From positions 3,347,384-3,411,383 of the forward strand of contig CP011806.1 of assembly GCA_001664505.1 (NCBI GenBank): 64,000 bases of DNA, given 5' to 3'. The stretch is from Acidobacteria bacterium Mor1 (GTDB taxonomy: Bacteria; Acidobacteriota; Polarisedimenticolia; Polarisedimenticolales; Polarisedimenticolaceae). Numbering within the stretch: position 1 is the stretch's first letter; the number at the start of each line of letters is the position of its first letter. The translations under genes and the position numbers were made by a program. The notes under the pieces are model-generated. The model did no database searches, was not told where the DNA came from, and saw nothing but the letters and a program-made list of their open reading frames with translations. This document shows, in pieces, positions 1-64,000 of the stretch.

Positions 1-1
1 C

Positions 2-904
2 GAGGAGTTCCGCGCCGAGTGCAAACGCCATGGCCGCAGCCTTGAAGACGGCGAACGCGCCGCGGAGGCACAGCGGTTGGTTTCCGTCGGTGGCGACGGC
101 GTCGAGGTCGAGGGCCCCTTTGAGCGGGTGCTGGTCTTCGGCGGGGTCTACAGCAATCACTACGGCCTGAGCGCGGTGCTCGAGGCGGCGGAACGCCACC
201 GTGCCGATGCGATCTATTGCCTGGGCGACCTCGGCGGCTTCGGCCCCAAACCCGAGAAGGTCTGGCCGCTGCTCACCGCGGCCGGCGTGCGCTGCATCCA
301 GGGCAACTACGAGCAGTCTCTGGCCACCGGTCACGAAGACTGCAACTGCGGGTACACCGATCCCCGGGACAACCACTTCGCCGAGCTCTCCTACAACTAC
401 ACCGCACGCAACTGCTCCGACGAGTTCAAGGCCTGGATGGGCGGACTGCCCGAGCGGCGGCGAGTGCGGGTCGGTGACCGGGAGTTGCTGCTGGTCCACG
501 GCTCGCCGCGGCAGGTCAACGAATTCCTGTTCCACACCACCACCCCGGTGCCCTTCCTCGAGGTGTTGCTGGAGCAGGAGCGTTGCGATGCAATGCTCTG
601 CACCCACACCGGCCTGCACTGGCACCGGCGGCTACCCTCGGGACGAGACGCGATCAACGTCGGCGTGATCGGCCGCCCGGCCAACGACGGCACCACCGAC
701 GTGCGCTACGCCCTGCTCGAGGCCGGCGGTAACGGCGGACTACGGGTAGAGCTGCCCGCCCTGCGCTACGACCACGAGGCACTGGCCGCCGAGATGCGGG
801 CCGAGTCGTTGCCCGAAGAGTTCGTCGAGACCATCCTCACCGGCTGGTGGACCACCTGCCTCGAGATCCTGCCGGCGAAGGAACGCGCCACTTCGAAGTT
901 CTGA
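2..904 (+). CDS. Calcineurin-like metallophosphoesterase family protein, 5' end outside the window
   Basis: The frame is open from base 2, so the gene probably starts upstream of the window. A TTG at 77 is the first in-window candidate, but the 25 codons before it also read as protein. The fold is recognisable from a GD motif (CLGDLGGFG), GNYE (equivalent to GNHD/E), VHGSP, THTGLHWH (equivalent to GHTH) and INVGVIGRP (equivalent to NPGSVG). The first metal-binding motif, normally D-x-H, reads FGGVYSNH, so the usual Asp and His ligands of metal site 1 are missing. I recall related bacterial proteins with an FGGPYSN motif here, so this looks like a subfamily trait and not decay. A phosphodiesterase or phosphatase role is plausible but the substrate is unknown. 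It runs towards the CPBP protease gene with 6 bases between them. Confidence 0.8.
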   Translation, partial: EEFRAECKRHGRSLEDGERAAEAQRLVSVGGDGVEVEGPFERVLVFGGVYSNHYGLSAVLEAAERHRADAIYCLGDLGGFGPKPEKVWPLLTAAGVRCIQGNYEQSLATGHEDCNCGYTDPRDNHFAELSYNYTARNCSDEFKAWMGGLPERRRVRVGDRELLLVHGSPRQVNEFLFHTTTPVPFLEVLLEQERCDAMLCTHTGLHWHRRLPSGRDAINVGVIGRPANDGTTDVRYALLEAGGNGGLRVELPALRYDHEALAAEMRAESLPEEFVETILTGWWTTCLEILPAKERATSKF

Positions 905-910
905 GGCTGC

Positions 911-1636
911 CTAGGCCCCGTCGGGCTCGCGCATCAGCCACGGGCCCATGGACATCGCGATCAGGTTGACCACGAAGTGGATCGCGATCGGAATCCACAG
1001 TGAACCGGTGACCACCAGGATCACCCCGACGATGATCGCCAGTACCACGCACATCGCCACCGCCCGCGGCTCCTGGTTGAGGTGCAACACACCGAAGGAG
1101 ATGGCCGGCAGCACGACCGCGGCAGCAACGCCCAGGGTCGAACTGCCGGTGAAGTGGCCGACGTAGGCGATCAGGAACCCGCGGAACAGCACCTCTTCCC
1201 ACACGGCGGCGGCGGCGATCGCCGGAAGCGTATGGAGCACCTCGATCCGGTTCACCGGCATGTGAGGCGCTTCCCGGCGACAACGCGCCCTGGACTCTTC
1301 CAGCTTCGACGGCCGCAACTTCTCGTAGGTATCGGCGCCGTAGACCGCGAAGTAGAGCAGCGTCAGCGCCAGGGCACTTCCCAGGTTCGTGGGCGCCTCC
1401 GTCAAGCCCAGCTCCGAGAACGACCGGCCACCCAGGTACCACACCCCCAGGGTCATCCCTCCGAAGACGGTGTGGGCGAAGGCGGTACTCCAGTAGGCGC
1501 CTCGCTTCTCCGCGGTGGTCTGCGGCTGCGGCTCCGTGGCGGCCGAGTCCTCGGCCTCGCCCGACGAGCCCCAGGCCTGGAGCACCGGCAGAACGAGCCC
1601 GAAGGCAAGCGCCAGTAGATGGTCCAGAAGCTTCAT
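911..1636 (-). CDS. CPBP (CAAX/Abi) family intramembrane metalloprotease
   Basis: This is a 241-residue polytopic membrane protein. The C-terminal third carries the three CPBP/Rce1 motifs: EExxxR (E147, E148, R152 in VWEEVLFRG), FxxxH (H185 in SFGVLHL) and HxxxN (H220, N224). These residues form the glutamate/histidine active site of intramembrane CPBP proteases. Bacterial members process peptides or are linked to bacteriocin self-immunity; the substrate here is unknown. The ATG at 1636 is chosen because GAGGG lies 10 bases upstream. A longer start at 1666 would add 10 charged and Cys-rich residues before the first hydrophobic segment and looks less likely. A hydrophilic linker (about residues 24-45) separates the first helix from the core. 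It stands alone. Confidence 0.85.
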   Translation of the reverse strand: MKLLDHLLALAFGLVLPVLQAWGSSGEAEDSAATEPQPQTTAEKRGAYWSTAFAHTVFGGMTLGVWYLGGRSFSELGLTEAPTNLGSALALTLLYFAVYGADTYEKLRPSKLEESRARCRREAPHMPVNRIEVLHTLPAIAAAAVWEEVLFRGFLIAYVGHFTGSSTLGVAAAVVLPAISFGVLHLNQEPRAVAMCVVLAIIVGVILVVTGSLWIPIAIHFVVNLIAMSMGPWLMREPDGA

Positions 1637-1712
1637 CCAACCGCATCCCTCATAGGCACCGCACAACCGTAGCCTCGAAGGATACGCTGGCCCAACCGAA
1701 ACGAAGCGGTGG

Positions 1713-2999
1713 TTACCTCTTCATCTCGAGATCCAGAGGACGCCGCCCCCCCGAATCGCCGACCTCTCCTCCCTGTGCCCCTCCGGCGCCGCCGCAGGAC
1801 TCACGTGAGTCCGACGAGAGTATGCCAAAGGCGAGCATCGCACTCTCTCGATAGCGTTCGATAGCGGCGTTCCGATCGCTGGACCGTAGGGTCCGAGCCT
1901 GCTCCAATGCAGCCACCGCCTGAGCGTGCGCCGAAGGGAACGCCACGATCGACTCCACCAGCCCCAGTGTAAAACTATCGACCACCATCCAGATGTGATC
2001 TCGGGTGTCGGACCGGAGCCGTTGGAGCTCTTGCGATGTGAACTGTCGAGCTTCTCCAGATCTGTTGTCGATGGAATCGGCGGCAACGAGCTGAATTAGC
2101 CAACTCGAATATGCGGAATAGACAGTATCCGAGTAACAACGAGTCGCAGACTCGGTATCCGGAACAACATGATGGTTGGGGCAGTCGGAGCTAGGCCCTA
2201 GTGCCTTGACGGTGAAAGCAAGCTGATAGAGCATACTCGCACCATCATCTCCACCGGTGGTCGTGAGAGTTACCAACCGATCGGTCGGCGGCGGATTCAA
2301 CGCATCGAACGCGAGTTCCCCCTCACCGAGACCCTCGTCGCCATCGAACCCGAGCAGCGAAGTGGCAACACCTATTCCTGATAGCCTCTCTGCAAGTTTC
2401 AGAGGAACCTTCCGGAAGAGACCGACGACCGTGGTCGTAATCGCAGTCGTGTCTCTGATCTTGGGCCAGGCATCGCCGTCGTCTTCGATCGACTTGACCG
2501 TGATCGTGATCGCCTCCAACGGCTCACATTCAATGTGAAGCTTGTTCTTCTGCTCGTTGTCGTAGACGTTTCGGAGAGGAACGAACTCGAATGCGTGTGG
2601 AGCGACCCCCAGGATCGGAACCAAGCCGGCCCAGACCTGGGTCGGGTGACCCGGGCGCACAATCTTGATCACGGATACCACTTCCCCTTTGCCGGGGCTG
2701 GACCAGTCGTCGAGGTTCAACTCCTCCCTGGCGGCTTGATTTGCAGCCTGGATCGAGGCTAGCCGCACACCCACGGCGAGCTTGCCCGGGCCCTGGCCGG
2801 GGTGGTCCTCGCAATGAGCATGGCTCGATAGAGATGCCCCCCACAGAAATGCGAGCACCAACAGACCTTTGACGAGAAGCGGGGGGCCGCCCCCATCCGG
2901 CGTTGTGGCCGGAGTGTGATCCAAAGTCTCGAGACGCTTTCTGTACGGTGTAAGGCTGAGGCACGGAAACACGGGGACGAAGCCGATTCGCAACCGCAT
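1713..2999 (-). CDS. Hypothetical secreted protein, lower GC than neighbours
   Basis: I do not recognise this 428-residue protein. The ATG at 2999 has AAAGGAG six bases upstream, far better than the longer open frame that begins at 3194. A hydrophobic segment (LLVKGLLVLAFLWGASLSS) starts only about 40 residues in, preceded by a basic stretch, so it looks like a long signal peptide or a single anchor. The rest is predicted extracytoplasmic, with beta-rich, Thr-rich segments and a helical C-terminal part (EQARTLRSSDRNAAIERYRESAMLAFGIL region) that resembles one TPR-like hairpin. The tail is Gly/Ser-rich. Base composition is visibly less GC-rich than the genes on either side, which could mean transfer or relaxed selection. 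No operon partner. Confidence 0.55.
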   Translation of the reverse strand: MRLRIGFVPVFPCLSLTPYRKRLETLDHTPATTPDGGGPPLLVKGLLVLAFLWGASLSSHAHCEDHPGQGPGKLAVGVRLASIQAANQAAREELNLDDWSSPGKGEVVSVIKIVRPGHPTQVWAGLVPILGVAPHAFEFVPLRNVYDNEQKNKLHIECEPLEAITITVKSIEDDGDAWPKIRDTTAITTTVVGLFRKVPLKLAERLSGIGVATSLLGFDGDEGLGEGELAFDALNPPPTDRLVTLTTTGGDDGASMLYQLAFTVKALGPSSDCPNHHVVPDTESATRCYSDTVYSAYSSWLIQLVAADSIDNRSGEARQFTSQELQRLRSDTRDHIWMVVDSFTLGLVESIVAFPSAHAQAVAALEQARTLRSSDRNAAIERYRESAMLAFGILSSDSRESCGGAGGAQGGEVGDSGGRRPLDLEMKR

Positions 3000-3244
3000 G
3001 GAAACTCCTTTGGTTCGAGCCGCTGCTTCAACGACGACCTGCCGTTCAAGACGGTAGGAGCTTACGCAGAACCGGACTCGGACGAGTGTCGGAGCTTTGC
3101 TTCCTGCGGACCGATGATCCGTTGCAGCGTCGCAACCACCACTTGTGTTGCGGCTACCGGTCTCCGCCTTTGGGATAGGTGGAACCCATGGCATACGGCC
3201 CCCCTCTGTTCCTGTGCACCCGCCTCACACGACTCCAGGGCGGC

Positions 3245-3934
3245 CTAGCCGACCCAGCGATACCCTGCCTTGCGCGCCGTGAGAATGTGCCTGGGCTTCG
3301 AAGGGTCTTTCTCGAGCTTGCGCCGCAGTTCACCGATGTGGGTGTCCACGGTGCGGGAGACGACGTCGGCGGCGTAGCCCCAGACCTCGTCCAGCAGTTG
3401 CTGGCGCGTACGGACCCGGCCGGCGTTGTGCACCAGCGCCAGCAGCAGGTCGAACTCCTTGGGCGCCAGCTCCACCGGCATACCGCCTCGCAGCACGGTA
3501 CGGGCCTCGGGTTCGATCTCGATCGCCCCGAAGCGGAAGACCTTGGCGGGTGCAGCATCTTCGCCGTCACCGCTGCGCCGCAGGAGCGCCTCGACCCGCG
3601 CGATCAGCTCCAACAACCCGAAGGGCTTGGTCACGTAGTCGTCGGCGCCGGTACGCAGGCCGAGTACCTTGTCGCTCTCCTCGCCGCGAGCGGTCAGCAC
3701 CAACACCGGCACCTTGTCGTCCCCCTTGCGGATCGCGTCGAGTACCGAGAGACCGTCCATGCCGGGAAGCATCAGATCGAGAATCACCAGATCGGGGGCC
3801 GAACGGCGCACCGCCTCCAAACCTTCACGGCCGTCGGTGCAGACCTCGACCCTGTAGCCCTCGAGTTCCAGGTTGTTGCGCAGCCCGAAGGCGAGGCCGG
3901 GGTTGTCCTCGACGATCAGGATCCGCGCCTTCAT
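3245..3934 (-). CDS. OmpR/PhoB-family response regulator
   Basis: A 229-residue two-domain DNA-binding response regulator. The receiver domain (about 1-115) has the acidic pair E9-D10, phosphoacceptor D53 (VILDLMLPGMDG), T81 and K103 (YVTKPF). The winged-helix effector (about 130-229) carries the family's ELAPKEFDLL and VDTHIGELRRKLE stretches and ends GYRWVG. Its ATG overlaps the TGA of the upstream kinase gene as ATGA, so the pair is translationally coupled and surely cognate. Phosphorylated OmpR-type regulators bind direct repeats; a TCCTGAC repeat with an 11-base period lies upstream of this operon and of the divergent cytochrome gene, making both plausible targets. The signal sensed is unknown. 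Confidence 0.93.
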   Translation of the reverse strand: MKARILIVEDNPGLAFGLRNNLELEGYRVEVCTDGREGLEAVRRSAPDLVILDLMLPGMDGLSVLDAIRKGDDKVPVLVLTARGEESDKVLGLRTGADDYVTKPFGLLELIARVEALLRRSGDGEDAAPAKVFRFGAIEIEPEARTVLRGGMPVELAPKEFDLLLALVHNAGRVRTRQQLLDEVWGYAADVVSRTVDTHIGELRRKLEKDPSKPRHILTARKAGYRWVG

Positions 3935-5532
3935 GCTTCCCTCGGTAGTTCCACGACGAAGCGTGCGCCACCCCGGGCGCCGTCTTCCACCGAGACCCGG
4001 CCGCCGTGAAGCGCGATCAGGTCCCGCACCAACGTCAGTCCGATTCCGGACCCGGCGACCGCCGATCGTTCGTCGCGAGGAAGCCGCTGCCAGCGGCGCC
4101 AGATGCGCTCCCGCTCCGCCGCCGGGATACCGGGCCCCTGATCTTCGACCCAGATGCGGGCATGGGATCCGTCGATCTCGGCGCCCAGCCGCACCTCCTG
4201 ATCGGCCGGACCGTACTTGACGGCGTTGTCCAGCAGATTGAGCACCACCTGGGTCATGGCGTCGACGTCGGCGTTGCAGACGACCGAGTCCTCGAGGTCG
4301 GCGGCGACGGTCACCCGCCTTGCCCGGGCGATGGGCATGAAACGCTCGATGACCTCTCGCAGCATCGGCGCCAGGTCGACCCGCTCCGGCGCCAGACGAA
4401 TCGCTCCACGATCGCCTCGGGAAAACTGCAGCACGTTCTCGACCAGGAGACTGAGCCGCCGGGATTCCTGGTCGATGATCTCGAGGGAGCGCTGCCGCTC
4501 CTCGTCGTTGCGGTCCCGGCCGAGCAGCAGCGTCTCGGCGAACAGGCGAATCTGGGTCAGCGGCGTGCGCAGCTCGTGGGAGACCCGTGAGACGAACTCG
4601 GCGCGCATCTGGGCCAACGCCCGCTCCCGCCTGAGCTGTGCGATCGCCGCCAGCAACAATCCGACGGTCAGCACCAGCAGGGTGCCGAGCACCGGCAGCC
4701 GGGATCGAGGCAAACCGCCGATGACCAACCGGGAAGCAGCCGACGGATCGATCGAGGTCAACAGCGTCATCCCCTCGAACATGCCGCTGTAGGTGTCGCC
4801 GAAGGGGGTGTAGGTGGCCAGCATCGGATCGCTGGACCGGCCGTGAACGAAGACCGGGGCACCGGCCACGTCGTTCAGCCGGATCGAGAGCAGCTCGTTG
4901 GACAGCTCTCCGTCGCCGAGAGATGCGGGAAGCAGCGGAGAGTCGGCGACCATCGCCTCGAAACGGGGCTGCAGCGATTCGAGATTGACCTCGAAGCCGA
5001 TGGTCCACGTCTTGTCGCCGGCGGAGCGCCCCAACGGAGCGACCACGAAGGAACGCTGCCGCTCCCCTTCGCCGTCGTGGAGCACTCGCACCGCAGGCCG
5101 GGAACCATCTTCTGCCGCCGGCTCGTCACGGATCGAAGCCAACAGCCAGCTAGCGATCCGCTCTTCCAACGGCTCGCCGGTCACCGCGAGTTCTCCTGCG
5201 CCATCGACCAGAATCAGAGTGCGCAGCAGGGGCGCCGCCTGAAGCTCCCCGGGCTGCGGCAACACCGGCAGGTCAGGGTCGAGCCGTTGCTCCAACTCGG
5301 TCAGCGCCGCGAAGTAGCCGCGATAGCCGATCTCTACCGAGGTGCGACGAATGAACTCGTCGGCGATCACCTGGGCGTAGTCCCGCAACACACTCTCGGC
5401 GACCTGGCGATGGAACCGGTAGGCGTAGGCTGCCTGCAGCGCCAGGATCCCGACCAGCAGGATCGCCGCAGACAGGAGCCCGACGATCAGGCGGGATCGC
5501 CAGACACCCTGACCGCTGCGGAGCTTCGCCAT
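3931..5532 (-). CDS. Sensor histidine kinase, partner of the adjacent OmpR-type regulator
   Basis: A 533-residue membrane kinase. TM1 spans about 13-37, a long periplasmic sensor about 40-278, and TM2 279-300. There is no obvious HAMP domain; TM2 runs through a short coiled linker into HisKA with H319 (RVSHELRTPL). The ATP-binding domain shows the N box (LNLLDNAVKYGP), G1 (DQGPGIP) and G2 (GSGIGLTLV). It would autophosphorylate and transfer to D53 of the regulator encoded immediately downstream (4-base ATGA overlap). Upstream, a -10-like TAGCAT lies 6 bases from the ATG, suggesting a short or absent leader. The periplasmic domain has no motif I recognise, so the ligand cannot be named. Confidence 0.93.
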   Translation of the reverse strand: MAKLRSGQGVWRSRLIVGLLSAAILLVGILALQAAYAYRFHRQVAESVLRDYAQVIADEFIRRTSVEIGYRGYFAALTELEQRLDPDLPVLPQPGELQAAPLLRTLILVDGAGELAVTGEPLEERIASWLLASIRDEPAAEDGSRPAVRVLHDGEGERQRSFVVAPLGRSAGDKTWTIGFEVNLESLQPRFEAMVADSPLLPASLGDGELSNELLSIRLNDVAGAPVFVHGRSSDPMLATYTPFGDTYSGMFEGMTLLTSIDPSAASRLVIGGLPRSRLPVLGTLLVLTVGLLLAAIAQLRRERALAQMRAEFVSRVSHELRTPLTQIRLFAETLLLGRDRNDEERQRSLEIIDQESRRLSLLVENVLQFSRGDRGAIRLAPERVDLAPMLREVIERFMPIARARRVTVAADLEDSVVCNADVDAMTQVVLNLLDNAVKYGPADQEVRLGAEIDGSHARIWVEDQGPGIPAAERERIWRRWQRLPRDERSAVAGSGIGLTLVRDLIALHGGRVSVEDGARGGARFVVELPREA

Positions 5533-5538
5533 CGTTCC

Positions 5539-5544
5539 ATGCTA
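5539..5544 (-). promoter_or_regulatory. -10-like hexamer TAGCAT, 6 bases before the kinase ATG
   Basis: On the minus strand TAGCAT (4 of 6 matches to TATAAT) is followed by GGAACG and then the ATG of the histidine kinase. Start of transcription would fall on or next to the start codon. No good -35 hexamer is visible, which fits an activator-dependent promoter; the tandem TCCTGAC repeat is centred about 58 bases upstream of the ATG. Confidence 0.4.
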
Positions 5545-5580
5545 ACAAGCTGCGGCCCGCACCGAGACTCCCGCAGGGCA

Positions 5581-5598
5581 TCCTGACCGTTTCCTGAC
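5581..5598. promoter_or_regulatory. Tandem repeat TCCTGAC-N4-TCCTGAC, candidate response-regulator box
   Basis: Two identical 7-base copies repeat with an 11-base period, the geometry expected for OmpR/PhoB-family dimers binding one DNA face. The site sits between the divergent kinase/regulator operon (start about 49 bases away) and the cytochrome gene (start about 90 bases away). On the other strand it reads GTCAGGA-N4-GTCAGGA. A similar GTCAGG tandem occurs at 30761-30777. Confidence 0.45.
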
Positions 5599-5687
5599 AA
5601 AACCCTTGCCCGCCGTTGACCCCTCGGAAAGCGGCGCTCGCTACGCTCGTTCGGTCACTCGCTCGCCACGTCTCAGGGAGGTGCTCC

Positions 5688-6443
5688 ATGATCCGATTCC
5701 GACTCATCGCCGCTTTTTCGATTGCTCCGCTGCTGATGTGCCTGGCCGCATCACAGGCCCAGGCGCAGATCCCGGACACGTTCGAGAACCTGCAGGTATT
5801 GCCCGAGAACATCTCCAAGCAGGAGCTGATGCAGATCATGCGCAAGTTCGCCGGGGATCTGGGTGTGCGCTGCAGCCACTGTCACGAAGGGCCGGACAAC
5901 CTCCAGGGCATGGACTTCGCCACCGACGAGAAACCGGCCAAGAAGGTCGCCCGCTCGATGATGAAGATGGTCGACGCGATCAACGACAAACATCTGGCCG
6001 GCGTCGAGACCGGGCGGGAGCTACGGGTCGAGGTCACCTGCCAGACCTGCCACAGCGGACTCAACGTACCCCGCACCATCGATGGGCTGATTGCCGACAG
6101 GCTGAAGAGCGACGGCATCGAATCCGCGAGGGCGCTCTACCGCGATTTGCGGGAGCAGCACTTCGGCAGTGCGGCCTACGACTTCTCGAGCAAGCCGCTC
6201 AACACCCTGGCCGAGAGAGTCGCGCGCGGCGGCCAGGTCGATGAGGGCCTGGCGCTGATCGACCTGAACATCGAGTTCCACCCCGAGGACGGCTACACCC
6301 GGATCCTCCAGGGAGGGATCCTGATGTCCGCAGGTAAACGGGACCAGGCGATCGCCGCCTTCGAGAAAGCGCTCGAGATCGATCCGGAGAACGGCTGGGC
6401 TCGGCAGCAGCTCGAAAGGATCCGCGGCGCAGGCGAGAAGTAG
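5688..6443 (+). CDS. Diheme c-type cytochrome, reaction-centre cytochrome subunit-like, with TPR tail
   Basis: A 251-residue periplasmic protein. The ATG at 5688 has GGGAGG at ideal spacing and starts a clean signal peptide cleaved near AQAQ (residue 27). Two heme c sites are visible: C62-x-x-C65-H66 and C118-x-x-C121-H122. Each follows the pattern helix-Met-rich-CxxCH seen in the photosynthetic reaction-centre cytochrome c subunit family (CytoC_RC, PF02276), with candidate axial Met residues in the MMKM cluster at 91-94. Many non-phototrophic Acidobacteriota carry such short diheme forms, so no photosynthesis is implied; periplasmic electron transfer is the safe reading. Residues about 185-245 form one or two TPR-like repeats (GKRDQAIAAFEKALEIDPEN). 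It is divergent from the two-component operon and may be its target. Confidence 0.85.
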   Translation: MIRFRLIAAFSIAPLLMCLAASQAQAQIPDTFENLQVLPENISKQELMQIMRKFAGDLGVRCSHCHEGPDNLQGMDFATDEKPAKKVARSMMKMVDAINDKHLAGVETGRELRVEVTCQTCHSGLNVPRTIDGLIADRLKSDGIESARALYRDLREQHFGSAAYDFSSKPLNTLAERVARGGQVDEGLALIDLNIEFHPEDGYTRILQGGILMSAGKRDQAIAAFEKALEIDPENGWARQQLERIRGAGEK

Positions 6444-6456
6444 GCGTAGATGAACC

Positions 6457-6481
6457 GGGGCGGCCGCCGACCGGCCGCCCC
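6457..6481. terminator. GC-rich hairpin between convergent genes
   Basis: Perfect 10-base inverted repeat GGGGCGGCCG / CGGCCGCCCC with a 5-base loop, between the cytochrome stop and the stop of the convergent barrel gene. No T-tract follows on either strand, so it may work as a factor-assisted bidirectional terminator or only protect 3' ends. Confidence 0.5.
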
Positions 6482-6511
6482 GTGCCATCCAAGCTCCACT
6501 CGGTTACGGTG

Positions 6512-7114
6512 CTAGAAGCCGATAGTCAGGGCGACGCCGAAGGTGTCCAGGTCGCCCTCACCGGTCTCACCCACCTCACCCACGTCGAAATAGCGCCGGC
6601 CCTCGAAACGCAGGCCGAAGCGACCGGCTAAATCGACGGTCGCGCCAACCCCGATCAGCGGCGAGGTGCCGCTCGCTTCGCTGAACTCGGGGACACCGCC
6701 GAAGATCTCGTTCTCCTCGACATCGAAACGCGCGGCGCCAATCCGCGCCAGGAAGGCGACCTTCCCCTCGGAGTCGTGCTCGTAGAGGGCGCTGGCCTCC
6801 CACGCGGTCGCCTCGATGTTGCCCACGTCCGATACCGGCGAACCGTTGAACAGGAAGGTCCCGTCGAAGTCGGTCTCCCCCAGATCGGCGTAGCCCCCCT
6901 CCACGCCCCAGCTCTCGCTGAACTTGTAGACAAAGCCGACCTGGAATCCATTGCCGTCGTCGGAGGAGTTGCCGCTGAACTGCCCCCCCTTGAAGTCCTG
7001 GGCGGTGGCGGTCACACCTACGACAACTTGACACATCTCCTCCCCGGCGGTTGCCCCGGAAAACACAAAAATCATCAGCGCCAGCCATCCGGCAGCGCGC
7101 GTGAGTCCGTTCAT
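6512..7114 (-). CDS. Outer-membrane beta-barrel protein (OmpW/OmpX-size porin-like)
   Basis: A 200-residue protein. The ATG at 7114 is preferred (GGGAGAG upstream) over the in-frame extension to 7186. It begins with a signal peptide (MNGLTRAAGWLALMIFVFSG, cleaved near ATA-GEE). The mature part alternates polar and hydrophobic residues in about eight strands (VGFVYKFSESWGVEGGYADL, GLRFEGRRYFDVG) and ends with phenylalanine in ALTIGF, the terminal signature read by the BAM machinery. It looks like a small 8-strand outer-membrane barrel; any transported substrate is unknown. It is transcribed divergently from the ECF sigma operon, 159 bases apart, which makes it a candidate regulon member or a source of the unfolded-barrel signal. 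Confidence 0.8.
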   Translation of the reverse strand: MNGLTRAAGWLALMIFVFSGATAGEEMCQVVVGVTATAQDFKGGQFSGNSSDDGNGFQVGFVYKFSESWGVEGGYADLGETDFDGTFLFNGSPVSDVGNIEATAWEASALYEHDSEGKVAFLARIGAARFDVEENEIFGGVPEFSEASGTSPLIGVGATVDLAGRFGLRFEGRRYFDVGEVGETGEGDLDTFGVALTIGF

Positions 7115-7273
7115 TGCATCTCTCCCACAGCGGGCGTGCTTGGTTTCGGTCCGCCGGCCCACGCCCTCCTGCTGAAGCGGACTCACCTTGTGAGAGAGGG
7201 GATGCCGGTGGTTTTTCCCAGGCCGCCGAAGAAATCCGTAGAAAGTGCATAATTCGCCCGCGGAAGGGGAAAT

Positions 7274-7801
7274 ATGGACGGGGCATCGCCCATCGAAACC
7301 AGCGTGTCCGAGGCGGATCTCGAGGCCTTGATCGAGCGGTATTCGCGCCTGATGGCTGCGGCGGTCCGGCGCGTGGTCTCCCAGCCGGAGCTACTCCCCG
7401 ACATCCGGCAGGAGATCCATCTGGCTCTGCTGAAGCGATTGCGAACAGGCCGAGACATCCGCCATCCCTCGTCGTACGTGTATAAGGTCGCGCTGACGAC
7501 GGCGCGGACGGTGGTCCAGCGCTACGCTTCGCAGGAGCAGAACGTCGACACCGACGTGCTGGACACAACGCCGCTCCCCGGTGGGGAGGACCGGATGAAA
7601 CCGGTGGAGCGGAGGATACTGGTGAAAGAGGTGCTGAACATGCTGCCCAAGGAGCAAGCGGTCGCGCTGCGCTGTTACCTCGGCGGGCTCAACCACGCGG
7701 AGGTCGCCCGGTTCTGCGGCTGGACCGAATCGGTGGCACGGCACCGGATCTACCGCGCGCTCGAGACCCTGCGTGAACGAGCAGAAGGAGCAAAGCGATG
7801 A
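7274..7801 (+). CDS. ECF-family RNA polymerase sigma factor
   Basis: A 175-residue sigma factor with region 2 at about 15-80 (DLEALIERYSRLM, LLPDIRQEIHLALLKRL) and region 4 at about 115-170 (LPKEQAVALRCYLGGLNHAEVARFCG, then WTESVARHRIYRALETL as the recognition helix). An AAGGGGAAAT site precedes the ATG. Its stop overlaps the start of the next gene as ATGA, and that gene encodes a single-pass membrane protein, the usual sigma/anti-sigma layout. A run of T-poor, weak promoter sequence upstream (CATAAT at 7248) gives no clear ECF-type autoregulatory promoter. It presumably transcribes its own operon and perhaps the divergent barrel gene. Confidence 0.88.
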   Translation: MDGASPIETSVSEADLEALIERYSRLMAAAVRRVVSQPELLPDIRQEIHLALLKRLRTGRDIRHPSSYVYKVALTTARTVVQRYASQEQNVDTDVLDTTPLPGGEDRMKPVERRILVKEVLNMLPKEQAVALRCYLGGLNHAEVARFCGWTESVARHRIYRALETLRERAEGAKR

Positions 7802-8445
7802 ACGAAGCGGAACTGCGCTCCTTCCGGCAGGGCTATCGCGAGCTCCTCGCAGACGGTCCCGCCACCGAAGTGAGTGACGAAGAGATCGCCTCGCTGATCA
7901 CCGACGACCTTCCGGAAGACGCGCGAGAGGCCTTGATGGCGAAGGTGCTTGCGGCACCCGACGGACTCGAGCGCTACCGGGAACTCCAGGAGCTCCACGA
8001 CGCCGCCCATGCGGAATCGTCCGCCGCGGCGACAGCGCGGCGTCGCGGACCTCTGCTGGCGCTGGCGGCCATGCTGATCTTCGGCTTGCTCGCGGCCGGA
8101 TGGTTCATGAACCGGGAAACGACCGGAACCGCGCCGGTTCTCCGCTCGGTCGAAGATGCATCGATCTCGACTCCCCTTGCCGCTGACGCCGGGCTCCCCC
8201 GCTCCGCCTTCGTCTTGCGCTGGATTCTCAACGGTGCAGCGGGCGAGGACGTTCGATTCGAACTGCGTATCTCTGACGACGATGCGCCGCTTTCGACCAT
8301 CGAAGATCTTTCCGAGCCGCGCTACGACGCTTCGAGCATCGTGGCCGATTTGCCCGACGGCACGCCGATCTACTTCAAGGTGACCGCCCGTCTGGCCGAC
8401 GGACGAACCGTCGACTCCGAGACCTTCATCGTCCGGATCAAGTAG
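7798..8445 (+). CDS. Single-pass membrane anti-sigma factor, zinc-less, with periplasmic Fn3-like domain
   Basis: A 215-residue protein with a cytosolic N-terminus (1-84), one TM helix (about 85-104) and a periplasmic C-terminus. The N-terminal part (SDEEIASLITDDLPEDAREAL, then APDGLERYRELQELHDAAH) has the helical layout of an anti-sigma domain but none of the H-x3-C-x2-C zinc ligands. The periplasmic part (about 130-215) has the beta-sandwich rhythm of an Fn3-like domain (FVLRWILNGAAGEDVRFELR, GTPIYFKVTARLADG). Position directly after the sigma gene with a 4-base overlap is the main evidence. Inference: it holds the sigma factor at the membrane and is released by proteolysis, possibly by the CHAT protein encoded 3 bases downstream. 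Confidence 0.72.
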   Translation: MNEAELRSFRQGYRELLADGPATEVSDEEIASLITDDLPEDAREALMAKVLAAPDGLERYRELQELHDAAHAESSAAATARRRGPLLALAAMLIFGLLAAGWFMNRETTGTAPVLRSVEDASISTPLAADAGLPRSAFVLRWILNGAAGEDVRFELRISDDDAPLSTIEDLSEPRYDASSIVADLPDGTPIYFKVTARLADGRTVDSETFIVRIK

Positions 8446-8448
8446 GCC

Positions 8449-11400
8449 TTGGGGCGCCGCGCCATCCTGGTGGTCCTGATCGCAACGCTAGTCCTGGCGG
8501 GTGCGGTCTCGGCCACATGGTCCGCGACCTTCACCGTCGATTCGGTCACCGACGGTGCAGCCGCAGCGCGAGCGGGCATCCAGCCGGGCGACCGGATCGT
8601 CAGCCTCGACGGCCGCAACCGCTGGACCAGCGCCGACTGGCTGTACGTCGAGGACGAGGCCGCCTTCGTCCGCCCCGTCGACTACATCCTCGAACGAGAC
8701 GGCGAGACGTTCCAGGTGTCGCTGCCGATCGGACCCCATGGCTGGGAGGTGTCCACCGACGGGGAGGACGAATCGTGCTTCGCGTGGCATCGGAACATGA
8801 AGGAGATCCTGGCGTCGGGAGGCACCGAGGGTTTGCTGGCAGGAGCGACCGAGGAAGTCGACGGGGTCGATCGCTATCCGTGGAATGCCCTGGCGGCACG
8901 ATTCGAGGCGGAGGCCCACGCGGCCTCGGCCCGGCCGGCCGACGCCCGAGCGGCTTTCCAGCGTGCGCTGGAAATCGCCGAGCCGGTCGAGCCTCTGCGA
9001 GCCGCCTCGATTCTGGCCCGGTGGGCGAGCTTCGAGGTCGTCCAGGCAAACGTCATGCAGGCGCGGAACCTGGCCCTGCGCGCCTCGGATCTGCGCCGGG
9101 CGGCTGCGCCGGACTCCCTACTGGCCGTCCGCAGCGAGGGAGAACTCGCCGAGATCGCCTGGTGGAGCGGTGACGTTGCCGGACATCGCGAACGAGCGAG
9201 CAAGGCGGTCGCCTGGGCCGAACAGGTAGGGCCGGAGACACTCGAGCATGCACGGGCCCTGGTGCGCCTCGGGATCAGCGATTGGGCCTACGGCGACATC
9301 GTCTCGTCAGTGACCCACCTCGAACGTGCCGTCGCCATCGCCGAACAACAGGCTCCCGGATCGACAGTCCACGCCCACGCCCTGAACAACCTGGCGCGCC
9401 CTGTGGTGATCATGGGTGATCTGCTGCGGGCGAGGGAACTCACGCGCCAGGCGCTGGCCATTCGCGAAAAGGTCGTACGAGGCTCCCTGGACCACGCATG
9501 GAGCCACAACAACCTGGGGAACTTCGAACTCTGGATGGGGAACTACCGCGCATCCAGAGAGCACTATCTGGAAGCCTGGAAGATTCGCCGACGCCGCGCC
9601 CCCGGAACCCCTTCGGAAGCCTATTCGATGATGAACCTGGCGGACCTGACCGTGCAGCTCGGCGATTTGCAGGGCGGCCGCGAATACATCGAACGGGGGC
9701 TTGACATCATCACCGGCGTGCTTCCGGGAACTCCGGACGAGGCGCTCTGCCTTCGCACCCTGGGTGAGATCGATCTCTACCAGGGCAAGCACACCCCGGC
9801 GATCGAACGGCTGGAGCGGGCACTCTCGATTCAGTCTTCGCTTGTCGACGCCAACGGCGAACTCATCTTCATTCACCTCTCGCTGGGCCGCGCGTTCCTG
9901 GAGTCGGGGGAACTGGACGAGGCGCTGCAGCACCTCCGCCGTGCCGAGGCGATGCACGACCCCGCCCGCGGCCTCGGAATCACCGAGACCCTCGGGATCA
10001 GCCGGATGCAACAGGCGGAGATCGCCCGGCGACGGGGGAACCTGGAACGCGCCCGAGAACTGAACCTCGCCGCCCTCGAGATCTATGAGAACTGGGAGGG
10101 CGCCCTGGTCCGCGCGGAAGTCCTGCACCAGCTGGGGCACCTGGCCACGGCAGAGAACGAATCGGCGGAGGCGCTGGAGTACTTCCGTGCTGCCGTCGAC
10201 GAGATCACCGCCGCCGACCGGCGAATCGGAGGGCAGTGGGCTCGGATGTACGCCTCGCGCAAGAGCGCGGAGATCCATCACAGCCTGATCGGCGCGCTGA
10301 TCGAACGGGAGCGGGCCGCCGAGGCCCTGGTTGCCCTCGAAGGCTCCCGGGCGCGGGGCATGATGGCCTACCTCGCCGACCGCAGCATCGATTGGCGCAC
10401 GATCGTCGGAGACTCGATGGACGCGCTGGATACCCTCCGCGCCCGCCGACGGGTCATCTCCGAACAGATGATGCGCTCTCATGAGGGCACCGACCGGAAC
10501 ACGATCCAGGCGTGGCGCGCCGAGCTGGCGACCCTTCATGCCGAAGAGGACGCCATCGCCGATCGCATCAAGGGTGCCCGGCCGGAGATCGCCGCGGTCC
10601 GCTACCCGACACCACTCGGGAGTGAGGAGATCGCCGCGGCAATCCCGGAGGGAACCCTGCTCCTGGCGTTCTCGGTAGGCCGTCAATCGACACACGTTCT
10701 GGGTGCCGCGCCCGGCCCGGAGGGTGGACTCGCCGTCGAGGCGCATACCCTCCCGGGCGGCCACGATGACCTGATTCACCGTGTGGAAATCCTGCGCGGA
10801 TTGATCACACCGACCTACGCTCAGCAGAACTCCGACGCCTGGTTCCAGGGCAGCCGCAAGCTCTCCCAACAGCTCCTCGGCCCGTTGGCCGGACCGATCC
10901 GGGAGGCTCGAAGGCTGGTCTTCATGCTCGACGGCCCGCTCAACCTGCTGCCCCTGTCTCTGTTCCTCGACGATGCCGGCGAACCGCTGGTCGCCGCCCG
11001 GCCGGTCCACAGCGTGCCGTCGATCGAAACCTACCGGCGGATGAAATCGGAACGGGGGGAATCCCCCGATTTGCGCTGGGTCGGCGTCGGAGCGCCGGAG
11101 CTCGATCCGGCCGGCCGGGTCGACGAAGAAGCGTTGGCTCCGAACTCCCGCTTCCGCACTCGAGGCCGGCGGCTGCTTCCCCTTCCCGGAGCGAAGACCG
11201 AACTCGAGGCGATTCGCAACCTCGTCGGTCGCGGCGGCACGAAGCTCTACGTCGGCAAGAGCGCGTCGGAATCCCAGGTGCGCTCCTGGGACGAGCATGC
11301 CTCCATCGTTCACTTCGCCAGTCATGGACTGGTCGACGACCGCCTCCCCCTGCAGTCCGCCCTCGTGCTCGCGGCCCGCGACGGGGCACCCCATGACGGA

Positions 11401-11865
11401 TTCCTGCAGGCCTGGGAGATCCTTGACGACGTTCGGCTTCCGGCGGATCTGGTGGTGCTCTCCGCCTGCGATACCGGTGGCGGAGAGATCGTGACCGGCG
11501 AGGGCCTGCTGGGGCTCAGCCAATCGTTCCTGCTCGGAGGTGCCCGGAGCGTATTGGTCAGCCTGTGGCCGATCTCCGATGAGTCCGCTCCGGAGCTGAT
11601 GAAGCAGTTCTACCGCCGGCTGATCGAGGGGTTGCCCAAGGATGAGGCTCTGCGCCAGGCCCAGCTCGAACTGCGGAGATCCGGCCGCTATGCCCACCCC
11701 TACCACTGGGCTGGGTACCGGCTGATCGGTGACGAGCGTGGCGTGCCAGCGGTGGAGGGCAGGGGTAGCGGTTTCCTCGATCGGGGATGGATCTCGGCGG
11801 GGCTCGGCCTCGGGGCTCTGCTGCTCGTGATCGCGATCTTCCACCTGTTGCGCCGAAATCGATGA
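8449..11865 (+). CDS. Membrane-anchored PDZ-TPR-CHAT protein (putative periplasmic protease)
   Basis: A 1138-residue protein starting with TTG three bases after the anti-sigma stop, so coupled to it. Order: N-terminal signal anchor (about 4-22, basic GRR before it), PDZ-like domain (about 25-85, AAARAGIQPGDRIVSLDG), long TPR array (about 140-620), linker, CHAT peptidase domain (about 800-1090), C-terminal TM (about 1112-1132) followed by RRNR. The CHAT dyad is intact: H959 in HFASHGLVDD and C1007 in VVLSACDTGGGEI, the caspase/separase-like pair. Positive-inside charges at both ends predict that PDZ, TPR and CHAT all face the periplasm. PDZ plus protease, anchored beside a membrane anti-sigma factor, recalls DegS, which uses an unrelated trypsin-like fold. 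The protease role and target are inferred. Confidence 0.82.
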   Translation: MGRRAILVVLIATLVLAGAVSATWSATFTVDSVTDGAAAARAGIQPGDRIVSLDGRNRWTSADWLYVEDEAAFVRPVDYILERDGETFQVSLPIGPHGWEVSTDGEDESCFAWHRNMKEILASGGTEGLLAGATEEVDGVDRYPWNALAARFEAEAHAASARPADARAAFQRALEIAEPVEPLRAASILARWASFEVVQANVMQARNLALRASDLRRAAAPDSLLAVRSEGELAEIAWWSGDVAGHRERASKAVAWAEQVGPETLEHARALVRLGISDWAYGDIVSSVTHLERAVAIAEQQAPGSTVHAHALNNLARPVVIMGDLLRARELTRQALAIREKVVRGSLDHAWSHNNLGNFELWMGNYRASREHYLEAWKIRRRRAPGTPSEAYSMMNLADLTVQLGDLQGGREYIERGLDIITGVLPGTPDEALCLRTLGEIDLYQGKHTPAIERLERALSIQSSLVDANGELIFIHLSLGRAFLESGELDEALQHLRRAEAMHDPARGLGITETLGISRMQQAEIARRRGNLERARELNLAALEIYENWEGALVRAEVLHQLGHLATAENESAEALEYFRAAVDEITAADRRIGGQWARMYASRKSAEIHHSLIGALIERERAAEALVALEGSRARGMMAYLADRSIDWRTIVGDSMDALDTLRARRRVISEQMMRSHEGTDRNTIQAWRAELATLHAEEDAIADRIKGARPEIAAVRYPTPLGSEEIAAAIPEGTLLLAFSVGRQSTHVLGAAPGPEGGLAVEAHTLPGGHDDLIHRVEILRGLITPTYAQQNSDAWFQGSRKLSQQLLGPLAGPIREARRLVFMLDGPLNLLPLSLFLDDAGEPLVAARPVHSVPSIETYRRMKSERGESPDLRWVGVGAPELDPAGRVDEEALAPNSRFRTRGRRLLPLPGAKTELEAIRNLVGRGGTKLYVGKSASESQVRSWDEHASIVHFASHGLVDDRLPLQSALVLAARDGAPHDGFLQAWEILDDVRLPADLVVLSACDTGGGEIVTGEGLLGLSQSFLLGGARSVLVSLWPISDESAPELMKQFYRRLIEGLPKDEALRQAQLELRRSGRYAHPYHWAGYRLIGDERGVPAVEGRGSGFLDRGWISAGLGLGALLLVIAIFHLLRRNR

Positions 11866-11983
11866 CCTCGGGGAAAAAATCCCGCGACAGGGTGAGGAAG
11901 CGACCGGGGATTCGGCGTCTCGACCCCAGGGGGGGATCCGTGAGAGCCATGAGCCATCATCTTCGCGAGCGCCGAAAGTGCCG

Positions 11984-14770
11984 ATGCGCCGCCTGATCGC
12001 AGCCCTGCTGCTTGCCGCGGCTGCCGGGGCGCCGGCCCGGGCCGACGTCTCGCTGGCCGACATCTCCCTGGCCGAGGTACGGGGCTACGACGACTGCGAC
12101 ACCCTGGCCACCCGCCATCCGGACTCCTACGAGGCCCATCGTTGCTACTGGATGCTCTCCCGGAGGGGCGCCGGCTTCGAAGAGGCGGAGCGGCGGCTTC
12201 GCAACCGGCTGGCGGTGGACCCCGGCAACACCCTGGCTCGCTTCATGCTGGGCAAGGTGGTGCAGGACTCGGGTGAGCGGGAGCGGGCCGAGCCGATTCT
12301 CCGCGAGGCGGTCACACGGTTTCGTGACGAGAGTTACTCCCGGGGCGAGGTGCACGCCCGGCTCTCCCTCAGTTCGATGTTGGCCATGCTCGGCCGTCCC
12401 GAGGAGTCCGTCACCGAACTGGACGCTGCAGGAGAGGTCGCAGATCGCTCCGGTGACAGGGAACTGGTCCAGGCGGTGGTCAGCGAACGGGCCTGGAACG
12501 CTTACCGCAAACATGACTACGGCCACGCCTACGCCTTCTTCCACGACCTGCATTCGATGCTCGACGAGAACAGCCCCAGCTACCTGCGGGGAGAGGCGCT
12601 CTCGGGACTCGGGGCATCGAGCTGGGGGATGCAACGCTTCGCCGACTCGCTGCGCTACTACCGCGAAGAAGCAGCCCTTCGCCGCCGGGTCGGCGATCGC
12701 CATGCCGAGGCACTGGCCCGGGGCAACGTGCTGTTGCTGCTGGCCAACGTGCAGGACATCGAACTCGAGGAGCGGCTGCAGTATCTGAAGGAGTCCCTCG
12801 ACGCCGCGCGGCGCTCCGAAAACCGCCGCGCCGAGTCGACGGTCCTGCGGCTGTGGGCCCTGGCCGATCCGGCGGATCCCCGGGGAGTCGAGCGATTGGA
12901 GCGGGCTGCGTCGATCTCCCGGGACCTGGCCGACGTCACCAGCCTGTGCAACGTCCTTCCCGAGCTGGCGAAACGGGTGATCGACGACGATCCCGAACGC
13001 GCCTTCACCCTGGTCGACGAGGCTATCGAGGTCGCCCGGGCCGCGGCCAACGATTTCGGCCTGGCCCATGCCTCGGTGACCAAGGGACACCTGCGCTGGC
13101 GAACCGGTCCCCGGGATGCGGCCATTCACGATTCCCTCGCTTCCCTCGACGCCATCGAACGCATGCGGGACCGGCAGTCGGACAGCTCCGCCCGGGCGAT
13201 TCACTTCCAGCGCTGGTACGGCGCGTACTACGAGATCGCAGCCCGGCTGCTGCGCCCCGAGGGACGCCAGGCGACCGCGGAAGAACAGGAGCTGGCGTTT
13301 CAGATCGTCGAACGGATGCGCACGCGGCAGCTCATCGAACGTCTGGACCGCGCCGAGGGACACCGCGTGCCTGACGCCCCCGAGGCGGTACTCTCCGAGC
13401 GGGAGGACATCCTCGAGCAGATCTCCGAGGTGCAGAACCGCCTGATGCGCGGGCTGCGCGGCGCCGAGAGAAGCGAAGCGCTATCGGCTCTCGAGGAGCT
13501 GGAACATCGCGAGAACGTGCTGCGGGCCGAGATCGCCCGGGCGGATCCGCAGTTCGGCGCCTTGCGCCGGCCATCCCTCCCGACCCTCGATCAGCTGAGA
13601 TCCTCCATCGGCGAGGACCAGGCGCTGCTCTCTTTCCAGCTGGCCAACGGCGTTCCGGTGTCCCTTCTGGTCGTCCACACCTCACGGGAGACCCGCAGCT
13701 ACCCGGTGCCCACCATCGCCGCGCTGAACTCCGCCGTGCGCCTCTACCGGGGATTGCTCGAACGACGGGACGGGAGCGCCGGCGAATCCGGTGCGAGCCT
13801 TTTCTCAACGCTGCTGGAGCAACCCCTGGCCGACCTGCCGGATTCGGTGCACCGCCTGGTCATCGTCCCGGACGGTCCGCTGCAACAGCTCCCCTTCGAC
13901 ACGCTGACCCTCGACGGATTCGAGGACAAACTGGTCAGCCGCTACGACCTGTCGCTGACGCCCTCGATCTCCGCATGGCTGCGCTTCCGCGAGAAGAGCC
14001 CCGCCGACTCCGCCCGCTCGATCCTGGCACTCGCCGACCCGGTGCACCCCGCGCATCAGGGGAACGAGGCCGGAGGCACGCGAGAGTCCACCTTCGGCGT
14101 GCAGCTCGGCCCGCTCCCCTTCGCTCGCAAGGAGGCAACCGGTGTGGTCGAACGCCTGGGACGAGGCGGTCTGGCCGAAACCGGTGAAGACGCAACCGAG
14201 GCGTTGATCAAGAGCGCCGACCTGCGTGAGTTCCGGGTGCTCCATTTCGCGGCTCACGCCCTGCTCGATGAGGACAAGCCGGAGCGCACCTCGATCCTGC
14301 TCGCCCCCGGAGACGGGAGCGATGACGGCTTGCTGCAGTTCAGGGAGATCGTCAACCTGGACCTGGACGGCCAGGTCGTGGTGCTGTCGGCCTGCCGCAG
14401 CGCGACTGGGAAGGAGATCCGCGGGGAAGGGGTGATGGGGCTGGCCCACGCCTTCTTCCAGGCAGGCGCCCGGGCGGTCATCGGCGGCCTGTGGCCCCTG
14501 CGAGATGACGAGGCCGAACGGCTGATGGGGCAGGTCTACCGGGAGCTCGACCGGGGGGCCAGCCTGAGCGAGGCCATGGCGCGAACCCGCCGGGCCGAGG
14601 CACGGCGGGGCATCCCTGCCGCGGCCTGGGCCGGCCTGGTGGTGATGGGAGACGGCGACTACGCCCCCTTCAGGGACAGTCCCTCCACCAACAAGGTCTG
14701 GATTCCGATCGTAGCGGCCGGCGCGTTCGGACTGCTGATGGTCTGGGTCGCCCGCCGGCGTCAGGCCTGA
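11984..14770 (+). CDS. Second TPR-CHAT protein, secreted and C-terminally anchored
   Basis: A 928-residue protein. The ATG at 11984 begins a clean signal peptide (MRRLIAALLLAAAAGAPARA); a GTG two codons upstream is possible. The mature protein has TPR repeats (about 30-480), a charged coiled-coil-like stretch (SEREDILEQISEVQNRL region) and a C-terminal CHAT domain with the dyad H758 (LHFAAHALLDE) and C804 (VVLSACRSATGKEIRG). A final hydrophobic helix (WIPIVAAGAFGLLMVWVA) followed by RRRQA predicts a periplasmic body with a membrane tail. It follows the PDZ-CHAT gene on the same strand with a 118-base gap, and the two CHAT proteins share architecture without the PDZ, suggesting duplication and division of labour. 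It could act downstream in a proteolytic cascade or bind other clients. Confidence 0.82.
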   Translation: MRRLIAALLLAAAAGAPARADVSLADISLAEVRGYDDCDTLATRHPDSYEAHRCYWMLSRRGAGFEEAERRLRNRLAVDPGNTLARFMLGKVVQDSGERERAEPILREAVTRFRDESYSRGEVHARLSLSSMLAMLGRPEESVTELDAAGEVADRSGDRELVQAVVSERAWNAYRKHDYGHAYAFFHDLHSMLDENSPSYLRGEALSGLGASSWGMQRFADSLRYYREEAALRRRVGDRHAEALARGNVLLLLANVQDIELEERLQYLKESLDAARRSENRRAESTVLRLWALADPADPRGVERLERAASISRDLADVTSLCNVLPELAKRVIDDDPERAFTLVDEAIEVARAAANDFGLAHASVTKGHLRWRTGPRDAAIHDSLASLDAIERMRDRQSDSSARAIHFQRWYGAYYEIAARLLRPEGRQATAEEQELAFQIVERMRTRQLIERLDRAEGHRVPDAPEAVLSEREDILEQISEVQNRLMRGLRGAERSEALSALEELEHRENVLRAEIARADPQFGALRRPSLPTLDQLRSSIGEDQALLSFQLANGVPVSLLVVHTSRETRSYPVPTIAALNSAVRLYRGLLERRDGSAGESGASLFSTLLEQPLADLPDSVHRLVIVPDGPLQQLPFDTLTLDGFEDKLVSRYDLSLTPSISAWLRFREKSPADSARSILALADPVHPAHQGNEAGGTRESTFGVQLGPLPFARKEATGVVERLGRGGLAETGEDATEALIKSADLREFRVLHFAAHALLDEDKPERTSILLAPGDGSDDGLLQFREIVNLDLDGQVVVLSACRSATGKEIRGEGVMGLAHAFFQAGARAVIGGLWPLRDDEAERLMGQVYRELDRGASLSEAMARTRRAEARRGIPAAAWAGLVVMGDGDYAPFRDSPSTNKVWIPIVAAGAFGLLMVWVARRRQA

Positions 14771-14850
14771 CGCGCCCCCCGGCGCGCAGCCTGGCGCACC
14801 CCTGCCGATGCACCCGGATCGTCGCGCACTGGCGCCTCGCTAGAAAGCTT

Positions 14851-14870
14851 CCGCGTTCGCGGTTTCTTTC
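14851..14870 (+). terminator. Hairpin followed by TTTCTTTC after the CHAT operon
   Basis: CCGCG-TT-CGCGG stem followed by TTTCTTTC resembles a weak intrinsic terminator for the sigma/anti-sigma/CHAT operon. A second inverted repeat, CGCGCC-CCCC-GGCGCG, lies at 14771-14786 directly after the stop codon. Confidence 0.45.
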
Positions 14871-14928
14871 GACTTCGAGCAACGCGCCTCCACGGCCTGC
14901 TACTGTCTGAACCGGTGGGACAGTGGAG

Positions 14929-16791
14929 ATGGCCGTGAAACACCTGGAAGGCTCGCCCAAGGCCTGGGTTTCCCTGATCGATCGATTGCCGGCGATGGTC
15001 GCCTACGTAGACCGCAACCGCCGCTTCCGCTTCGTCAACGACGCCTACGCCCGGGCACACGCGAGTTCGCCATCGCTCCTGACCGGCGTGCCCGTAGCCG
15101 AGGTAAGCGCCTCGCTCTATCGCGGCATCGCCCATCACATCGACGCGGTGCTGCAGGGCCAGCCGCAGAACTTCGAGTTCCCCTACCTGGCGCCCAACGG
15201 CAAGCGAAGATGGCTACAGGCCGGCTACTACCCGGACCGGGACCAGGAGGGCAATATCCTCGGATTCTTCGCGTTCCTCCAGGACATGCACTCCCGGCGG
15301 GACTCGAGCACCCTTCACGAACAGCTGCGCTTCGCCTGCGACCAGGGGAACGAGGGTTTCGCGCTCCACGACGAGAACGGCCTGTTCAGCTACGTGAACC
15401 CGGCCCAGGCCAACATGTACGGCTACAAGACCACCGAACTTCTCGGCGAATCCTGGACCCGGCTCTACGAACCGGACGAGGTTCAACGCATCGAGCAGGA
15501 GCACTTCCCCGCCCTGATGCGAGACGGCCACTGGCGCGGCGAACTGCGCGGCCGCCGCAAGAGCGGAGAGCCCTTCGATGTCGAGGTCTCGCTGACGTTG
15601 CTCGTCGATGACGACGATCAGCCTTCAGGCCTGGTCTGCAACTGCACCGACATCACCGACCGCAAGCTGGCCGAAGCGTCGATGCACCAGCTGCAGAAGA
15701 TGGACGCCCTGGGGAAACTCACCGGAGGCATCGCCCACGACTTCAACAACATGCTGGCGGTGATCGTCGGGAACCTGAACCTGATCAAGCTGTCGATCGG
15801 CGAGGAGAGCCCGGTGGCCAAGCATCTGGACCGGGCGCTCGGAGCGGCCGAGGGCGGCGCCAAGCTGACCCGGCGGCTGCTGGCCTTCGCCCGCAAGCAA
15901 CCGCTGGCGCCGGACGTCGTCAACGTTCGCGAACTGGTGCTGGGAATGCGGGAGTTGATCGAGCGCTCACTGGGTGAACGCATTCGCGTCGAGGTGGATT
16001 GCGCCGATGACCTTTGGCCCTGCCACGTCGACGGCTCCCAGCTCGAGAACGCGATCCTCAACCTGGCGATCAACGCCCGGGACGCCCTTCCCGACGGAGG
16101 ATGCGTCTGCATCGAGCTGAGGAACGTGTTCGAGCACGAGCGGGTCCCGGCAGGGCTGCCGCCACAGAACGTCTCGATCGTGGTGCGCGACAACGGCACC
16201 GGGATGCCCGAGGATGTGCTGCAGCGGGTCTTCGATCCCTTTTTCACCACCAAGACTGCCGACCAGGGCACCGGCCTCGGCCTCAGCATGGTCCATGGCT
16301 TCGTCACCCAGTCCGAAGGACGGATCGAGGTCGATTCCGAACTGGGCCGGGGAACGACCGTCCGCATCTTGCTGCCGAGGTACCTCGGCGCGGGCGCCGA
16401 GACGAGCGCATCTCCCGAGAAGGCCGACTCGGTTCCGGGCAACAGCGAAACGGTGCTGCTGGTCGAGGACCGGCAGGATGTGCTCGAAGCGACGGCGGCG
16501 ATGCTCGAATCGCTGAACTACCGGGTGTACACCGCGACCGATGTCGAAACCGCGAAGGAACAGCTCAACGCCGCGCCGATAGACCTGCTGCTGTCCGACG
16601 TGATCCTGCCGGGGGAGAGCAGCGGTCCCGAGTTGGTGCGCTTCGTCGGCGAGGAGTATCCGGACCTTCCGGTCCTGCTGATGTCCGGGTATGCCGATGT
16701 CGACATCCGCACCCTCGGGTTGGAAGTGATCTCGAAGCCGTTCTCCCTGGAGCAACTGGCACGGGCCATTCGCACCAACCTCGAACGCTAG
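14929..16791 (+). CDS. Soluble hybrid sensor histidine kinase: PAS-PAS-HisKA-HATPase-REC
   Basis: A 620-residue protein with no TM helix. The ATG at 14929 is favoured by GGTGGGA 8 bases upstream over the GTG at 14923. Domains: PAS1 (about 15-120, LPAMVAYVDRNRRFRFVNDAY), PAS2 (about 125-245, GFALHDENGLFSYVNPAQANMYGY, closing CTDITDRKLAE), dimerisation domain with H270 (GGIAHDFNNMLAV), ATPase domain (NLAINARDALPDGG, DNGTGMPEDV, GTGLGLSMVHGF) and a C-terminal receiver with D557 (LLLSDVILPGESSG). The GG-x-AH-D-FNN H-box is the type common in soluble PAS kinases with fused receivers. No DNA-binding partner is encoded next to it, so output probably passes to a phosphotransfer protein or unlinked regulator. 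Confidence 0.92.
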   Translation: MAVKHLEGSPKAWVSLIDRLPAMVAYVDRNRRFRFVNDAYARAHASSPSLLTGVPVAEVSASLYRGIAHHIDAVLQGQPQNFEFPYLAPNGKRRWLQAGYYPDRDQEGNILGFFAFLQDMHSRRDSSTLHEQLRFACDQGNEGFALHDENGLFSYVNPAQANMYGYKTTELLGESWTRLYEPDEVQRIEQEHFPALMRDGHWRGELRGRRKSGEPFDVEVSLTLLVDDDDQPSGLVCNCTDITDRKLAEASMHQLQKMDALGKLTGGIAHDFNNMLAVIVGNLNLIKLSIGEESPVAKHLDRALGAAEGGAKLTRRLLAFARKQPLAPDVVNVRELVLGMRELIERSLGERIRVEVDCADDLWPCHVDGSQLENAILNLAINARDALPDGGCVCIELRNVFEHERVPAGLPPQNVSIVVRDNGTGMPEDVLQRVFDPFFTTKTADQGTGLGLSMVHGFVTQSEGRIEVDSELGRGTTVRILLPRYLGAGAETSASPEKADSVPGNSETVLLVEDRQDVLEATAAMLESLNYRVYTATDVETAKEQLNAAPIDLLLSDVILPGESSGPELVRFVGEEYPDLPVLLMSGYADVDIRTLGLEVISKPFSLEQLARAIRTNLER

Positions 16792-16890
16792 TTCGCGTTC
16801 CCTGCCTCCTCGGCCTCGGCTCGGTTGTAACGAGAGTGTTTCGGTCGGAACCGGCGGCGCTTTCTCTGACGCCGAACCCTGAGGCTGCCT

Positions 16891-16896
16891 TACAAT
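16891..16896 (+). promoter_or_regulatory. -10 hexamer TACAAT, 6 bases before the kinase ATG
   Basis: TACAAT matches TATAAT at 5 of 6 positions and is followed by TGCGGC and the ATG at 16903. Transcription would start at the A of the start codon; no Shine-Dalgarno sequence is present, so a leaderless mRNA is likely. The -35 region (TGACGC) is poor. Confidence 0.5.
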
Positions 16897-16902
16897 TGCG
16901 GC

Positions 16903-18630
16903 ATGACCCAGCTGGCCCAGCGGCTGCCTACCGGCGTGCGGATTCCCTGGTGGATCTGGCTCGGCGGCGCACTACTCGCCATCTGGCCTCTGGCCGGCCA
17001 GCTTCCGACCCTCGATTCCCATGCAGCCTGGATGCTTGCCTTCACCCTGCGCCTGCTCATCGAGGGAGCTGCGCACCTGTGGGCCGCAGCGCGGGCCGAG
17101 CTCCCGGCGCGCCTGCGGCTCGCCCTCAAGATCACCGGCGCCACTTCGTTGATCTCGGCGGGGACCGGCGTCCTCGACGTGATCCAGGCCGTGGGCGGTC
17201 CGGCACTCCTCAGCGAAACCCTGAGTTGGAGTTGGCTGCTCGGCTCCTATCTGATGGGAACCGTGGCGCTGCTCGTCTTCCCCTGGCGCCCCTCCCACGC
17301 AACCCAACATCGGCTGACGCTGCCCCTCGACGTGCTGATCACCAGCGGCGGGTTCATCGCGCTTCAGTGGATACTCGTCACCGCACCTGCCGCCGCCCAG
17401 GACGCCACCGAGGGAGCGGCCAACGTGCCGTTGATCTACGGCCTGGCCCAGGCGATCTACCTGGTCGGTCTGAACGTGCTTGTCCTGCGCGGACGGGCGG
17501 TCCCCAGCCGGCGAGCGTTCTGGTGGTTCGTGATCGGACAGGCGCTCTACATTCCGGTCACCCTGTTCATCCAGCTGGAGCTCCCTCTGGGGGCGGACGA
17601 GTGGCTGGGAGATCTCGCTTACTTCGCCGGAGTCATCCCCACCTTGATGGCCATGGTCTGGATGCGCCACGACGCAATCACCGACGACGCCGAACCCGGC
17701 CCCTCCTGGCTGCGGGACTTCAGCCCGCTGCCGGCGCTGGTCGGCCTCTTCCTCGGGATCGCGTTGATCACGGCGCTGCTTCGGGACCAGCACGGCATGG
17801 CCCTGCAACTGGCCATCGCCCTTGCGGTCATCGCCGTACTCGCGGCCGTCCGCTCACTGCTCTCGAGCCGGCAGAACGCGCTGCTGCTGAGGGTCGAGGC
17901 GGAGCGGGAGCGCCTCTACCAGCGGGAACGCAAGCAGCTGGTCGAGCGGCTGGCCGGCGGCGTGGCCCACGAACTCAACAACGCCCTGGTGCCGATCATC
18001 GGCAACGCCGAGTTGGCGCTGAGCTCCCACGGAACGGCCAACCCGCGCAAGAGCCTGGAAGAGATCCGCTTCGCCGGAGAGCGGGCCGCCCGCCTCACGC
18101 AGCAGCTGTTGCGTTTCAGCGGACGCCAGCTCGATCACAAGGAGTCGATGGACCTCGGTGAGGCGGTGCTGGCGCTTCGCTGTTCCCTCGAAGGATCGCT
18201 TCATCGGGACGTATCGCTGGAACTCGACGCGGAGACGCCGCTACCCGTACGCGCGGACCGCAACCAGGTCGCACGAATGGTCGAAGAACTCGTGGAGAAT
18301 GCGGTTCGCGCCATGCCCGCAGGGGGACGGATCCGGATTCGCGCGGCACTCGATCGACTGGAGCGGCCTTCCGACGGACCGGGACTTCCGGTTCCCCCGG
18401 GGGACTACGCGACGATCACCGTGGAAGATGATGGGCGCGGCATCGAAGCCGGCGAGCTGGAGCGCATCTTCCAGCCGTTCTACTCCGGGGGTTCCACGGG
18501 CCGCGCGGGCATGGGCCTCGCCGCCATTCAAGGGACCATGGGCGCCCACGGAGGGGGTGTCGCCCTGAAGTCCCGCCGGGGCGCCGGCACCACCGCGGCG
18601 CTCTACTTTCCCCTGCGCCAGCGGGACTGA
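16903..18630 (+). CDS. Polytopic membrane histidine kinase
   Basis: A 575-residue protein. The N-terminal half (about 15-325) has about eight hydrophobic helices and no known sensor domain. After a short basic coiled coil (RVEAERERLYQRERKQLVERL) comes the phosphoacceptor H356 in GGVAHELNNALVPIIGNAELAL, then the ATPase domain with the N box (ELVENAVRAMPAGG), DDGRGIEAGELERIFQPFY and a G2 box reduced to GMGLAAIQG. Its H-box resembles that of the upstream hybrid kinase. The two genes are 111 bases apart, and this one has its own -10-like TACAAT. No receiver or regulator is linked. A polytopic membrane sensor could respond to membrane state or a lipophilic signal; this is inference. Confidence 0.88.
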   Translation: MTQLAQRLPTGVRIPWWIWLGGALLAIWPLAGQLPTLDSHAAWMLAFTLRLLIEGAAHLWAAARAELPARLRLALKITGATSLISAGTGVLDVIQAVGGPALLSETLSWSWLLGSYLMGTVALLVFPWRPSHATQHRLTLPLDVLITSGGFIALQWILVTAPAAAQDATEGAANVPLIYGLAQAIYLVGLNVLVLRGRAVPSRRAFWWFVIGQALYIPVTLFIQLELPLGADEWLGDLAYFAGVIPTLMAMVWMRHDAITDDAEPGPSWLRDFSPLPALVGLFLGIALITALLRDQHGMALQLAIALAVIAVLAAVRSLLSSRQNALLLRVEAERERLYQRERKQLVERLAGGVAHELNNALVPIIGNAELALSSHGTANPRKSLEEIRFAGERAARLTQQLLRFSGRQLDHKESMDLGEAVLALRCSLEGSLHRDVSLELDAETPLPVRADRNQVARMVEELVENAVRAMPAGGRIRIRAALDRLERPSDGPGLPVPPGDYATITVEDDGRGIEAGELERIFQPFYSGGSTGRAGMGLAAIQGTMGAHGGGVALKSRRGAGTTAALYFPLRQRD

Positions 18631-18637
18631 CTCCGTT

Positions 18638-19225
18638 TCATACCCTTCGGCGCAGCTTCTGCGTCACGCCACCGTGGTAGGTCAGCAACAGGGTACCTGG
18701 CGCGGCGTAGTGCGCGAACAGAGCCTCGACCCAGCGTTCCTCGGCAGGCCAGGGATAGGCGTAGACCAGATCGCAATCGGTCGGCGCGAAACCCAGGGGC
18801 GCCGGCTCCCGGTCCGGAAGCCGTTCTTCGTAGAGTCCGTCGGGCTTGAAGCTACCGAGATGAAGGCCGGCCTCGATGCCGTGTGCGGCGGCGAGCCCTC
18901 GAGCCTCTCGATGCAGCTCTTCTTCGATCTCGATACCGTGCGCCTGCATCCCGAGCAGCGCCGCGCAGCAGGTGGCGACACCGAAGCCGCTGCCCCACTC
19001 GCAGAAACGAGGCCCCTGCGCCAGCCCCGCCTGTCGGATCGCGTCGAGAGTGCCGTAGATCAGCGCGCCGTCGCAGGATTGAAACTCGGCGATCCGGCGG
19101 CGTGGGCGGAAGTCGCCGATGCGCCGCTGGGCATCGGCGAGAAACTCCGCGACTTCGGCGGGTAACGCGCCCCCGGACAGCTCCGGAAGAGGGACGTTCT
19201 CGAGTGCGGAAGGCCCATGGTTCAT
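18638..19225 (-). CDS. SAM-dependent methyltransferase-like protein
   Basis: A 195-residue Rossmann-type protein. FCEWGSGFGVATCCAALLG (about residues 73-91) fits motif I of class I SAM-dependent methyltransferases (E/D-x-G-x-G-x-G), and GIEIEEELHREARGL follows as the acidic loop of motif II. CDLVYAYPWP sits where the D-P-P-x or N-P-P-x catalytic loop is expected. The substrate is not evident; the fold also matches small histone-methylation (DOT1)-like enzymes. It is the last gene of a likely three-gene operon, 12 bases after the stop of the S12 hydrolase, so it should respond to the TetR-type repressor. Confidence 0.65.
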   Translation of the reverse strand: MNHGPSALENVPLPELSGGALPAEVAEFLADAQRRIGDFRPRRRIAEFQSCDGALIYGTLDAIRQAGLAQGPRFCEWGSGFGVATCCAALLGMQAHGIEIEEELHREARGLAAAHGIEAGLHLGSFKPDGLYEERLPDREPAPLGFAPTDCDLVYAYPWPAEERWVEALFAHYAAPGTLLLTYHGGVTQKLRRRV

Positions 19226-19237
19226 GAGGAGCGCTCG

Positions 19238-20488
19238 CTACTCCCGGAAGGGCACGGAAGCATCGGTCAACGACTGGAGTGCAATACCCAGAAGCTCGCC
19301 GACCCCATCCCAGCTCGAGTTGACCAGCACCACGCCTCCGAGGCCGTGGCGGCGATCGTAGAAGATGAAGGTGATCACACCGTAGTCGCCTCCCGAGTGG
19401 CCCATCACCCGGTCGTCGAAACGAAGGTGCCAGTAGAGCGCTTGCGCCGTATCGCTCCCTTCCCCGCGATCGGGGTGGATCTTGGCCTCGATCGTTTCGA
19501 TGGACTCGGGTGAGAGCAGCCGCTTCCCGTCGAAGGTCCCGTCGCCGATCATCATCGCCAGGTAGCGGGACAGGTCGTTGACCGACGAACGCAGCTGACC
19601 GTCGGCGTAGGTCGGATAGCCGTAGTGTTCCCGGGCCACGAACAGCTCCCCTTCACGGTCGTGGGGTACCGCCACCGTGTTCGGAGGGAACTCCGACATG
19701 TTGAACGCGGTGTTGGCCATCCCCAGCGGTTCGAAGAAGCGTTGCCGCAGCAGTTCGCGGTAGGACATGCCGGAGGTTTGCTCGACGATCAGCGCGCCGA
19801 CCGCCGCGCCGATATTGCTGTAGACATAGACCTCACCTGGCATGCGCTTCTTGAAGTTTCCCCGCCTGCGGTAGCGGCTTCCACCTTTCGCCAGGTAGGA
19901 CCCGACCCACTCGTCCATCTCGATCTGCGGATCGCCTGGAGCGTAGGAGCCCTCGAGGGTCGCCTCGTGATCGACGATGCCCGAGGTATGGGATGCCACG
20001 TGGCGGACCTCGATGCGCTCCCCCTTGACCCGCGGGTTGTCGACGGTGAACGGTAGGAGTTCGTTGATGTCCTGATCGAGCCGCAAACGCCCCTGTTCCC
20101 GCTCGCTCATCAGGGCGGCGGCAATGAAGGTCTTGCTCACCGAGGCCAGCATGAACGGGGTGTCCGGCGTAACCTCGCGGCCGGCTGCGAGATCGGCGTA
20201 GCCGTAGCCCTTGGTCCAGATCGCCCCGTCACGCCCGACCAGGGCGACCGCGAAGCCGGGGGCCAGGCGCCGTTCGAGGGCGGCGGTGAACGCCTGGTCC
20301 ATGCCGGCGATGGCGTCTTGCTGCTTCTGTTCCCGGGTGCGTGTGTCCTCCTCCCGGCTCTCGGCGGCGTTCGCTTCGTCCGCGATCGCGGACCCGGGCA
20401 CGAAGAAGATGAGTAGCGAGATGGCAAGGAGCTGAGCCGGAAGGGCTCGACGGCGGCTCGCCTTCTGGTGCATGGGCCGGATGTTCAC
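19238..20488 (-). CDS. Serine hydrolase of the beta-lactamase/class C (S12) family
   Basis: A 416-residue exported enzyme. A GTG at 20488 is chosen because AAAGGAGG sits exactly 7 bases upstream and two bases after the TetR stop; the ATG at 20473 would be 22 bases from it. A signal peptide (about 16-36, ending GSAIADE) leads to the S12 triad of motifs: S116-x-x-K119 (ASVSKTF), YSN (VYVYSNIGAAVG) and HSG (MGHSGGDYG). This family includes esterases, D-aminopeptidases and carboxypeptidases as well as true beta-lactamases; nothing here points to antibiotic hydrolysis. It probably acts in the periplasm. Co-transcribed with the TetR regulator upstream and a methyltransferase downstream. Confidence 0.88.
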   Translation of the reverse strand: MNIRPMHQKASRRRALPAQLLAISLLIFFVPGSAIADEANAAESREEDTRTREQKQQDAIAGMDQAFTAALERRLAPGFAVALVGRDGAIWTKGYGYADLAAGREVTPDTPFMLASVSKTFIAAALMSEREQGRLRLDQDINELLPFTVDNPRVKGERIEVRHVASHTSGIVDHEATLEGSYAPGDPQIEMDEWVGSYLAKGGSRYRRRGNFKKRMPGEVYVYSNIGAAVGALIVEQTSGMSYRELLRQRFFEPLGMANTAFNMSEFPPNTVAVPHDREGELFVAREHYGYPTYADGQLRSSVNDLSRYLAMMIGDGTFDGKRLLSPESIETIEAKIHPDRGEGSDTAQALYWHLRFDDRVMGHSGGDYGVITFIFYDRRHGLGGVVLVNSSWDGVGELLGIALQSLTDASVPFRE

Positions 20489-20490
20489 GA

Positions 20491-21144
20491 TCAGGCCTCC
20501 TTTTTCGAACCGGACTGAGGCGCGAGAGAGCGGCGGTGAATGTCGACGATGCGCCGGGCCAACCGTTTGACGTCCCGGTTCTTTTCCGGGATCCACCCCG
20601 GGAAAGCATCGCAAAGCACGAAGTACTGGAACTGGCGGCCGAGAGCGTTGATCTGGAAGCGAATCGAGGCCTCGGGCAGATCGGGATCGATGTCGCCGCT
20701 CTCGATTCCCCACGGGATCACCCGGCTGTAGAACTCGTCGCTGTGCTCGAGGTACTTGGGGTAGAGGCGCTTCATGGCATGGGCATCCTGGGAGAAGACC
20801 ACCCTGGCGTAGAGCGCGGCGTGATGGGGCATCTGCTCCTTGAGGGCGACCATGTGCAGGAGGGAGGCCTCGATCAGGGCGAAACAGTCCCGTGGCCGTT
20901 TGCGGCCGATCCAGGCGAGGAAGAAGTCCCACGCCTCGTCCAGGGCGGTACGGACCGTGTGGACGTAGAAGTCCTCCTTGCCGTCGAAGTACTGGTAGAG
21001 CGAGCCCTTGGGCACGCCCGCGGCAGCGGCGATGCGGTCGAGCTTGGCATCGGCGTAGTCGTGGGCGCAGAACTCCGCCCGGGCCGCCTGCATCAGGCGG
21101 CCGCGCTTGGCTTCGTCGAGATTGAGGAAGGTCTGTTTGGGCAT
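20491..21144 (-). CDS. TetR/AcrR-family repressor, likely autoregulated
   Basis: A 217-residue repressor. The N-terminal HTH (about 9-55) shows the family signature AARAEFCAHDYADAKLDRIAAAAGVPKGSLYQYF. The C-terminal ligand domain is helical with a central YLEHSDEFYSRVIPWGIESGDI stretch. It heads the operon with the S12 hydrolase and the methyltransferase. A 34-base near-perfect palindrome begins 20 bases upstream of its ATG and overlaps the -10 and predicted start point of a TTGACA-N17-TATTGT promoter, which is direct evidence for negative autoregulation. The C-terminal domain resembles TetR proteins that sense lipophilic or acyl compounds, but the inducer is unknown. Confidence 0.93.
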   Translation of the reverse strand: MPKQTFLNLDEAKRGRLMQAARAEFCAHDYADAKLDRIAAAAGVPKGSLYQYFDGKEDFYVHTVRTALDEAWDFFLAWIGRKRPRDCFALIEASLLHMVALKEQMPHHAALYARVVFSQDAHAMKRLYPKYLEHSDEFYSRVIPWGIESGDIDPDLPEASIRFQINALGRQFQYFVLCDAFPGWIPEKNRDVKRLARRIVDIHRRSLAPQSGSKKEA

Positions 21145-21164
21145 GGCCTCACCGCTCGGTCGAA

Positions 21165-21198
21165 TGTGACTGGTAAGTCATATGACTCATCAGTCACA
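21165..21198. promoter_or_regulatory. TetR operator: 34-base palindrome built from two TGACT-N4-AGTCA sites
   Basis: The core AGTCATATGACT is a perfect palindrome and the flanks GTGACTGGTA / CATCAGTCAC match in 8 of 10 pairs, plus one outer pair. It can also be read as two 14-base palindromes, TGACT-N4-AGTCA, at 21167-21180 and 21183-21196, with centres 16 bases apart. That spacing suits two TetR dimers on one site, as known for QacR-type binding. Confidence 0.75.
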
Positions 21199-21224
21199 AT
21201 ACGCTCACCTGAACAGACTGTCAA
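21196..21224 (-). promoter_or_regulatory. Sigma-70-type promoter of the TetR operon
   Basis: On the minus strand a perfect TTGACA (21219-21224) is followed by exactly 17 bases and TATTGT (21196-21201, 4 of 6). The start point would fall near 21189, inside the palindrome, so bound repressor would block initiation. This is the best housekeeping promoter in the window. Confidence 0.7.
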
Positions 21225-21315
21225 GGCCGGAACCTGCGGGCCCTACCCGCAGACTGGCTCTAGACTGGATACGGAACCGCGCCTACACCGGGCGAACCGT
21301 CGACCCGAGGAACCG

Positions 21316-21840
21316 ATGCGCATCGAGACGCTCAGCCCGAAGTACTTCGGCGCCTACCGGGCGTTGCGCCTGCGGGCGCTGCGCGAGGAGCCCCACGCAT
21401 TCCAGTCATCCTTCGAGCAGGAGGCGGCCAAGAGCGACGCCGAGTGGAAGCGTGAACGGCTCCAGAGCCCCCACATCACGATGTTCTGCGCCCTCGAACA
21501 GGACGAGGTCCTCGGTACCTGCGGCTGCCGCTTCGAGGAACGGGTCAAGGTGCGGCACAAGGCGATGCTGATCGCCGTGTACGTCGCCCCCGAGGCCAGG
21601 GGGCGCGGCCTGGCCCGGTCGCTTTCCGAGGTGGCGCTGGGTCACGCTTTCGGGCGGGATGAGATCGAGGCGGTTCACCTGACGGTGACCGGCGGCAACG
21701 ATCCCGCGCTGCGGCTATACGAATCGCTGGGGTTTGAATCGTGGGGCGAAGAACCGGCCGCCATGCGTCTGGACGACCGGTACGTCTCCAAGATTCACAT
21801 GGAGCTGCCCCGCTCTCGCTGGAAGCCGGCTCCCGTCTGA
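21316..21840 (+). CDS. GNAT-family N-acetyltransferase
   Basis: A 174-residue enzyme. The ATG at 21316 begins MRIETLSPKYFGAYRALRLRAL, a typical GNAT N-terminus with helix 1; the longer open frame upstream is the mirror of the TetR gene. The acetyl-CoA site is in the motif A region (LIAVYVAPEARGRGLARSLSEVALGHA, with the R-G-R-G-x-A pyrophosphate loop) and motif B follows (LTVTGGNDPALRLYESLGFESWG). RLRALREEPHAFQSSFEQE is common in GNATs close to the ribosomal or small-molecule acetyltransferases, but the acceptor is unknown. It ends 5 bases from the convergent SDR gene. Confidence 0.88.
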   Translation: MRIETLSPKYFGAYRALRLRALREEPHAFQSSFEQEAAKSDAEWKRERLQSPHITMFCALEQDEVLGTCGCRFEERVKVRHKAMLIAVYVAPEARGRGLARSLSEVALGHAFGRDEIEAVHLTVTGGNDPALRLYESLGFESWGEEPAAMRLDDRYVSKIHMELPRSRWKPAPV

Positions 21841-21845
21841 CACGA

Positions 21846-22652
21846 CTACCCGAGGATCCGGGCCAGCACCCCGTCGATCGTCTTGACCACCTCGGCGACA
21901 CGCCCGTCGTCCAGCGCGTCGGGATGGGGATCGGCGAACCGGCCGGCATCGTTGTCGAAGTAAAGGCCGCCGGCCTCGGCGAAGGATGCGTCGAGGGCGG
22001 CGCGGCAGAGAATCCCCGCACCGATCCCCAGATCGCCGCCGGCCACTCCGTAGGCCTCCTTGACCATCTTGCTGCCGAGTAACGATCCGGGATTGACCGC
22101 GATCATCACCGGCCCATCGGGCCAGGCGGCGGCGAGCGCGCGGTTCCACATGGTCAGCGCCAGCTTGCTCTGGGCGTAGGCCGGGTTGTCGCTCAACTGC
22201 CCCTCCCCCGCCAGTGCGGCGAGATCCACCGGAGCCTGAGCCGCCGACGACAGGTTCACCACCCGCCCGGCGGCGCCGAGCCGCGGCCTCAACCGCAGGG
22301 TCAACAGGTAGGGAGCGAATGTGTTGACGGCGAAGCGGACATCGAGACCGTCGGCGGTGCGAGTGTGGGGTGTCGCGAACACGCCGGCGTTGTTGATCAA
22401 CACGTCGAGGCCGGAGTCACGAGCGGTGACGGCGTCGGCGAAGGCTGCCACGTCGGACATCCGCGACAGATCGGCCAGGAAGGTCTCGACGGTACCTCCT
22501 CCGGCAAGTGCGGAGATCTCGATGCGCGCCGCTTCCAGCTTGGCGGGATTGCGGCCGTGCAGCAGCAGGCGGTGTCCGTCCACCGCCAGTTTCCGGGCGG
22601 TCTCCAACCCGATGCCGTCGGTCGCCCCGGTGAGCAGAATCGTCTTGGCCAT
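21846..22652 (-). CDS. Short-chain dehydrogenase/reductase (SDR)
   Basis: A 268-residue classical SDR. The nucleotide-binding motif TGATDGIG is at residues 8-15, NNAG at about 90, the catalytic Ser in VNLSSAAQAP at about 140 and Y-x3-K in AYAQSK at about 165. GGGAGG precedes the ATG. HGRNPAKLEAA after beta-2 suggests NADPH preference (basic residue after the first Gly motif). The sequence resembles the retinol-dehydrogenase-like bacterial SDRs of unknown substrate. It lies 17 bases after the ADH-family gene and so likely belongs to the HxlR-controlled operon for handling carbonyl or quinone compounds. Confidence 0.88.
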   Translation of the reverse strand: MAKTILLTGATDGIGLETARKLAVDGHRLLLHGRNPAKLEAARIEISALAGGGTVETFLADLSRMSDVAAFADAVTARDSGLDVLINNAGVFATPHTRTADGLDVRFAVNTFAPYLLTLRLRPRLGAAGRVVNLSSAAQAPVDLAALAGEGQLSDNPAYAQSKLALTMWNRALAAAWPDGPVMIAVNPGSLLGSKMVKEAYGVAGGDLGIGAGILCRAALDASFAEAGGLYFDNDAGRFADPHPDALDDGRVAEVVKTIDGVLARILG

Positions 22653-22669
22653 GGTCTTGCCGCCTCCCG

Positions 22670-23683
22670 CTAGCTCTGAAATCCGTCGAGCACGGTCTTT
22701 CCGATTGCGCTGCCGCTTTCCTGGAACTCGTGAGCGGCCCGCAAGCTGTCGACGCTCATCTCTCCGAGGTGTTTGTTCTTCGTCGAGATCAACGTTCCCT
22801 CGTCGAGCATAGCGGCAACCCGGTTCAACAGACGATGCTGGACCTCGATATCGCCGGTCTGGAACATCGACCGGGTGAACATGAACTCCCAGCTGAACGA
22901 CAGCGCCTTGAGCTTGATCGAGGCGATATCCAGTTCACCGGGATCGTCGATCAGCGCGATATGCCCGCGGGGCTTGATCAGCTCGACGATGGCGCCGAAG
23001 TGCCGGTCGGTGTGAGTCAGGGACGCGACGTAGCGCGGCGTGATACCCAGGGCCTTCATCTCCCGGTCCAGCGGGTTGCGGTGGTTGACTACCTGGTCGG
23101 CTCCCATCTTTTCCACCCAGGCGCGGGTGTCGGGGCGCGACGCCGTGGCGATCACCTGCAGCCCGGTGAGTTTCTTTGCCAGCTGGATCAGGATCGACCC
23201 GACCCCGCCGGCACCACCGACGACCAGCAACGACTCTCCTTCTCCCTCTCCTTCGCGCAGTCCGAGACTGTCGAACAGGATCTCCCAGGCCGTGATGCTG
23301 GTCAGCGGCATCGCCGCGGCATCGGCGAACCCGAGAGAGTCCGGCTTGCGACCGGCGATCCGCTCGTCGACGAGCTGAAACGCCGCGTTGGTTCCCGGCC
23401 GGGTGATGTCGCCGGCGTGGAACACCGTGTCCCCCGGCTTGAAGTGACGCACTTCGGCGCCGACCTTGCGCACGGTCCCGGCCGCGTCGAAGCCGAGAAT
23501 ACGCGGTGCACCCTCAGGCTCCACTCCGGCCCGTAGCTTGACGTCGACAGGATTGACCGACACCCCCTGGATCTCGACCAGCAGGTCCCGAGGACCCGGC
23601 TCGGGCACCTCGGTCTCGAACCGGGTCAGAGCATCTTCGGCGGAGATCGGGCCGGCCTTGGCGTAGCCGATCGCTTGCATCAT
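22670..23683 (-). CDS. Zinc-binding ADH family / quinone-oxidoreductase-like MDR enzyme
   Basis: A 337-residue medium-chain dehydrogenase/reductase. The ATG at 23683 has GAGGAA 5 bases upstream; the open frame beyond it is not coding. The N-terminal catalytic domain has [23 protein letters not shown] and [12 protein letters not shown]; the Rossmann domain has [19 protein letters not shown] (about 150-170). No zinc ligand set (C-H-C or four structural Cys) is present, so it is a zinc-independent quinone/enone reductase despite the family name. It matches the Adh_fam_1 type (motifs [20 protein letters not shown]). Divergent from an HxlR regulator and followed by an SDR, a common arrangement for electrophile or quinone stress. 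Confidence 0.87.
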
Positions 23684-23732
23684 GACGGTTCCTCGTAGGC
23701 AGGCGCGATTTCCTGCGCCGTTTGGTTGAACG

Positions 23733-23756
23733 GCTGGTACAGTGCCCCTTACCAGC
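23733..23756. promoter_or_regulatory. Inverted repeat GCTGGTA-N10-TACCAGC
   Basis: Perfect 7-base arms in the 137-base divergent region between the MDR enzyme and the HxlR gene, about 50 bases from the MDR start. A candidate operator, adjacent to but distinct from the following repeat. Confidence 0.35.
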
Positions 23757-23758
23757 GA

Positions 23759-23788
23759 TACTGACAAGTACCCACATTTTTGTAAGTA
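23759..23788. promoter_or_regulatory. Candidate HxlR operator TACTGACA-N14-TGTAAGTA
   Basis: Eight-base arms match in 7 of 8 positions and are rich in the TACTTAC/GTAAGTA core seen at sites of HxlR-family regulators. It lies 33 bases before the HxlR ATG and 76 bases before the divergent MDR gene, so it could control both. Confidence 0.45.
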
Positions 23789-23820
23789 ATGGACATCGCT
23801 GTACGTGAGGATCCGGCGCA

Positions 23821-24186
23821 ATGGCCCGAAAGTACTGCTGGAAAACAGGTTGTGACGTGGAGGCGACCCTTAGCGTGATCGGGGGCCGCTGGAAGCCCGT
23901 GCTGGTTTGCCACCTCCTGGCAGGCCGCAAACGCTTCGGCGAGCTGCGGCGTCTGACTCCCAACGCCACCGAGCGGATGATCACCCTGCAACTTCGCGAG
24001 CTGGAAGCGGACGGCGTGATCGCCCGCCACGTCTACGCCGAGGTGCCGCCCCGGGTCGAATACGAGGCCACCGAGTTCGGCCGTTCCCTCGAGCCGATCC
24101 TGGCGTTGATGCAGCAGTGGGGAAGCGGATTCAAGGCCCGCCGCCTGGCGGAAGAAGGGGACCGCGCGGCGGACGGAAGCGCATGA
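23821..24186 (+). CDS. HxlR-family winged-helix transcriptional regulator
   Basis: A 121-residue regulator covering the whole HxlR domain: [22 protein letters not shown], the helix pair [32 protein letters not shown], and the wing [24 protein letters not shown]. Cysteines at 6 and 11 lie at the N-terminus, where HypR/QorR-type members carry the redox- or quinone-sensing Cys. Divergent from a quinone-oxidoreductase-like gene and an SDR, it most simply represses that operon until an electrophile modifies Cys. Shine-Dalgarno support is weak (GTGAGG 10 bases away). Confidence 0.9.
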
Positions 24187-24195
24187 TCCCCGTGC

Positions 24196-24201
24196 TAGCC
24201 T
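24196..24201 (+). promoter_or_regulatory. -10-like hexamer TAGCCT, 7 bases before the glycosyltransferase ATG
   Basis: TAGCCT (TAnnnT pattern) starts 10 bases after the HxlR stop and is followed by GACGGCC and the ATG. No Shine-Dalgarno site is present. Consistent with a leaderless transcript independent of the HxlR gene. Confidence 0.35.
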
Positions 24202-24208
24202 GACGGCC

Positions 24209-25294
24209 ATGCGCATTCTCTACGGTGTGTCCGGCGAAGGCTCCGGCCACTCCTCACGAGCACAGGTCGTCCTGCGCCACCTGGTTCGCCAGGGACATAC
24301 CGTACGGGTCGCGACCTACGACCGCGGCGTGCGCAATCTCTCCGGCGAATTCGATGTCCTCGAGATCGAGGGGCTGCACATCTCGACGAGCGACAACCGC
24401 GTCGACGTCGTCCGCACCTTCAGCGAGAACCTGAGCCGGCTCTCCGACGGGGTTCGCAAACTTCGCGAGCTGCGCCAGTTGTTCGATGACTTCGAACCCG
24501 AGGTCTGCATCACCGACTTCGAGCCGATGACCGCCTACGTCGCCCGCCACCGGGAGCTCCCGCTGGTGTCCATCGACAACCAGCACCGCATGCGCTACAT
24601 GTCCTACCCCTGTCCCGCGGAGTTGGAGCGGGATGCCAAGGTCACCGAGACCATCATCCGGTTGATGGTTCCCAGTCCCGACGCGGCATTGGTCACCACC
24701 TTCTACCAGGGGCCGACCAAGAACTCCCGGACCTTTCTCTGTCCGCCGTTGATTCGCCAGGAGGTTCAACGCCTCGGTGATGCTGCCGCTGCACCGGACC
24801 CCGAAGCTCCGATCCTGGTGTACTTCACCCAGGGGTTCGAGACATTCCTCGAGCTGCTCGGCGAGTTTCCCCGCGAACGGTTCCTGGTCTACGGCGCCGA
24901 CGCGGAGCAGACCGCCGCAGAGAACATCACCTACTTCGAGCCGAGCCGCGATGGATTCCTCCGGCACCTCAGCGAAGCCCGAGGGGTGATCGCCACCGCC
25001 GGCTTCACCCTGCTGACCGAGTCGCTGTTCCTGAGGAAGCCGTACCTGGCATTGCCCATGCGCGGCCAGTTCGAGCAGGAGCTGAACGCCCATCTGCTGG
25101 CCGAAGCGGGTTACGGGGCGCGCTACAGCGGCGACGGGAGCGAGGAGATCGCCGCGTTCCTCTACCGCATCCCGGAGTACCGTGAGCGGCTGGAGGCCTA
25201 CGACCCGGGGTCCAACGAGGTCTTGTTCGAGCAGCTCGACCGGTTGCTCGCCGAGGATGCCGCAGAGTTGCGAAGACTCAAGGCCGGCCGCTGA
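24209..25294 (+). CDS. GT-B glycosyltransferase of the MJ1255/VC2487 family
   Basis: A 361-residue protein of the family once annotated as teichoic acid biosynthesis proteins (TIGR00661 type). The N-terminal Gly loop (ILYGVSGEGSGHSSRAQVVLRHL) and the EVCITDFEPMTAYVARHRELPLVSIDNQHRM block are diagnostic, as is the C-terminal donor region GVIATAGFTLLTESLFLRKPYLALPMRGQFEQELNA, equivalent to the nucleotide-sugar site of MurG/UGT-like enzymes. Acceptor and sugar are unknown; in other bacteria such genes sit near surface glycan or lipid genes, but no such cluster surrounds it here. Confidence 0.85.
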   Translation: MRILYGVSGEGSGHSSRAQVVLRHLVRQGHTVRVATYDRGVRNLSGEFDVLEIEGLHISTSDNRVDVVRTFSENLSRLSDGVRKLRELRQLFDDFEPEVCITDFEPMTAYVARHRELPLVSIDNQHRMRYMSYPCPAELERDAKVTETIIRLMVPSPDAALVTTFYQGPTKNSRTFLCPPLIRQEVQRLGDAAAAPDPEAPILVYFTQGFETFLELLGEFPRERFLVYGADAEQTAAENITYFEPSRDGFLRHLSEARGVIATAGFTLLTESLFLRKPYLALPMRGQFEQELNAHLLAEAGYGARYSGDGSEEIAAFLYRIPEYRERLEAYDPGSNEVLFEQLDRLLAEDAAELRRLKAGR

Positions 25295-25322
25295 CCGGAC
25301 CGCCTACGGGGTCCCTGAGGCC

Positions 25323-26678
25323 TCACTCTTTCAGATAGCGGCCGAAGAACTCCAGCATGCCGGCGAAGGCCTGCGCCTGGAGCTTCGCGTCGGCCTCGGG
25401 GTCCGGATCGATCCCCTCGCCGGACAGGAAGTGCCCGGTCTTGGTATCGACGAAGAGCACGGTCTCGAGCCCCGCGGCTTCGCGGCGTTCGGCGATGTTG
25501 CGCGCCATACCCCCTGAGTCCCAGGTGTTGTCCTCGTCACCGCCGACCACCAGCACCGGCGCCGCGATCTGCTCCACGGCGATCCGCCCGGCCTCCGCAC
25601 GCTCGGGGTTCGCCAGCCGGCCGGCGTCGTGAGGTAGACGGAGGCGTACCGCCTGCCCCCGCCGACCCTTGTCGAACTCCTGGCCCATTCCCAGGTAGGG
25701 GACGAAGGGCAGCGCCTCTCCCCGCCAGCTGAAACTGCTCGAGGCCTGTTGAACGCCCCAACCCTGCCAGTTGACGTCGCTGGGGACGATGGCGGCGATG
25801 GCCGCGAAGCCCTCGATGCGGCTCGCTCCGGCGAGGGCGAACTCGGCCCCCTTGGAGACTCCCCAGATCCCGATATGCTCGTGGTCGATGTCGTCCCGCT
25901 GCAGCAGCCAGTCCCGCGCTTGCTCGAGTTTCTCCAGCGGAAGCTCGTTGAAGGCCTGGGGAAGATCGGGGAATTGCGGCTCCGATCCGCGCCCACCCGG
26001 TGAGTAGTAGGGCAACCCGAGCACCGCGTAGCCGTGGGCCGCGAGACGGGGCGCGATGAACCGCGCGGAGCGGTCTCCCCCTTCGGATCCTCCCAGCGCG
26101 ATCACGACGGGAAGGGGATCACTCCCTTCGGGCCGCATCAGGAACGCCCCGGGGTGGGCGTCGCCCATCGGGATCTTGACGAAGCGTTCGGCGGCGATGG
26201 ACGCACGGAGATCGATCTCCGCCTCGAGATCCGGCACGCCGTCGGCATCCACGTCGGCAGCAATCCGCGCGACCGACCAGGGGGTCTCGGATTCGACCTC
26301 CGCCTCGACCGACTTCATCGACCAGAACAACCCGCGAGGGTCGACGCCGGCCCAGGGCCCGGCTACCGGAGCGTCGCGAGAGAGGTCGACGGTCCCGGCC
26401 GGGTCGGCGATGAAGGTTGCGGCGGAGCGATACTCCCGCTGCCTGCGCGCATTGAATCGCGACGCGGAAATAGTGACCGTTCGCCCCGGATCCAGGCCTT
26501 CGATACGGATCTCGACGGGATCGCCGGGAAGCCGCAGCTCCGGGCCGACGGCAAGGCTCGGCGCTTTCTCGGTTGCCGCGGCAGGCCGTGGCAACAAGGC
26601 GCACAGCAGCAGCAGCCCCAGCAGGGAGAACCGCGACAGGGACCGTCCTTGGTGTTGCAACTCGCTCATGTGCCGCAT
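25323..26678 (-). CDS. BAAT-like acyl-CoA thioester hydrolase, exported
   Basis: A 451-residue protein. The ATG at 26678 has AGGAG 7 bases upstream; a signal peptide follows (SLLGLLLLCALLPRPAAA). The N-terminal Ig-like domain (about 45-185; GDPVEIRIEGLDPGRTVTISA) and C-terminal alpha/beta hydrolase (about 190-450) match the acyl-CoA thioesterase/bile-acid-CoA amino-acid N-acyltransferase family. The nucleophile motif is GVSKGAE, with Ser where BAAT proper has Cys, favouring hydrolysis. The acid and base sit in VVGGDEDNTWDSG and TKTGHFLSGEG. A calcium- or EF-like DVDADGVPDLEAE stretch occurs in the N-terminal domain. An exported member cannot act on cytosolic acyl-CoA, so its natural ester or thioester substrate is open. 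Confidence 0.82.
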   Translation of the reverse strand: MRHMSELQHQGRSLSRFSLLGLLLLCALLPRPAAATEKAPSLAVGPELRLPGDPVEIRIEGLDPGRTVTISASRFNARRQREYRSAATFIADPAGTVDLSRDAPVAGPWAGVDPRGLFWSMKSVEAEVESETPWSVARIAADVDADGVPDLEAEIDLRASIAAERFVKIPMGDAHPGAFLMRPEGSDPLPVVIALGGSEGGDRSARFIAPRLAAHGYAVLGLPYYSPGGRGSEPQFPDLPQAFNELPLEKLEQARDWLLQRDDIDHEHIGIWGVSKGAEFALAGASRIEGFAAIAAIVPSDVNWQGWGVQQASSSFSWRGEALPFVPYLGMGQEFDKGRRGQAVRLRLPHDAGRLANPERAEAGRIAVEQIAAPVLVVGGDEDNTWDSGGMARNIAERREAAGLETVLFVDTKTGHFLSGEGIDPDPEADAKLQAQAFAGMLEFFGRYLKE

Positions 26679-26722
26679 CCTCTCGCTCCTATCTGCGCCC
26701 AGGCGCAAGCCGTGCCGGAGAT

Positions 26723-26752
26723 AACCGCTGCAGCCGTCCGGCGGTTGCAGCG
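26723..26752. other. Two mutually exclusive inverted repeats
   Basis: AACCGC / GCGGTT (26723-26728, 26741-26746) and CGCTGCA / TGCAGCG (26726-26732, 26746-26752) share bases, so only one stem can form at a time. They lie between the stop of the ankyrin/PQQ gene and the start of the BAAT-like gene on the same strand. An alternating structure is possible, but a plain terminator is as likely. Confidence 0.3.
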
Positions 26753-26775
26753 AAGCGGAGGCTGTTGCGACCCGG

Positions 26776-29016
26776 CTACTTCGCGGCCCCTTCCTCGGGT
26801 GCACCGATGCCGTAGACGTGCCGCAGCGAACGGACGACGATCAGGCCGTCGGAGATCGCCGGCGTCGACATGATCACCTCGTCGACGCTGTTCTTGGCCA
26901 GCTCCTCGTAGCTGTCGCCGGCGCCGATCACGACCACCTCGCCATCCTCGTTGCTGAAGTAGAGCTTGCCGTCGGCGGCGATCGGTGACGCGGTGAAGCT
27001 GCCGCCCCCGCCGACGCGGGCACGATAGACCTGCTCGCCGGTCTTGGCGTTGTAGCAGGTCATGCGGCCGTTGTTGGCGCAGGTGTAGAAGCGGTCGCCG
27101 TAGACGATCGGTGTGGGCATGTAGGTGCCGCCGCGCCCCTTGCTCCAGGCGATGCTCTCGCTCTCGGTCTCCCCTTCGGCCAGGGACAGGTCTCCCTTGC
27201 CGCCGGGGCGAATCACGTAGATCGGACGGACCGGCGGGTAACCGGCGGTGACGTAGGCCAGGTCGTTGGCGATCACCGGCGTGGCCACGGTGACCTCGGA
27301 GTTGGGTGCGAGGGTCCAGAGCTCCTTGCCGTTGCGTGGGTCGTAGCCGCGGATCGTCGTGCCGTTGGTGATCAGTTCATCCCGTTTGCCGCCGCGGAGC
27401 ACGTTGGGGGTGCCCCAGGTGGGCACCTCGTCCCGGGCGGTCTTCCAGGCCAGCTTGCCGTCTTTCAACTTGTAGGCGGCGATGAAGGAGTCGGCGTAGA
27501 TGTCCGCCTGCACCACGACCAGGTCTTCGTAGATGATCGGTGAACTGGCGTGGCCCCACTGGTAGCTGCGGTCGTAGAACCAGCCGGCATCGAGCACGCC
27601 GGTGTCGGCGGTCCAGAGCGGCTTGCCCTCCATGTCGAAAGCGGCGAGCACCCCGATGGTGCCGAACAGCGCCACCACCCGCTTGCCGTCGGTCACCGGC
27701 GTGGAGTTGGCCTGGGTCGACTTCAGGTGACGCTTGGCGCCGGGGACCTTGCGGGCGACCTCTTGCTCCCAGAGGATCCGGCCGTTGCTCTTGGAGAGGG
27801 CGTAGACCTTGAACACGTGGACCGAGGTGTCGTCCACCGAGTCGACATCGCCGTAGAGGCCGGTGCGGAAGGTGTCGTCGCCGGCGGTGCTGACCGCCGT
27901 GGTGACGAAGATCTTGTCCCCCCAGATGATCGGGCTCGAGTTGGCCAGGCCCGGGATCGGCGTCTTCCAGCGCACGTTCTTCCCCGAGGCGCCGTCCCAC
28001 TCGGTTACCGCGCCCTGGCCGTCGGCGACACCCGAGGCCAGCGGACCACGAAACTGGGGCCAGTTCTGAGGTGCGGTGCGCGCGGCGGGGACGCGGGCGG
28101 ACTTTGCCTCGGCGACCGCTTCGGCCTCGGCAGCCTCTCCGGCGTCGCCTTCTGCCGCGTTACCTTCTGCGGCCTCGCCGCCTGCCTCGGCCAACGCCTC
28201 GGCGGACACCGGGGTCAGGGTGAAGGAAGCAGAGCCTTGCTCCACGACCAGTCTTTCGACGATGCCACCCCGGCCGGCGAACTCCGCCTTGACCTGGGGA
28301 ACCTCCACCGCCTCGAAGCGGGATTCGCTTAGCGGGCGCATGCGCAGCGGCTGCTGCCCGACGACCTGGCCGACCAGGACGCCCTCCTCGACCCGGAACT
28401 CGATCTGCAGCCCCTCGTCGTTGCGATAAGTACCCGCGTACTTCTGAAGCATCTCCAGCGGCACCTCGATCGCCGGCTGCTCGGGCCTCTCGACCTCGAC
28501 CTTTTCCAACCGCTCGACGATCGCCTCGCCGTCCTCGAGCTCGCGAGCGGCAGCCAGGGCGGCGTCCAGCATCGCGGCGTCGACCTTGCCGGTGGCGAGC
28601 GCCGCCTCGAGCAGGCGCTCGTTCTTTCCGCGAACCGCAGCCTGCAGAACGTCGCCGGCGCCGTCCGCTCCGGCCTCCAGCAGCAGCACCACGATGTCGT
28701 CGTGGTTGTTGAAGGTCGCCCAACCGATCGGGGTGAAGTTGTAGAAGGTGTCCTTGTTGTTGACGTCGGCCCCCTTCTCGACGAGCCAACGCACCACATC
28801 CAGGTGCCCCTTGTCACAGGCAAAGGCCAGGGCCGTGGCGCCGTAACGGGTTCGGGCGTCGACCTCGACCCCCTGCTCGTGGAGCTGCTTCATCCGGGCC
28901 AGGTCACCCTGGCGTGCGGCCTCCCAGAATGTGTCCTTCGGGGTCTCGGCCACCGCGATTGCAGCCAGGAACAGGACCAGCAGGCCGAAAGTAATCAGAC
29001 GGGCAGGCGAAAACAT
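26776..29016 (-). CDS. Ankyrin repeat - DUF3471-like - PQQ beta-propeller fusion protein
   Basis: A 746-residue exported protein. The ATG at 29016 has AAGGAG 6 bases upstream and a signal peptide (MFSPARLITFGLLVLFLAAIAVAE). Parts in order: three ankyrin repeats (about 25-130; GATALAFACDKGHLDVVRWLVEKGADVNNKD), a small beta domain (about 165-265; LQKYAGTYRNDEGLQIEFRVEEG) like the DUF3471 tail of serine hydrolases, an Ala/Glu-rich linker (about 270-310), and a PQQ-type eight-blade propeller (about 315-740) opening with NWPQFRGPLASG and repeating GxxYxxNAKTGE/WSLDA-like blades such as CYNAKTGEQVYRAR. The propeller resembles BamB-like and PQQ-dehydrogenase-like proteins but I see no dehydrogenase metal site. 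Likely a periplasmic binding or scaffold protein. Confidence 0.82.
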   Translation of the reverse strand: MFSPARLITFGLLVLFLAAIAVAETPKDTFWEAARQGDLARMKQLHEQGVEVDARTRYGATALAFACDKGHLDVVRWLVEKGADVNNKDTFYNFTPIGWATFNNHDDIVVLLLEAGADGAGDVLQAAVRGKNERLLEAALATGKVDAAMLDAALAAARELEDGEAIVERLEKVEVERPEQPAIEVPLEMLQKYAGTYRNDEGLQIEFRVEEGVLVGQVVGQQPLRMRPLSESRFEAVEVPQVKAEFAGRGGIVERLVVEQGSASFTLTPVSAEALAEAGGEAAEGNAAEGDAGEAAEAEAVAEAKSARVPAARTAPQNWPQFRGPLASGVADGQGAVTEWDGASGKNVRWKTPIPGLANSSPIIWGDKIFVTTAVSTAGDDTFRTGLYGDVDSVDDTSVHVFKVYALSKSNGRILWEQEVARKVPGAKRHLKSTQANSTPVTDGKRVVALFGTIGVLAAFDMEGKPLWTADTGVLDAGWFYDRSYQWGHASSPIIYEDLVVVQADIYADSFIAAYKLKDGKLAWKTARDEVPTWGTPNVLRGGKRDELITNGTTIRGYDPRNGKELWTLAPNSEVTVATPVIANDLAYVTAGYPPVRPIYVIRPGGKGDLSLAEGETESESIAWSKGRGGTYMPTPIVYGDRFYTCANNGRMTCYNAKTGEQVYRARVGGGGSFTASPIAADGKLYFSNEDGEVVVIGAGDSYEELAKNSVDEVIMSTPAISDGLIVVRSLRHVYGIGAPEEGAAK

Positions 29017-29040
29017 GCGGAACTCCTTCGGTCGACGGCG

Positions 29041-29062
29041 ACGTAGAACACCCATTCTACGT
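29041..29062. promoter_or_regulatory. Palindrome ACGTAGAA-N6-TTCTACGT with embedded -10-like TAGAAT
   Basis: Perfect 8-base arms, 25 bases upstream of the ankyrin/PQQ ATG. On the minus strand the first arm contains TAGAAT (29054-29059, 5 of 6 matches to TATAAT), so a bound protein would cover the -10 element. No regulator gene is adjacent. Confidence 0.5.
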
Positions 29063-29174
29063 ACAACGGAGGTGGTGCGTTCCACCGCGGCTCGAATGCC
29101 GCAGCCCGTCGGCCGGGCATTGCGCCGGGCCGGCGCCGGGGATAGGCTCGAAACAGACAAGAGAGGGGTTCTCA

Positions 29175-30290
29175 ATGCGGCTATTCCTTGGAGCGACCGC
29201 TCTGCTGATTTCCGCCGTCTCGTCGGCGATCTACCCGTCCTGCGACACCTTCTACGTCGAGACCTGGCCGTCGGGCAACACACTGGCCAGCGACGGCGCG
29301 ATCCGGCTGTCCACCCCGATCTGGCGACTCGAGAACGGGGAGCTGCTCAAGGTCTACCCCTACGCCGATTGCGATCTGGCCCTCCGTTCCGGCGATGCCG
29401 ACACCTGCTTGAATCTGACCGCGACCTACCTGGGCCGCACGCAGCTGGTCCTCGAGCTGCGACCGGACCGACCGCTGCAGATCGATGAGACCTACCGTCT
29501 CAAGACGCAGAATGAGGATTCTCCATGGGACAGCACCCGATTCGGAGACCACGGCGAGTTTGAGAACGTGCGTTGGACCGCGAAGGCCCCGGAAGCAGCC
29601 GAGATTCAATGGGCGCAAGAGCCTCGGATCGTGGCCAACAACTACAGCCGTCCCAATTTTTCCCACTCGTTCGGCCCTCGCATCCTGCTCGAGGTGAATT
29701 CGAGCCACGAGTGGCTGCTACGGGCCGAGATCTCCCCTGTCGACGAGGCCTCGCCTCCGTTGACGGAACGGCTGCTTCCTTCCTTTGTGCTGGCGAACAG
29801 AAACCCGACCTCCTGGGATCAAGCCAGGAGCGGTAAACCGGAGCGAACCAACGAGGCCAGATTCCATCTGGGGCCTCACATGTGTGGAGGTATCGACCTG
29901 AAGCCGGGGCGAGCCTACCGGGCGCAGTTGACCGCCGTCGATATCTTCGGCAACGAGTCCGAGCCGCGGGAGCTTGTTTTCTTCACACCACCGGAAGATC
30001 CCGAAGTGCCGGTAGAGCAACAACCGGGCATCTCCTGGGTCGAGGAGCAACGCTGGCGGTACCACGTCGCGGCTCAAACGCTACTGACTCACGATTCAGT
30101 CGCCCGGGTCGAGATCGAGCCACGGGAATTCGAGCGCTTCGGGCTCCGGGTCCGCTTCAAGAGCCCCGAGGCAGAGCGCGTGTTCCTGGCCGAACGCAAA
30201 GCTGCCGGTCTCGATCCTGAATGGATCTCCGTAGGTGAGCGTCACTCGATTGAGATGGTTCCGCTACGAATTGATCGCGGCGCCCACTAG
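29175..30290 (+). CDS. Hypothetical secreted protein
   Basis: I do not recognise this 371-residue protein. It starts with a signal peptide (MRLFLGATALLISAVSSA) after a GAGAGGGG site. The mature part is beta-rich. A segment near 235-275 (AYRAQLTAVDIFGNESEPRELVFFTPPE) reads like the end of an Fn3/Ig-like domain, preceded by a first sandwich (about 30-130, ending LELRPDRPLQIDETYRLKT). Few Cys occur (near residues 22, 62, 78 and 236). It ends 3 bases from the convergent VOC gene. GC content is somewhat lower than in the flanking genes. Probably periplasmic or surface-exposed. Confidence 0.55.
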   Translation: MRLFLGATALLISAVSSAIYPSCDTFYVETWPSGNTLASDGAIRLSTPIWRLENGELLKVYPYADCDLALRSGDADTCLNLTATYLGRTQLVLELRPDRPLQIDETYRLKTQNEDSPWDSTRFGDHGEFENVRWTAKAPEAAEIQWAQEPRIVANNYSRPNFSHSFGPRILLEVNSSHEWLLRAEISPVDEASPPLTERLLPSFVLANRNPTSWDQARSGKPERTNEARFHLGPHMCGGIDLKPGRAYRAQLTAVDIFGNESEPRELVFFTPPEDPEVPVEQQPGISWVEEQRWRYHVAAQTLLTHDSVARVEIEPREFERFGLRVRFKSPEAERVFLAERKAAGLDPEWISVGERHSIEMVPLRIDRGAH

Positions 30291-30293
30291 GCG

Positions 30294-30671
30294 TCACGAA
30301 TTCTCTCGCGGGAGGGACCAGACTCCCAACTCGTTGCCGCCGGGGTCGCGGAACTGAAAGCGCCGCCCGCCGGGAAAGTCGAAGGGCTCCACGACGATCG
30401 TTCCCCCCGCTTCCAGCACCGCTCGAAGCGACGCCTCCAGATCTTCGGAGTACAGAACCGCCAGCGGGCTACCGGCGATGACCCGGTCGACGAGCCGGAA
30501 GCCACCGACCTCACCGTCTCCATCGAGCTTGCGGATCCCGGCGTACTCCGGCCCGTAGTCGGTGAACTCCCAGCCGAAGGCCGCGCCGTAGAAGCGCTGG
30601 GCTTCGGCCATGTCGGTGACACTGAACTCGATGTAGTCCAGGCCGTGATGAACGTGATCCGACTTCGACAT
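30294..30671 (-). CDS. VOC-superfamily (glyoxalase/dioxygenase-like) protein
   Basis: A 125-residue single VOC module pair. The ATG at 30671 follows AAAGGGGTG; a GTG two codons upstream is possible. The fold is seen in HHGLDYIEFSVTDMAEAQRFYGAAFGWEF, GGFRLV, and GGRRFQFRDPGGNELGVWS. Putative metal ligands are H in VHHGLDYIE and E in GNELGVW. This subfamily, with EFxVxDxxxAxxFYGxxFGW, is widespread and mostly uncharacterised; activity is unknown. A 16-base GC palindrome lies 22 bases upstream. Confidence 0.85.
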   Translation of the reverse strand: MSKSDHVHHGLDYIEFSVTDMAEAQRFYGAAFGWEFTDYGPEYAGIRKLDGDGEVGGFRLVDRVIAGSPLAVLYSEDLEASLRAVLEAGGTIVVEPFDFPGGRRFQFRDPGGNELGVWSLPRENS

Positions 30672-30693
30672 CCTCACCCCTTTCGCAGCGCGC

Positions 30694-30709
30694 TTGGGCG
30701 CGCGCCCAA
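30694..30709. promoter_or_regulatory. 16-base palindrome TTGGGCGCGCGCCCAA
   Basis: Perfect palindrome in the divergent region between the VOC gene and the ABC operon. Could be an operator, or only a chance GC-rich palindrome in this GC-rich genome. Confidence 0.3.
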
Positions 30710-30760
30710 CCTAGCGTGGCCGACCGTCTCCGAATCGCCAAGCCGTTTCGGCCGGTCTGC

Positions 30761-30777
30761 TGTCAGGGAGTGTCAGG
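30761..30777. promoter_or_regulatory. Tandem TGTCAGG-N3-TGTCAGG, candidate response-regulator box
   Basis: Two perfect 7-base copies with a 10-base period, 109-126 bases upstream of the ABC operon start. The GTCAGG core equals the reverse strand of the tandem repeat at 5581-5598 near the OmpR-type regulator. A shared regulator is inferred only from this match. Confidence 0.4.
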
Positions 30778-30874
30778 AGGACTGGACGAACTGCTCCGAC
30801 GCCGTGGCGAATGAGCCCCAAAAGGGTTCGGTTCCAACCCGGCAACCAGCGAGCGCGGTGACCTTGCAGCCTGA

Positions 30875-30880
30875 TATCCT
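30875..30880 (+). promoter_or_regulatory. -10-like hexamer TATCCT, 6 bases before the ABC ATPase ATG
   Basis: TATCCT (4 of 6) is followed by GGCTTC and the ATG; no Shine-Dalgarno sequence is present. A leaderless start for the export operon is likely. Confidence 0.4.
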
Positions 30881-30886
30881 GGCTTC

Positions 30887-31612
30887 ATGAGCACGCGGGA
30901 CGGCGACGCTAATCGCGTCTTCCACGTCGTCGAGCTGACCAAGACGTACCACATGGGCGAGGTCGAGGTTCACGCCTTGCGGGGCGTCAGTCTGGACGTG
31001 GGCCCCGGCGAGTTGGTGGTGCTGCTCGGGCCCTCGGGCAGCGGCAAGTCCACGCTACTGAACATTCTCGGCGGCCTGGATGTGCCGTCGTCGGGCAAGG
31101 TGTTCTACGGCCCCGAGGAACTGACCGCCGCCGATGAGAGCGCCCTGACCCGCTACCGCCGTAAGCACGTGGGCTTCGTCTTCCAGTTCTACAACCTGAT
31201 CCCGAGCCTGACCGCGCGGGAAAACGTCGCTCTCGTGACCGAAATCTCCGACGCACCGATGGAGCCGGACGAGGCGTTGGCGGTGGTCGGATTGGGCGAC
31301 CGGTTGGATCACTTCCCGGCGCAGCTGTCCGGGGGACAACAGCAGCGGGTCGCCATCGCCCGGGCCATCGCCAAGCGCCCCTCGGTCCTGCTCTGCGACG
31401 AACCGACGGGGGCGTTGGACTCCACCACCGGCATCGTGGTGCTCGAGGCGCTGGAACGGGTCAACCGGGAGCTGGGCACGACCACCATGGTCATCACCCA
31501 CAACGCGGACATCGCGGGCATGGCCGATCGCACGATCTGGCTCAGCGACGGACACATCTCCCGGGACGAGGTCAACCCTGCCAAACGGGCCCCCTCCGAG
31601 CTCAGGTGGTAA
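30887..31612 (+). CDS. ABC transporter ATP-binding protein, MacB/LolD type
   Basis: A 241-residue ATPase with Walker A (GPSGSGKST, about 46-54), Q-loop ([18 protein letters not shown]), signature [14 protein letters not shown], Walker B ([13 protein letters not shown]) and H-loop (MVITHN). The FQFYNLIP stretch and LDSTTG are typical of ATPases that pair with FtsX-like permeases in MacAB/LolCDE-type systems. It ends in the 5' region of the permease gene (2 bases between its stop and the chosen start), and an HlyD-type adaptor follows, so it powers mechanotransmission across the envelope. No Shine-Dalgarno site precedes the ATG. Confidence 0.95.
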
Positions 31613-31614
31613 CG

Positions 31615-33993
31615 GTGAAGCGCCCGCGCATCGCTGCCCTGGACCTGAAGATGCTCCGCGAGCTCTGGCTGATGCGCGGCCAGGCCGTGGCCATCGCCCT
31701 GGTGATCGCCAGCGGCGTCGCGATGTTCGTGATCGCCTCCAGCACCCTTGACTCGCTGACGAAGACCCAGCGGGAGTTCTACGAGGAGAACCGCTTCGGA
31801 GAGGTCTTCGCGTCGCTCGTGCGCGCTCCGGATTCCCTGGAGGAACAGATCGGCGCCATCGATGGCGTCGCGACGGTGCAAACCCGTGTCTCGTCGATGG
31901 CCACCGTCGAGATCGAGGGCTTCGACGATCCGGTGATGGGGCGTCTGGTCTCCTTGCCGGAACCGGGGCAACCCGCCCTCAACCGGCTACATCTGCGCTC
32001 GGGCCGCACCGTCGATCCGCTACGCGAAAACGAAGTCGTGGTCAGCGAGGCGTTTGCCGAGGCCCACGGTTTCGTGCTCGGCGACGAGATCTCCGCGACG
32101 ATCAACGGGCGGCGCAAGGCGCTGGTCATCGTCGGCGTCGGCCTCTCACCGGAATTCATCTACCAGATCCGCCCCGGCGACATGTTCCCCGACTACGAGC
32201 GCTATGGGATCTTGTGGATGGCGCACCGCCCGCTGGCCACCGCCTACGACATGGAGGGCGCGTTCAACGACGTGGTACTGACCTTGACCGCCCGGGCAAC
32301 GCCGGCCAAGGTCATCGACGAGCTCGACCTGCTGCTGACCCGCTACGGCGGCCAGGGCGCCTACGTGCGGGCCGATCAGCTCTCGCACCAGTACCTGACC
32401 CAGGAGTTCGAAGGGCTCGAAAGCATGGCCACGGTGTTGCCCACGATCTTTCTCGCGGTCGCGGCGTTTCTGCTCAACGTGGTGGTCAACCGCATGGTGG
32501 CGACCCAGCGGGATCAGATCGCGACCCTGAAGGCCTTCGGCTACGCCACCCCCACCGTTGCGCTGCACTACACCAAGTTGATCATGCTCGTGGTCGCCCT
32601 CGGTTCAGCCTTCGGCCTCGGCTTCGGCACGTGGCTCGGGCACGGCCTGGCGACCTTCTACCAGAACTTCTTTCGCTTCCCCTTCCTGCGCTTCGAACTG
32701 ACGCCGCGAACGCTGTCTACAGCGGTGGTGATCAGCGCTATCGCGGCGGTGGTGGGCACGTTGCACTCGGTTTATCGGGCGGCGGCCCTGCCGCCGGCCG
32801 AGGGCATGCGCCCCGATCCACCGTCGAACTTCCGCCGGACCCTGGTGGAGCGCCTGGGACTCGGCCGGATGATCCACGAACCGACCCGGATGATCCTGCG
32901 GCAGCTCGAGCGGCGTCCGAGGAAGTCCCTGCTGACGGTGGTGGGAATCGCGTTCTCCCTGGCAATCATGATGGTGGGCAGCTTCAACCAGGACGCGATC
33001 ACCTACATGATCGATATCCAGTTCTCGCTGGTGCAGCGGGACGACGTCGCGGTGACCTTCACCGAGCCCAGTTCCTACCGGGCGATGCACGAGTTGCGCG
33101 GCATCCCGGGCGTGCTCCACAGCGAACCCTACCGCGCCGTACCGGTACGGCTGCGCAACGGGCATCGTGAGGAACGCACGGCGATCCAGGGGGTGCCCCG
33201 GAACTCGGAGCTGCGCCAGCTGATCGATACCCGGCAACGTGCCGTGGAGGTCCCCCCGGACGGTCTGTTGCTGACCGACTATCTCGCCGACCTGCTCGCC
33301 CTCTCACCCGGCGACCGGGTGACCGTCGAGGTCCTCGAGGGCAGGCGGCCGGTGCTGGAGGTCCCCCTGGCCGGGGTGGTCAGCGAGTTCATCGGCATCT
33401 CGGCGTACATGGATCTGGATGCCCTCAACGCCCGGATGAAGGAGGGGGGTGCGCTTTCCGGCGTGCTGCTCACCGTCGACGAGACACGGGAGCGGCGGAT
33501 CTTCCGGGAGCTCAAGGACATCCCTCGAATCTCCGGGGTAGCGCTCAAGGAAGCTTCCATCGAGAGCCTGTGGGAAACCATGGGGCAGACACTCCTGGTC
33601 TTCGCTTTCATCAACACCATCCTCGCCGGCAGCATCGCCTTCGGCGTGGTGTACAACTCCGCGCGCATCTCGCTGTCCGAGCGGGAGCGTGAACTGGCGA
33701 GCCTTCGCGTCCTCGGCTTCACCCGCGGCGAGATCTCCTACATCCTGCTGGGCGAACTGGCGATCCTGACCGTGGCGGCGATTCCCGTCGGAATCGTCAT
33801 CGGCCAGGCGCTTTGCGGATTCTTTGCCAGCACCTTGGCGTCGGAGCTCTACCGTGTGCCGGTGCACATCGCTCCAAGGACCTACGCCCTGGCCTGCACC
33901 GTGATCCTCGTTTCGGCCGTCATCTCCGCCCTGATCGTGCGCTACAGGCTCCACCGACTGGACCTGATCGGCGTACTGAAGACAAGGGAGTAA
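31615..33993 (+). CDS. FtsX-like ABC transporter permease (tandem MacB_PCD/FtsX domains)
   Basis: A 792-residue permease from a GTG at 31615 with AGGTGG 5 bases upstream; a GTG at 31606 would overlap the ATPase gene. TM1 at about 15-35 is followed by a large periplasmic domain (about 50-265), three TM helices in a first FtsX module (about 270-400; FLNVVVNRMVATQRDQIATLKAFGYATP), a linker, then a second TM plus periplasmic domain (about 430-660) and a final FtsX module (about 665-785; ARISLSERERELASLRVLGFTRGEI). The duplicated form without a fused ATPase is common in DevC/MacB-like exporters. With the adaptor encoded next, it probably drives export or lipid/lipoprotein movement; the outer-membrane partner is not encoded here. 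Confidence 0.92.
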   Translation: MKRPRIAALDLKMLRELWLMRGQAVAIALVIASGVAMFVIASSTLDSLTKTQREFYEENRFGEVFASLVRAPDSLEEQIGAIDGVATVQTRVSSMATVEIEGFDDPVMGRLVSLPEPGQPALNRLHLRSGRTVDPLRENEVVVSEAFAEAHGFVLGDEISATINGRRKALVIVGVGLSPEFIYQIRPGDMFPDYERYGILWMAHRPLATAYDMEGAFNDVVLTLTARATPAKVIDELDLLLTRYGGQGAYVRADQLSHQYLTQEFEGLESMATVLPTIFLAVAAFLLNVVVNRMVATQRDQIATLKAFGYATPTVALHYTKLIMLVVALGSAFGLGFGTWLGHGLATFYQNFFRFPFLRFELTPRTLSTAVVISAIAAVVGTLHSVYRAAALPPAEGMRPDPPSNFRRTLVERLGLGRMIHEPTRMILRQLERRPRKSLLTVVGIAFSLAIMMVGSFNQDAITYMIDIQFSLVQRDDVAVTFTEPSSYRAMHELRGIPGVLHSEPYRAVPVRLRNGHREERTAIQGVPRNSELRQLIDTRQRAVEVPPDGLLLTDYLADLLALSPGDRVTVEVLEGRRPVLEVPLAGVVSEFIGISAYMDLDALNARMKEGGALSGVLLTVDETRERRIFRELKDIPRISGVALKEASIESLWETMGQTLLVFAFINTILAGSIAFGVVYNSARISLSERERELASLRVLGFTRGEISYILLGELAILTVAAIPVGIVIGQALCGFFASTLASELYRVPVHIAPRTYALACTVILVSAVISALIVRYRLHRLDLIGVLKTRE

Positions 33994-33999
33994 CCGACC

Positions 34000-35190
34000 A
34001 TGCTGCGCCCCAGAACCTTGCTGTGGATCCTGCTGGCCGTGATTGCCGTCGGCGCCTTGGCCTACGGCTTCATGTTCAAACAGGTCGATGCGGCGGTATC
34101 CCACGCCGAGCGTGGTGATTTCCGCGTAACGATCCGTGAAGAGGGCCGCACCCGGCTCAAGGACCGATTCGTCATCGATGCCCCGGTCCAGGCCGAGACC
34201 CGGCGGATCGAGCTCGAGGTCGGCGACCGGGTCGAAGAGGGGCAGGCTCTCGTCACGCTGGTACCGACCGCTTCGACGCCGTTGGACCCCCGCAGCCGGG
34301 CCGAGGCCCGGGAAAGGGTCTCCGCCGCCGAAGCCTCGCTGACCGCTGCGCGAGAACGTATCGAGGCGGCGCGTGCGGAATCGGACTATGCCGAGGCGCG
34401 GGACCGCCGGATGGAGCGGCTGTTCGGAAGCGGCGAGGTGTCCCGGGAGCAACGAGATCAGGCCGAAGCCGAGCAGCGTCGCACCGCCGCGTCCCTGCGC
34501 TCGGCCGAGTTCTCGGCCAAGGTCGCCGAGCACGAGCTGGCCCAGGCGCGAGCCGCCCTGCGCAGCGTGACCCAGGGAAGCCGCGGCGGCGAGACCATGA
34601 CCCTGAAATCACCGGTAGCCGGCGCCGTCCTGCGGGTGCATCACGAGAGCGCCGGCGTCGTGCGGGCGTCGGAGCCGTTGATCGAGATCGGCGACCCGCT
34701 GGCCCTCGAGGTGGAGGTGGACGTGCTGTCCCACCACGCCGTGCAGATCGGCCAGGGAATGCGGGTCGAGTTCGAGCGCTGGGGCGGAGACCGTCCCCTG
34801 GAAGGTCAGGTGCGGGTGGTCGAACCGGTGGGCTTTACCAAGATCTCCGCGTTGGGGGTCGAGGAACAGCGTGTCTGGGTCATCTCCGACTTCACCGATG
34901 ACGCCGAGGATTGGCGCCGACTGGGGGACGGCTACCGGGTCGAGGCGGTCTTCATCGTCTGGGAAGGGGAGGACATCCTCCAGGTGCCGACCTCGGCGCT
35001 CTTCCGTCAGGGAGACGACTGGGCGGTGTTCGCTGTCGAAGGTGGACGGGCGGAGATCCGCGTCGTCGAGATCGGCCGTCGCAGCGGGCTCGCTACGGAG
35101 ATCGTCTCGGGGCTGGAGCCGGGCGAGACGGTGCTATCGCACCCGACCGATCAGATCGAAGAGGGCGTGCGGATCCGGGAGCGCGACTAA
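34000..35190 (+). CDS. HlyD/MacA-like periplasmic adaptor protein
   Basis: A 396-residue adaptor, 6 bases after the permease stop with AGGGAG as ribosome site. An N-terminal TM anchor (about 5-24) leads to the lipoyl half-motif (RRIELEVGDRVEEGQALVTLVP), a long coiled-coil hairpin (about 100-190; ARERVSAAEASLTAARERIEAARAE), the second lipoyl half (MTLKSPVAGAVLRVHHESAGVVRASEPLIEIG) and beta-barrel/membrane-proximal domains (about 215-390). Coiled coil of moderate length suggests a TolC-type partner. It completes a three-gene ATPase-permease-adaptor export operon. Its stop overlaps by 4 bases the stop of the convergent hypothetical gene. Confidence 0.92.
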   Translation: MLRPRTLLWILLAVIAVGALAYGFMFKQVDAAVSHAERGDFRVTIREEGRTRLKDRFVIDAPVQAETRRIELEVGDRVEEGQALVTLVPTASTPLDPRSRAEARERVSAAEASLTAARERIEAARAESDYAEARDRRMERLFGSGEVSREQRDQAEAEQRRTAASLRSAEFSAKVAEHELAQARAALRSVTQGSRGGETMTLKSPVAGAVLRVHHESAGVVRASEPLIEIGDPLALEVEVDVLSHHAVQIGQGMRVEFERWGGDRPLEGQVRVVEPVGFTKISALGVEEQRVWVISDFTDDAEDWRRLGDGYRVEAVFIVWEGEDILQVPTSALFRQGDDWAVFAVEGGRAEIRVVEIGRRSGLATEIVSGLEPGETVLSHPTDQIEEGVRIRERD

Positions 35191-35699
35191 CCGGCACCGC
35201 TCCATTGTTGGGGTGGCCAACGCAGGAACCCGAACGCTCGCTGATCGGGGTTCAGCGCGGTCCCCACCAGCGGCATGTCAATCCGGCCATCGTAGTCGCC
35301 GGCAGGGATTGCCCGCTGGATTCGGGATTGCCAATCCTCGATGGGCTCGTCTGTTTCGCGCCAACAAGCCAGGTACTCCACCATTCGCTCCAAGGACACA
35401 CAGGCCGAGCTCGCGAAGACGCCGTACTCCCAGCATCGCGGCTCGAGGCCTCGCAACTCCCAGAGCAACGCACCCAGCGTCATCGCCTCGTCGCGCGGCC
35501 GCGGTTTCTCGGCCTCCTGGTCGGTATGCAGGTTGATCTCACTGTCGTCGTGATCAACGCTAACTTCGAAAACCGGGTATTCCAGAACCGGGCCGTCTGT
35601 TTCTGGGCCCTGCTTTTCATGGGTCAACACAACCACGACCCAGCTCTCGTGATGCGGCATCTCAGCAGCCAGGAGTTCAATCACCCTCGGTAGTTTCAC
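35187..35699 (-). CDS. Hypothetical cytosolic protein
   Basis: I do not recognise this 170-residue protein. It starts with a GTG after GAGG and lacks a signal peptide or TM. It is acidic in the middle (about 45-65; SVDHDDSEINLHTDQEAEKP) with a helical Trp/Cys-containing core (LGALLWELRGLEPRCWEYGVF) and a C-terminal half with YLACWRETDEPIEDW. Composition is less GC-rich than its neighbours. It overlaps the end of the adaptor gene tail-to-tail by 4 bases. Codon pattern and the coherent hydrophobic core support coding, but the gene has no operon partner. Confidence 0.5.
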   Translation of the reverse strand: MKLPRVIELLAAEMPHHESWVVVVLTHEKQGPETDGPVLEYPVFEVSVDHDDSEINLHTDQEAEKPRPRDEAMTLGALLWELRGLEPRCWEYGVFASSACVSLERMVEYLACWRETDEPIEDWQSRIQRAIPAGDYDGRIDMPLVGTALNPDQRAFGFLRWPPQQWSGAG

Positions 35700-35812
35700 G
35701 GCATCGCCTCAAGCCCTCCAGCCTCGCAAGCGCGGCCTATCCTGACGAGACTCGCGTCGTCTCCTGTGCAACACTGTAGCGCGTCGTTCGCGGTCGCCAC
35801 CGGAGAGTCACG

Positions 35813-37153
35813 TTGTTCCGAATGCGTTGCCTCGTACTACTTGGACTCGCCCTGCTCGCCTCCTGCGCCGAGCCGCCGGAGACCAACCCGCGGCAGTTGA
35901 TCTTCATCAGCATCGACACCCTGCGGGCCGACCATCTCGGCAGCTACGGCTACCCGCGCGCCACGAGCCCCAACATCGACGCCCTCGCCTCCCGCGGCGC
36001 ACTGTTCGAGAACTTCTTCACCGTGGTTCCCAAGACCGGCCCGTCGATGTCGACCCACTTCACCGGGAAATACATCCAGCATCACGGCGTAACCGAGAAT
36101 CCCAGGGAACTGGCGAGCGCCCAGGAGACCCTGGCCGAACTGCTGCCCGGCCGCTTCCGCACCGGGGCCTTCGTGGCCAACCCGGTGCTACAGGCCTCAC
36201 GGGGTTACGACGCGGGGTTCGACGACTTTGAACTGGTGGAGAGCACGCCCGACGTCACCGACTCAGCCCTGGCCTGGCTCGAGAAGCGGCAGGATCGCTC
36301 GTTCTTTCTGTGGCTCCACTACCTGGATCCCCACGGCCGCTACGAGCCTCCGGCGGAGCTGGCCGAGACCTTCGTCGGCGATGACTGGTACGACCCGTCG
36401 AAGCGTGTCGCCCTGAACTACGAACCGGAGTTCGAGAACGAGAACTACGTGCTCGGCGCCGTGCCCCGCTACCAGCGGCTGGGCGATCGCGACGAGGTCG
36501 ACTACTACATCGCCCAGTACGACGCCGAGATCCTCTGGATCGATCGCCAGATCGGCCGACTGATGAACTACCTGAAAGAGAGCGGTCTCGATCGACGGGT
36601 CACCCTCGTGCTGACCTCGGACCACGGTGAGAGCCTCGGCGAACACGACTACTACTTCGAGCACGGCATGCTGGTCAACGAGGGCTCGGTGCACATCCCG
36701 ATGATCGTGGCCGGGCCGGGTATCGAGCCCCGGCGCATCGCCGGGTTGGCGCAGAGCACCGACACCCTGCCGACGATCCTGACCCTCTTGCAGGAACTAC
36801 CGCCGGAGGAGATCGACGGTATCGACCTGACGCCGCTGATCGACGGCAAGACCGAAACCGGCCGGGAGTTCGTCTACTCCTGCACTCCCTACCCCGAGTA
36901 CGAGAGCTTCTACGAGATGTACCGCACGGCCGAGGGCAAGCTGGTCCGGGCCGGCGACGACACCATGCGCTACTTCGACCTTGGCACCGACCCCGGGGAA
37001 CTGGACGACCGGCTCGCCGACCTCGACGGCGAGCAGCTGGTCGCCTGGGCCACGGCGCTCTCGGCGTTCGGCATGCGCGACGGCGGCGCCGACATTCCCG
37101 AGATGTCCGACGAGGTTACCGAGCGGCTGCGCTCTCTCGGCTACCTGGACTGA
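35813..37153 (+). CDS. Sulfatase-superfamily lipoprotein hydrolase with Thr at the nucleophile position
   Basis: A 446-residue alkaline-phosphatase-fold enzyme. A TTG start at 35813 is supported by GGAG 7 bases upstream; the ATG at 35822 is too far. The lipobox LLASC puts the lipid on C18. Metal-site motifs: FISIDTLRADHLGSYGY (D35), TSDHGESLGEHDYYFEHG and GPGIEP. The sulfatase signature C/S-x-P-S-R reads T75-G-P-S-M, so formylglycine cannot form. Thr is the nucleophile in phosphoethanolamine transferases and some phosphonate monoester hydrolases, so a phosphate-type reaction is more likely than sulfate ester cleavage. The protein probably faces the periplasm or the surface. No sulfatase-maturing enzyme is nearby. 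Confidence 0.8.
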   Translation: MFRMRCLVLLGLALLASCAEPPETNPRQLIFISIDTLRADHLGSYGYPRATSPNIDALASRGALFENFFTVVPKTGPSMSTHFTGKYIQHHGVTENPRELASAQETLAELLPGRFRTGAFVANPVLQASRGYDAGFDDFELVESTPDVTDSALAWLEKRQDRSFFLWLHYLDPHGRYEPPAELAETFVGDDWYDPSKRVALNYEPEFENENYVLGAVPRYQRLGDRDEVDYYIAQYDAEILWIDRQIGRLMNYLKESGLDRRVTLVLTSDHGESLGEHDYYFEHGMLVNEGSVHIPMIVAGPGIEPRRIAGLAQSTDTLPTILTLLQELPPEEIDGIDLTPLIDGKTETGREFVYSCTPYPEYESFYEMYRTAEGKLVRAGDDTMRYFDLGTDPGELDDRLADLDGEQLVAWATALSAFGMRDGGADIPEMSDEVTERLRSLGYLD

Positions 37154-37171
37154 GCGCCGCCGCTCGGCGAT

Positions 37172-38167
37172 TCATGCGCGCTCCTGGCAGAGCGCCGGCA
37201 CCTGGGAGCATTGCTCTCCAGGCTCGGGTTCATCGGCAGTTTCGCGGGTCGACGGCTTCGCCTCAACGGCCTTCGGCTTGCGCTTCATCTGCAGCAGCAC
37301 CACCGCGCCGAGAATGAACGCCGCGGCGATCCACTCGTTGACGCCCAGCCGTTCACCGGCAAAGGCCCAGCCGAGAAACACCGCCACCACCGGGTTGACG
37401 AAGGCGTAGGTCGAAACCGCCGACGCGGTGGAGACCCGCATCAGCCAGACGTAGCAGCCGAGGGCCAGGATCGAGCCGAAGGTCACGAGGTACACGAAGG
37501 CGATCCAGGAGCGGGTCGAGATCGCCGCCACGTCGAAGCCTCGCCACTCGTGGACCAGCGTGCCCCACAGCAGGAGAATCACGCCGCCGGAGATCATCTG
37601 CATGCCCGCCATGGCGAGGGACGACGGATGGTCAACCCGCCGGGACAGGAGCGATCCCACCGACCAGCTGAGCGAGGCGAGCACCAGCATCACGATGCCG
37701 CGCATGGCCGCGCTGTCGCCGCCGGGCGAGGCAAGCAGCACCACCCCCAACATGCCCAGCACCAGTCCGGCGACGGCTGTGGCGGTCAACTTGCGTCCGC
37801 CGAAGACCGTGGCGTCGAGGCCGACCATCCAGATCGGAACCGTGGCCACGATCACCGAGGCGAGGCCTGAAGGGACCCACTGTTCGGCCCAGGTCACCAC
37901 GCCGTTGCCGCCGGCCATCATCAGGCCGCCGACCACGACCGCCCAGGCCCAGGGACGCCAGCCCGAACCGGCGACGCCGCGCAGGCGCATCCAGCCGTAC
38001 AGCGCCAGACCGGCAAACAGGAAGCGGAAGCCGGCCATCAGAAACGGCGGCACCGTCTCGATGGCGATCAGGATCGCCAGGTAGGTGGAGCCCCAGACGA
38101 CGTAGATCGCGGCGAAGGCGACGATCAGGGCCAGGCGGGACGGGCTGGAGGTCGTGGCAGGTGTCAT
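37172..38167 (-). CDS. EamA/DMT-family transporter (YedA-like)
   Basis: A 331-residue protein with ten predicted TM helices in two EamA halves (about 12-150 and 160-295), each with the family pattern, for example IYVVWGSTYLAILIAIETVPPFLMAGFRFL and FAGERLGVNEWIAAAFILGAVVLL. It ends in a basic, Cys-containing cytosolic tail (about 295-331). This type exports amino acids or other small metabolites. GAGGAG sits 7 bases before the ATG and a -10-like TATTTA lies about 26 bases upstream. It is divergent from a MocR regulator, a pairing often seen where the regulator controls the exporter in response to an amino acid or PLP derivative. Confidence 0.9.
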   Translation of the reverse strand: MTPATTSSPSRLALIVAFAAIYVVWGSTYLAILIAIETVPPFLMAGFRFLFAGLALYGWMRLRGVAGSGWRPWAWAVVVGGLMMAGGNGVVTWAEQWVPSGLASVIVATVPIWMVGLDATVFGGRKLTATAVAGLVLGMLGVVLLASPGGDSAAMRGIVMLVLASLSWSVGSLLSRRVDHPSSLAMAGMQMISGGVILLLWGTLVHEWRGFDVAAISTRSWIAFVYLVTFGSILALGCYVWLMRVSTASAVSTYAFVNPVVAVFLGWAFAGERLGVNEWIAAAFILGAVVLLQMKRKPKAVEAKPSTRETADEPEPGEQCSQVPALCQERA

Positions 38168-38249
38168 GGCGGGTCTCCTCTGGGGTTCCCCTTAAATAGA
38201 CGACCTGGACGGCCTCCCGAACAGATGCAGGGATCGCCAATTGATACCA

Positions 38250-38277
38250 GTACAGTTACCACGCCTCAGAACTGTAC
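38250..38277. promoter_or_regulatory. Perfect inverted repeat GTACAGTT-N12-AACTGTAC, candidate MocR operator
   Basis: Perfect 8-base arms in the 182-base divergent region, 83 bases from the DMT start and 73 from the MocR start. GTAC-containing arms and the divergent layout are typical of MocR/GabR sites. Confidence 0.55.
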
Positions 38278-38349
38278 CGTACATTCACCCCAGACAGTCG
38301 AGGACCGCCCGGATCGGCCGGGTGGCCGGTCTGATGGAGGTGCCCCCAG

Positions 38350-39798
38350 ATGCCAGCCGTCCCCATCGCAGGAACCCCCGAACAGCCGCTTTATCGCCGG
38401 GTTGCCGACCGGGTCGCCGGCCTGATCGACGCCGGAACCCTGCGCGCGGGTGACCGGGTGCCCTCGGTCCGCCGGCTCAGCCGCCAGCTCGAGGTCAGCG
38501 TCAGCACGGTGGTCGAGGCCTACCGCCTGCTGGAAGACCGGGGCATGGTCGAGGCCCGGCCCCAGTCCGGCTTCTATGTGCGCCCCGCCGCCTTGCGGGA
38601 CGCCCTGGAGCCCCGGCGATCGAGCACCCAGGCCACCGCCACCGTCCCCGAGATCGACGACTTCGCCACACGGGTAATGAAGGAGGTCACCGAACACTGG
38701 GAGGGAGTGTCCTTCGGCTCGGCGACTCCCAACGCGACCTTCCTACCGGTGACCAAACTCAACCGCTTGATGTCCCGGGTGGTGCGGCTGCGACCCGACA
38801 CCAGTGCCTCTTACGACACCCTGGCCGGCTACGCCAAACTGCGCACGCTGATCGCCCGGCGTTCCCTCGATGCCGGCTGCGCCCTGGAACCCGACGACGT
38901 GATCACCACCGCCGGTGCGCAGCAGGCGCTGGCGGTATGCCTGCGAGCGGTCACCAAACCGGGCGACCTGGTGGCGATCGAAACGCCGACCTACCACGGG
39001 CTGCTCGAAGTCCTGCAGGCGCTGCACCTCAACGCCCTGGAAATCGCCACCGATCCCCGGGAAGGCATCTGCCTGGTCGAACTGGAAAAGGCGCTGGACA
39101 AGCGCAAGGTCGCCGCGGTGGCTTTGATTCCCAGCTACCACAACCCACTGGGCCACTGCATGAGCGACGACGATCGCAGCCAACTGGTCAAGATGATCAC
39201 CGAGCGCAAGATCCCGCTGATCGAGGACGACGTCTACGGCGAGCTACCTCACGAAGGACGGCGCCCCCGGGCCTGTAAGGCGTTCGACGAGGAGGGCTAC
39301 GTGATGCTCTGTTCGTCGTTCAGCAAGACCATCGCGCCGGGCTACCGTGTCGGTTGGGCGGTGCCCGGCCGGTTCCGCGAGGCGGTGGAGCGGCAGAAGT
39401 TCCGGCTGTCGATCTCGGTGGCCACGCCGACCCAGATGGCGATCGCCGAGTTCCTGGCCGACGGCGGCTTCGACCGCCACATCCGCCGGTTGCGCCGCAA
39501 CTACCGGGACCTGTCCTACCGCTATGCCTACACGATCCTCGACGCATTCCCCAAGGGCACCCGGGTCAGCCGCCCCAGCGGCGGCCACGTGCTCTGGGTC
39601 GAGATGCCGGAACAGATCGACTCGACCCGGCTGTACGACGAGGCCAGCAACGAGAAGATCCGCTTCGTTCCCGGGCCGCTGTTCTCGGCGACCGATCGCT
39701 ACCGCAACTTCCTGCGGATCAACACCGCCAAGCCCTTTTCCGACGAGATCGAGCGGGCGCTCCAGACCCTGGGCAAGCTGGCGAGCAAACACCGCTAA
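38350..39798 (+). CDS. MocR-family regulator: GntR wHTH fused to class I aminotransferase
   Basis: A 482-residue protein with GGAGGT before its ATG. The GntR-type winged helix (about 12-80) shows LYRRVADRVAGLIDAGTLRAGDRVPSVRRLSRQLEVSVSTVVEAYRLLEDRGMVEARPQSGFYV. A linker precedes a fold-type I aminotransferase domain (about 115-475) with PGDLVAIETPTYHGLLEVLQ, LIPSYHNPLGHCMSDDDR and the PLP lysine K326 in CSSFSKTIAPGYRVGW. MocR proteins use the PLP domain as a sensor, seldom as an enzyme. It is divergent from the DMT exporter and probably controls it through the repeat at 38250-38277. Confidence 0.93.
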   Translation: MPAVPIAGTPEQPLYRRVADRVAGLIDAGTLRAGDRVPSVRRLSRQLEVSVSTVVEAYRLLEDRGMVEARPQSGFYVRPAALRDALEPRRSSTQATATVPEIDDFATRVMKEVTEHWEGVSFGSATPNATFLPVTKLNRLMSRVVRLRPDTSASYDTLAGYAKLRTLIARRSLDAGCALEPDDVITTAGAQQALAVCLRAVTKPGDLVAIETPTYHGLLEVLQALHLNALEIATDPREGICLVELEKALDKRKVAAVALIPSYHNPLGHCMSDDDRSQLVKMITERKIPLIEDDVYGELPHEGRRPRACKAFDEEGYVMLCSSFSKTIAPGYRVGWAVPGRFREAVERQKFRLSISVATPTQMAIAEFLADGGFDRHIRRLRRNYRDLSYRYAYTILDAFPKGTRVSRPSGGHVLWVEMPEQIDSTRLYDEASNEKIRFVPGPLFSATDRYRNFLRINTAKPFSDEIERALQTLGKLASKHR

Positions 39799-39828
39799 GG
39801 GCGCTGGCCTGCCTGCACCCTCGCGGTC

Positions 39829-39834
39829 CATAAT
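39829..39834 (+). promoter_or_regulatory. -10 hexamer CATAAT, 8 bases before the glycosyltransferase GTG
   Basis: CATAAT (5 of 6) is followed by CGGCGACC and the GTG at 39843, with no Shine-Dalgarno sequence. Transcription would start at or within two bases of the start codon. Confidence 0.45.
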
Positions 39835-39842
39835 CGGCGACC

Positions 39843-41702
39843 GTGACCCTCGACACTCAAGGCCGCCGCATCCTGTTCGCGATCTTCATCTTCGCGACGC
39901 TGACCCGTGGACTCTACCTGTGGTGGTTCCTCCAGGGGGATCCCCTGGCCGGCTACCCGATTCACGATGCCGAGCTCTACGATCGCTGGGCCCGCGCCTG
40001 GGCCGAGGGGCAGAACAGGGTCGACGGCCCGTTCTATCAGGCACCGCTGTATCCGTTCCTGCTCAGCCTGGTCTACCGGCTGTTCGACGCTCCGTGGGTC
40101 CCGGTGTACCTGCTGCAGAGTCTGGCCGGGCTGGGATCGCTGTGGCTGGTGTTCCGGGTCGCCCTGCGGGCCTTCGGCCAGACGCCGGCGCTGTGCGCCG
40201 CCGGCCTCGCCGCGTTCTACGGCGTGTGGCCGTTCTACGAGACCAAGTTGCTCCCCGCGGCGCTCGCTTCGCTTGCCACCCTTTGGATCGTCGACCGGCT
40301 ACAGGTCGCCGTCACCACGGCAAGCGACGGACCCCGCTTCATGCGCTGGTCGATCGCCGGTGCCTCGATCGGTATCGCCGCGCTACTCCGTCCCAACCTG
40401 CTGTTGATCGCCCTGTTGACCGCCGCCTGGATCGTAATGGCCGGGCTGCGCGGCAGAGGGCCCGGAATCCGCGCCTTGCTCCCGCTGCTGGCTGCCTGTG
40501 GACTGGTGATCCTGCCGGTGACCTTGCGCAACATGAGCCATGGCGATCCGGTGCTGATCTCGAGCAACGGCGGCGTGACCTTCTACCAGGGAAACCACGC
40601 CGAAGCTCAGGGAGTGTTCACCGCGGTGCCGGAAACCAGCGGCTCGATCGTCAGTCAAGAGGAGGAGACCCGCGCCCTGGCAGAGCGGGACAGCGGCTTC
40701 CAACCGACGGCGGGCAACATCGGGATGAAGGCCTCGGCAGTCAGCCGCTACTGGTTCGGCCGCGCCATCGAGGAGATCCGCTCCGACCCTGCCGATTGGC
40801 TGGCCCTCGAGGGCAACAAGCTGTGGCTGTCCTTCGACAACTACGAACACGCGCTGGAGTACAACCCCCAGCTCGACCCCAATCCGCTGCGCTGGCTGTT
40901 GGTCCTGCCCTTCTGGATGGTGCTGGCCCTGGCGGTGCTGCGGCTCGGTTCCCCCCACCGTCTCGAGGACGCCGAGGTTCCGCTGTGGATCGCCATCGTC
41001 GCAGTCTTTGCCACGTTGCTCCTGTTCTTCGCCGTCGGCCGCTACAGGCTGCCTGCGATGGGTCCGCTGCTCGCCGTCGCCGGTTTCGGCCTGTGCGGTG
41101 TGCTGTTCATGGCCGGCGAAGTACGGCGCAACGGCCTCGGCGTGTTGCGCCCTCAACACCTCGGCCTGGGCGCCGTGGTGCTGCTGGCGGCGACGATCTC
41201 CTACAGCCGTTTGCCGGTGATGGAGTCGATCTACCTGCGGGGTGAGGCGATGGGGCACGCGGACATCGGCGCTGCCTGGATCGGCCAGGGCAAGAGCGGC
41301 AAGGCGATCGCCGCCTACCGCCGCTCGCTGGAGCTGGACGGCGGGTATCCCTACAGCCACCTGGATCTGGCCCTGGCGCTGAAGCAATCCGGCGATCTGG
41401 AATCGGCCGAGAAGTCGATGCGCAAGGCGATCGAGCTGGCGCCGAAACTGATCGAGGCCCACCAGGAGCTGGGCACGTTGCTCTACGAGCAGGAGCGCTT
41501 CGACGAGAGCGCCGACGTGTTCCGCGAGGCCATCCGCCAGGGCGCCGTCGATCCCGCCATCTGGAACAACTACCTGCGGGCGGCGCTCAACAGCCGACGG
41601 GTACGGGACGCCATGCGCACCGTCGACGAGATGTCCCGCCGGGGTATCCCCCTCAACCCGACCCTGGCCGACGCCATCCGCCGAATGCGCGGCGGGCGGT
41701 GA
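39843..41702 (+). CDS. PMT/ArnT-like (GT39/GT83-type) glycosyltransferase with C-terminal TPR repeats
   Basis: A 619-residue membrane protein starting at GTG. The N-terminal region has the acidic loop of polyprenyl-sugar-dependent transferases (YPIHDAELYDRWARAWAEG), followed by YQAPLYPFLLSLVYRLF and about ten TM helices to residue 455. A long periplasmic loop lies near 225-330. Residues about 470-615 are TPR repeats (GKSGKAIAAYRRSLELDGGYPYSHLDLALALKQ; EQERFDESADVFREAIRQG), predicted to lie outside the membrane. The family moves a sugar from undecaprenyl phosphate to lipid A, protein or other glycans; the TPR tail could bring an acceptor protein or partner. It stands alone between the MocR gene and the kinase operon. 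Confidence 0.82.
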   Translation: MTLDTQGRRILFAIFIFATLTRGLYLWWFLQGDPLAGYPIHDAELYDRWARAWAEGQNRVDGPFYQAPLYPFLLSLVYRLFDAPWVPVYLLQSLAGLGSLWLVFRVALRAFGQTPALCAAGLAAFYGVWPFYETKLLPAALASLATLWIVDRLQVAVTTASDGPRFMRWSIAGASIGIAALLRPNLLLIALLTAAWIVMAGLRGRGPGIRALLPLLAACGLVILPVTLRNMSHGDPVLISSNGGVTFYQGNHAEAQGVFTAVPETSGSIVSQEEETRALAERDSGFQPTAGNIGMKASAVSRYWFGRAIEEIRSDPADWLALEGNKLWLSFDNYEHALEYNPQLDPNPLRWLLVLPFWMVLALAVLRLGSPHRLEDAEVPLWIAIVAVFATLLLFFAVGRYRLPAMGPLLAVAGFGLCGVLFMAGEVRRNGLGVLRPQHLGLGAVVLLAATISYSRLPVMESIYLRGEAMGHADIGAAWIGQGKSGKAIAAYRRSLELDGGYPYSHLDLALALKQSGDLESAEKSMRKAIELAPKLIEAHQELGTLLYEQERFDESADVFREAIRQGAVDPAIWNNYLRAALNSRRVRDAMRTVDEMSRRGIPLNPTLADAIRRMRGGR

Positions 41703-41711
41703 GCGACGCGC

Positions 41712-44477
41712 CTACCGATTGCCGTCCATCGGAACCGTCGTGTCCCCTGCCCCGGCGAGAATCCGGCGCCACTCGGCGGCGGTCGCTTCATCTCCCAGCT
41801 CGTCGGAGATCTCGATGAGTTGACGGATCACGAACTGGGTGCGGCCGTCCCGGCGCCCGTACTTCGCCGTGGCCCCCTCCTCGGCAATGCCGTAGGCCTC
41901 GCGGGCTTCCTCGAGGAGCCCCATGTGGCGACAGGTCCAACCGAACTTGACGTGGCTGGTCAGGTAGACCTCTACGCTGGGCGTCAGATGCTCCCTGGCC
42001 AGTTCGGTCGCCTCCTTCTGCATGGCGTAGGCGTCCTCTTCGCGGCCCATGCGGCGCAGCAGGTTTCCCGTTTCGCTGCGCCGGAAGATCGTGTCCCGGT
42101 GAGTCGGACCCAGGGTTTCCAGGGTTCCTTCGAGAGACCGGCTGTAGCGCTCCTCGGCCTCGTCGAAACGCAGCATCCCCTCGAGCATCGACCCTGAGTT
42201 GAACAGGCTGGACAACGTGTTCGGGTGGTTCTCGCCGAGGATCTCAGCCTGCTCCCGGTAGCACCGGTCGAAGATCTCGAAGGCTTCTTCACGTTCCTGG
42301 CGCAGGCCGAGCACCGTCGCGACGTTGGCAGCGGAACTCCAACGGTCGGGATGCCCCGGCGGCAGGGTCCGTTCCATCCCCGCGAGCACATCCCGGTAGA
42401 GGCTCTCCGCCGCATCGACCTCCCGGCGCTGAAAGTGAACGGCGGCGAGGCCGGTCATGGCGATGAACAGGTCGGGGTGGTCCTCTCCCAGTACCCGCCG
42501 CTGGTCGGCCAGCGTCGACTGCGCCAGCTCCAGCGCGTCGTCGAGCTTCCCCGCGTCGGACAACAACTGCACCAGGTTGGAGCGGAGAAGCAGGGTCTCC
42601 GGATGGTCGTCGCCCATGGCCTCTGACTGGAGCGTCAGTACGTCCCGCAACGCCGACTCGGCGCCCTCGAAGTCCGCGGCGGCAGCCCGGCCGATGGCGA
42701 GATTGTGGATCGCGGCGCGGCGCTCGTAGCTGTTGCCCCGCCCTTCCCATGCATCCACGGTGGCCTGGAACTCTTCCCGGGCCTCATCCAGTTTTCCGGA
42801 GTAGAGGAGCGCAAGCCCGTACTGTGAGCGAGTCACCAGGGTGTCGACATGCTCCGGGCCCAACACCTGGTTGCGTTGCCGCAGGGTCTCCTCGAAAACA
42901 CTCTCGGCGGTGGCGTAGTTGCCGAGCTGGAGTTCGAGCATGCCGAGGTCGTTCTTTGCGGTCAGGGTCGCCGGATCCTCGTCCCCCAGGGCGTCGCGCT
43001 GGGTCTCCACCGCCGGACGTAGCAAACCCTCGGCTCGTTCGTAGAAGCCGAGGCCCTTGTAGGCCAGGCCCATGGCCTGCCCCAGGCGAGCCCGCACCAG
43101 GGGCGAGCGCTGAAACTCCCCGTCGATGCGGGCGGCGCCACGATCCAGCACCTCCCGGACCGTGACGTGAGCTCCCCGGGACTCCGACGGGTCGGAGATC
43201 TCGAACAGCCGGGTCATGAAGTCCACCACCTCGCGGGAGACGTCGGCCTCGGCGCGAGCCAGTGTCTCTGCACGGGTTGCCCGCACGTAGCCGTAAGTTG
43301 CAGCGGCCGCGCCGATCACGACCGAAAGGGCGATCGCGGCACCGGCGGCGACCCCCAGACGATGGCGCCGGCAGAACTTGCCGAAGCGATAGCGGGCGCT
43401 GGGCGGCCCGGTCGACACCGGCTCGTTCGCCAGAAAGCGGCGGATGTCGTCGGCCAGCGCGTTGGGTGAGTCGTAGCGCCGGTCCCGCTCCTTGGCCAGA
43501 GCCTTCATCGTGACCCAGTCCAGGTCGCCACGGAGCTCCCGGGCGAGATGAGACGGGCTCGACCGCAGGTCCGCCAGGCGGCGGGCTTCTTCGCCTGCCA
43601 GCGTCGCCAGCCGGCGGCTGGGCTCCGTCGGCTCATGCTCCTGGATGTAGCGGCAGGCCTCGTGAACTGCGGCGTGACGGATCGCTTCCGGATCCACCGG
43701 CAGCACTCCGGAGAGCATCTCGTAGAGCACGACCCCAAGCGAATAGACGTCGGTCCTGGAGTCGACATCCCGAGCGCTGGAGCCGGCCTGCTCCGGACTC
43801 ATGTACTCCGGCGTACCCAGGAGTTGTCCGATCTGGGTCACCAGGGTGCGGTCGGTCAGGTGCCCACCCACCGCCTTGGCCACGCCGAAGTCGATGATCT
43901 TCGGCTGCGGATCCGACGGGTCCCCGGACACCAGGATGTTCGAGGGTTTCAGATCGCGATGGGTCACTCCCTTGTGGTGCGCGTGCTGTACCCCGTCGCA
44001 GACCGCCAGGAACAACCTGAGACGCTCGTGGATCGACAGCTTGTGCCGGTCGCAGAAGCGGGTGATCGGTTCGCCCTGCACGTACTCCATGGCGAAGAAG
44101 GGCCGGCCGTCCTCGGCGGTGCCGCCGTCGTACATCTGGGCGACGTTGGGGTGTTCCATCAGCGCCAGCACCTGGCGCTCGGCCTCGAAGCGGGCCACGA
44201 TCGCCCGGGAGTCCATGCCCGGCTTGATCAGCTTCAGCGCCACCGTGCGATGCACCGGCTCTTCCTGGGTCGCCAGGTAGACGACCCCCATCCCACCCTC
44301 GCCGAGGACCCGCTCGATGCGGTACGGCCCCACGCGATCCACCTCGGAGCCGGTCGGGCTCTGCTCCGTAACGCGGGTGTCTCCGATGGCCAGCTCCATC
44401 GAGCAACGGGGACAGATCCCGCCGCTCTCCTCGGCCAGCCGGCCCCCGCAACTCGGACAGATCTCGTGATCGGACAC
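41712..44477 (-). CDS. Zinc-ribbon Ser/Thr protein kinase with TM helix and TPR sensor
   Basis: A 921-residue kinase from a GTG preceded by AGGGGG. Order: zinc ribbon (C7, C10, C22, C25), Hanks kinase domain (about 52-345) with GEGGMGVVY, K82, HRDLKPSN (D175), DFG (D196) and GTPEYMSPEQA, juxtamembrane linker, TM helix (about 371-395), then a long TPR array (about 430-900; repeats such as PATLTAKNDLGMLELQLGNYATAESVFEETL) facing the periplasm if the usual topology holds. All catalytic residues are present. It is downstream of an ECF sigma gene, 69 bases apart, on the same strand. In such pairs the kinase is thought to control the sigma factor, taking the place of an anti-sigma factor. Confidence 0.93.
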   Translation of the reverse strand: MSDHEICPSCGGRLAEESGGICPRCSMELAIGDTRVTEQSPTGSEVDRVGPYRIERVLGEGGMGVVYLATQEEPVHRTVALKLIKPGMDSRAIVARFEAERQVLALMEHPNVAQMYDGGTAEDGRPFFAMEYVQGEPITRFCDRHKLSIHERLRLFLAVCDGVQHAHHKGVTHRDLKPSNILVSGDPSDPQPKIIDFGVAKAVGGHLTDRTLVTQIGQLLGTPEYMSPEQAGSSARDVDSRTDVYSLGVVLYEMLSGVLPVDPEAIRHAAVHEACRYIQEHEPTEPSRRLATLAGEEARRLADLRSSPSHLARELRGDLDWVTMKALAKERDRRYDSPNALADDIRRFLANEPVSTGPPSARYRFGKFCRRHRLGVAAGAAIALSVVIGAAAATYGYVRATRAETLARAEADVSREVVDFMTRLFEISDPSESRGAHVTVREVLDRGAARIDGEFQRSPLVRARLGQAMGLAYKGLGFYERAEGLLRPAVETQRDALGDEDPATLTAKNDLGMLELQLGNYATAESVFEETLRQRNQVLGPEHVDTLVTRSQYGLALLYSGKLDEAREEFQATVDAWEGRGNSYERRAAIHNLAIGRAAAADFEGAESALRDVLTLQSEAMGDDHPETLLLRSNLVQLLSDAGKLDDALELAQSTLADQRRVLGEDHPDLFIAMTGLAAVHFQRREVDAAESLYRDVLAGMERTLPPGHPDRWSSAANVATVLGLRQEREEAFEIFDRCYREQAEILGENHPNTLSSLFNSGSMLEGMLRFDEAEERYSRSLEGTLETLGPTHRDTIFRRSETGNLLRRMGREEDAYAMQKEATELAREHLTPSVEVYLTSHVKFGWTCRHMGLLEEAREAYGIAEEGATAKYGRRDGRTQFVIRQLIEISDELGDEATAAEWRRILAGAGDTTVPMDGNR

Positions 44478-44546
44478 GTCGCCCCCTTTCCGCCTGAACG
44501 ACCCTGGGGCCCCTTCAGACGATTCCCGTCACCGACGTTACGGTAT

Positions 44547-45251
44547 TCAGCCCGAAAGCACGGAGAGCAGGTGTTTGAGCTCGTCGTCGATATCGTCCGG
44601 ATCGGCGATCGTGCACGCGACCTGTTGCCGCAGGTGCGTTCCCAGGCGCCGTCGCATCCGATGAATCGCCGTCTTGACCGCCCCCTCGCTCTTGCCCAGC
44701 TGCGCGGCGGCCTCGCTGTAGGGAGCGTTGTCGGGATCAGTCAGATACGGGCCGAGGATCCTGAAGTCCTCCGCCTTGCCGGATGCGCGATGCTCCTCTT
44801 CCAGCCCCTTGCGCGCCCGCTCGAACACCTGGATGGCCCAGCGGTGCTCGAACAACGCCGCGGGATCGCGCCCGTCGGCGGGGAGCCGCTGATACCAACC
44901 TTCAGCCCCGTCCAGCGCGACCTGGAACTGGGGATCGTCGGCACGGCGCTTGGCCGCCCGCTCTCGTTCGCGGCTCTTGGACATGAAGTTCTTCATCGAT
45001 GCCAGGAGAAACGCGCGGAACTTGCCCGCGGCGGGGTCGATCTGCCCGAGGAACTCCTTGTCCATCAGCTCCAGGAAGTAGGCCTGGGTCAGATCGGCGG
45101 CCTTCTCGGGGTCGTTGCCCCGGCGGCGCACGAAGGCGTACAGCGGCCGCCAGTAGGTGCCGCAGAGCCACTCCAGGGCCAGCCGAGCGCGTTCCGGATC
45201 GTTGGCCGAGAGCACCACGCTCCATCGCGTGGTCTGGAAGTCATCCGCCAT
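44547..45251 (-). CDS. ECF-family sigma factor paired with a Ser/Thr kinase
   Basis: A 234-residue sigma factor. Region 2 (about 20-110) begins with the marker TTRWSVVLSANDPERARLALEWLCGTYWRPLYAFVRRRGNDPEKAADLTQAYFLELMDKEF, typical of the long kinase-associated ECF groups of Acidobacteriota and Planctomycetes. Region 4 (about 165-225) ends YSEAAAQLGKSEGAVKTAIHRMRRRLG. The linker is longer than usual. No anti-sigma gene is adjacent; instead a zinc-ribbon kinase follows. Ser/Thr residues in the 2.2-4 linker or near RFLLASMKNFMSKS could be phosphorylated, by analogy to EcfP-type sigma factors. Its own promoter is TTGACC-N17-TAAGGT, ending 9 bases before the ATG. Confidence 0.9.
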   Translation of the reverse strand: MADDFQTTRWSVVLSANDPERARLALEWLCGTYWRPLYAFVRRRGNDPEKAADLTQAYFLELMDKEFLGQIDPAAGKFRAFLLASMKNFMSKSRERERAAKRRADDPQFQVALDGAEGWYQRLPADGRDPAALFEHRWAIQVFERARKGLEEEHRASGKAEDFRILGPYLTDPDNAPYSEAAAQLGKSEGAVKTAIHRMRRRLGTHLRQQVACTIADPDDIDDELKHLLSVLSG

Positions 45252-45260
45252 CCTGCGCCG

Positions 45261-45289
45261 ACCTTAGAGGGAGCCGTCGCAAAGGTCAA
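45261..45289 (-). promoter_or_regulatory. Promoter TTGACC-N17-TAAGGT of the sigma/kinase operon
   Basis: On the minus strand TTGACC (5 of 6) and a TAnnnT hexamer are 17 bases apart; the start point would be 1-3 bases before the ATG at 45251, giving a nearly leaderless mRNA. Confidence 0.5.
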
Positions 45290-45409
45290 ACCCGGGCCGC
45301 CCCGGCCGGACCTGTAACCAATCCCCCGGCACTCGTCTGATCTCTCCCGAGCAGGAAGGAAGTTAGCGGCCGGAATCCCCGGCCCCCCGGCTCACGGAGG
45401 AGTTCCCAC

Positions 45410-47218
45410 ATGAAATCAAAGTCACCCACACTCAGGCAAATAGTGCTGTTCTCGGCGCTGCTTCTCGTCGCTGCCGGGGCTCAGGCGCAAGAGCGCCTAG
45501 AGATCATCAAGGACGTCAACCCCGGACCCGAAGGATCGCGGGCGCGTCCGATGGCCAGCGACGGCGATATCCTGTACTTCGCCGCCGACGACGGAGTCCA
45601 CGGACTCGAGCTGTGGAAGACCGACCTGAGCGATGAGGGCACGGTCCTGGTACGCGACATCCACCCCGGGACCGGCGATTCCGTCGTGCTCAACCCCTTT
45701 CGCGTCGAGCCGGACGCCGCGACTCTCGGAAACCTGGTCTTTTTCATCGCCGACGACGGGGTGCACGGCCCGGAGGTGTGGCGCAGCGACGGAACCGCCG
45801 AGGGAACCTGGATGCTCCGCGACATCCTGGACGGCGAGGACGGGGCCGATCCCGACTACCTCACGGCGTTCCGGGGGAGGATGTACTTCGTCGCCTCCGA
45901 TCGTCCCGGCGGTACCCGAAACCGTGAGATCTGGAGCAGCGATGGAACCCCCGAGGGAACGACCAAGGCCTTCGAACTGAACCCCAGCGGCTCGGCCGAT
46001 CCGACCGGCCTAACCGTGATCGGCGACATGATGTACTTCGCCGGAAAGGGTGAGCGCCGCCCCACGTGCGCCACCTGCCTATGGAGGACCGACGGCACCC
46101 TCGAGGGCACCGAGATCGCCGCGGCGATTTCTACCGGTGCTTCGAACAACGCCGGCCGGCGTTTCACCCACGTCGACGGCACGATCTACCTTTCCGGTGC
46201 CACGTCCGGTTCGGGCGAAGCGCCGAACCACGCGCTCTGGACCCACAACACCCAGACCGGAGAGAGCGCGCGGGTGGCCCAGATCAACCCCGACGGATTC
46301 GCGGTCTACAGCGAGATCACTCCTTTCGACGGCGGGGTGATCTTTCGCTCGAATGACGGCAGCGGCGTTCAGAGCTTTCGTAGCGACGGCACACCCGAAG
46401 GCACCGTACGCATCGGCGATCCATTCTCGGAGAGTGGTCGATTCCCGGTCGGGCTGACAGTGGTAGGCGACCGTTTCTTCTACCGAGCGAATACCGGGAG
46501 CAGCGGCACCGGAGAGATCGAGCTCCACGTCTCCGACGGTACCACCGAGGGCAGTATGCTGGTCCGGGATCTGCGTGTGTTGGGCGACTCGTTCCCCAGC
46601 GAGTTGACCGCCTTTCGCGGCCTCGTCTATTTCCGGGCTCTTGCCTGCCGCATTCGAGAACCGAACTGTCTGAACATTCTCGGGGACAATCTCAGTCAAG
46701 CCGGCCTGTGGATCAGTGACGGAACATCGGAGGGCACCCGCTTCGCCGAAGGCCAGTTCGGCCAGTCACTCCCTTACTTCCTCACTCGATTCGGCAACGA
46801 GTTGATCGTTCAAGCACAGGAACCCGAGTTCGGCCCCGAACTCTACCGCTACTTCCCGCCGGGCGGCTCGACGACCGAAGTCGACATCGACGTCAAGCCC
46901 GCGACCACGGGCAACTGCGTGGCCATCGACGACAAGGGCACCGTCCCGGTCGCGGTGCTCGGAAGCGCTGAACTGGACGTTTCGACCATCGAGATCGACA
47001 GCCTGCGCTTCGAGGGCCTGATCGTGGCGACCAACAAGAAGGGCCAACGTCAATGCCGCAAGAAGTACGTCGACGGCGATGACTGGCTGGACCTGGCCTG
47101 CTTCTACGAGGACGACCTCTCGCGCTGGAGCGGCGCCGAGCCTGAAGGCACCTTGAGCGGACAGCTCGAGGACGGCACACCCATCGAGGGGACCGACGCG
47201 CTCTGTCTGGACCACTGA
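45410..47218 (+). CDS. Secreted ELW/hyalin-like repeat protein with C-terminal beta domain
   Basis: A 602-residue protein with GGAGGAG before the ATG and a signal peptide ending near residue 27 (VAAGAQAQ). Residues about 30-490 contain about eight copies of the pattern E/x-L-W-x-S-D-G-T-x-E-G-T (ELWKTDLSDEGT, EVWRSDGTAEGT, EIWSSDGTPEGT, CLWRTDGTLEGT, GLWISDGTSEGT and others), each followed by beta strands, so it probably forms a propeller-like surface fold. The tail (about 495-602; TEVDIDVKPATTGNC, VPVAVLGSAELDVSTIEIDSLRFEG) is a module seen at the end of many secreted proteins of Acidobacteriota and others. Role unknown; adhesion or secretion-system cargo are options. Confidence 0.85.
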   Translation: MKSKSPTLRQIVLFSALLLVAAGAQAQERLEIIKDVNPGPEGSRARPMASDGDILYFAADDGVHGLELWKTDLSDEGTVLVRDIHPGTGDSVVLNPFRVEPDAATLGNLVFFIADDGVHGPEVWRSDGTAEGTWMLRDILDGEDGADPDYLTAFRGRMYFVASDRPGGTRNREIWSSDGTPEGTTKAFELNPSGSADPTGLTVIGDMMYFAGKGERRPTCATCLWRTDGTLEGTEIAAAISTGASNNAGRRFTHVDGTIYLSGATSGSGEAPNHALWTHNTQTGESARVAQINPDGFAVYSEITPFDGGVIFRSNDGSGVQSFRSDGTPEGTVRIGDPFSESGRFPVGLTVVGDRFFYRANTGSSGTGEIELHVSDGTTEGSMLVRDLRVLGDSFPSELTAFRGLVYFRALACRIREPNCLNILGDNLSQAGLWISDGTSEGTRFAEGQFGQSLPYFLTRFGNELIVQAQEPEFGPELYRYFPPGGSTTEVDIDVKPATTGNCVAIDDKGTVPVAVLGSAELDVSTIEIDSLRFEGLIVATNKKGQRQCRKKYVDGDDWLDLACFYEDDLSRWSGAEPEGTLSGQLEDGTPIEGTDALCLDH

Positions 47219-47225
47219 CCCGTTG

Positions 47226-47261
47226 GCCGGTCCCGGTCCGACTCGCTGGACCGGGGCCGGC
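47226..47261. terminator. Strong hairpin between convergent genes
   Basis: Fourteen-base arms, GCCGGTCCCGGTCC and GGACCGGGGCCGGC, pair with one G-U/T mismatch around an 8-base loop, 8 bases after the ELW-repeat stop and touching the stop of the convergent TonB receptor. No T-tract, but stability suggests a bidirectional terminator. Confidence 0.6.
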
Positions 47262-49600
47262 TAGAACGTCCAGTTGAAACCGAAGGACGGCAGCAAACCC
47301 AACCAGTCTTCCTGTTGGCCGACGACGTTGACCGACCCGTCGGGCTGCAACATGAAGGCGCTGTCGGGGTACTCGACGCCCCGGGCGTTGGCGTTGTTGT
47401 AGGCGTTCTGCAGATCGACGTAGAAGCGCAGCGAACCCTTGCGCCTAGGCACGACCCGGCTGATGCGCAGGTCGAGCCGGTGATAGTCGGACAGCCGCTG
47501 GGAGTAGAACTCGCCGACGACCGGCACGATCTGGAGGCCCCCCTGTCCGTCCGGCTCCGAGACCGCCGAGACCGGAGTCGTCGGCCAGCCGGTGTGCCAG
47601 CTGAACAGCGCGTTGAAGTTCCAGCGGGGGTTGGGCTTGTAGTTCACGTTGGCCCGCACCGCGTGGGGTTGATCGAACCAGCGCGGCTGGTCCCGCCCGC
47701 CGATCTCGTCGATGCTCTCGGACCAGGTGTAGCTGGCCCACCAATCCCACTTGCCGCTGCCCGGTGAGACCAGGAGCAGCTCGAGGCCCCGGGACCGGGA
47801 ACGATCGGGGGCCACCCGGATGCGGTCGGTCGCTGCCTCGGGGAAGGTGTTCCACGGCGAGAACAGGTTGTCGTAGCGGGGCCGCGGGTTGTCGGTCTCC
47901 CGCTGATACACCTCGGCGCGCAGTCCGTAGCCTCCGGGCAGGTCCTTGTTCCAGCCGGCGAAGACGCCGTCGACCGCCTCACTCTCGAAAAAGGCAGTCT
48001 CGCCGTCGGGCACATCCAGTTCGTTGGGGCGCTGGGACTGGTAGTAGCGTCCTGCACCGAACTTGAACTCGCCGGCGTTGCCGCCGTCGAACACAAGGTT
48101 GACCCGGGGAGCCACCAGGTCCTCCTTCAGGAAGTCGCGATCGAAGCGCAGCCCCAGCTCGGTGGTCAGCCGCCCTGTTTGAAAGCGGTCGGAAGCGAAG
48201 GCGTACCAGGTGGTGCCCTCGAAGTTCTGGTTGAAGGAGAACATCCCGACCGGCTCGGCGAAGCGCACGTCGGCGATGGTGCTGACGATCTCCAGCTCGT
48301 TGCGGTAGTTGTAGTCCGCCTGGTAGCGGCGGGCGCCGAAGCCCCACTTGACCGAGTTGCGGTTGGAGGTTTCCCACACCCCCTTGTGGGACAGGCCGTA
48401 GAGATCGAGGGTCCGTTCGTCCCGAGCCTCGGCGATGTCATCGAACTCCTGTTCGAAGATCCGGCGATCCCGATCGACCCTTCCGGCGTAGACCGTCGAC
48501 TCCAGGAACACCGAACCCCCGCCGGCGACCCTGCGGTTGTTGGCCCAGAGATAGCGGTTGCCGTAGCGGGTGTCGTTGTCCTCGATCTCGTTGGCTTCGT
48601 TCTCCATCGAAACCAGCGAATCGCCGGCGCCGAGCACGTTGATCGTCCAGATGTTGGTCGGCGACGCCTCGAGCCGCACCTTGCCGAAGAAATCCCAGTA
48701 CTGCGGCGACGGGGCGCTGTCGCTCTCACCCTCACCGTCACCCCCTCCACCTTCGCCGGCGAGATCCAGCACCAGGTCGAGGAAGCCCCGGCGCCCCGAG
48801 ACCGCCCAACCCCCTTTGCCGTTCCCGAAGGTGCCCTGGTTGCGCGCCCACAGGTTGCTGAAGCTGACGCCGAGTTCGGTCTGCTTGGTCGTCGGCTGCA
48901 CCGACTCGAGGCTCAACACGCCGGCGGAACGATCGCCGAACTCCACGGGCATGCCGCCGGTGACCAGTTGCGCGCCGCGCAACATGCCCGGGTCGACGAC
49001 ACTGAACACCCCCTGAAAGTCCTGCAGGTGAAAGGGGTCGAACAGCTCCAGACCGTCGAGCAGCACCAGATTCTCCCGGTCGAGACCGCCGCGCACGTTG
49101 AATCGCGAGGAGAGATCGGAGCTTGACGTACCCGGCAGCGCCGCCACCGAGCGATAGATGTCCTCACCGAACGCCGGGATGCGAGAGATCGTCTCCCGGT
49201 CCAGCGTGGTGCCCGATGTGGATTCCCCCGGGTTGCCGATCGAATAGCCCGAGGCCAGCACCACCTCGCGCAGGGCGATCACGACCGGCTCCAACACGAT
49301 CTCTACCTGGGCCAGCCGCCCCTCGACGATCAACACCGTTGCCGCGTTCAGGCGATAGCCCCCCTTGACCACCCGCACCTCCCGCTCACCGGCCCGGATC
49401 CCGTCGATCCGCACCTGGCCCAGAGAGTCGGTGACCACGTCGGAGACTCCGACGCTGGAGATCACCGCGCCGGCCAGGGGTGACCCGTCGGGATCGGAGA
49501 CGGTCACGAGCACGCTGCCGGTGGGATCTTCGTCGGCCAGCACGGCGTGGGCCGGTGCGAGCAACGTGAGGCAGAGACAAAGGAAGAGCAGGCGATCCAT
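47261..49600 (-). CDS. TonB-dependent receptor with carboxypeptidase-regulatory N-terminal domain
   Basis: A 779-residue outer-membrane receptor. The ATG at 49600 has AGGAG 7 bases upstream and a signal peptide (MDRLLFLCLCLTLLAPAHAVLADE). Residues about 30-105 are a CarboxypepD_reg-like domain (SVLVTVSDPDGSPLAGAVISS). The plug (about 115-230) shows RIPAFGEDIYRSVAALPG, FNVRGGLDRENLVLLDGLELFDPFHL and QLVTGGMPVEFGDRSAGVLSLES. The rest is a barrel ending FGFNWTF with terminal Phe. The DPFHLQDFQGVFS plug sequence is like the SusC-type and Acidobacteriota TBDRs of unknown ligand. A CpxR-type box lies 95 bases upstream and a CpxA/R-like pair is encoded upstream on the same strand, so envelope-stress control is likely. 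Confidence 0.92.
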   Translation of the reverse strand: MDRLLFLCLCLTLLAPAHAVLADEDPTGSVLVTVSDPDGSPLAGAVISSVGVSDVVTDSLGQVRIDGIRAGEREVRVVKGGYRLNAATVLIVEGRLAQVEIVLEPVVIALREVVLASGYSIGNPGESTSGTTLDRETISRIPAFGEDIYRSVAALPGTSSSDLSSRFNVRGGLDRENLVLLDGLELFDPFHLQDFQGVFSVVDPGMLRGAQLVTGGMPVEFGDRSAGVLSLESVQPTTKQTELGVSFSNLWARNQGTFGNGKGGWAVSGRRGFLDLVLDLAGEGGGGDGEGESDSAPSPQYWDFFGKVRLEASPTNIWTINVLGAGDSLVSMENEANEIEDNDTRYGNRYLWANNRRVAGGGSVFLESTVYAGRVDRDRRIFEQEFDDIAEARDERTLDLYGLSHKGVWETSNRNSVKWGFGARRYQADYNYRNELEIVSTIADVRFAEPVGMFSFNQNFEGTTWYAFASDRFQTGRLTTELGLRFDRDFLKEDLVAPRVNLVFDGGNAGEFKFGAGRYYQSQRPNELDVPDGETAFFESEAVDGVFAGWNKDLPGGYGLRAEVYQRETDNPRPRYDNLFSPWNTFPEAATDRIRVAPDRSRSRGLELLLVSPGSGKWDWWASYTWSESIDEIGGRDQPRWFDQPHAVRANVNYKPNPRWNFNALFSWHTGWPTTPVSAVSEPDGQGGLQIVPVVGEFYSQRLSDYHRLDLRISRVVPRRKGSLRFYVDLQNAYNNANARGVEYPDSAFMLQPDGSVNVVGQQEDWLGLLPSFGFNWTF

Positions 49601-49694
49601 GAGGTAGCTCCTGTATGCAACCCCGCAGCACACCGCTGCGAAGGGGGGGCAGGGTCAAGCTACTTCCGGGGGTTTTCCCCCTTGCGACCGCTAC

Positions 49695-49709
49695 GTAAAG
49701 TTGTGCAAA
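49695..49709. promoter_or_regulatory. CpxR-type box GTAAA-N5-GCAAA upstream of the TonB receptor
   Basis: Differs by one base in the second half from the GTAAA-N5-GTAAA consensus; over 16 bases it shares 14 with the box at 51790. It is 95-109 bases upstream of the receptor ATG, at the usual distance for OmpR-family activation. Confidence 0.5.
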
Positions 49710-49749
49710 GCCAGGAAGCGTCCGGCGGGAAACAGCGGAACGACGGCGA

Positions 49750-51030
49750 TCAGGCGGGTTGGGTGTCCTGGTTGCGCAGGGTCACGACGAAGCGGCTGCC
49801 CCCTTCGTCCCGAGGGAGGCATACCGCGTCGCCGCCGTGACGCCGGGCGATCTGCCGCACCAACGCCAGGCCGAGTCCGACGCCGCCCCCCTGCCCCTCG
49901 GACCAGCCCTCGGAACGGTAGAACGGCTCGAAGATCTTCTCCCGGTCCGCCTCGGGCACTCCCGGCCCGCGGTCGGCTACCTCGATGCGGCCGCTCTCTC
50001 CGGAATAGCCGGCGACGTGCACCGCGACTTCCGCTTCGCCACCATGGCGCCGGGCATTCTCCAGCAGGTTGCGCAACACCCGGCGCACCAGCCGCGGCTC
50101 GGCGGAGAGCGATACCGAGTCTCCCCGCACCTCGGCGCCGACCCGGGCGCCCTCTTCCGCGGCCACGCCGAGGAGGTCGACCGGTTCGAAGCGATCGGCC
50201 CAGCGCTCCTGCTCGAGGCGGCTGGCCAGCAGGATCTCGCCGATCAGCTCGTCCAGCTCCTTGAGGTCCGCCCGGGCACCGTCCAGCAACTCGGGCCGGC
50301 GTTCCTCGGACATCAACTCCACCGCGACCCGCAGCCGCGCCAACGGCGAGCGCAACTCGTGGGATGCCGCGGCCAGGGTGCGGCGTTGATCCTGCACCAG
50401 GCTCTCGATGGTCGATGCGGTCTGGTTCAACGAACGGGCCAGATCGGCGATGGCGTCCTTCCCCTCGATCGGCACCCGCGCCGACAGATCGCCGGCGGCC
50501 AGGCTGTCGACCTCCCGGCGCAAGCGCTCCAGACGCCGGGTCAAACTCCGGGCGAAGGGATACGCACCGACCGAGACGCCGACCAGGATCACGAGCAGCA
50601 CCACCAGCGCGAAGTCCCCTTCGGGTATCGGTTCGCTCGGCCGTCCGACGAACCAGCGGCCGTCGGCGAGTTTCACGGCGAAGATGCGCTGAAAGGAGAG
50701 CTCGTTCTGCCAGTGATCGACGCCGCTCTCCGGCTCGGGCACCGGCAGGGCCTCCCCACCCCACTGGGCCAGGAGTTCGCCGCCGGGACCGTACACCGTG
50801 AGATCCAGATCGATACGGGACAGCACCGGATCCAGCGCCGCACGCAGGGCCTCGGGGCCCTCCTCCAGCGGCGGCGACAGCGCCTCGCCGATACCGCGGA
50901 GGGTCTCCAGGCTGTAGCGCTCCTCGGCATCCTCCAGCGGATTGAGATCCCACAGCGCCAGCGCCAACAGCACCAGCAGCAGGACCATGCCGACGATGCC
51001 CAGATAGATCTGGAGATAGAAGCGGCGCAT
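49750..51030 (-). CDS. CpxA-like envelope sensor histidine kinase
   Basis: A 426-residue kinase whose ATG overlaps the regulator TGA by one base. TM1 about 7-27, periplasmic sensor about 28-138, TM2 139-159, HAMP about 160-213 (RSLTRRLERLRREVDSLAAGDLSARVP), HisKA with H224 (AASHELRSPLARLRVAVELM), ATPase with NLLENARRHGG, DRGPGVPEADREKIFEPFYR and GVGLGLALVRQI. H-box and HAMP resemble CpxA/RstB. The periplasmic domain is short, as in CpxA, and has no Cys. It most likely phosphorylates and dephosphorylates the CpxR-like regulator. Confidence 0.92.
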   Translation of the reverse strand: MRRFYLQIYLGIVGMVLLLVLLALALWDLNPLEDAEERYSLETLRGIGEALSPPLEEGPEALRAALDPVLSRIDLDLTVYGPGGELLAQWGGEALPVPEPESGVDHWQNELSFQRIFAVKLADGRWFVGRPSEPIPEGDFALVVLLVILVGVSVGAYPFARSLTRRLERLRREVDSLAAGDLSARVPIEGKDAIADLARSLNQTASTIESLVQDQRRTLAAASHELRSPLARLRVAVELMSEERRPELLDGARADLKELDELIGEILLASRLEQERWADRFEPVDLLGVAAEEGARVGAEVRGDSVSLSAEPRLVRRVLRNLLENARRHGGEAEVAVHVAGYSGESGRIEVADRGPGVPEADREKIFEPFYRSEGWSEGQGGGVGLGLALVRQIARRHGGDAVCLPRDEGGSRFVVTLRNQDTQPA

Positions 51031-51743
51031 CAGTCCTCGGCCCCGGCGTCGGTGGCCAGCACGTAGCCGACACCCCGCACGGTGATCAGACGCTTCGGCT
51101 GCTTGGCGTCCCGCTCGATCGCCTGGCGGATCCGCGAGACGTGCACGTCGATGGCCCGGTCGAAGGGACCCACCGATTCGCCGCGCAGGGCGTTCATCAG
51201 CTGCTCCCGGGACAACACCCGGCCGGCGTTGCCGGCCAACTCCCACAGCAGATCGAACTGGAACGAGGTGATGTTTCGCGGTTCGCCGTCGAGCAGCACC
51301 GTGCGGGCGTCGGCGTCGATCTCGAGGCCGCCGATGCGAATCATCCGTGCCGGTTTGCGCTCGATGGCTCCCCGGCGCAACACCGCCCTCAGCCGGGCCA
51401 GGAGCTCACGGGGACTGAAGGGCTTGGGCAAATAGTCATCGGCACCCAACTCCAGGCCGATCACCCGGTCGACCTCGTCGCCGCGAGCGGTCAGCATCAC
51501 GATCGGGATGGCGCTCTCGGACCGGAGCTTGCGGCAGAGGTCCATGCCGTCGCCGTCGGGGAGCATCACGTCGAGGATCAACGCGTCATGGCGATCGGGG
51601 TCCAGGGCGGCGACCCCCTCGGCGATGGTGCCGCAAACCTGGACCTCGAGCCCGTTGCCCCCCAGGTACTCCGCGACCATGGCGGAGAGGCGGGTGTCGT
51701 CCTCTATCATGAGGATGCGCGGTTGCTGGGCCCCGGAAGTCAT
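51030..51743 (-). CDS. CpxR-like OmpR-family response regulator
   Basis: A 237-residue regulator. The receiver (about 8-122) has E14-D15-D16, D58 (LILDVMLPDGDG) and TARGDEVDRVIGLELGADDYLPKPFSPRELLARLRAVLRR, close to the CpxR wording. The winged helix has the CpxR-like PFDRAIDVHVSRIRQAI segment and ends GVGYVLATD. Similarity to CpxR is my reading of conserved motifs; no alignment was run. GTAAA-N5-GTAAA, the CpxR site, occurs 47 bases upstream of its own start and again before the TonB receptor, which supports the assignment and autoregulation. Confidence 0.9.
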   Translation of the reverse strand: MTSGAQQPRILMIEDDTRLSAMVAEYLGGNGLEVQVCGTIAEGVAALDPDRHDALILDVMLPDGDGMDLCRKLRSESAIPIVMLTARGDEVDRVIGLELGADDYLPKPFSPRELLARLRAVLRRGAIERKPARMIRIGGLEIDADARTVLLDGEPRNITSFQFDLLWELAGNAGRVLSREQLMNALRGESVGPFDRAIDVHVSRIRQAIERDAKQPKRLITVRGVGYVLATDAGAED

Positions 51744-51789
51744 CGCGGTGAGCGTACTGCGGGGGGCCGTTTCCGGTCCATGGATCTGG

Positions 51790-51804
51790 GTAAAGTTCTG
51801 TAAA
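51790..51804. promoter_or_regulatory. CpxR box GTAAA-N5-GTAAA between regulator and lipoprotein genes
   Basis: Exact match to the CpxR consensus with a 10-base period. It lies 46 bases upstream of the regulator ATG and about 172 bases upstream of the divergent lipoprotein, so it could serve both, most clearly autoregulation. Confidence 0.6.
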
Positions 51805-51824
51805 GCAACGGCGCCTGGGTGGGG

Positions 51825-51843
51825 GTGTCGCGAATGGCGACAC
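51825..51843. promoter_or_regulatory. Inverted repeat GTGTCGC-N5-GCGACAC
   Basis: Perfect 7-base arms, 20 bases from the CpxR box in the same 233-base divergent region. Could be a second operator or a hairpin at the 5' end of a transcript. Confidence 0.35.
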
Positions 51844-51976
51844 TTTCCGCAAAGGCCCGACCGGCGTGGCTTCCTCGTTTCGGAATCGTGATCCGGCCGG
51901 AGGCTGGTTTCGGCGCCGGGCCCAACTTAAGTTTCACGTCGAATCGACGGCATGTCCGGGGGGGTAGGAGGCCTTG

Positions 51977-53359
51977 ATGAATCGGTACGCGAAGGCTGCG
52001 GCGCTGGCCGCTGCGTGTGCGCTGGTGCTTACCCTGCTCGGTTGTTCGGGCTCCAACTCCGCCAAGGGCGCCGCCCCGGCGGAAACCGCCGACGAGGCGG
52101 TGACCCGCGTGGCCAAGGGGCTCTCGGAGAATCGCCCCCAGGTGCTCTGGGAGTCGCTGCCTCCGAGCTACCGCGAAGATATCAACGGCTTGATCCAGGA
52201 AGCCGCGGCCCAGGCCGACCCGGAACTCTGGAACAAGAGCTTCGGCGTGATCCGCAAGGTCTCCCGCCTGCTCGACGAGAAGCGTGAGTTCATCCTCAAC
52301 CACCCGATGGTGGCCCAGCAGAAAGAACAGATGGGCGACATCGACGAGAACTGGGATTCGGTGGTCGGGATCTTCTCGGTGGTGGTCAACAGCGAGCTCG
52401 GCAACCTGGAGCAGCTGGCCGAAATGGATGTCCACGACTTCCTCTCGGGCACCGGCCATGAGCTGATGAACGAAATCGCCAAGGCTTCGGCGTTGACTCC
52501 CGAAGACTCCTTCCGCACCGAGATGAGCAACCTGGCCAAGACCAAGGCCACGGTGATCTCCTCCGACGGCGACACCGCCCGGGTCAAGGTCGAGGTGCCG
52601 GGCAAGCCGGTCAAGGAAGAGGACTACGTCCGGGTCGAGGGCTACTGGGTCACGGCCGAGATGGCCAACGACTGGGACAAGGAGATGGCCGAAGCGCGGC
52701 AGAAGATCGCCGAGCTCTCGGGCAGCCAGGACGAGCAGCAAAAGCAGAAGCTGCTGATGCAGATCTCGATGGTCGACGGCGCCGTCGACTCGCTGCTCAA
52801 CGCCAACAGCGAGGCGGAGTTCCAGGCGGGCATCGGCGCGATGATGGGTATGGCCATGGGCGCGATGATGTCCCAGGCTGCCGAAGCCCAGCCGGACAGT
52901 TCCTTCGGCGGCGCGCCGTCGATGGAACCGGGCGCCGGCTTCGGCGAACCCTCGGGCGTGGCCCAGGGCAACCCCGGCCAGAACCCGCAGATGAATCTCC
53001 GCAACGAGCCTGCCGGCCGGAGCGACAAGGACGCCATGGTCGAGCTCGGCCTCGAGCGGGCCAACAACTTCCCGAGCGACCCCCAGGCCCAGCCCCGGCG
53101 CCAGATGGCGCTGGACCTGCCGGGCGGTGACTACGAACAGCCGGTCAGCGGACCGAAGGTGATCCAGGTGGGCGAGGCGAAGAGCTACGTCGGCCAGGTC
53201 GTCCAGGTCACCCGGGACAACGGCTCGGACATGCGCGGCCGCCTGACCGAGGTCACCGGCAACGCCCTGGTGCTGGAACAGGAACTGGCCGCAGGTCACG
53301 TCTCCTTCCGGGTGCGCAAGGACGAGATCGCCTCGCTGAACATCGTCCCCCGCCGCTAG
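51977..53359 (+). CDS. Lipoprotein with helical core and C-terminal Sm-like barrel
   Basis: A 460-residue lipoprotein. AGGAGG stands 5 bases from the ATG at 51977; the TTG one codon earlier is less likely. The lipobox LTLLGC puts the lipid on C23. A conserved-looking helical domain (about 35-270; RVAKGLSENRPQVLWESLPPSY) is followed by a Met/Gly-rich, low-complexity stretch (about 275-345; IGAMMGMAMGAMMSQAA) and a C-terminal small beta-barrel (about 405-460; YVGQVVQVTRDNGSDMRGRLTEVTGNALVLEQ, VSFRVRKDEIASLNIV) that resembles Sm-like/SH3 folds. Function unknown. It is divergent from the CpxR-like regulator, across the CpxR box, so it may be an envelope-stress effector. Confidence 0.7.
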   Translation: MNRYAKAAALAAACALVLTLLGCSGSNSAKGAAPAETADEAVTRVAKGLSENRPQVLWESLPPSYREDINGLIQEAAAQADPELWNKSFGVIRKVSRLLDEKREFILNHPMVAQQKEQMGDIDENWDSVVGIFSVVVNSELGNLEQLAEMDVHDFLSGTGHELMNEIAKASALTPEDSFRTEMSNLAKTKATVISSDGDTARVKVEVPGKPVKEEDYVRVEGYWVTAEMANDWDKEMAEARQKIAELSGSQDEQQKQKLLMQISMVDGAVDSLLNANSEAEFQAGIGAMMGMAMGAMMSQAAEAQPDSSFGGAPSMEPGAGFGEPSGVAQGNPGQNPQMNLRNEPAGRSDKDAMVELGLERANNFPSDPQAQPRRQMALDLPGGDYEQPVSGPKVIQVGEAKSYVGQVVQVTRDNGSDMRGRLTEVTGNALVLEQELAAGHVSFRVRKDEIASLNIVPRR

Positions 53360-53410
53360 GAAAGAGCGGCCCCATTCGGCGCTAAACCCGCCACCTCAGG
53401 ACCCGATAAG

Positions 53411-53445
53411 CTCCGTCCGCGACTGTGTTAGAGTCGCGGACGGAG
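53411..53445 (+). promoter_or_regulatory. Perfect 14-base hairpin covering the Shine-Dalgarno site of the sulfotransferase gene
   Basis: CTCCGTCCGCGACT (53411-53424) pairs with AGTCGCGGACGGAG (53432-53445) around a 7-base loop. The right arm ends in GGAG, the ribosome site 6 bases before the TTG at 53452. If transcribed from upstream, the site would be buried. A TGTTAGAGT extended -10-like element lies in the loop, so a shorter mRNA could escape it. It could also serve as a terminator of the lipoprotein gene. Confidence 0.55.
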
Positions 53446-53451
53446 CATCCC

Positions 53452-54264
53452 TTGAGCCGAATGGTCGCCATCGTCGGGTTTCAGCGGTCCGGCACCAACA
53501 TGGTCCGCAGCCTGCTGGCCACCCACCCCCGCCTTCAGGTCTACGACGAGATCTTCAATGCACGCCGTCCCGAGGACGGTGAAGAACACGTCTACAAGCT
53601 GCGCAACTTCTGGAACTACATGCTCGGCCGGGCCGAGTCCGATCCGGAGATGGTGCTGCCGATGCGCCGGCCCGAGTTGATCGGCGACTACCTGGACGCC
53701 CTGATCGAGGCAAGCGCCCCCGCGGTTCCGGTGATCGACATCAAGTTCAACTCGTTCCACCACGGGAACGCCGGCTGGCACGATCTGACCCAGCCGCCGC
53801 GATTACTCGACCTGCTGCGGGAACGGGAGGTGCCGTTGATCCACCTCTACCGGCGCAACCGGCTCAAGCGGGCGCTGTCGGTCCAGACTGCCCGCAAGAC
53901 CGGGATCTACGCCGTGCGCAAGGAGATCGACACCAGCGACCGGCACACCGAGATCGATCCCCGGGCGCTGCTCGGCGACCTGGTCGCCGACCACATCGAG
54001 ATCAAGCAGGTGATGCACATGCTGGGCAACTACCCGCTGGCCGCCCAGGTGGACTACGAAGACCTCTACCGGGGGGACAGCCGGGAGCCCGACCTGACCG
54101 CCCTCGAGGAGGCGCTGACCCGTTTCGGCCTGCCCGGGCCGATGACCACCGAGCACCTGGTTCGCAAACTCAACTCCGACCGGCTCCAGGACGTGATCTC
54201 CAACTTCGATGAGGTCGAGGCCGCTCTGCGGGGCACCCCCTTCGCCGAGCATCTGGCCGGCTGA
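53452..54264 (+). CDS. Sulfotransferase-family protein (Stf0/LPS-sulfotransferase-like)
   Basis: A 270-residue cytosolic enzyme. The TTG at 53452 has GGAG 6 bases upstream, whereas the ATG at 53461 and the GTG at 53425 lack a usable site. The 5'-phosphosulfate loop is GFQRSGTNMV (residues 9-18) and the 3'-phosphate region is HLYRRNRLKRALS (about 132-144), as in PAPS-dependent sulfotransferases. A later YEDLYRGDSREPDLTALEEALTRFGL stretch resembles the C-terminal helices of Stf0-like proteins. The acceptor, perhaps a glycolipid or LPS sugar, is not known. It stands between the lipoprotein and the zinc-ribbon kinase gene. Confidence 0.85.
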   Translation: MSRMVAIVGFQRSGTNMVRSLLATHPRLQVYDEIFNARRPEDGEEHVYKLRNFWNYMLGRAESDPEMVLPMRRPELIGDYLDALIEASAPAVPVIDIKFNSFHHGNAGWHDLTQPPRLLDLLREREVPLIHLYRRNRLKRALSVQTARKTGIYAVRKEIDTSDRHTEIDPRALLGDLVADHIEIKQVMHMLGNYPLAAQVDYEDLYRGDSREPDLTALEEALTRFGLPGPMTTEHLVRKLNSDRLQDVISNFDEVEAALRGTPFAEHLAG

Positions 54265-54373
54265 CCCGCCTCCTGACAGCCAGCCGCTGAGCAACTCCGG
54301 ATCCCGCCTGGCCACTTCGCATCCCGGACAGCTTGTTCCTCGTCGGCGCTCCCCCTTGTCGGGCGCTTCGGGG

Positions 54374-54379
54374 TACTAT
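54374..54379 (+). promoter_or_regulatory. -10-like hexamer TACTAT, 8 bases before the kinase ATG
   Basis: TACTAT (4 of 6) is followed by TTCCGGCT and the ATG at 54388 with no Shine-Dalgarno sequence; consistent with a leaderless or nearly leaderless mRNA. Confidence 0.4.
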
Positions 54380-54387
54380 TTCCGGCT

Positions 54388-57171
<2,784 letters not shown>

Positions 57172-57190
57172 GCGCTTTCGTTTTCAACGG

Positions 57191-57208
57191 CTCCGCGGTG
57201 CCGCGGAG
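57191..57208. terminator. Hairpin between convergent kinase and PEGA genes
   Basis: CTCCGCGG-TG-CCGCGGAG, perfect 8-base arms, between the kinase stop and the PEGA stop. No T-tract, so a modest bidirectional terminator at best. Confidence 0.45.
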
Positions 57209-57211
57209 AGA

Positions 57212-57577
57212 TCAGTCACGCAGGTCGAGACGCACGTCGATCTCGTGCCCCGCCTTGACCCGCACCCGCTGACGGGCGACGTCGCCATCCGGAGTGACCA
57301 GCTTGATCACGTGCCAGCCCGGGAGCAGGCGCAGCTTGCCGGGATAGCCGTCGAACTGGCGCACCTGGCCACGGTAGGCGCCGTCGACCCAGACCTGGGT
57401 CGCCTTGGGCCGGACGTTGAGGTCGATCACACCACGGGCCGGCCCGTTGACCTTCACCACCTTGACCGGGCGGGGCTTGGCCACGACGATCACGGCGCGG
57501 CCGGCCTGGGCATCGGCCGAGGGCATTGCAAGAAAAGCCATACTGGCTGCGGCGAGAATCACGTTTCGGAACTTCAT
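57212..57577 (-). CDS. Small exported PEGA-domain protein
   Basis: A 121-residue protein from the ATG at 57577 (AAGGAA 7 bases upstream) with a signal peptide (MKFRNVILAAASMAFLAMPSADA). The mature part is one PEGA-like beta domain (about 45-118; GVIDLNVRPKATQVWVDGAYRGQVRQ, LRLLPGWHVIKLVTPDG, RQRVRVKAGHEIDVRLDL), as found in surface proteins and in kinase extracellular regions. It has no catalytic residues and likely binds a partner in the periplasm. The basic segment KPRPVKVVKV precedes the domain. It is convergent with the zinc-ribbon kinase, and no direct operon partner exists. Confidence 0.8.
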   Translation of the reverse strand: MKFRNVILAAASMAFLAMPSADAQAGRAVIVVAKPRPVKVVKVNGPARGVIDLNVRPKATQVWVDGAYRGQVRQFDGYPGKLRLLPGWHVIKLVTPDGDVARQRVRVKAGHEIDVRLDLRD

Positions 57578-57781
57578 AGCTCGTTTCCTTCCAGCCCCCT
57601 GCTTGCTCGTGCCCATGTTGGACTCGCAAGGGAGACGAAGGGTTCAGCCGGTAGGTGTCTTTTTGTCGGCACACGTCGCGTCGCCGACCGGAAAACACCT
57701 ACGATTGGGAAGAAGTCCTAGCCTCTCTGGGCAAGTAAGGCTTGAACACAAGGCTGACGCCGGGACGAATCCCCTGACCCG

Positions 57782-60700
57782 CTACTTCGAGCGGTCGACC
57801 AGGCTGTAGACCGCGGGGATGATCAGTAGCGTCAGCGCCGTCGACGTGATCAAACCGCCGATGACCGTCAGCGCCATCGGACTGCGCAGCTCGCTGCCGG
57901 CGCCGAGACCGAGCGCCATGGGGAAAAGCCCCAACACCGTCGTCGCGGTGGTCATCAGGATCGGGCGCAGCCGCACCCTGCCGGCGCGCTCCAATGCCTC
58001 GAGCTTGGCCATGCCACGCCGCCGCAACTGGTTGGTGTAGTCGACCAGGATGATGGCGTTGTTGACCACGATCCCCGCCAGCAGGATCGCGCCGATCAAG
58101 ACCACGATGCTGATGTTGACGCCGAACAGCGCCAACGTGCCGAGCATGCCGATCACCGAGAAGGGCACGCTGAACAGGATCACGAAGGGGTGGATCAGCG
58201 ACTCGAACTGGCTGGCCATCACCAGGTAGACCATGAAGATCGCCAGTCCGATGGCCATGCGCATGCTGTTGAACGAGGTCTCCATCTCCTGGCGCTGACC
58301 GCCGATCAGGTAGTCGAAGCCCGGCGGAAACTGCATCTGCTCCAGCGCCGCGACGATGTCCTCGGTGGCGGCGCCCAGGTCCCGGCCGACGAGGTTGGCG
58401 GAGATCAGCGCCACCCGGTCCCCCTCGGCGCGGCGAATCTCCGCGGGGCCTTCCAGTTCGACCACGTCGGCCACCGCCGAGAGCGGTATCGCGGTCTTGC
58501 CCTGCTGCAGCACCGTCAGCGCCATCAGGTCCTCGGGGCTGTCCCGGTACTGCTCCTCGGCGCGCAGGCGGATGTCGATGCTGCGGTCTTCCCGCTGGAT
58601 GTCGGTGGCGACGGAGCCCTGCACCTTGGAGCGCACCACCGAAGCGACCTGGTCCAGGGTCAGGCCGAAGCTGGCCAGCCGCGCCCGGTCGAAATAGATC
58701 TGGAGCTCGGGGTTGCCTCCCTCGGTCGACGATTTCACGTCGGCCAGGCCCGGGATCGCCCGCATGCGGGTCATCAAATCCTCGGCCAGCCGCTCGAGCA
58801 GCGTCAGGTTGTAGCCGCGAATCTCGATCTCGACCGGCGTGCGGAAGCTGAAGTAGGAGGGACGGCCGAAGCGGTAGTCCAGGTCTCCCTGGAGGTCCAG
58901 TTCGTCGCGCAGCGACGCCATCAACGCCTCTTCACGCTCGCGGGAAACGGGCGGCGCCACGGTCAGGGTCAGCTGCCCGATATTCTCCCGGCGCTCTCCG
59001 GCGACGCCCCCCTGCTGATTCGAGGCGCCGACGATGGCGTAGACGGTGGTCACGCCGTCGAGCTGCTCGCCGGCGAAGGACTCCAGGGAAGCCATCCGGC
59101 GGCGGTTGATGTCCAGGTGGGTTCCCGGCGGCAGGGTGGTGTCGACGAAGAACTCCCCCTGTACCAGTTCCGGCACCAGTTCCTGGCCCAGCGTCGGATA
59201 CAGCATCAGGCTTCCGGCAAGCAGCACGAAGGCGATCAGCACGGTGACGAACGCGTGGCGCAGCACCCAGCGAAGCGTCACCTCGTAGACCGCCGCGATC
59301 CGGTCGAACACCAGCTTGAACAGCGCCAGAGGCAACGCGAACACCGCGCCGATGACCAGCATCACCCCCTTGAACAGCATCTTGACCAGCCGGGCAATGC
59401 CGACCCCGACGAAGACGAAGGCCTTGTCGATGGCCAGGGCCAGCTTGCCCCGCTTGCGCTCCTGCCCCTCGGCGGCGACCGGATCGTCGAGCCCGGCGGC
59501 GGGGTCGAATCGGCGAGAGGCCAGCATCGGGATCACGGTGATCGCCACGATCAACGACACGATCAGCGAGAAGGTCACCGTCAGCGCCTGATCGCCGAAG
59601 AGCTGCCCGGCGATCCCCTCGACGAACACGATCGGCACGAACACGCAGATGGTGGTCAGGGTGCTGGCGATCACCGCCCGGGCGACCTCACCGGCCCCCT
59701 TCCGCGCCGCCTCGATCTCGTCGAGCCCCTGATCCCTTCGCCGCTGGATCGCCTCCAACACGACGATGGAGTTGTCGACCAGCAGTCCGATTCCCAGGGT
59801 CAGCCCACCCAGGGACATGATGTTCAGCGAGATACCGCCGACAAACATCAGAAAGAAGGTCGCGACCACCGAGATCGGAATCGCGATGCCGATGATCAAG
59901 GTCGTCTTCCAGCTCCGCAGGAAGAGGAACAAGACCAGGATCGCCAGCATGCCGCCGTAGAGTGCAGTCTGCAACACCTCGGAGACCGAGTCCCGGATGT
60001 AGCCCGCCTGATCGGTGATCACCTCCAGCCGCAGCTCCGGATCCAGCTCGACCAGCCGTTGGCGCAGGTCGTCGATGGCGGCCTGGACCGCGTCGGAGAC
60101 GGCGACGGTGTTGGTGCCCCCCTCCTTGTAGACCGCGACCTCGACGCTCTCCCGGCCGTTGATCCGGGTGATGACCTCCCGCTCCTTGGCGCCCCGATAG
60201 ATCCGGGCCACATCGCTCAGGCGCACGATGGCGCCCTGGGAGCTGTCGATGACCACCGGCTCCATATCCTCGGCGCGGATGAACTCGTTGATCGTGCGGA
60301 CCAGATACTCGGTCTGGCCTTCGCGCAGGCGGCCGCCGGTCAGGTTGATGTTCTCGGCGGCGAGGCGGTTCAGCACCTGGTCGACGGTCAGCCCCAGGTT
60401 GGCCAGCTGCCGTTCATCGAGGGCGACCTGGATCTCTTCTTCGAGACCACCGCTGACCACGACCGCGGCAACCCCCTCGATCCGCTCCAGCGCCCGCTTG
60501 ACCTGTTCTTCCGCCAGCAGGCGCAGCCGCACCAGATTGTCCTCGCCGTAGATCCCGAGGCGCAGGATCGGGTCCAGCGCCGGGTCGTAGCGCAGCAACA
60601 GCGGGCGCTCGGCGTCGTCGGGCAGGCGCAACACGTCGAGGCGTTCGCGTACATCCAGCGCCGCCAGGTCCATGTTGGTGCCCCAGGCGAACTCCAGGGT

Positions 60701-60973
60701 CACCTCGCTGACATCGGGGCGCGAACTGGACGTCACCCGGGTGACGTTGTTGACCACGCCGACGGCGTTCTCCACCGGGCGGGTGACCAGACCCTCGATC
60801 TCCATCGGAGCTGCGCCGTCGTACTCGGTCTGGACCGTCAGCGACGGATAGCTGATATCCGGCAGCAGATCGGTAGCCAGGTTGCCGAAGGCGACCACGC
60901 CGAAGACCACGGCGGCGAGAGCGAAGATGAAGATGCTGACCGGTCGATCGGTCGAGAGCTCGATCAGTTTCAA
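57782..60973 (-). CDS. RND-family efflux permease (AcrB/HAE1 type)
   Basis: A 1063-residue permease with TTG start overlapping the adaptor stop. TM1 about 12-32; large periplasmic porter domain; TM4 region GLTLGIGLLVDNSIVVLEAI with the single Asp of the proton relay (D followed by Asn, where AcrB has D407-D408); TM10 region ILLAGIVVNNAIILVDYTNQ. Twelve core TM helices plus extra hydrophobic segments in the central cytosolic loop (about 505-565; VGVGIARLVKMLFKGVMLVIGAVFALPLALFKLVF) that AcrB lacks. Ends LIIPAVYSLVDRSK. It should pair with the adaptor encoded upstream and possibly with the second permease. Substrates unknown; lipophilic compounds are typical. Confidence 0.9.
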   Translation of the reverse strand: MKLIELSTDRPVSIFIFALAAVVFGVVAFGNLATDLLPDISYPSLTVQTEYDGAAPMEIEGLVTRPVENAVGVVNNVTRVTSSSRPDVSEVTLEFAWGTNMDLAALDVRERLDVLRLPDDAERPLLLRYDPALDPILRLGIYGEDNLVRLRLLAEEQVKRALERIEGVAAVVVSGGLEEEIQVALDERQLANLGLTVDQVLNRLAAENINLTGGRLREGQTEYLVRTINEFIRAEDMEPVVIDSSQGAIVRLSDVARIYRGAKEREVITRINGRESVEVAVYKEGGTNTVAVSDAVQAAIDDLRQRLVELDPELRLEVITDQAGYIRDSVSEVLQTALYGGMLAILVLFLFLRSWKTTLIIGIAIPISVVATFFLMFVGGISLNIMSLGGLTLGIGLLVDNSIVVLEAIQRRRDQGLDEIEAARKGAGEVARAVIASTLTTICVFVPIVFVEGIAGQLFGDQALTVTFSLIVSLIVAITVIPMLASRRFDPAAGLDDPVAAEGQERKRGKLALAIDKAFVFVGVGIARLVKMLFKGVMLVIGAVFALPLALFKLVFDRIAAVYEVTLRWVLRHAFVTVLIAFVLLAGSLMLYPTLGQELVPELVQGEFFVDTTLPPGTHLDINRRRMASLESFAGEQLDGVTTVYAIVGASNQQGGVAGERRENIGQLTLTVAPPVSREREEALMASLRDELDLQGDLDYRFGRPSYFSFRTPVEIEIRGYNLTLLERLAEDLMTRMRAIPGLADVKSSTEGGNPELQIYFDRARLASFGLTLDQVASVVRSKVQGSVATDIQREDRSIDIRLRAEEQYRDSPEDLMALTVLQQGKTAIPLSAVADVVELEGPAEIRRAEGDRVALISANLVGRDLGAATEDIVAALEQMQFPPGFDYLIGGQRQEMETSFNSMRMAIGLAIFMVYLVMASQFESLIHPFVILFSVPFSVIGMLGTLALFGVNISIVVLIGAILLAGIVVNNAIILVDYTNQLRRRGMAKLEALERAGRVRLRPILMTTATTVLGLFPMALGLGAGSELRSPMALTVIGGLITSTALTLLIIPAVYSLVDRSK

Positions 60974-62493
60974 GGCGCGGTCCCGCCGGCGCTGCCGGAG
61001 CCCTCAACCGAACGCCCCGGGCGGCCACCACCCGAACGCATCCGCTCGATGCGCTCCTCGATCTGCTCGTCGGTCAGACCCCGGGAGCGCATACGCTCCT
61101 TGACCGCCTCGAGCTGCTCTTCGGTCATGTTGGCGAAGTCGGGACGTCCGCCGCGTCCGCCGGGACGGCCGCCGGGAGGCCCACCCTCGGGGGGACCCTG
61201 GCCTGCAGCACGCTCCCCTTCGGCGCCGCCGCGAGCGCCGGGCCCGCCGCCACCGCCGGTGAACTGCTTGATCCGGGCGTCGATCTCCTCGTCGGACATC
61301 CCGCGCTCTTTCATCCGGGCCCGCATCCGCTGCAGCCGCTCCTCGTCGAGCTGGGGCTCCGCACCCCGGTCGGCGCGAGCCCCGGCACCCCCCGCAGTGT
61401 CGGCGCCGTCGCGGCGCAACACCTTGAGGGGCGTGCCGTCGCTGAGCCCGTCCTGGCCCACGGTGACCACCGCCTCGCCGGCGGAGACCCCGGAGAGGAT
61501 CTCCACGTAGTCTCCTTCACGGAAACCGAGTTCGACTTCGCGGCGGGACGCGGTGTCCTCGCCGGTCAGCACGTAGACCGTGTCGCCGATGCTCTCGAGC
61601 GACAGCGCCGCCCGGGGGATCACCAGGGTGTCCTCGCGGATATCGGTCTCGAGGAACACCCGGGCGAACATGCCCGGCCGCAACTTGCCCCGGGCGTTGA
61701 CCTCCAGGGTGACCTTGATCGTGCCGGTCTCGGCGTCGACTACCGGGCTGACTCTCTGGACCCGCGCGTCGAAACGTTCATCGGCCCAGGCTTCGACTTC
61801 GAGATAGGCCGCCTGGCCGGTCCGCAGCTTGGAGAGCTCCCGCTCGGGCACCTGGATCGGGCAGAGCAACGGCGTGAAGTCGGAAATGCGGAACAGCATC
61901 TCGTTGCCGGAGACGGTCTGCCCCGGATCGACGTAGCGGGTGATGATCAGGCCGGAGAAGGGCGCCCGCACCTGGGTGAAATCGAGGCGCAGCTCGTTGC
62001 CGTCGAACTGCGCCTGGGCGCTCTCGAAGGCGGCCCGGGAGGCCTCGTACTCCTCGGTGCTGATCAACTGATCGGTGCGCAGCTTCTGGGCGCGCTCGAA
62101 GGCCTGCCTGGTTTCCTGCAGGTTGACCCGGGCGACCTCGAGATCGGCGCGGTACTCCGCTTGATCGATCTGGGCCAGCAACTGCCCCGAGTTCACGCGC
62201 ATCCCCTCCTCGACCTTGATCGAGACGATCGGCCCGGCGACCCGGGCGACCACGTCGACCTCGTTCTCGGCCTCGAGAGTTCCGTTGGTCTCGATGTAGG
62301 CGTGGATGTCGCGACGTTGCACCGACTGAACCTCGACGGGCACGGCGGCGCCGGCGCTTTGCATCGCGCCCATCGGCGGGCCACCCCGGCCCCGGCCGCC
62401 GGGACCACCCGGGCGGCCTCCTTCTTCCTCGTCTCCTCCACAGCCCGTGAGGACCAGGGAAGCCAGGATCAAGAGCAACAGCGTCCGTCTCAT
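60970..62493 (-). CDS. RND periplasmic adaptor (MFP) lipoprotein with Gly-rich, SHOCT-like C-terminal extension
   Basis: A 507-residue adaptor. The ATG at 62493 overlaps the upstream permease stop (ATGA). The lipobox LVLTGC places lipid on C18. After a Gly/Arg-rich tether (about 22-45) come the barrel-sandwich and hairpin (about 55-170; GQLLAQIDQAEYRADLEVARVNLQETRQAFERAQ), the beta-barrel and membrane-proximal domains to about 365. The last 130 residues are unusual: two helical repeats, LDEERLQRMRARMKERGMSD and MTEEQLEAVKERMRSRGLTD, each with a short Gly/Arg/Pro-rich spacer. They look like SHOCT-like motifs. The role of this tail is unknown; it might bind peptidoglycan or a partner protein. 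Confidence 0.88.
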   Translation of the reverse strand: MRRTLLLLILASLVLTGCGGDEEEGGRPGGPGGRGRGGPPMGAMQSAGAAVPVEVQSVQRRDIHAYIETNGTLEAENEVDVVARVAGPIVSIKVEEGMRVNSGQLLAQIDQAEYRADLEVARVNLQETRQAFERAQKLRTDQLISTEEYEASRAAFESAQAQFDGNELRLDFTQVRAPFSGLIITRYVDPGQTVSGNEMLFRISDFTPLLCPIQVPERELSKLRTGQAAYLEVEAWADERFDARVQRVSPVVDAETGTIKVTLEVNARGKLRPGMFARVFLETDIREDTLVIPRAALSLESIGDTVYVLTGEDTASRREVELGFREGDYVEILSGVSAGEAVVTVGQDGLSDGTPLKVLRRDGADTAGGAGARADRGAEPQLDEERLQRMRARMKERGMSDEEIDARIKQFTGGGGGPGARGGAEGERAAGQGPPEGGPPGGRPGGRGGRPDFANMTEEQLEAVKERMRSRGLTDEQIEERIERMRSGGGRPGRSVEGSGSAGGTAP

Positions 62494-64000
62494 GCAGCGT
62501 CTCCGACTCGACGCAGGAAACGACCGGCATCGTCGAGCAACGAATAAATCGTGGGAATCACCAGGAGCGTGAGGAACGTCGAGGTGCTGAGCCCCCCGAT
62601 GATCACGAGACCCATCGGCGCCCAGGTCGCGGCGCGGCCTTCCAGCGGGCCGAACACCTGGGGCAGCAGGTACGAGGCGATCATCGGCAGCATGCCGAGG
62701 ATGGTGGTGATCGCCGTGATCAGGATCGGGCGCAAGCGATGGCGTCCGCCGAGAACGATCGCCTCGTCCCGGGCGAGCCCCTGAGCCCGTAGATGATTGA
62801 TGTGGTTGATCAACACGATGGCGTTGTTCACGACAATGCCCAGCAGGATGATCATTCCCAGCATGGTCGTGTTGTCCCAGGGCTGCCCCGCCAGTTTCAT
62901 GGCCCCGGCCACGCCGACCAGGGCGAAGGGCACCGAGAACATGATGGTGAAGGGCTGGGTGAAGCTCTCGAACAGCACCGCGAGCACCATGTAGACCAGC
63001 GGAAGGGCGAACCACAGGGCGAACAGACCGCTCTGCTCGTCCTGGCGCTGAATCCGATTCCAGCGGCCGAGGTTCCACTCGTAGCCGGCGGGCAGCTCCA
63101 TCGCGCCGAGCTCCTGGGTTACCTGGCGCATGGCCATGAACGCCGCCGGTCCGCCGGCGGTGTTGGCCGAGACTTCCAGCTTGGCCCGGTGGTTTTCGCG
63201 CTCGATCGAACGGGGCCCGGTGCCGACGGTGAAGTCGGCAAGGGCGCCCAGGGGCAACGGCGTGTTGCCCGAGAAGACCGCCATGCTCTTGAGTTGGTCG
63301 AGGGTCTCGCGATGCTCTTCGCCGTACTGCATCACGATGTCGACCTCCCGCTCGCCGGTCTTGAAGTTGCTCACGGCGCGGCTGTTGAGGGCGTTTTGCA
63401 CCGTGGCCGCCACCGCCTGGCTCGAAAGCCCCGCCTGCAGGATCCGCTCCCGCTGCACCTCGACCCGGATCTCCTCGGCACCGCTCTCCAGCGACGTGTC
63501 GACGTCGCGCACGCCGGGGATGCCGGCCAGGCGGGCCGCGACCTGCTCGCCGAGCAGTTCCAGCACCACCGGATCGTCGCCGAGCAGCTGAACCTGGATG
63601 CCGGTAAAGCCGCTGCGGCCGCGGCCGGTGGCGATACGCAGCTGCACTCCGGCGATCTCCGGCAGCAATGCGCGAACCTTGTCCTGCACCTCGGCGGTGG
63701 TCAGTTCGCTCTCACTCTCATCCTTGAGATACAGGTTGAACTGGCGGGTCCGGCTCCAGCTCGCGCGGGAGCGGCCGGTGGAACGATCGTAGGCGTAGGC
63801 GATATCCGAGACGTCGAGGGCTTCCCGGTTCTCGTCGAGCAGCGCGTAGACCTGTTTGTAGAGCGCCTCGATCTGCTCCGGCGAGTACTGGCGCGGAGTG
63901 TCGACCTTGATGATCACCTCCCGCTCCAGCGCCCCCATCGAGAACGATCGCTCGATGGTGCCGAACAGCTGAATCGAGCCGTAGAGCAGGCCGACGATCA
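62490..64000 (-). CDS. Second RND-family permease, 5' part beyond the right edge
   Basis: The frame is open to the window's right end (residues FGTIERSFS precede the ATG at 63938), so the gene starts outside the window. The visible 503 residues cover the porter domain second half and TM7-12: MGALEREVIIKVDTP, LLGDDPVVLELLGEQVAARLAGIPGVRDVDTSLESGAEEI, the SVPFALVGVAGAMKLAG TM8 segment, IILLGIVVNNAIVLINHINHLRAQG (TM10) and LLVIPTIYSLLDDAGRFLRRVGDAA. It belongs to the same RND branch as the other permease (shared VVNNAI motif). Stop overlaps the adaptor start. Two permeases flanking one adaptor could form a mixed pump as in MdtBC, or share the adaptor. Confidence 0.9.
   Translation of the reverse strand, partial: IVGLLYGSIQLFGTIERSFSMGALEREVIIKVDTPRQYSPEQIEALYKQVYALLDENREALDVSDIAYAYDRSTGRSRASWSRTRQFNLYLKDESESELTTAEVQDKVRALLPEIAGVQLRIATGRGRSGFTGIQVQLLGDDPVVLELLGEQVAARLAGIPGVRDVDTSLESGAEEIRVEVQRERILQAGLSSQAVAATVQNALNSRAVSNFKTGEREVDIVMQYGEEHRETLDQLKSMAVFSGNTPLPLGALADFTVGTGPRSIERENHRAKLEVSANTAGGPAAFMAMRQVTQELGAMELPAGYEWNLGRWNRIQRQDEQSGLFALWFALPLVYMVLAVLFESFTQPFTIMFSVPFALVGVAGAMKLAGQPWDNTTMLGMIILLGIVVNNAIVLINHINHLRAQGLARDEAIVLGGRHRLRPILITAITTILGMLPMIASYLLPQVFGPLEGRAATWAPMGLVIIGGLSTSTFLTLLVIPTIYSLLDDAGRFLRRVGDAA

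Follow-up and report, generated by a model that had tools for sequence, protein, structure and literature searches.

An operon of Acidobacteria bacterium Mor1 joins genes for an ECF sigma factor and a putative membrane anti-sigma factor with those of two predicted exported TPR-CHAT proteins

Results

Organization of the operon

In the window analysed here, a stretch of 64,000 nucleotides from the genome of Acidobacteria bacterium Mor1 (5.985 Mb, single contig), four genes of the + strand at positions 7274-14770 form the operon (Table 1). The gene of an ECF sigma factor comes first and is followed by those of an anti-sigma protein with one TM segment, of a PDZ-TPR-CHAT protein and of another TPR-CHAT protein. 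The first two genes overlap by 4 bases, the third begins with TTG after a 3-base gap, and the fourth, ending at 14770, has alternative starts at 11978 and 11984. Such an operon, with the same overlap, gap and TTG start, had been proposed in an earlier note on this DNA and is borne out by gene calls and Pfam; the His/Cys dyads reported there as intact, H959/C1007 and H758/C804, are indeed present in the two CHAT proteins. The first product also scored above the cut-off of the sigma70-ECF model of NCBIfam. PADLOC applied to the locus returned nothing beyond a TPR model and a weak match to BovA.

Table 1. Features of the operon, with positions counted from the first letter of the window
Feature	Coordinates	Strand	Basis
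ECF sigma factor, 175 aa, regions 2 and 4	7274..7801	+	Pfam PF04542 (sigma-70 r2) 8e-7, PF08281 (r4_2) 1.5e-8
Predicted zinc-less one-TM anti-sigma factor, 215 aa	7798..8445	+	profile A4 matches, AF2 model, Fn3 fold matches
Anti-sigma TM segment, residues 86-104	8053..8109	+	hydropathy peak 2.32; AF2 helix 87-104
Codon of the near-invariant Arg116 of the periplasmic linker next to the membrane; proposed site of cleavage or recognition	8143..8145	+	conservation, low pLDDT, controls
PDZ-TPR-CHAT protein, 1138 aa, predicted exported, C-terminal TM 1115-1133	8449..11865	+	Pfam; AF2; fold matches
PDZ domain, residues 26-104, apparently lacking the loop strand at the N-terminus of HtrA-type PDZ domains	8524..8760	+	PF17820 2.5e-8 on fragment
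CHAT caspase-like protease domain, residues 802-1095	10852..11733	+	PF12770 4.6e-68
H959 codon of the CHAT dyad	11323-11325	+	CHAT dyad of PDZ-TPR-CHAT protein
C1007 codon of the CHAT dyad	11467-11469	+	CHAT dyad of PDZ-TPR-CHAT protein
Second TPR-CHAT protein, 928 aa, predicted signal peptide and C-terminal TM	11984..14770	+	PF12770 1.7e-59

The anti-sigma factor and its periplasmic linker

Judged by its profile matches and model, the product of gene 2 is a predicted anti-sigma factor, as had been suggested earlier. The profile built of 25 relatives (A4) matched the anti-sigma domain of DdvA (8rot, 2.9e-6; 8rlz, 0.002) and that of RslA (3hug_B, 2.6e-5). The AF2 model (pLDDT 85.9) places four helices (3-18, 27-34, 40-52 and 56-82) before the only hydrophobic segment of the protein, so that the N-terminal anti-sigma domain, by which class I anti-sigma factors are recognised, is found both in the profile matches and in the model. 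The protein has no Cys, which agrees with its description as zinc-less, while the zinc motif is retained in several sibling copies of the same genome (L056, L062). Beyond the membrane the model shows a disordered linker (residues 105-117, pLDDT below 50) and a confident beta-sandwich (119-215) corresponding to an Fn3-like domain, comparable with Fn3 domains in VIA (Z 9-10, rmsd 2.4-3 over 84-94 residues). The predicted topology supports the periplasmic location assigned to this part in the earlier note.

The most conserved position of the family lies within this linker. It is Arg116, which precedes a small or polar residue and is conserved in 24 of the 25 sequences of A4 and, by profile alignment, in 76 of 85 relatives. 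The motif phi-R-[GSANEQ] was found no farther than 25 residues from the TM segment in 46/85 relatives and in 0/20 controls, i.e. one-TM proteins encoded beside 40 CHAT-free ECF genes of the same genome, which mostly have no Fn3 domain, so that Arg and domain type are confounded in this comparison. Since the phi-R scan is weak by itself (according to a rough estimate, about half of linkers are positive within 55 residues), the case for Arg116 is made by its conservation in the profile column, by the control within 25 residues and by the disorder of the linker in the model. In the soluble partners encoded at loci with cytosolic CHATs, Arg is invariant in front of the beta-sandwich (13/13).

The PDZ-TPR-CHAT protein

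The CHAT domain of the third product scored 230 bits against a Pfam cut-off of 24. In the AF2 model of the whole protein (pLDDT 81.2, pTM 0.74) a TPR superhelix is followed by a caspase-like fold, and separase, Csx29/TPR-CHAT and DdvA are among the fold matches. Taken with the His and Cys of the dyad, these are the features by which the TPR-CHAT protease family is defined. Two hydrophobic segments were found (5-23 and 1115-1133). Of the membrane helices previously assumed at both ends the C-terminal one is retained, while the N-terminal segment, instead of serving as an anchor, may be cleaved off as a signal peptide. A periplasmic CHAT, also assumed earlier, is supported by the predicted topology and by the signal peptides or lipoboxes on those PDZ-CHAT relatives that have a complete N-terminus.

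Identification of the PDZ domain is sound. Pfam PDZ_6 matched it in the context of the whole protein at 3e-7, its modelled strands occupy residues 27-33, 49-53, 77-83, 86-92 and 99-104, and a profile of 16 such domains (A5), only 8 of which pass PDZ_6 individually, matches the PDZ domains of DegP, RseP and DegS with a best value of 2e-15. Since the domain starts directly after the export signal, the strand and loop by which HtrA-type PDZ domains bind C-termini are apparently missing. In line with this, the match to DegP PDZ1 begins only at residue 283, the PDZ of RseP aligns as well, and RseP PDZ constructs likewise start without the HtrA N-terminal strand and loop. The family motif LPxGxW near residues 94-101 together with the strand 99-104 of the model might replace them.

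For these reasons the suggestion that the protein senses C-termini of outer-membrane proteins is unsupported, and the end TIGF of the neighbouring barrel, taken earlier as a hint of the PDZ ligand, is an ordinary ending of such proteins. To call the protein a replacement of DegS is too specific: the genome itself encodes 14 Trypsin_2 domains and one RseP-type protease, and most ECF-linked CHATs carry no PDZ. The trypsin-like domain by which DegS and HtrA proteases are recognised was not detected in this protein by Pfam (no Trypsin_2 match), CHAT being present instead. The analogy is thus only partly right. With the RpoE/RseA/DegS/RseP pathway of E. coli (PMC8103513) the system shares a membrane anti-sigma factor, a PDZ-bearing periplasmic protease and an RseP homologue in the genome, but its protease is CHAT and not trypsin-like, with an N-terminal PDZ apparently devoid of the HtrA-type loop and with a TPR array.

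The second TPR-CHAT protein and CHAT genes of the same genome

In the second TPR-CHAT protein (202 bits against the cut-off of 24; H758 and C804 with numbering from the ATG at 11984), the N-terminus resembles a signal peptide and the TM segment at the C-terminus terminates in Arg residues. Over its full length the protein aligns with the CHATs of loci L055, L056, L060, L062 and L054. At the first four of these, gene calls gave the order ECF, one-TM protein, TPR-CHAT, and their CHATs are built likewise, with a signal at the N-terminus and Arg after the C-terminal TM. Since the second CHAT is thus of the type that usually follows ECF/anti-sigma genes in this genome, the PDZ-CHAT gene is the extra one and looks like an addition to the operon.

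Altogether the genome has 21 CHAT genes and 71 matches to sigma region 2. Twelve of these CHATs are located within 6 kb of such a match, while 2.8 were expected (P about 5e-5, position test), which rules out chance neighbourhood of CHAT and sigma genes. Other layouts of ECF-CHAT loci were registered at L052, L053, L057-L059, L061, L063 and L067-L069. Many CHAT proteins of the ECF loci carry lipoprotein-type signals. Genes of large secreted proteins adjoin a number of these loci.

Association across bacteria

A scan of genome contigs gave 80 loci, and 396 genomes sampled from the phylum yielded many more. The set of ECF, one-TM anti-sigma factor and TPR-CHAT recurs in Myxococcus, Pyxidicoccus, Corallococcus, Acidobacteriota, Gemmatimonadota and others. 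In the united survey an ECF gene lies within 3.5 kb of 136 out of 219 distinct CHATs, the other 83 having none nearby; sampling of CHATs was not selected for sigma factors, except for one batch picked by likeness to one cytosolic CHAT. The ECF gene is upstream on the same strand in 79 cases, convergent in 26, downstream on the same strand in 16 and divergent in 15. Survival of the association in four relative orientations argues for a working link between ECF and CHAT.

For the PDZ-TPR-CHAT variant, ECF genes were found within 3.5 kb at 15 of the 26 loci tabulated, three of the 15 belonging to one genus. It occurs beside ECF/anti-sigma genes, in several gene orders, in Acidobacteriota, Lysobacterales and a 'Deltaproteobacteria' MAG, while close relatives of the same class gave no PDZ-CHAT. 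The gene-neighbourhood check proposed in the earlier note thus came out positive: the association recurs, and a Lysobacterales MAG (L113) has ECF, a zinc-less anti-sigma factor and PDZ-CHAT in the order of the operon. At the start of a Woeseiaceae contig (L072) a one-TM protein with an Fn3-like tail precedes PDZ-CHAT, and in the 'Deltaproteobacteria' MAG (L073) PDZ-TPR-CHAT is convergent with ECF/anti-sigma. On the whole, the ECF/anti-sigma/CHAT set looks like a widespread and little-studied signalling module.

Catalytic residues and compartments

In ECF-linked CHATs the catalytic His is kept in 133 and Cys in 135 of 136 proteins. In the strict table of automatic calls (72/12/1/16, Fisher 2.8e-10), exported CHATs accompany membrane anti-sigma factors, while cytosolic CHATs accompany soluble partners. 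On inspection, 11 of the 13 discordant loci displayed a signal-like N-terminus under another start. With L132 and L286 set aside and discordance attributed to other starts or wrong partners, curated agreement was 99/99. On the CHAT tree each compartment trait changes only twice, so that the match is consistent with interaction but is not statistically independent.

Separases, which cut after Arg and bind the P1 Arg by a residue corresponding to human Asp2070 (PMC10317155), are the nearest eukaryotic relatives of CHAT by fold. The CHAT-invariant Asp1044 was rejected as a counterpart of this residue, being located four residues before it. The residue that does align with it (alignment, residues counted by hand) is not conserved in CHATs, and specificity to Arg is therefore unreadable from the CHAT sequence.

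Discussion

One of the closest known systems is DdvS/DdvA of M. xanthus, where the anti-sigma factor holding the ECF sigma factor is transmembrane and has a TPR-CHAT part beyond the membrane. DdvA (8rot, 8rw5; cryo-EM) was found among the matches by both Foldseek and VIA (Z 22.2, rmsd 5.1 over 625 residues in VIA). The profile search ranked its CHAT first among PDB entries (2.1e-10), His and Cys being retained, and its anti-sigma domain is also similar (2.9e-6, see above). There all this is a single chain, whereas here the genes are separate, Fn3 is attached to the anti-sigma factor, and there are two CHATs, one with PDZ. Parts that are neighbours in this operon are thus naturally fused in DdvA. 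DdvS is active when DdvA is inactivated, the signal being reported as unknown (PMC4374960), and a literature search found no paper on the mechanism of DdvA.

In DiCASP (Cas7-11/Csx29/Csx30/CASP-sigma), the TPR-CHAT protease Csx29 also acts on an inhibitor of an ECF sigma factor, cleaving Csx30 in the cytosol; the cut is made in a C-terminal loop with no demand for sequence, and DiCASP is activated by CRISPR target RNA (PMC10028731). Its components have no export features, while the parts described here are predicted to be exported or membrane-bound, and the Csx29 model of NCBIfam (NF041237) gave only 14.7 and 17.1 bits against a cut-off of 300. ECF54 loci also combine an ECF factor with a CHAT gene, and their review gives no anti-sigma factor (PMC8999054). 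Loci L215 and L223, with ECF, a soluble partner and a cytosolic CHAT, resemble them, and the exported protein encoded after CHATs of this cytosolic set is subtilase-like by sequence. Here, in contrast, the anti-sigma factor is membrane-bound, CHAT has an export signal, and no subtilase was detected among the neighbours scanned. Release of sigma by cutting of its anti-sigma factor, as proposed below, is likewise known for CalpL/CalpT/CalpS of type III CRISPR, where the protease is, however, a Lon-type SAVED protein activated by cA4 (PMC11229360).

Based on these data one can assume that the operon is a membrane signalling module. At rest the helices of the anti-sigma factor on the cytoplasmic side would hold the ECF sigma factor, a binding suggested by the identity of their domain, and the PDZ-TPR-CHAT protein and/or the second TPR-CHAT protein would reside on the inner membrane, facing the periplasm. 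A signal may enter the CHAT protein via its PDZ and TPR parts, whereupon CHAT would make a single cut in the anti-sigma factor, at Arg116 or close to it in the flexible linker on the periplasmic side. The shortened anti-sigma factor would then pass, by the general scheme of RIP, to the RseP-type site-2 protease, of which the genome has one, and to cytoplasmic proteases, thus releasing sigma. For the chain as a whole we consider the chances to be about even. It is favoured by the non-random association across phyla, the DdvA fusion, the conserved dyad, the matched compartments, the linker Arg, the presence of RseP and the precedent of Csx29.

The alternative that survives best, though we find it unlikely, is that CHATs bind the Fn3 domain of the anti-sigma factor without cutting, as a sensor or co-anti-sigma factor, and that their protease acts elsewhere. 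A TPR-CHAT within the anti-sigma chain of DdvA would fit a sensor domain, as would the dependence of DdvS activity on inactivation of DdvA by a signal reported as unknown (PMC4374960), but near-universal retention of the dyad speaks against it, and a near-invariant Arg in a disordered linker would not be expected. CHATs may also be outputs rather than regulators, i.e. exported proteases made when sigma is active. ECF factors often drive their own operon, and the large secreted-protein genes adjoining a number of this genome's ECF-CHAT loci agree with such a role. It predicts, however, neither the DdvA fusion nor the matched compartments nor the linker Arg, and we rate it somewhat lower still. 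Regulation in the reverse direction, with the Fn3 domain restraining the protease as securin restrains separase, seems improbable: the CHAT fold is separase-like and securin inhibits as a pseudosubstrate (PMC10317155), but this parallel predicts a P1 residue other than Arg, while the residue conserved here is Arg. Least probable is a true equivalent of DegS, with PDZ sensing exposed C-termini of misfolded outer-membrane barrels, since the matches of its PDZ profile to DegP and DegS and a divergent barrel gene adjoining the operon (6512-7114) are opposed by the apparent absence of the C-terminus-binding HtrA strand and loop and by the lack of barrel neighbours beside the other PDZ-CHAT genes inspected.

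Cutting of the anti-sigma linker by CHAT, the preferred reading, may be extended, though only tentatively, to the assumption that exported TPR-CHATs are a widespread and undescribed class of site-1 proteases, separase-like enzymes which in many bacterial lineages cut membrane anti-sigma factors after the conserved linker Arg and have interchangeable N-terminal sensors, PDZ in this case. If so, caspase/separase-like proteases would control envelope signalling across Acidobacteriota, Myxococcota, Gemmatimonadota and Pseudomonadota, and one genome could hold a dozen parallel CHAT-sigma switches. DiCASP would then fall within a broader, non-CRISPR signalling family, the linker Arg would offer a simple candidate cut site, and a possible route of activation would be suggested for DdvA, the signal of which was reported as unknown (PMC4374960).

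Genes flanking the sigma operon

The beta-barrel gene and the sigma operon are transcribed in opposite directions, away from each other, and it is possible that a region of ~160 bases serves as control region for both. The barrel protein ends in TIGF, which is an ordinary OMP C-terminus. The two kinases that follow the operon, one a PAS-PAS-kinase-receiver protein and the other a membrane kinase, are possibly unrelated to it.

Neighbours of the sigma operon in the window
Feature	Position	Strand	Match
c-type cytochrome, non-photosynthetic PufC-like family, TPR tail	5688-6443	+	NF033196, over cut-off
Small outer-membrane beta-barrel protein	6512-7114	-	OMP_b-brl, 7e-10
Two sensor kinases, after the operon	14923-18630	+	

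Related CHAT loci

Four loci (L215, L223, L147, L141) have a cytosolic form of the module: the genes encode an ECF factor, a soluble protein with a beta-sandwich and an invariant Arg, a cytosolic CHAT and then an exported protein. In L215 and L223 this last protein is subtilase-like. These loci resemble ECF54 supplemented with an anti-sigma-like partner, and the beta-sandwich protein appears to be this partner, previously without name. In Myxococcus, Pyxidicoccus and Corallococcus (L083, L085-L088, L090, L091, L096, L124) a gene of ~145-185 aa lies between those of the anti-sigma factor and TPR-CHAT.

Several ECF-CHAT loci of Mor1 itself (L057, L062, L067 and others) are adjoined by genes of large secreted proteins with YLVT...CP-like tails, possible sigma targets or CHAT substrates. 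With 21 genes for CHAT proteins and 71 matches to sigma region 2, the number of parallel switches in the whole 6-Mb genome is unusually high.
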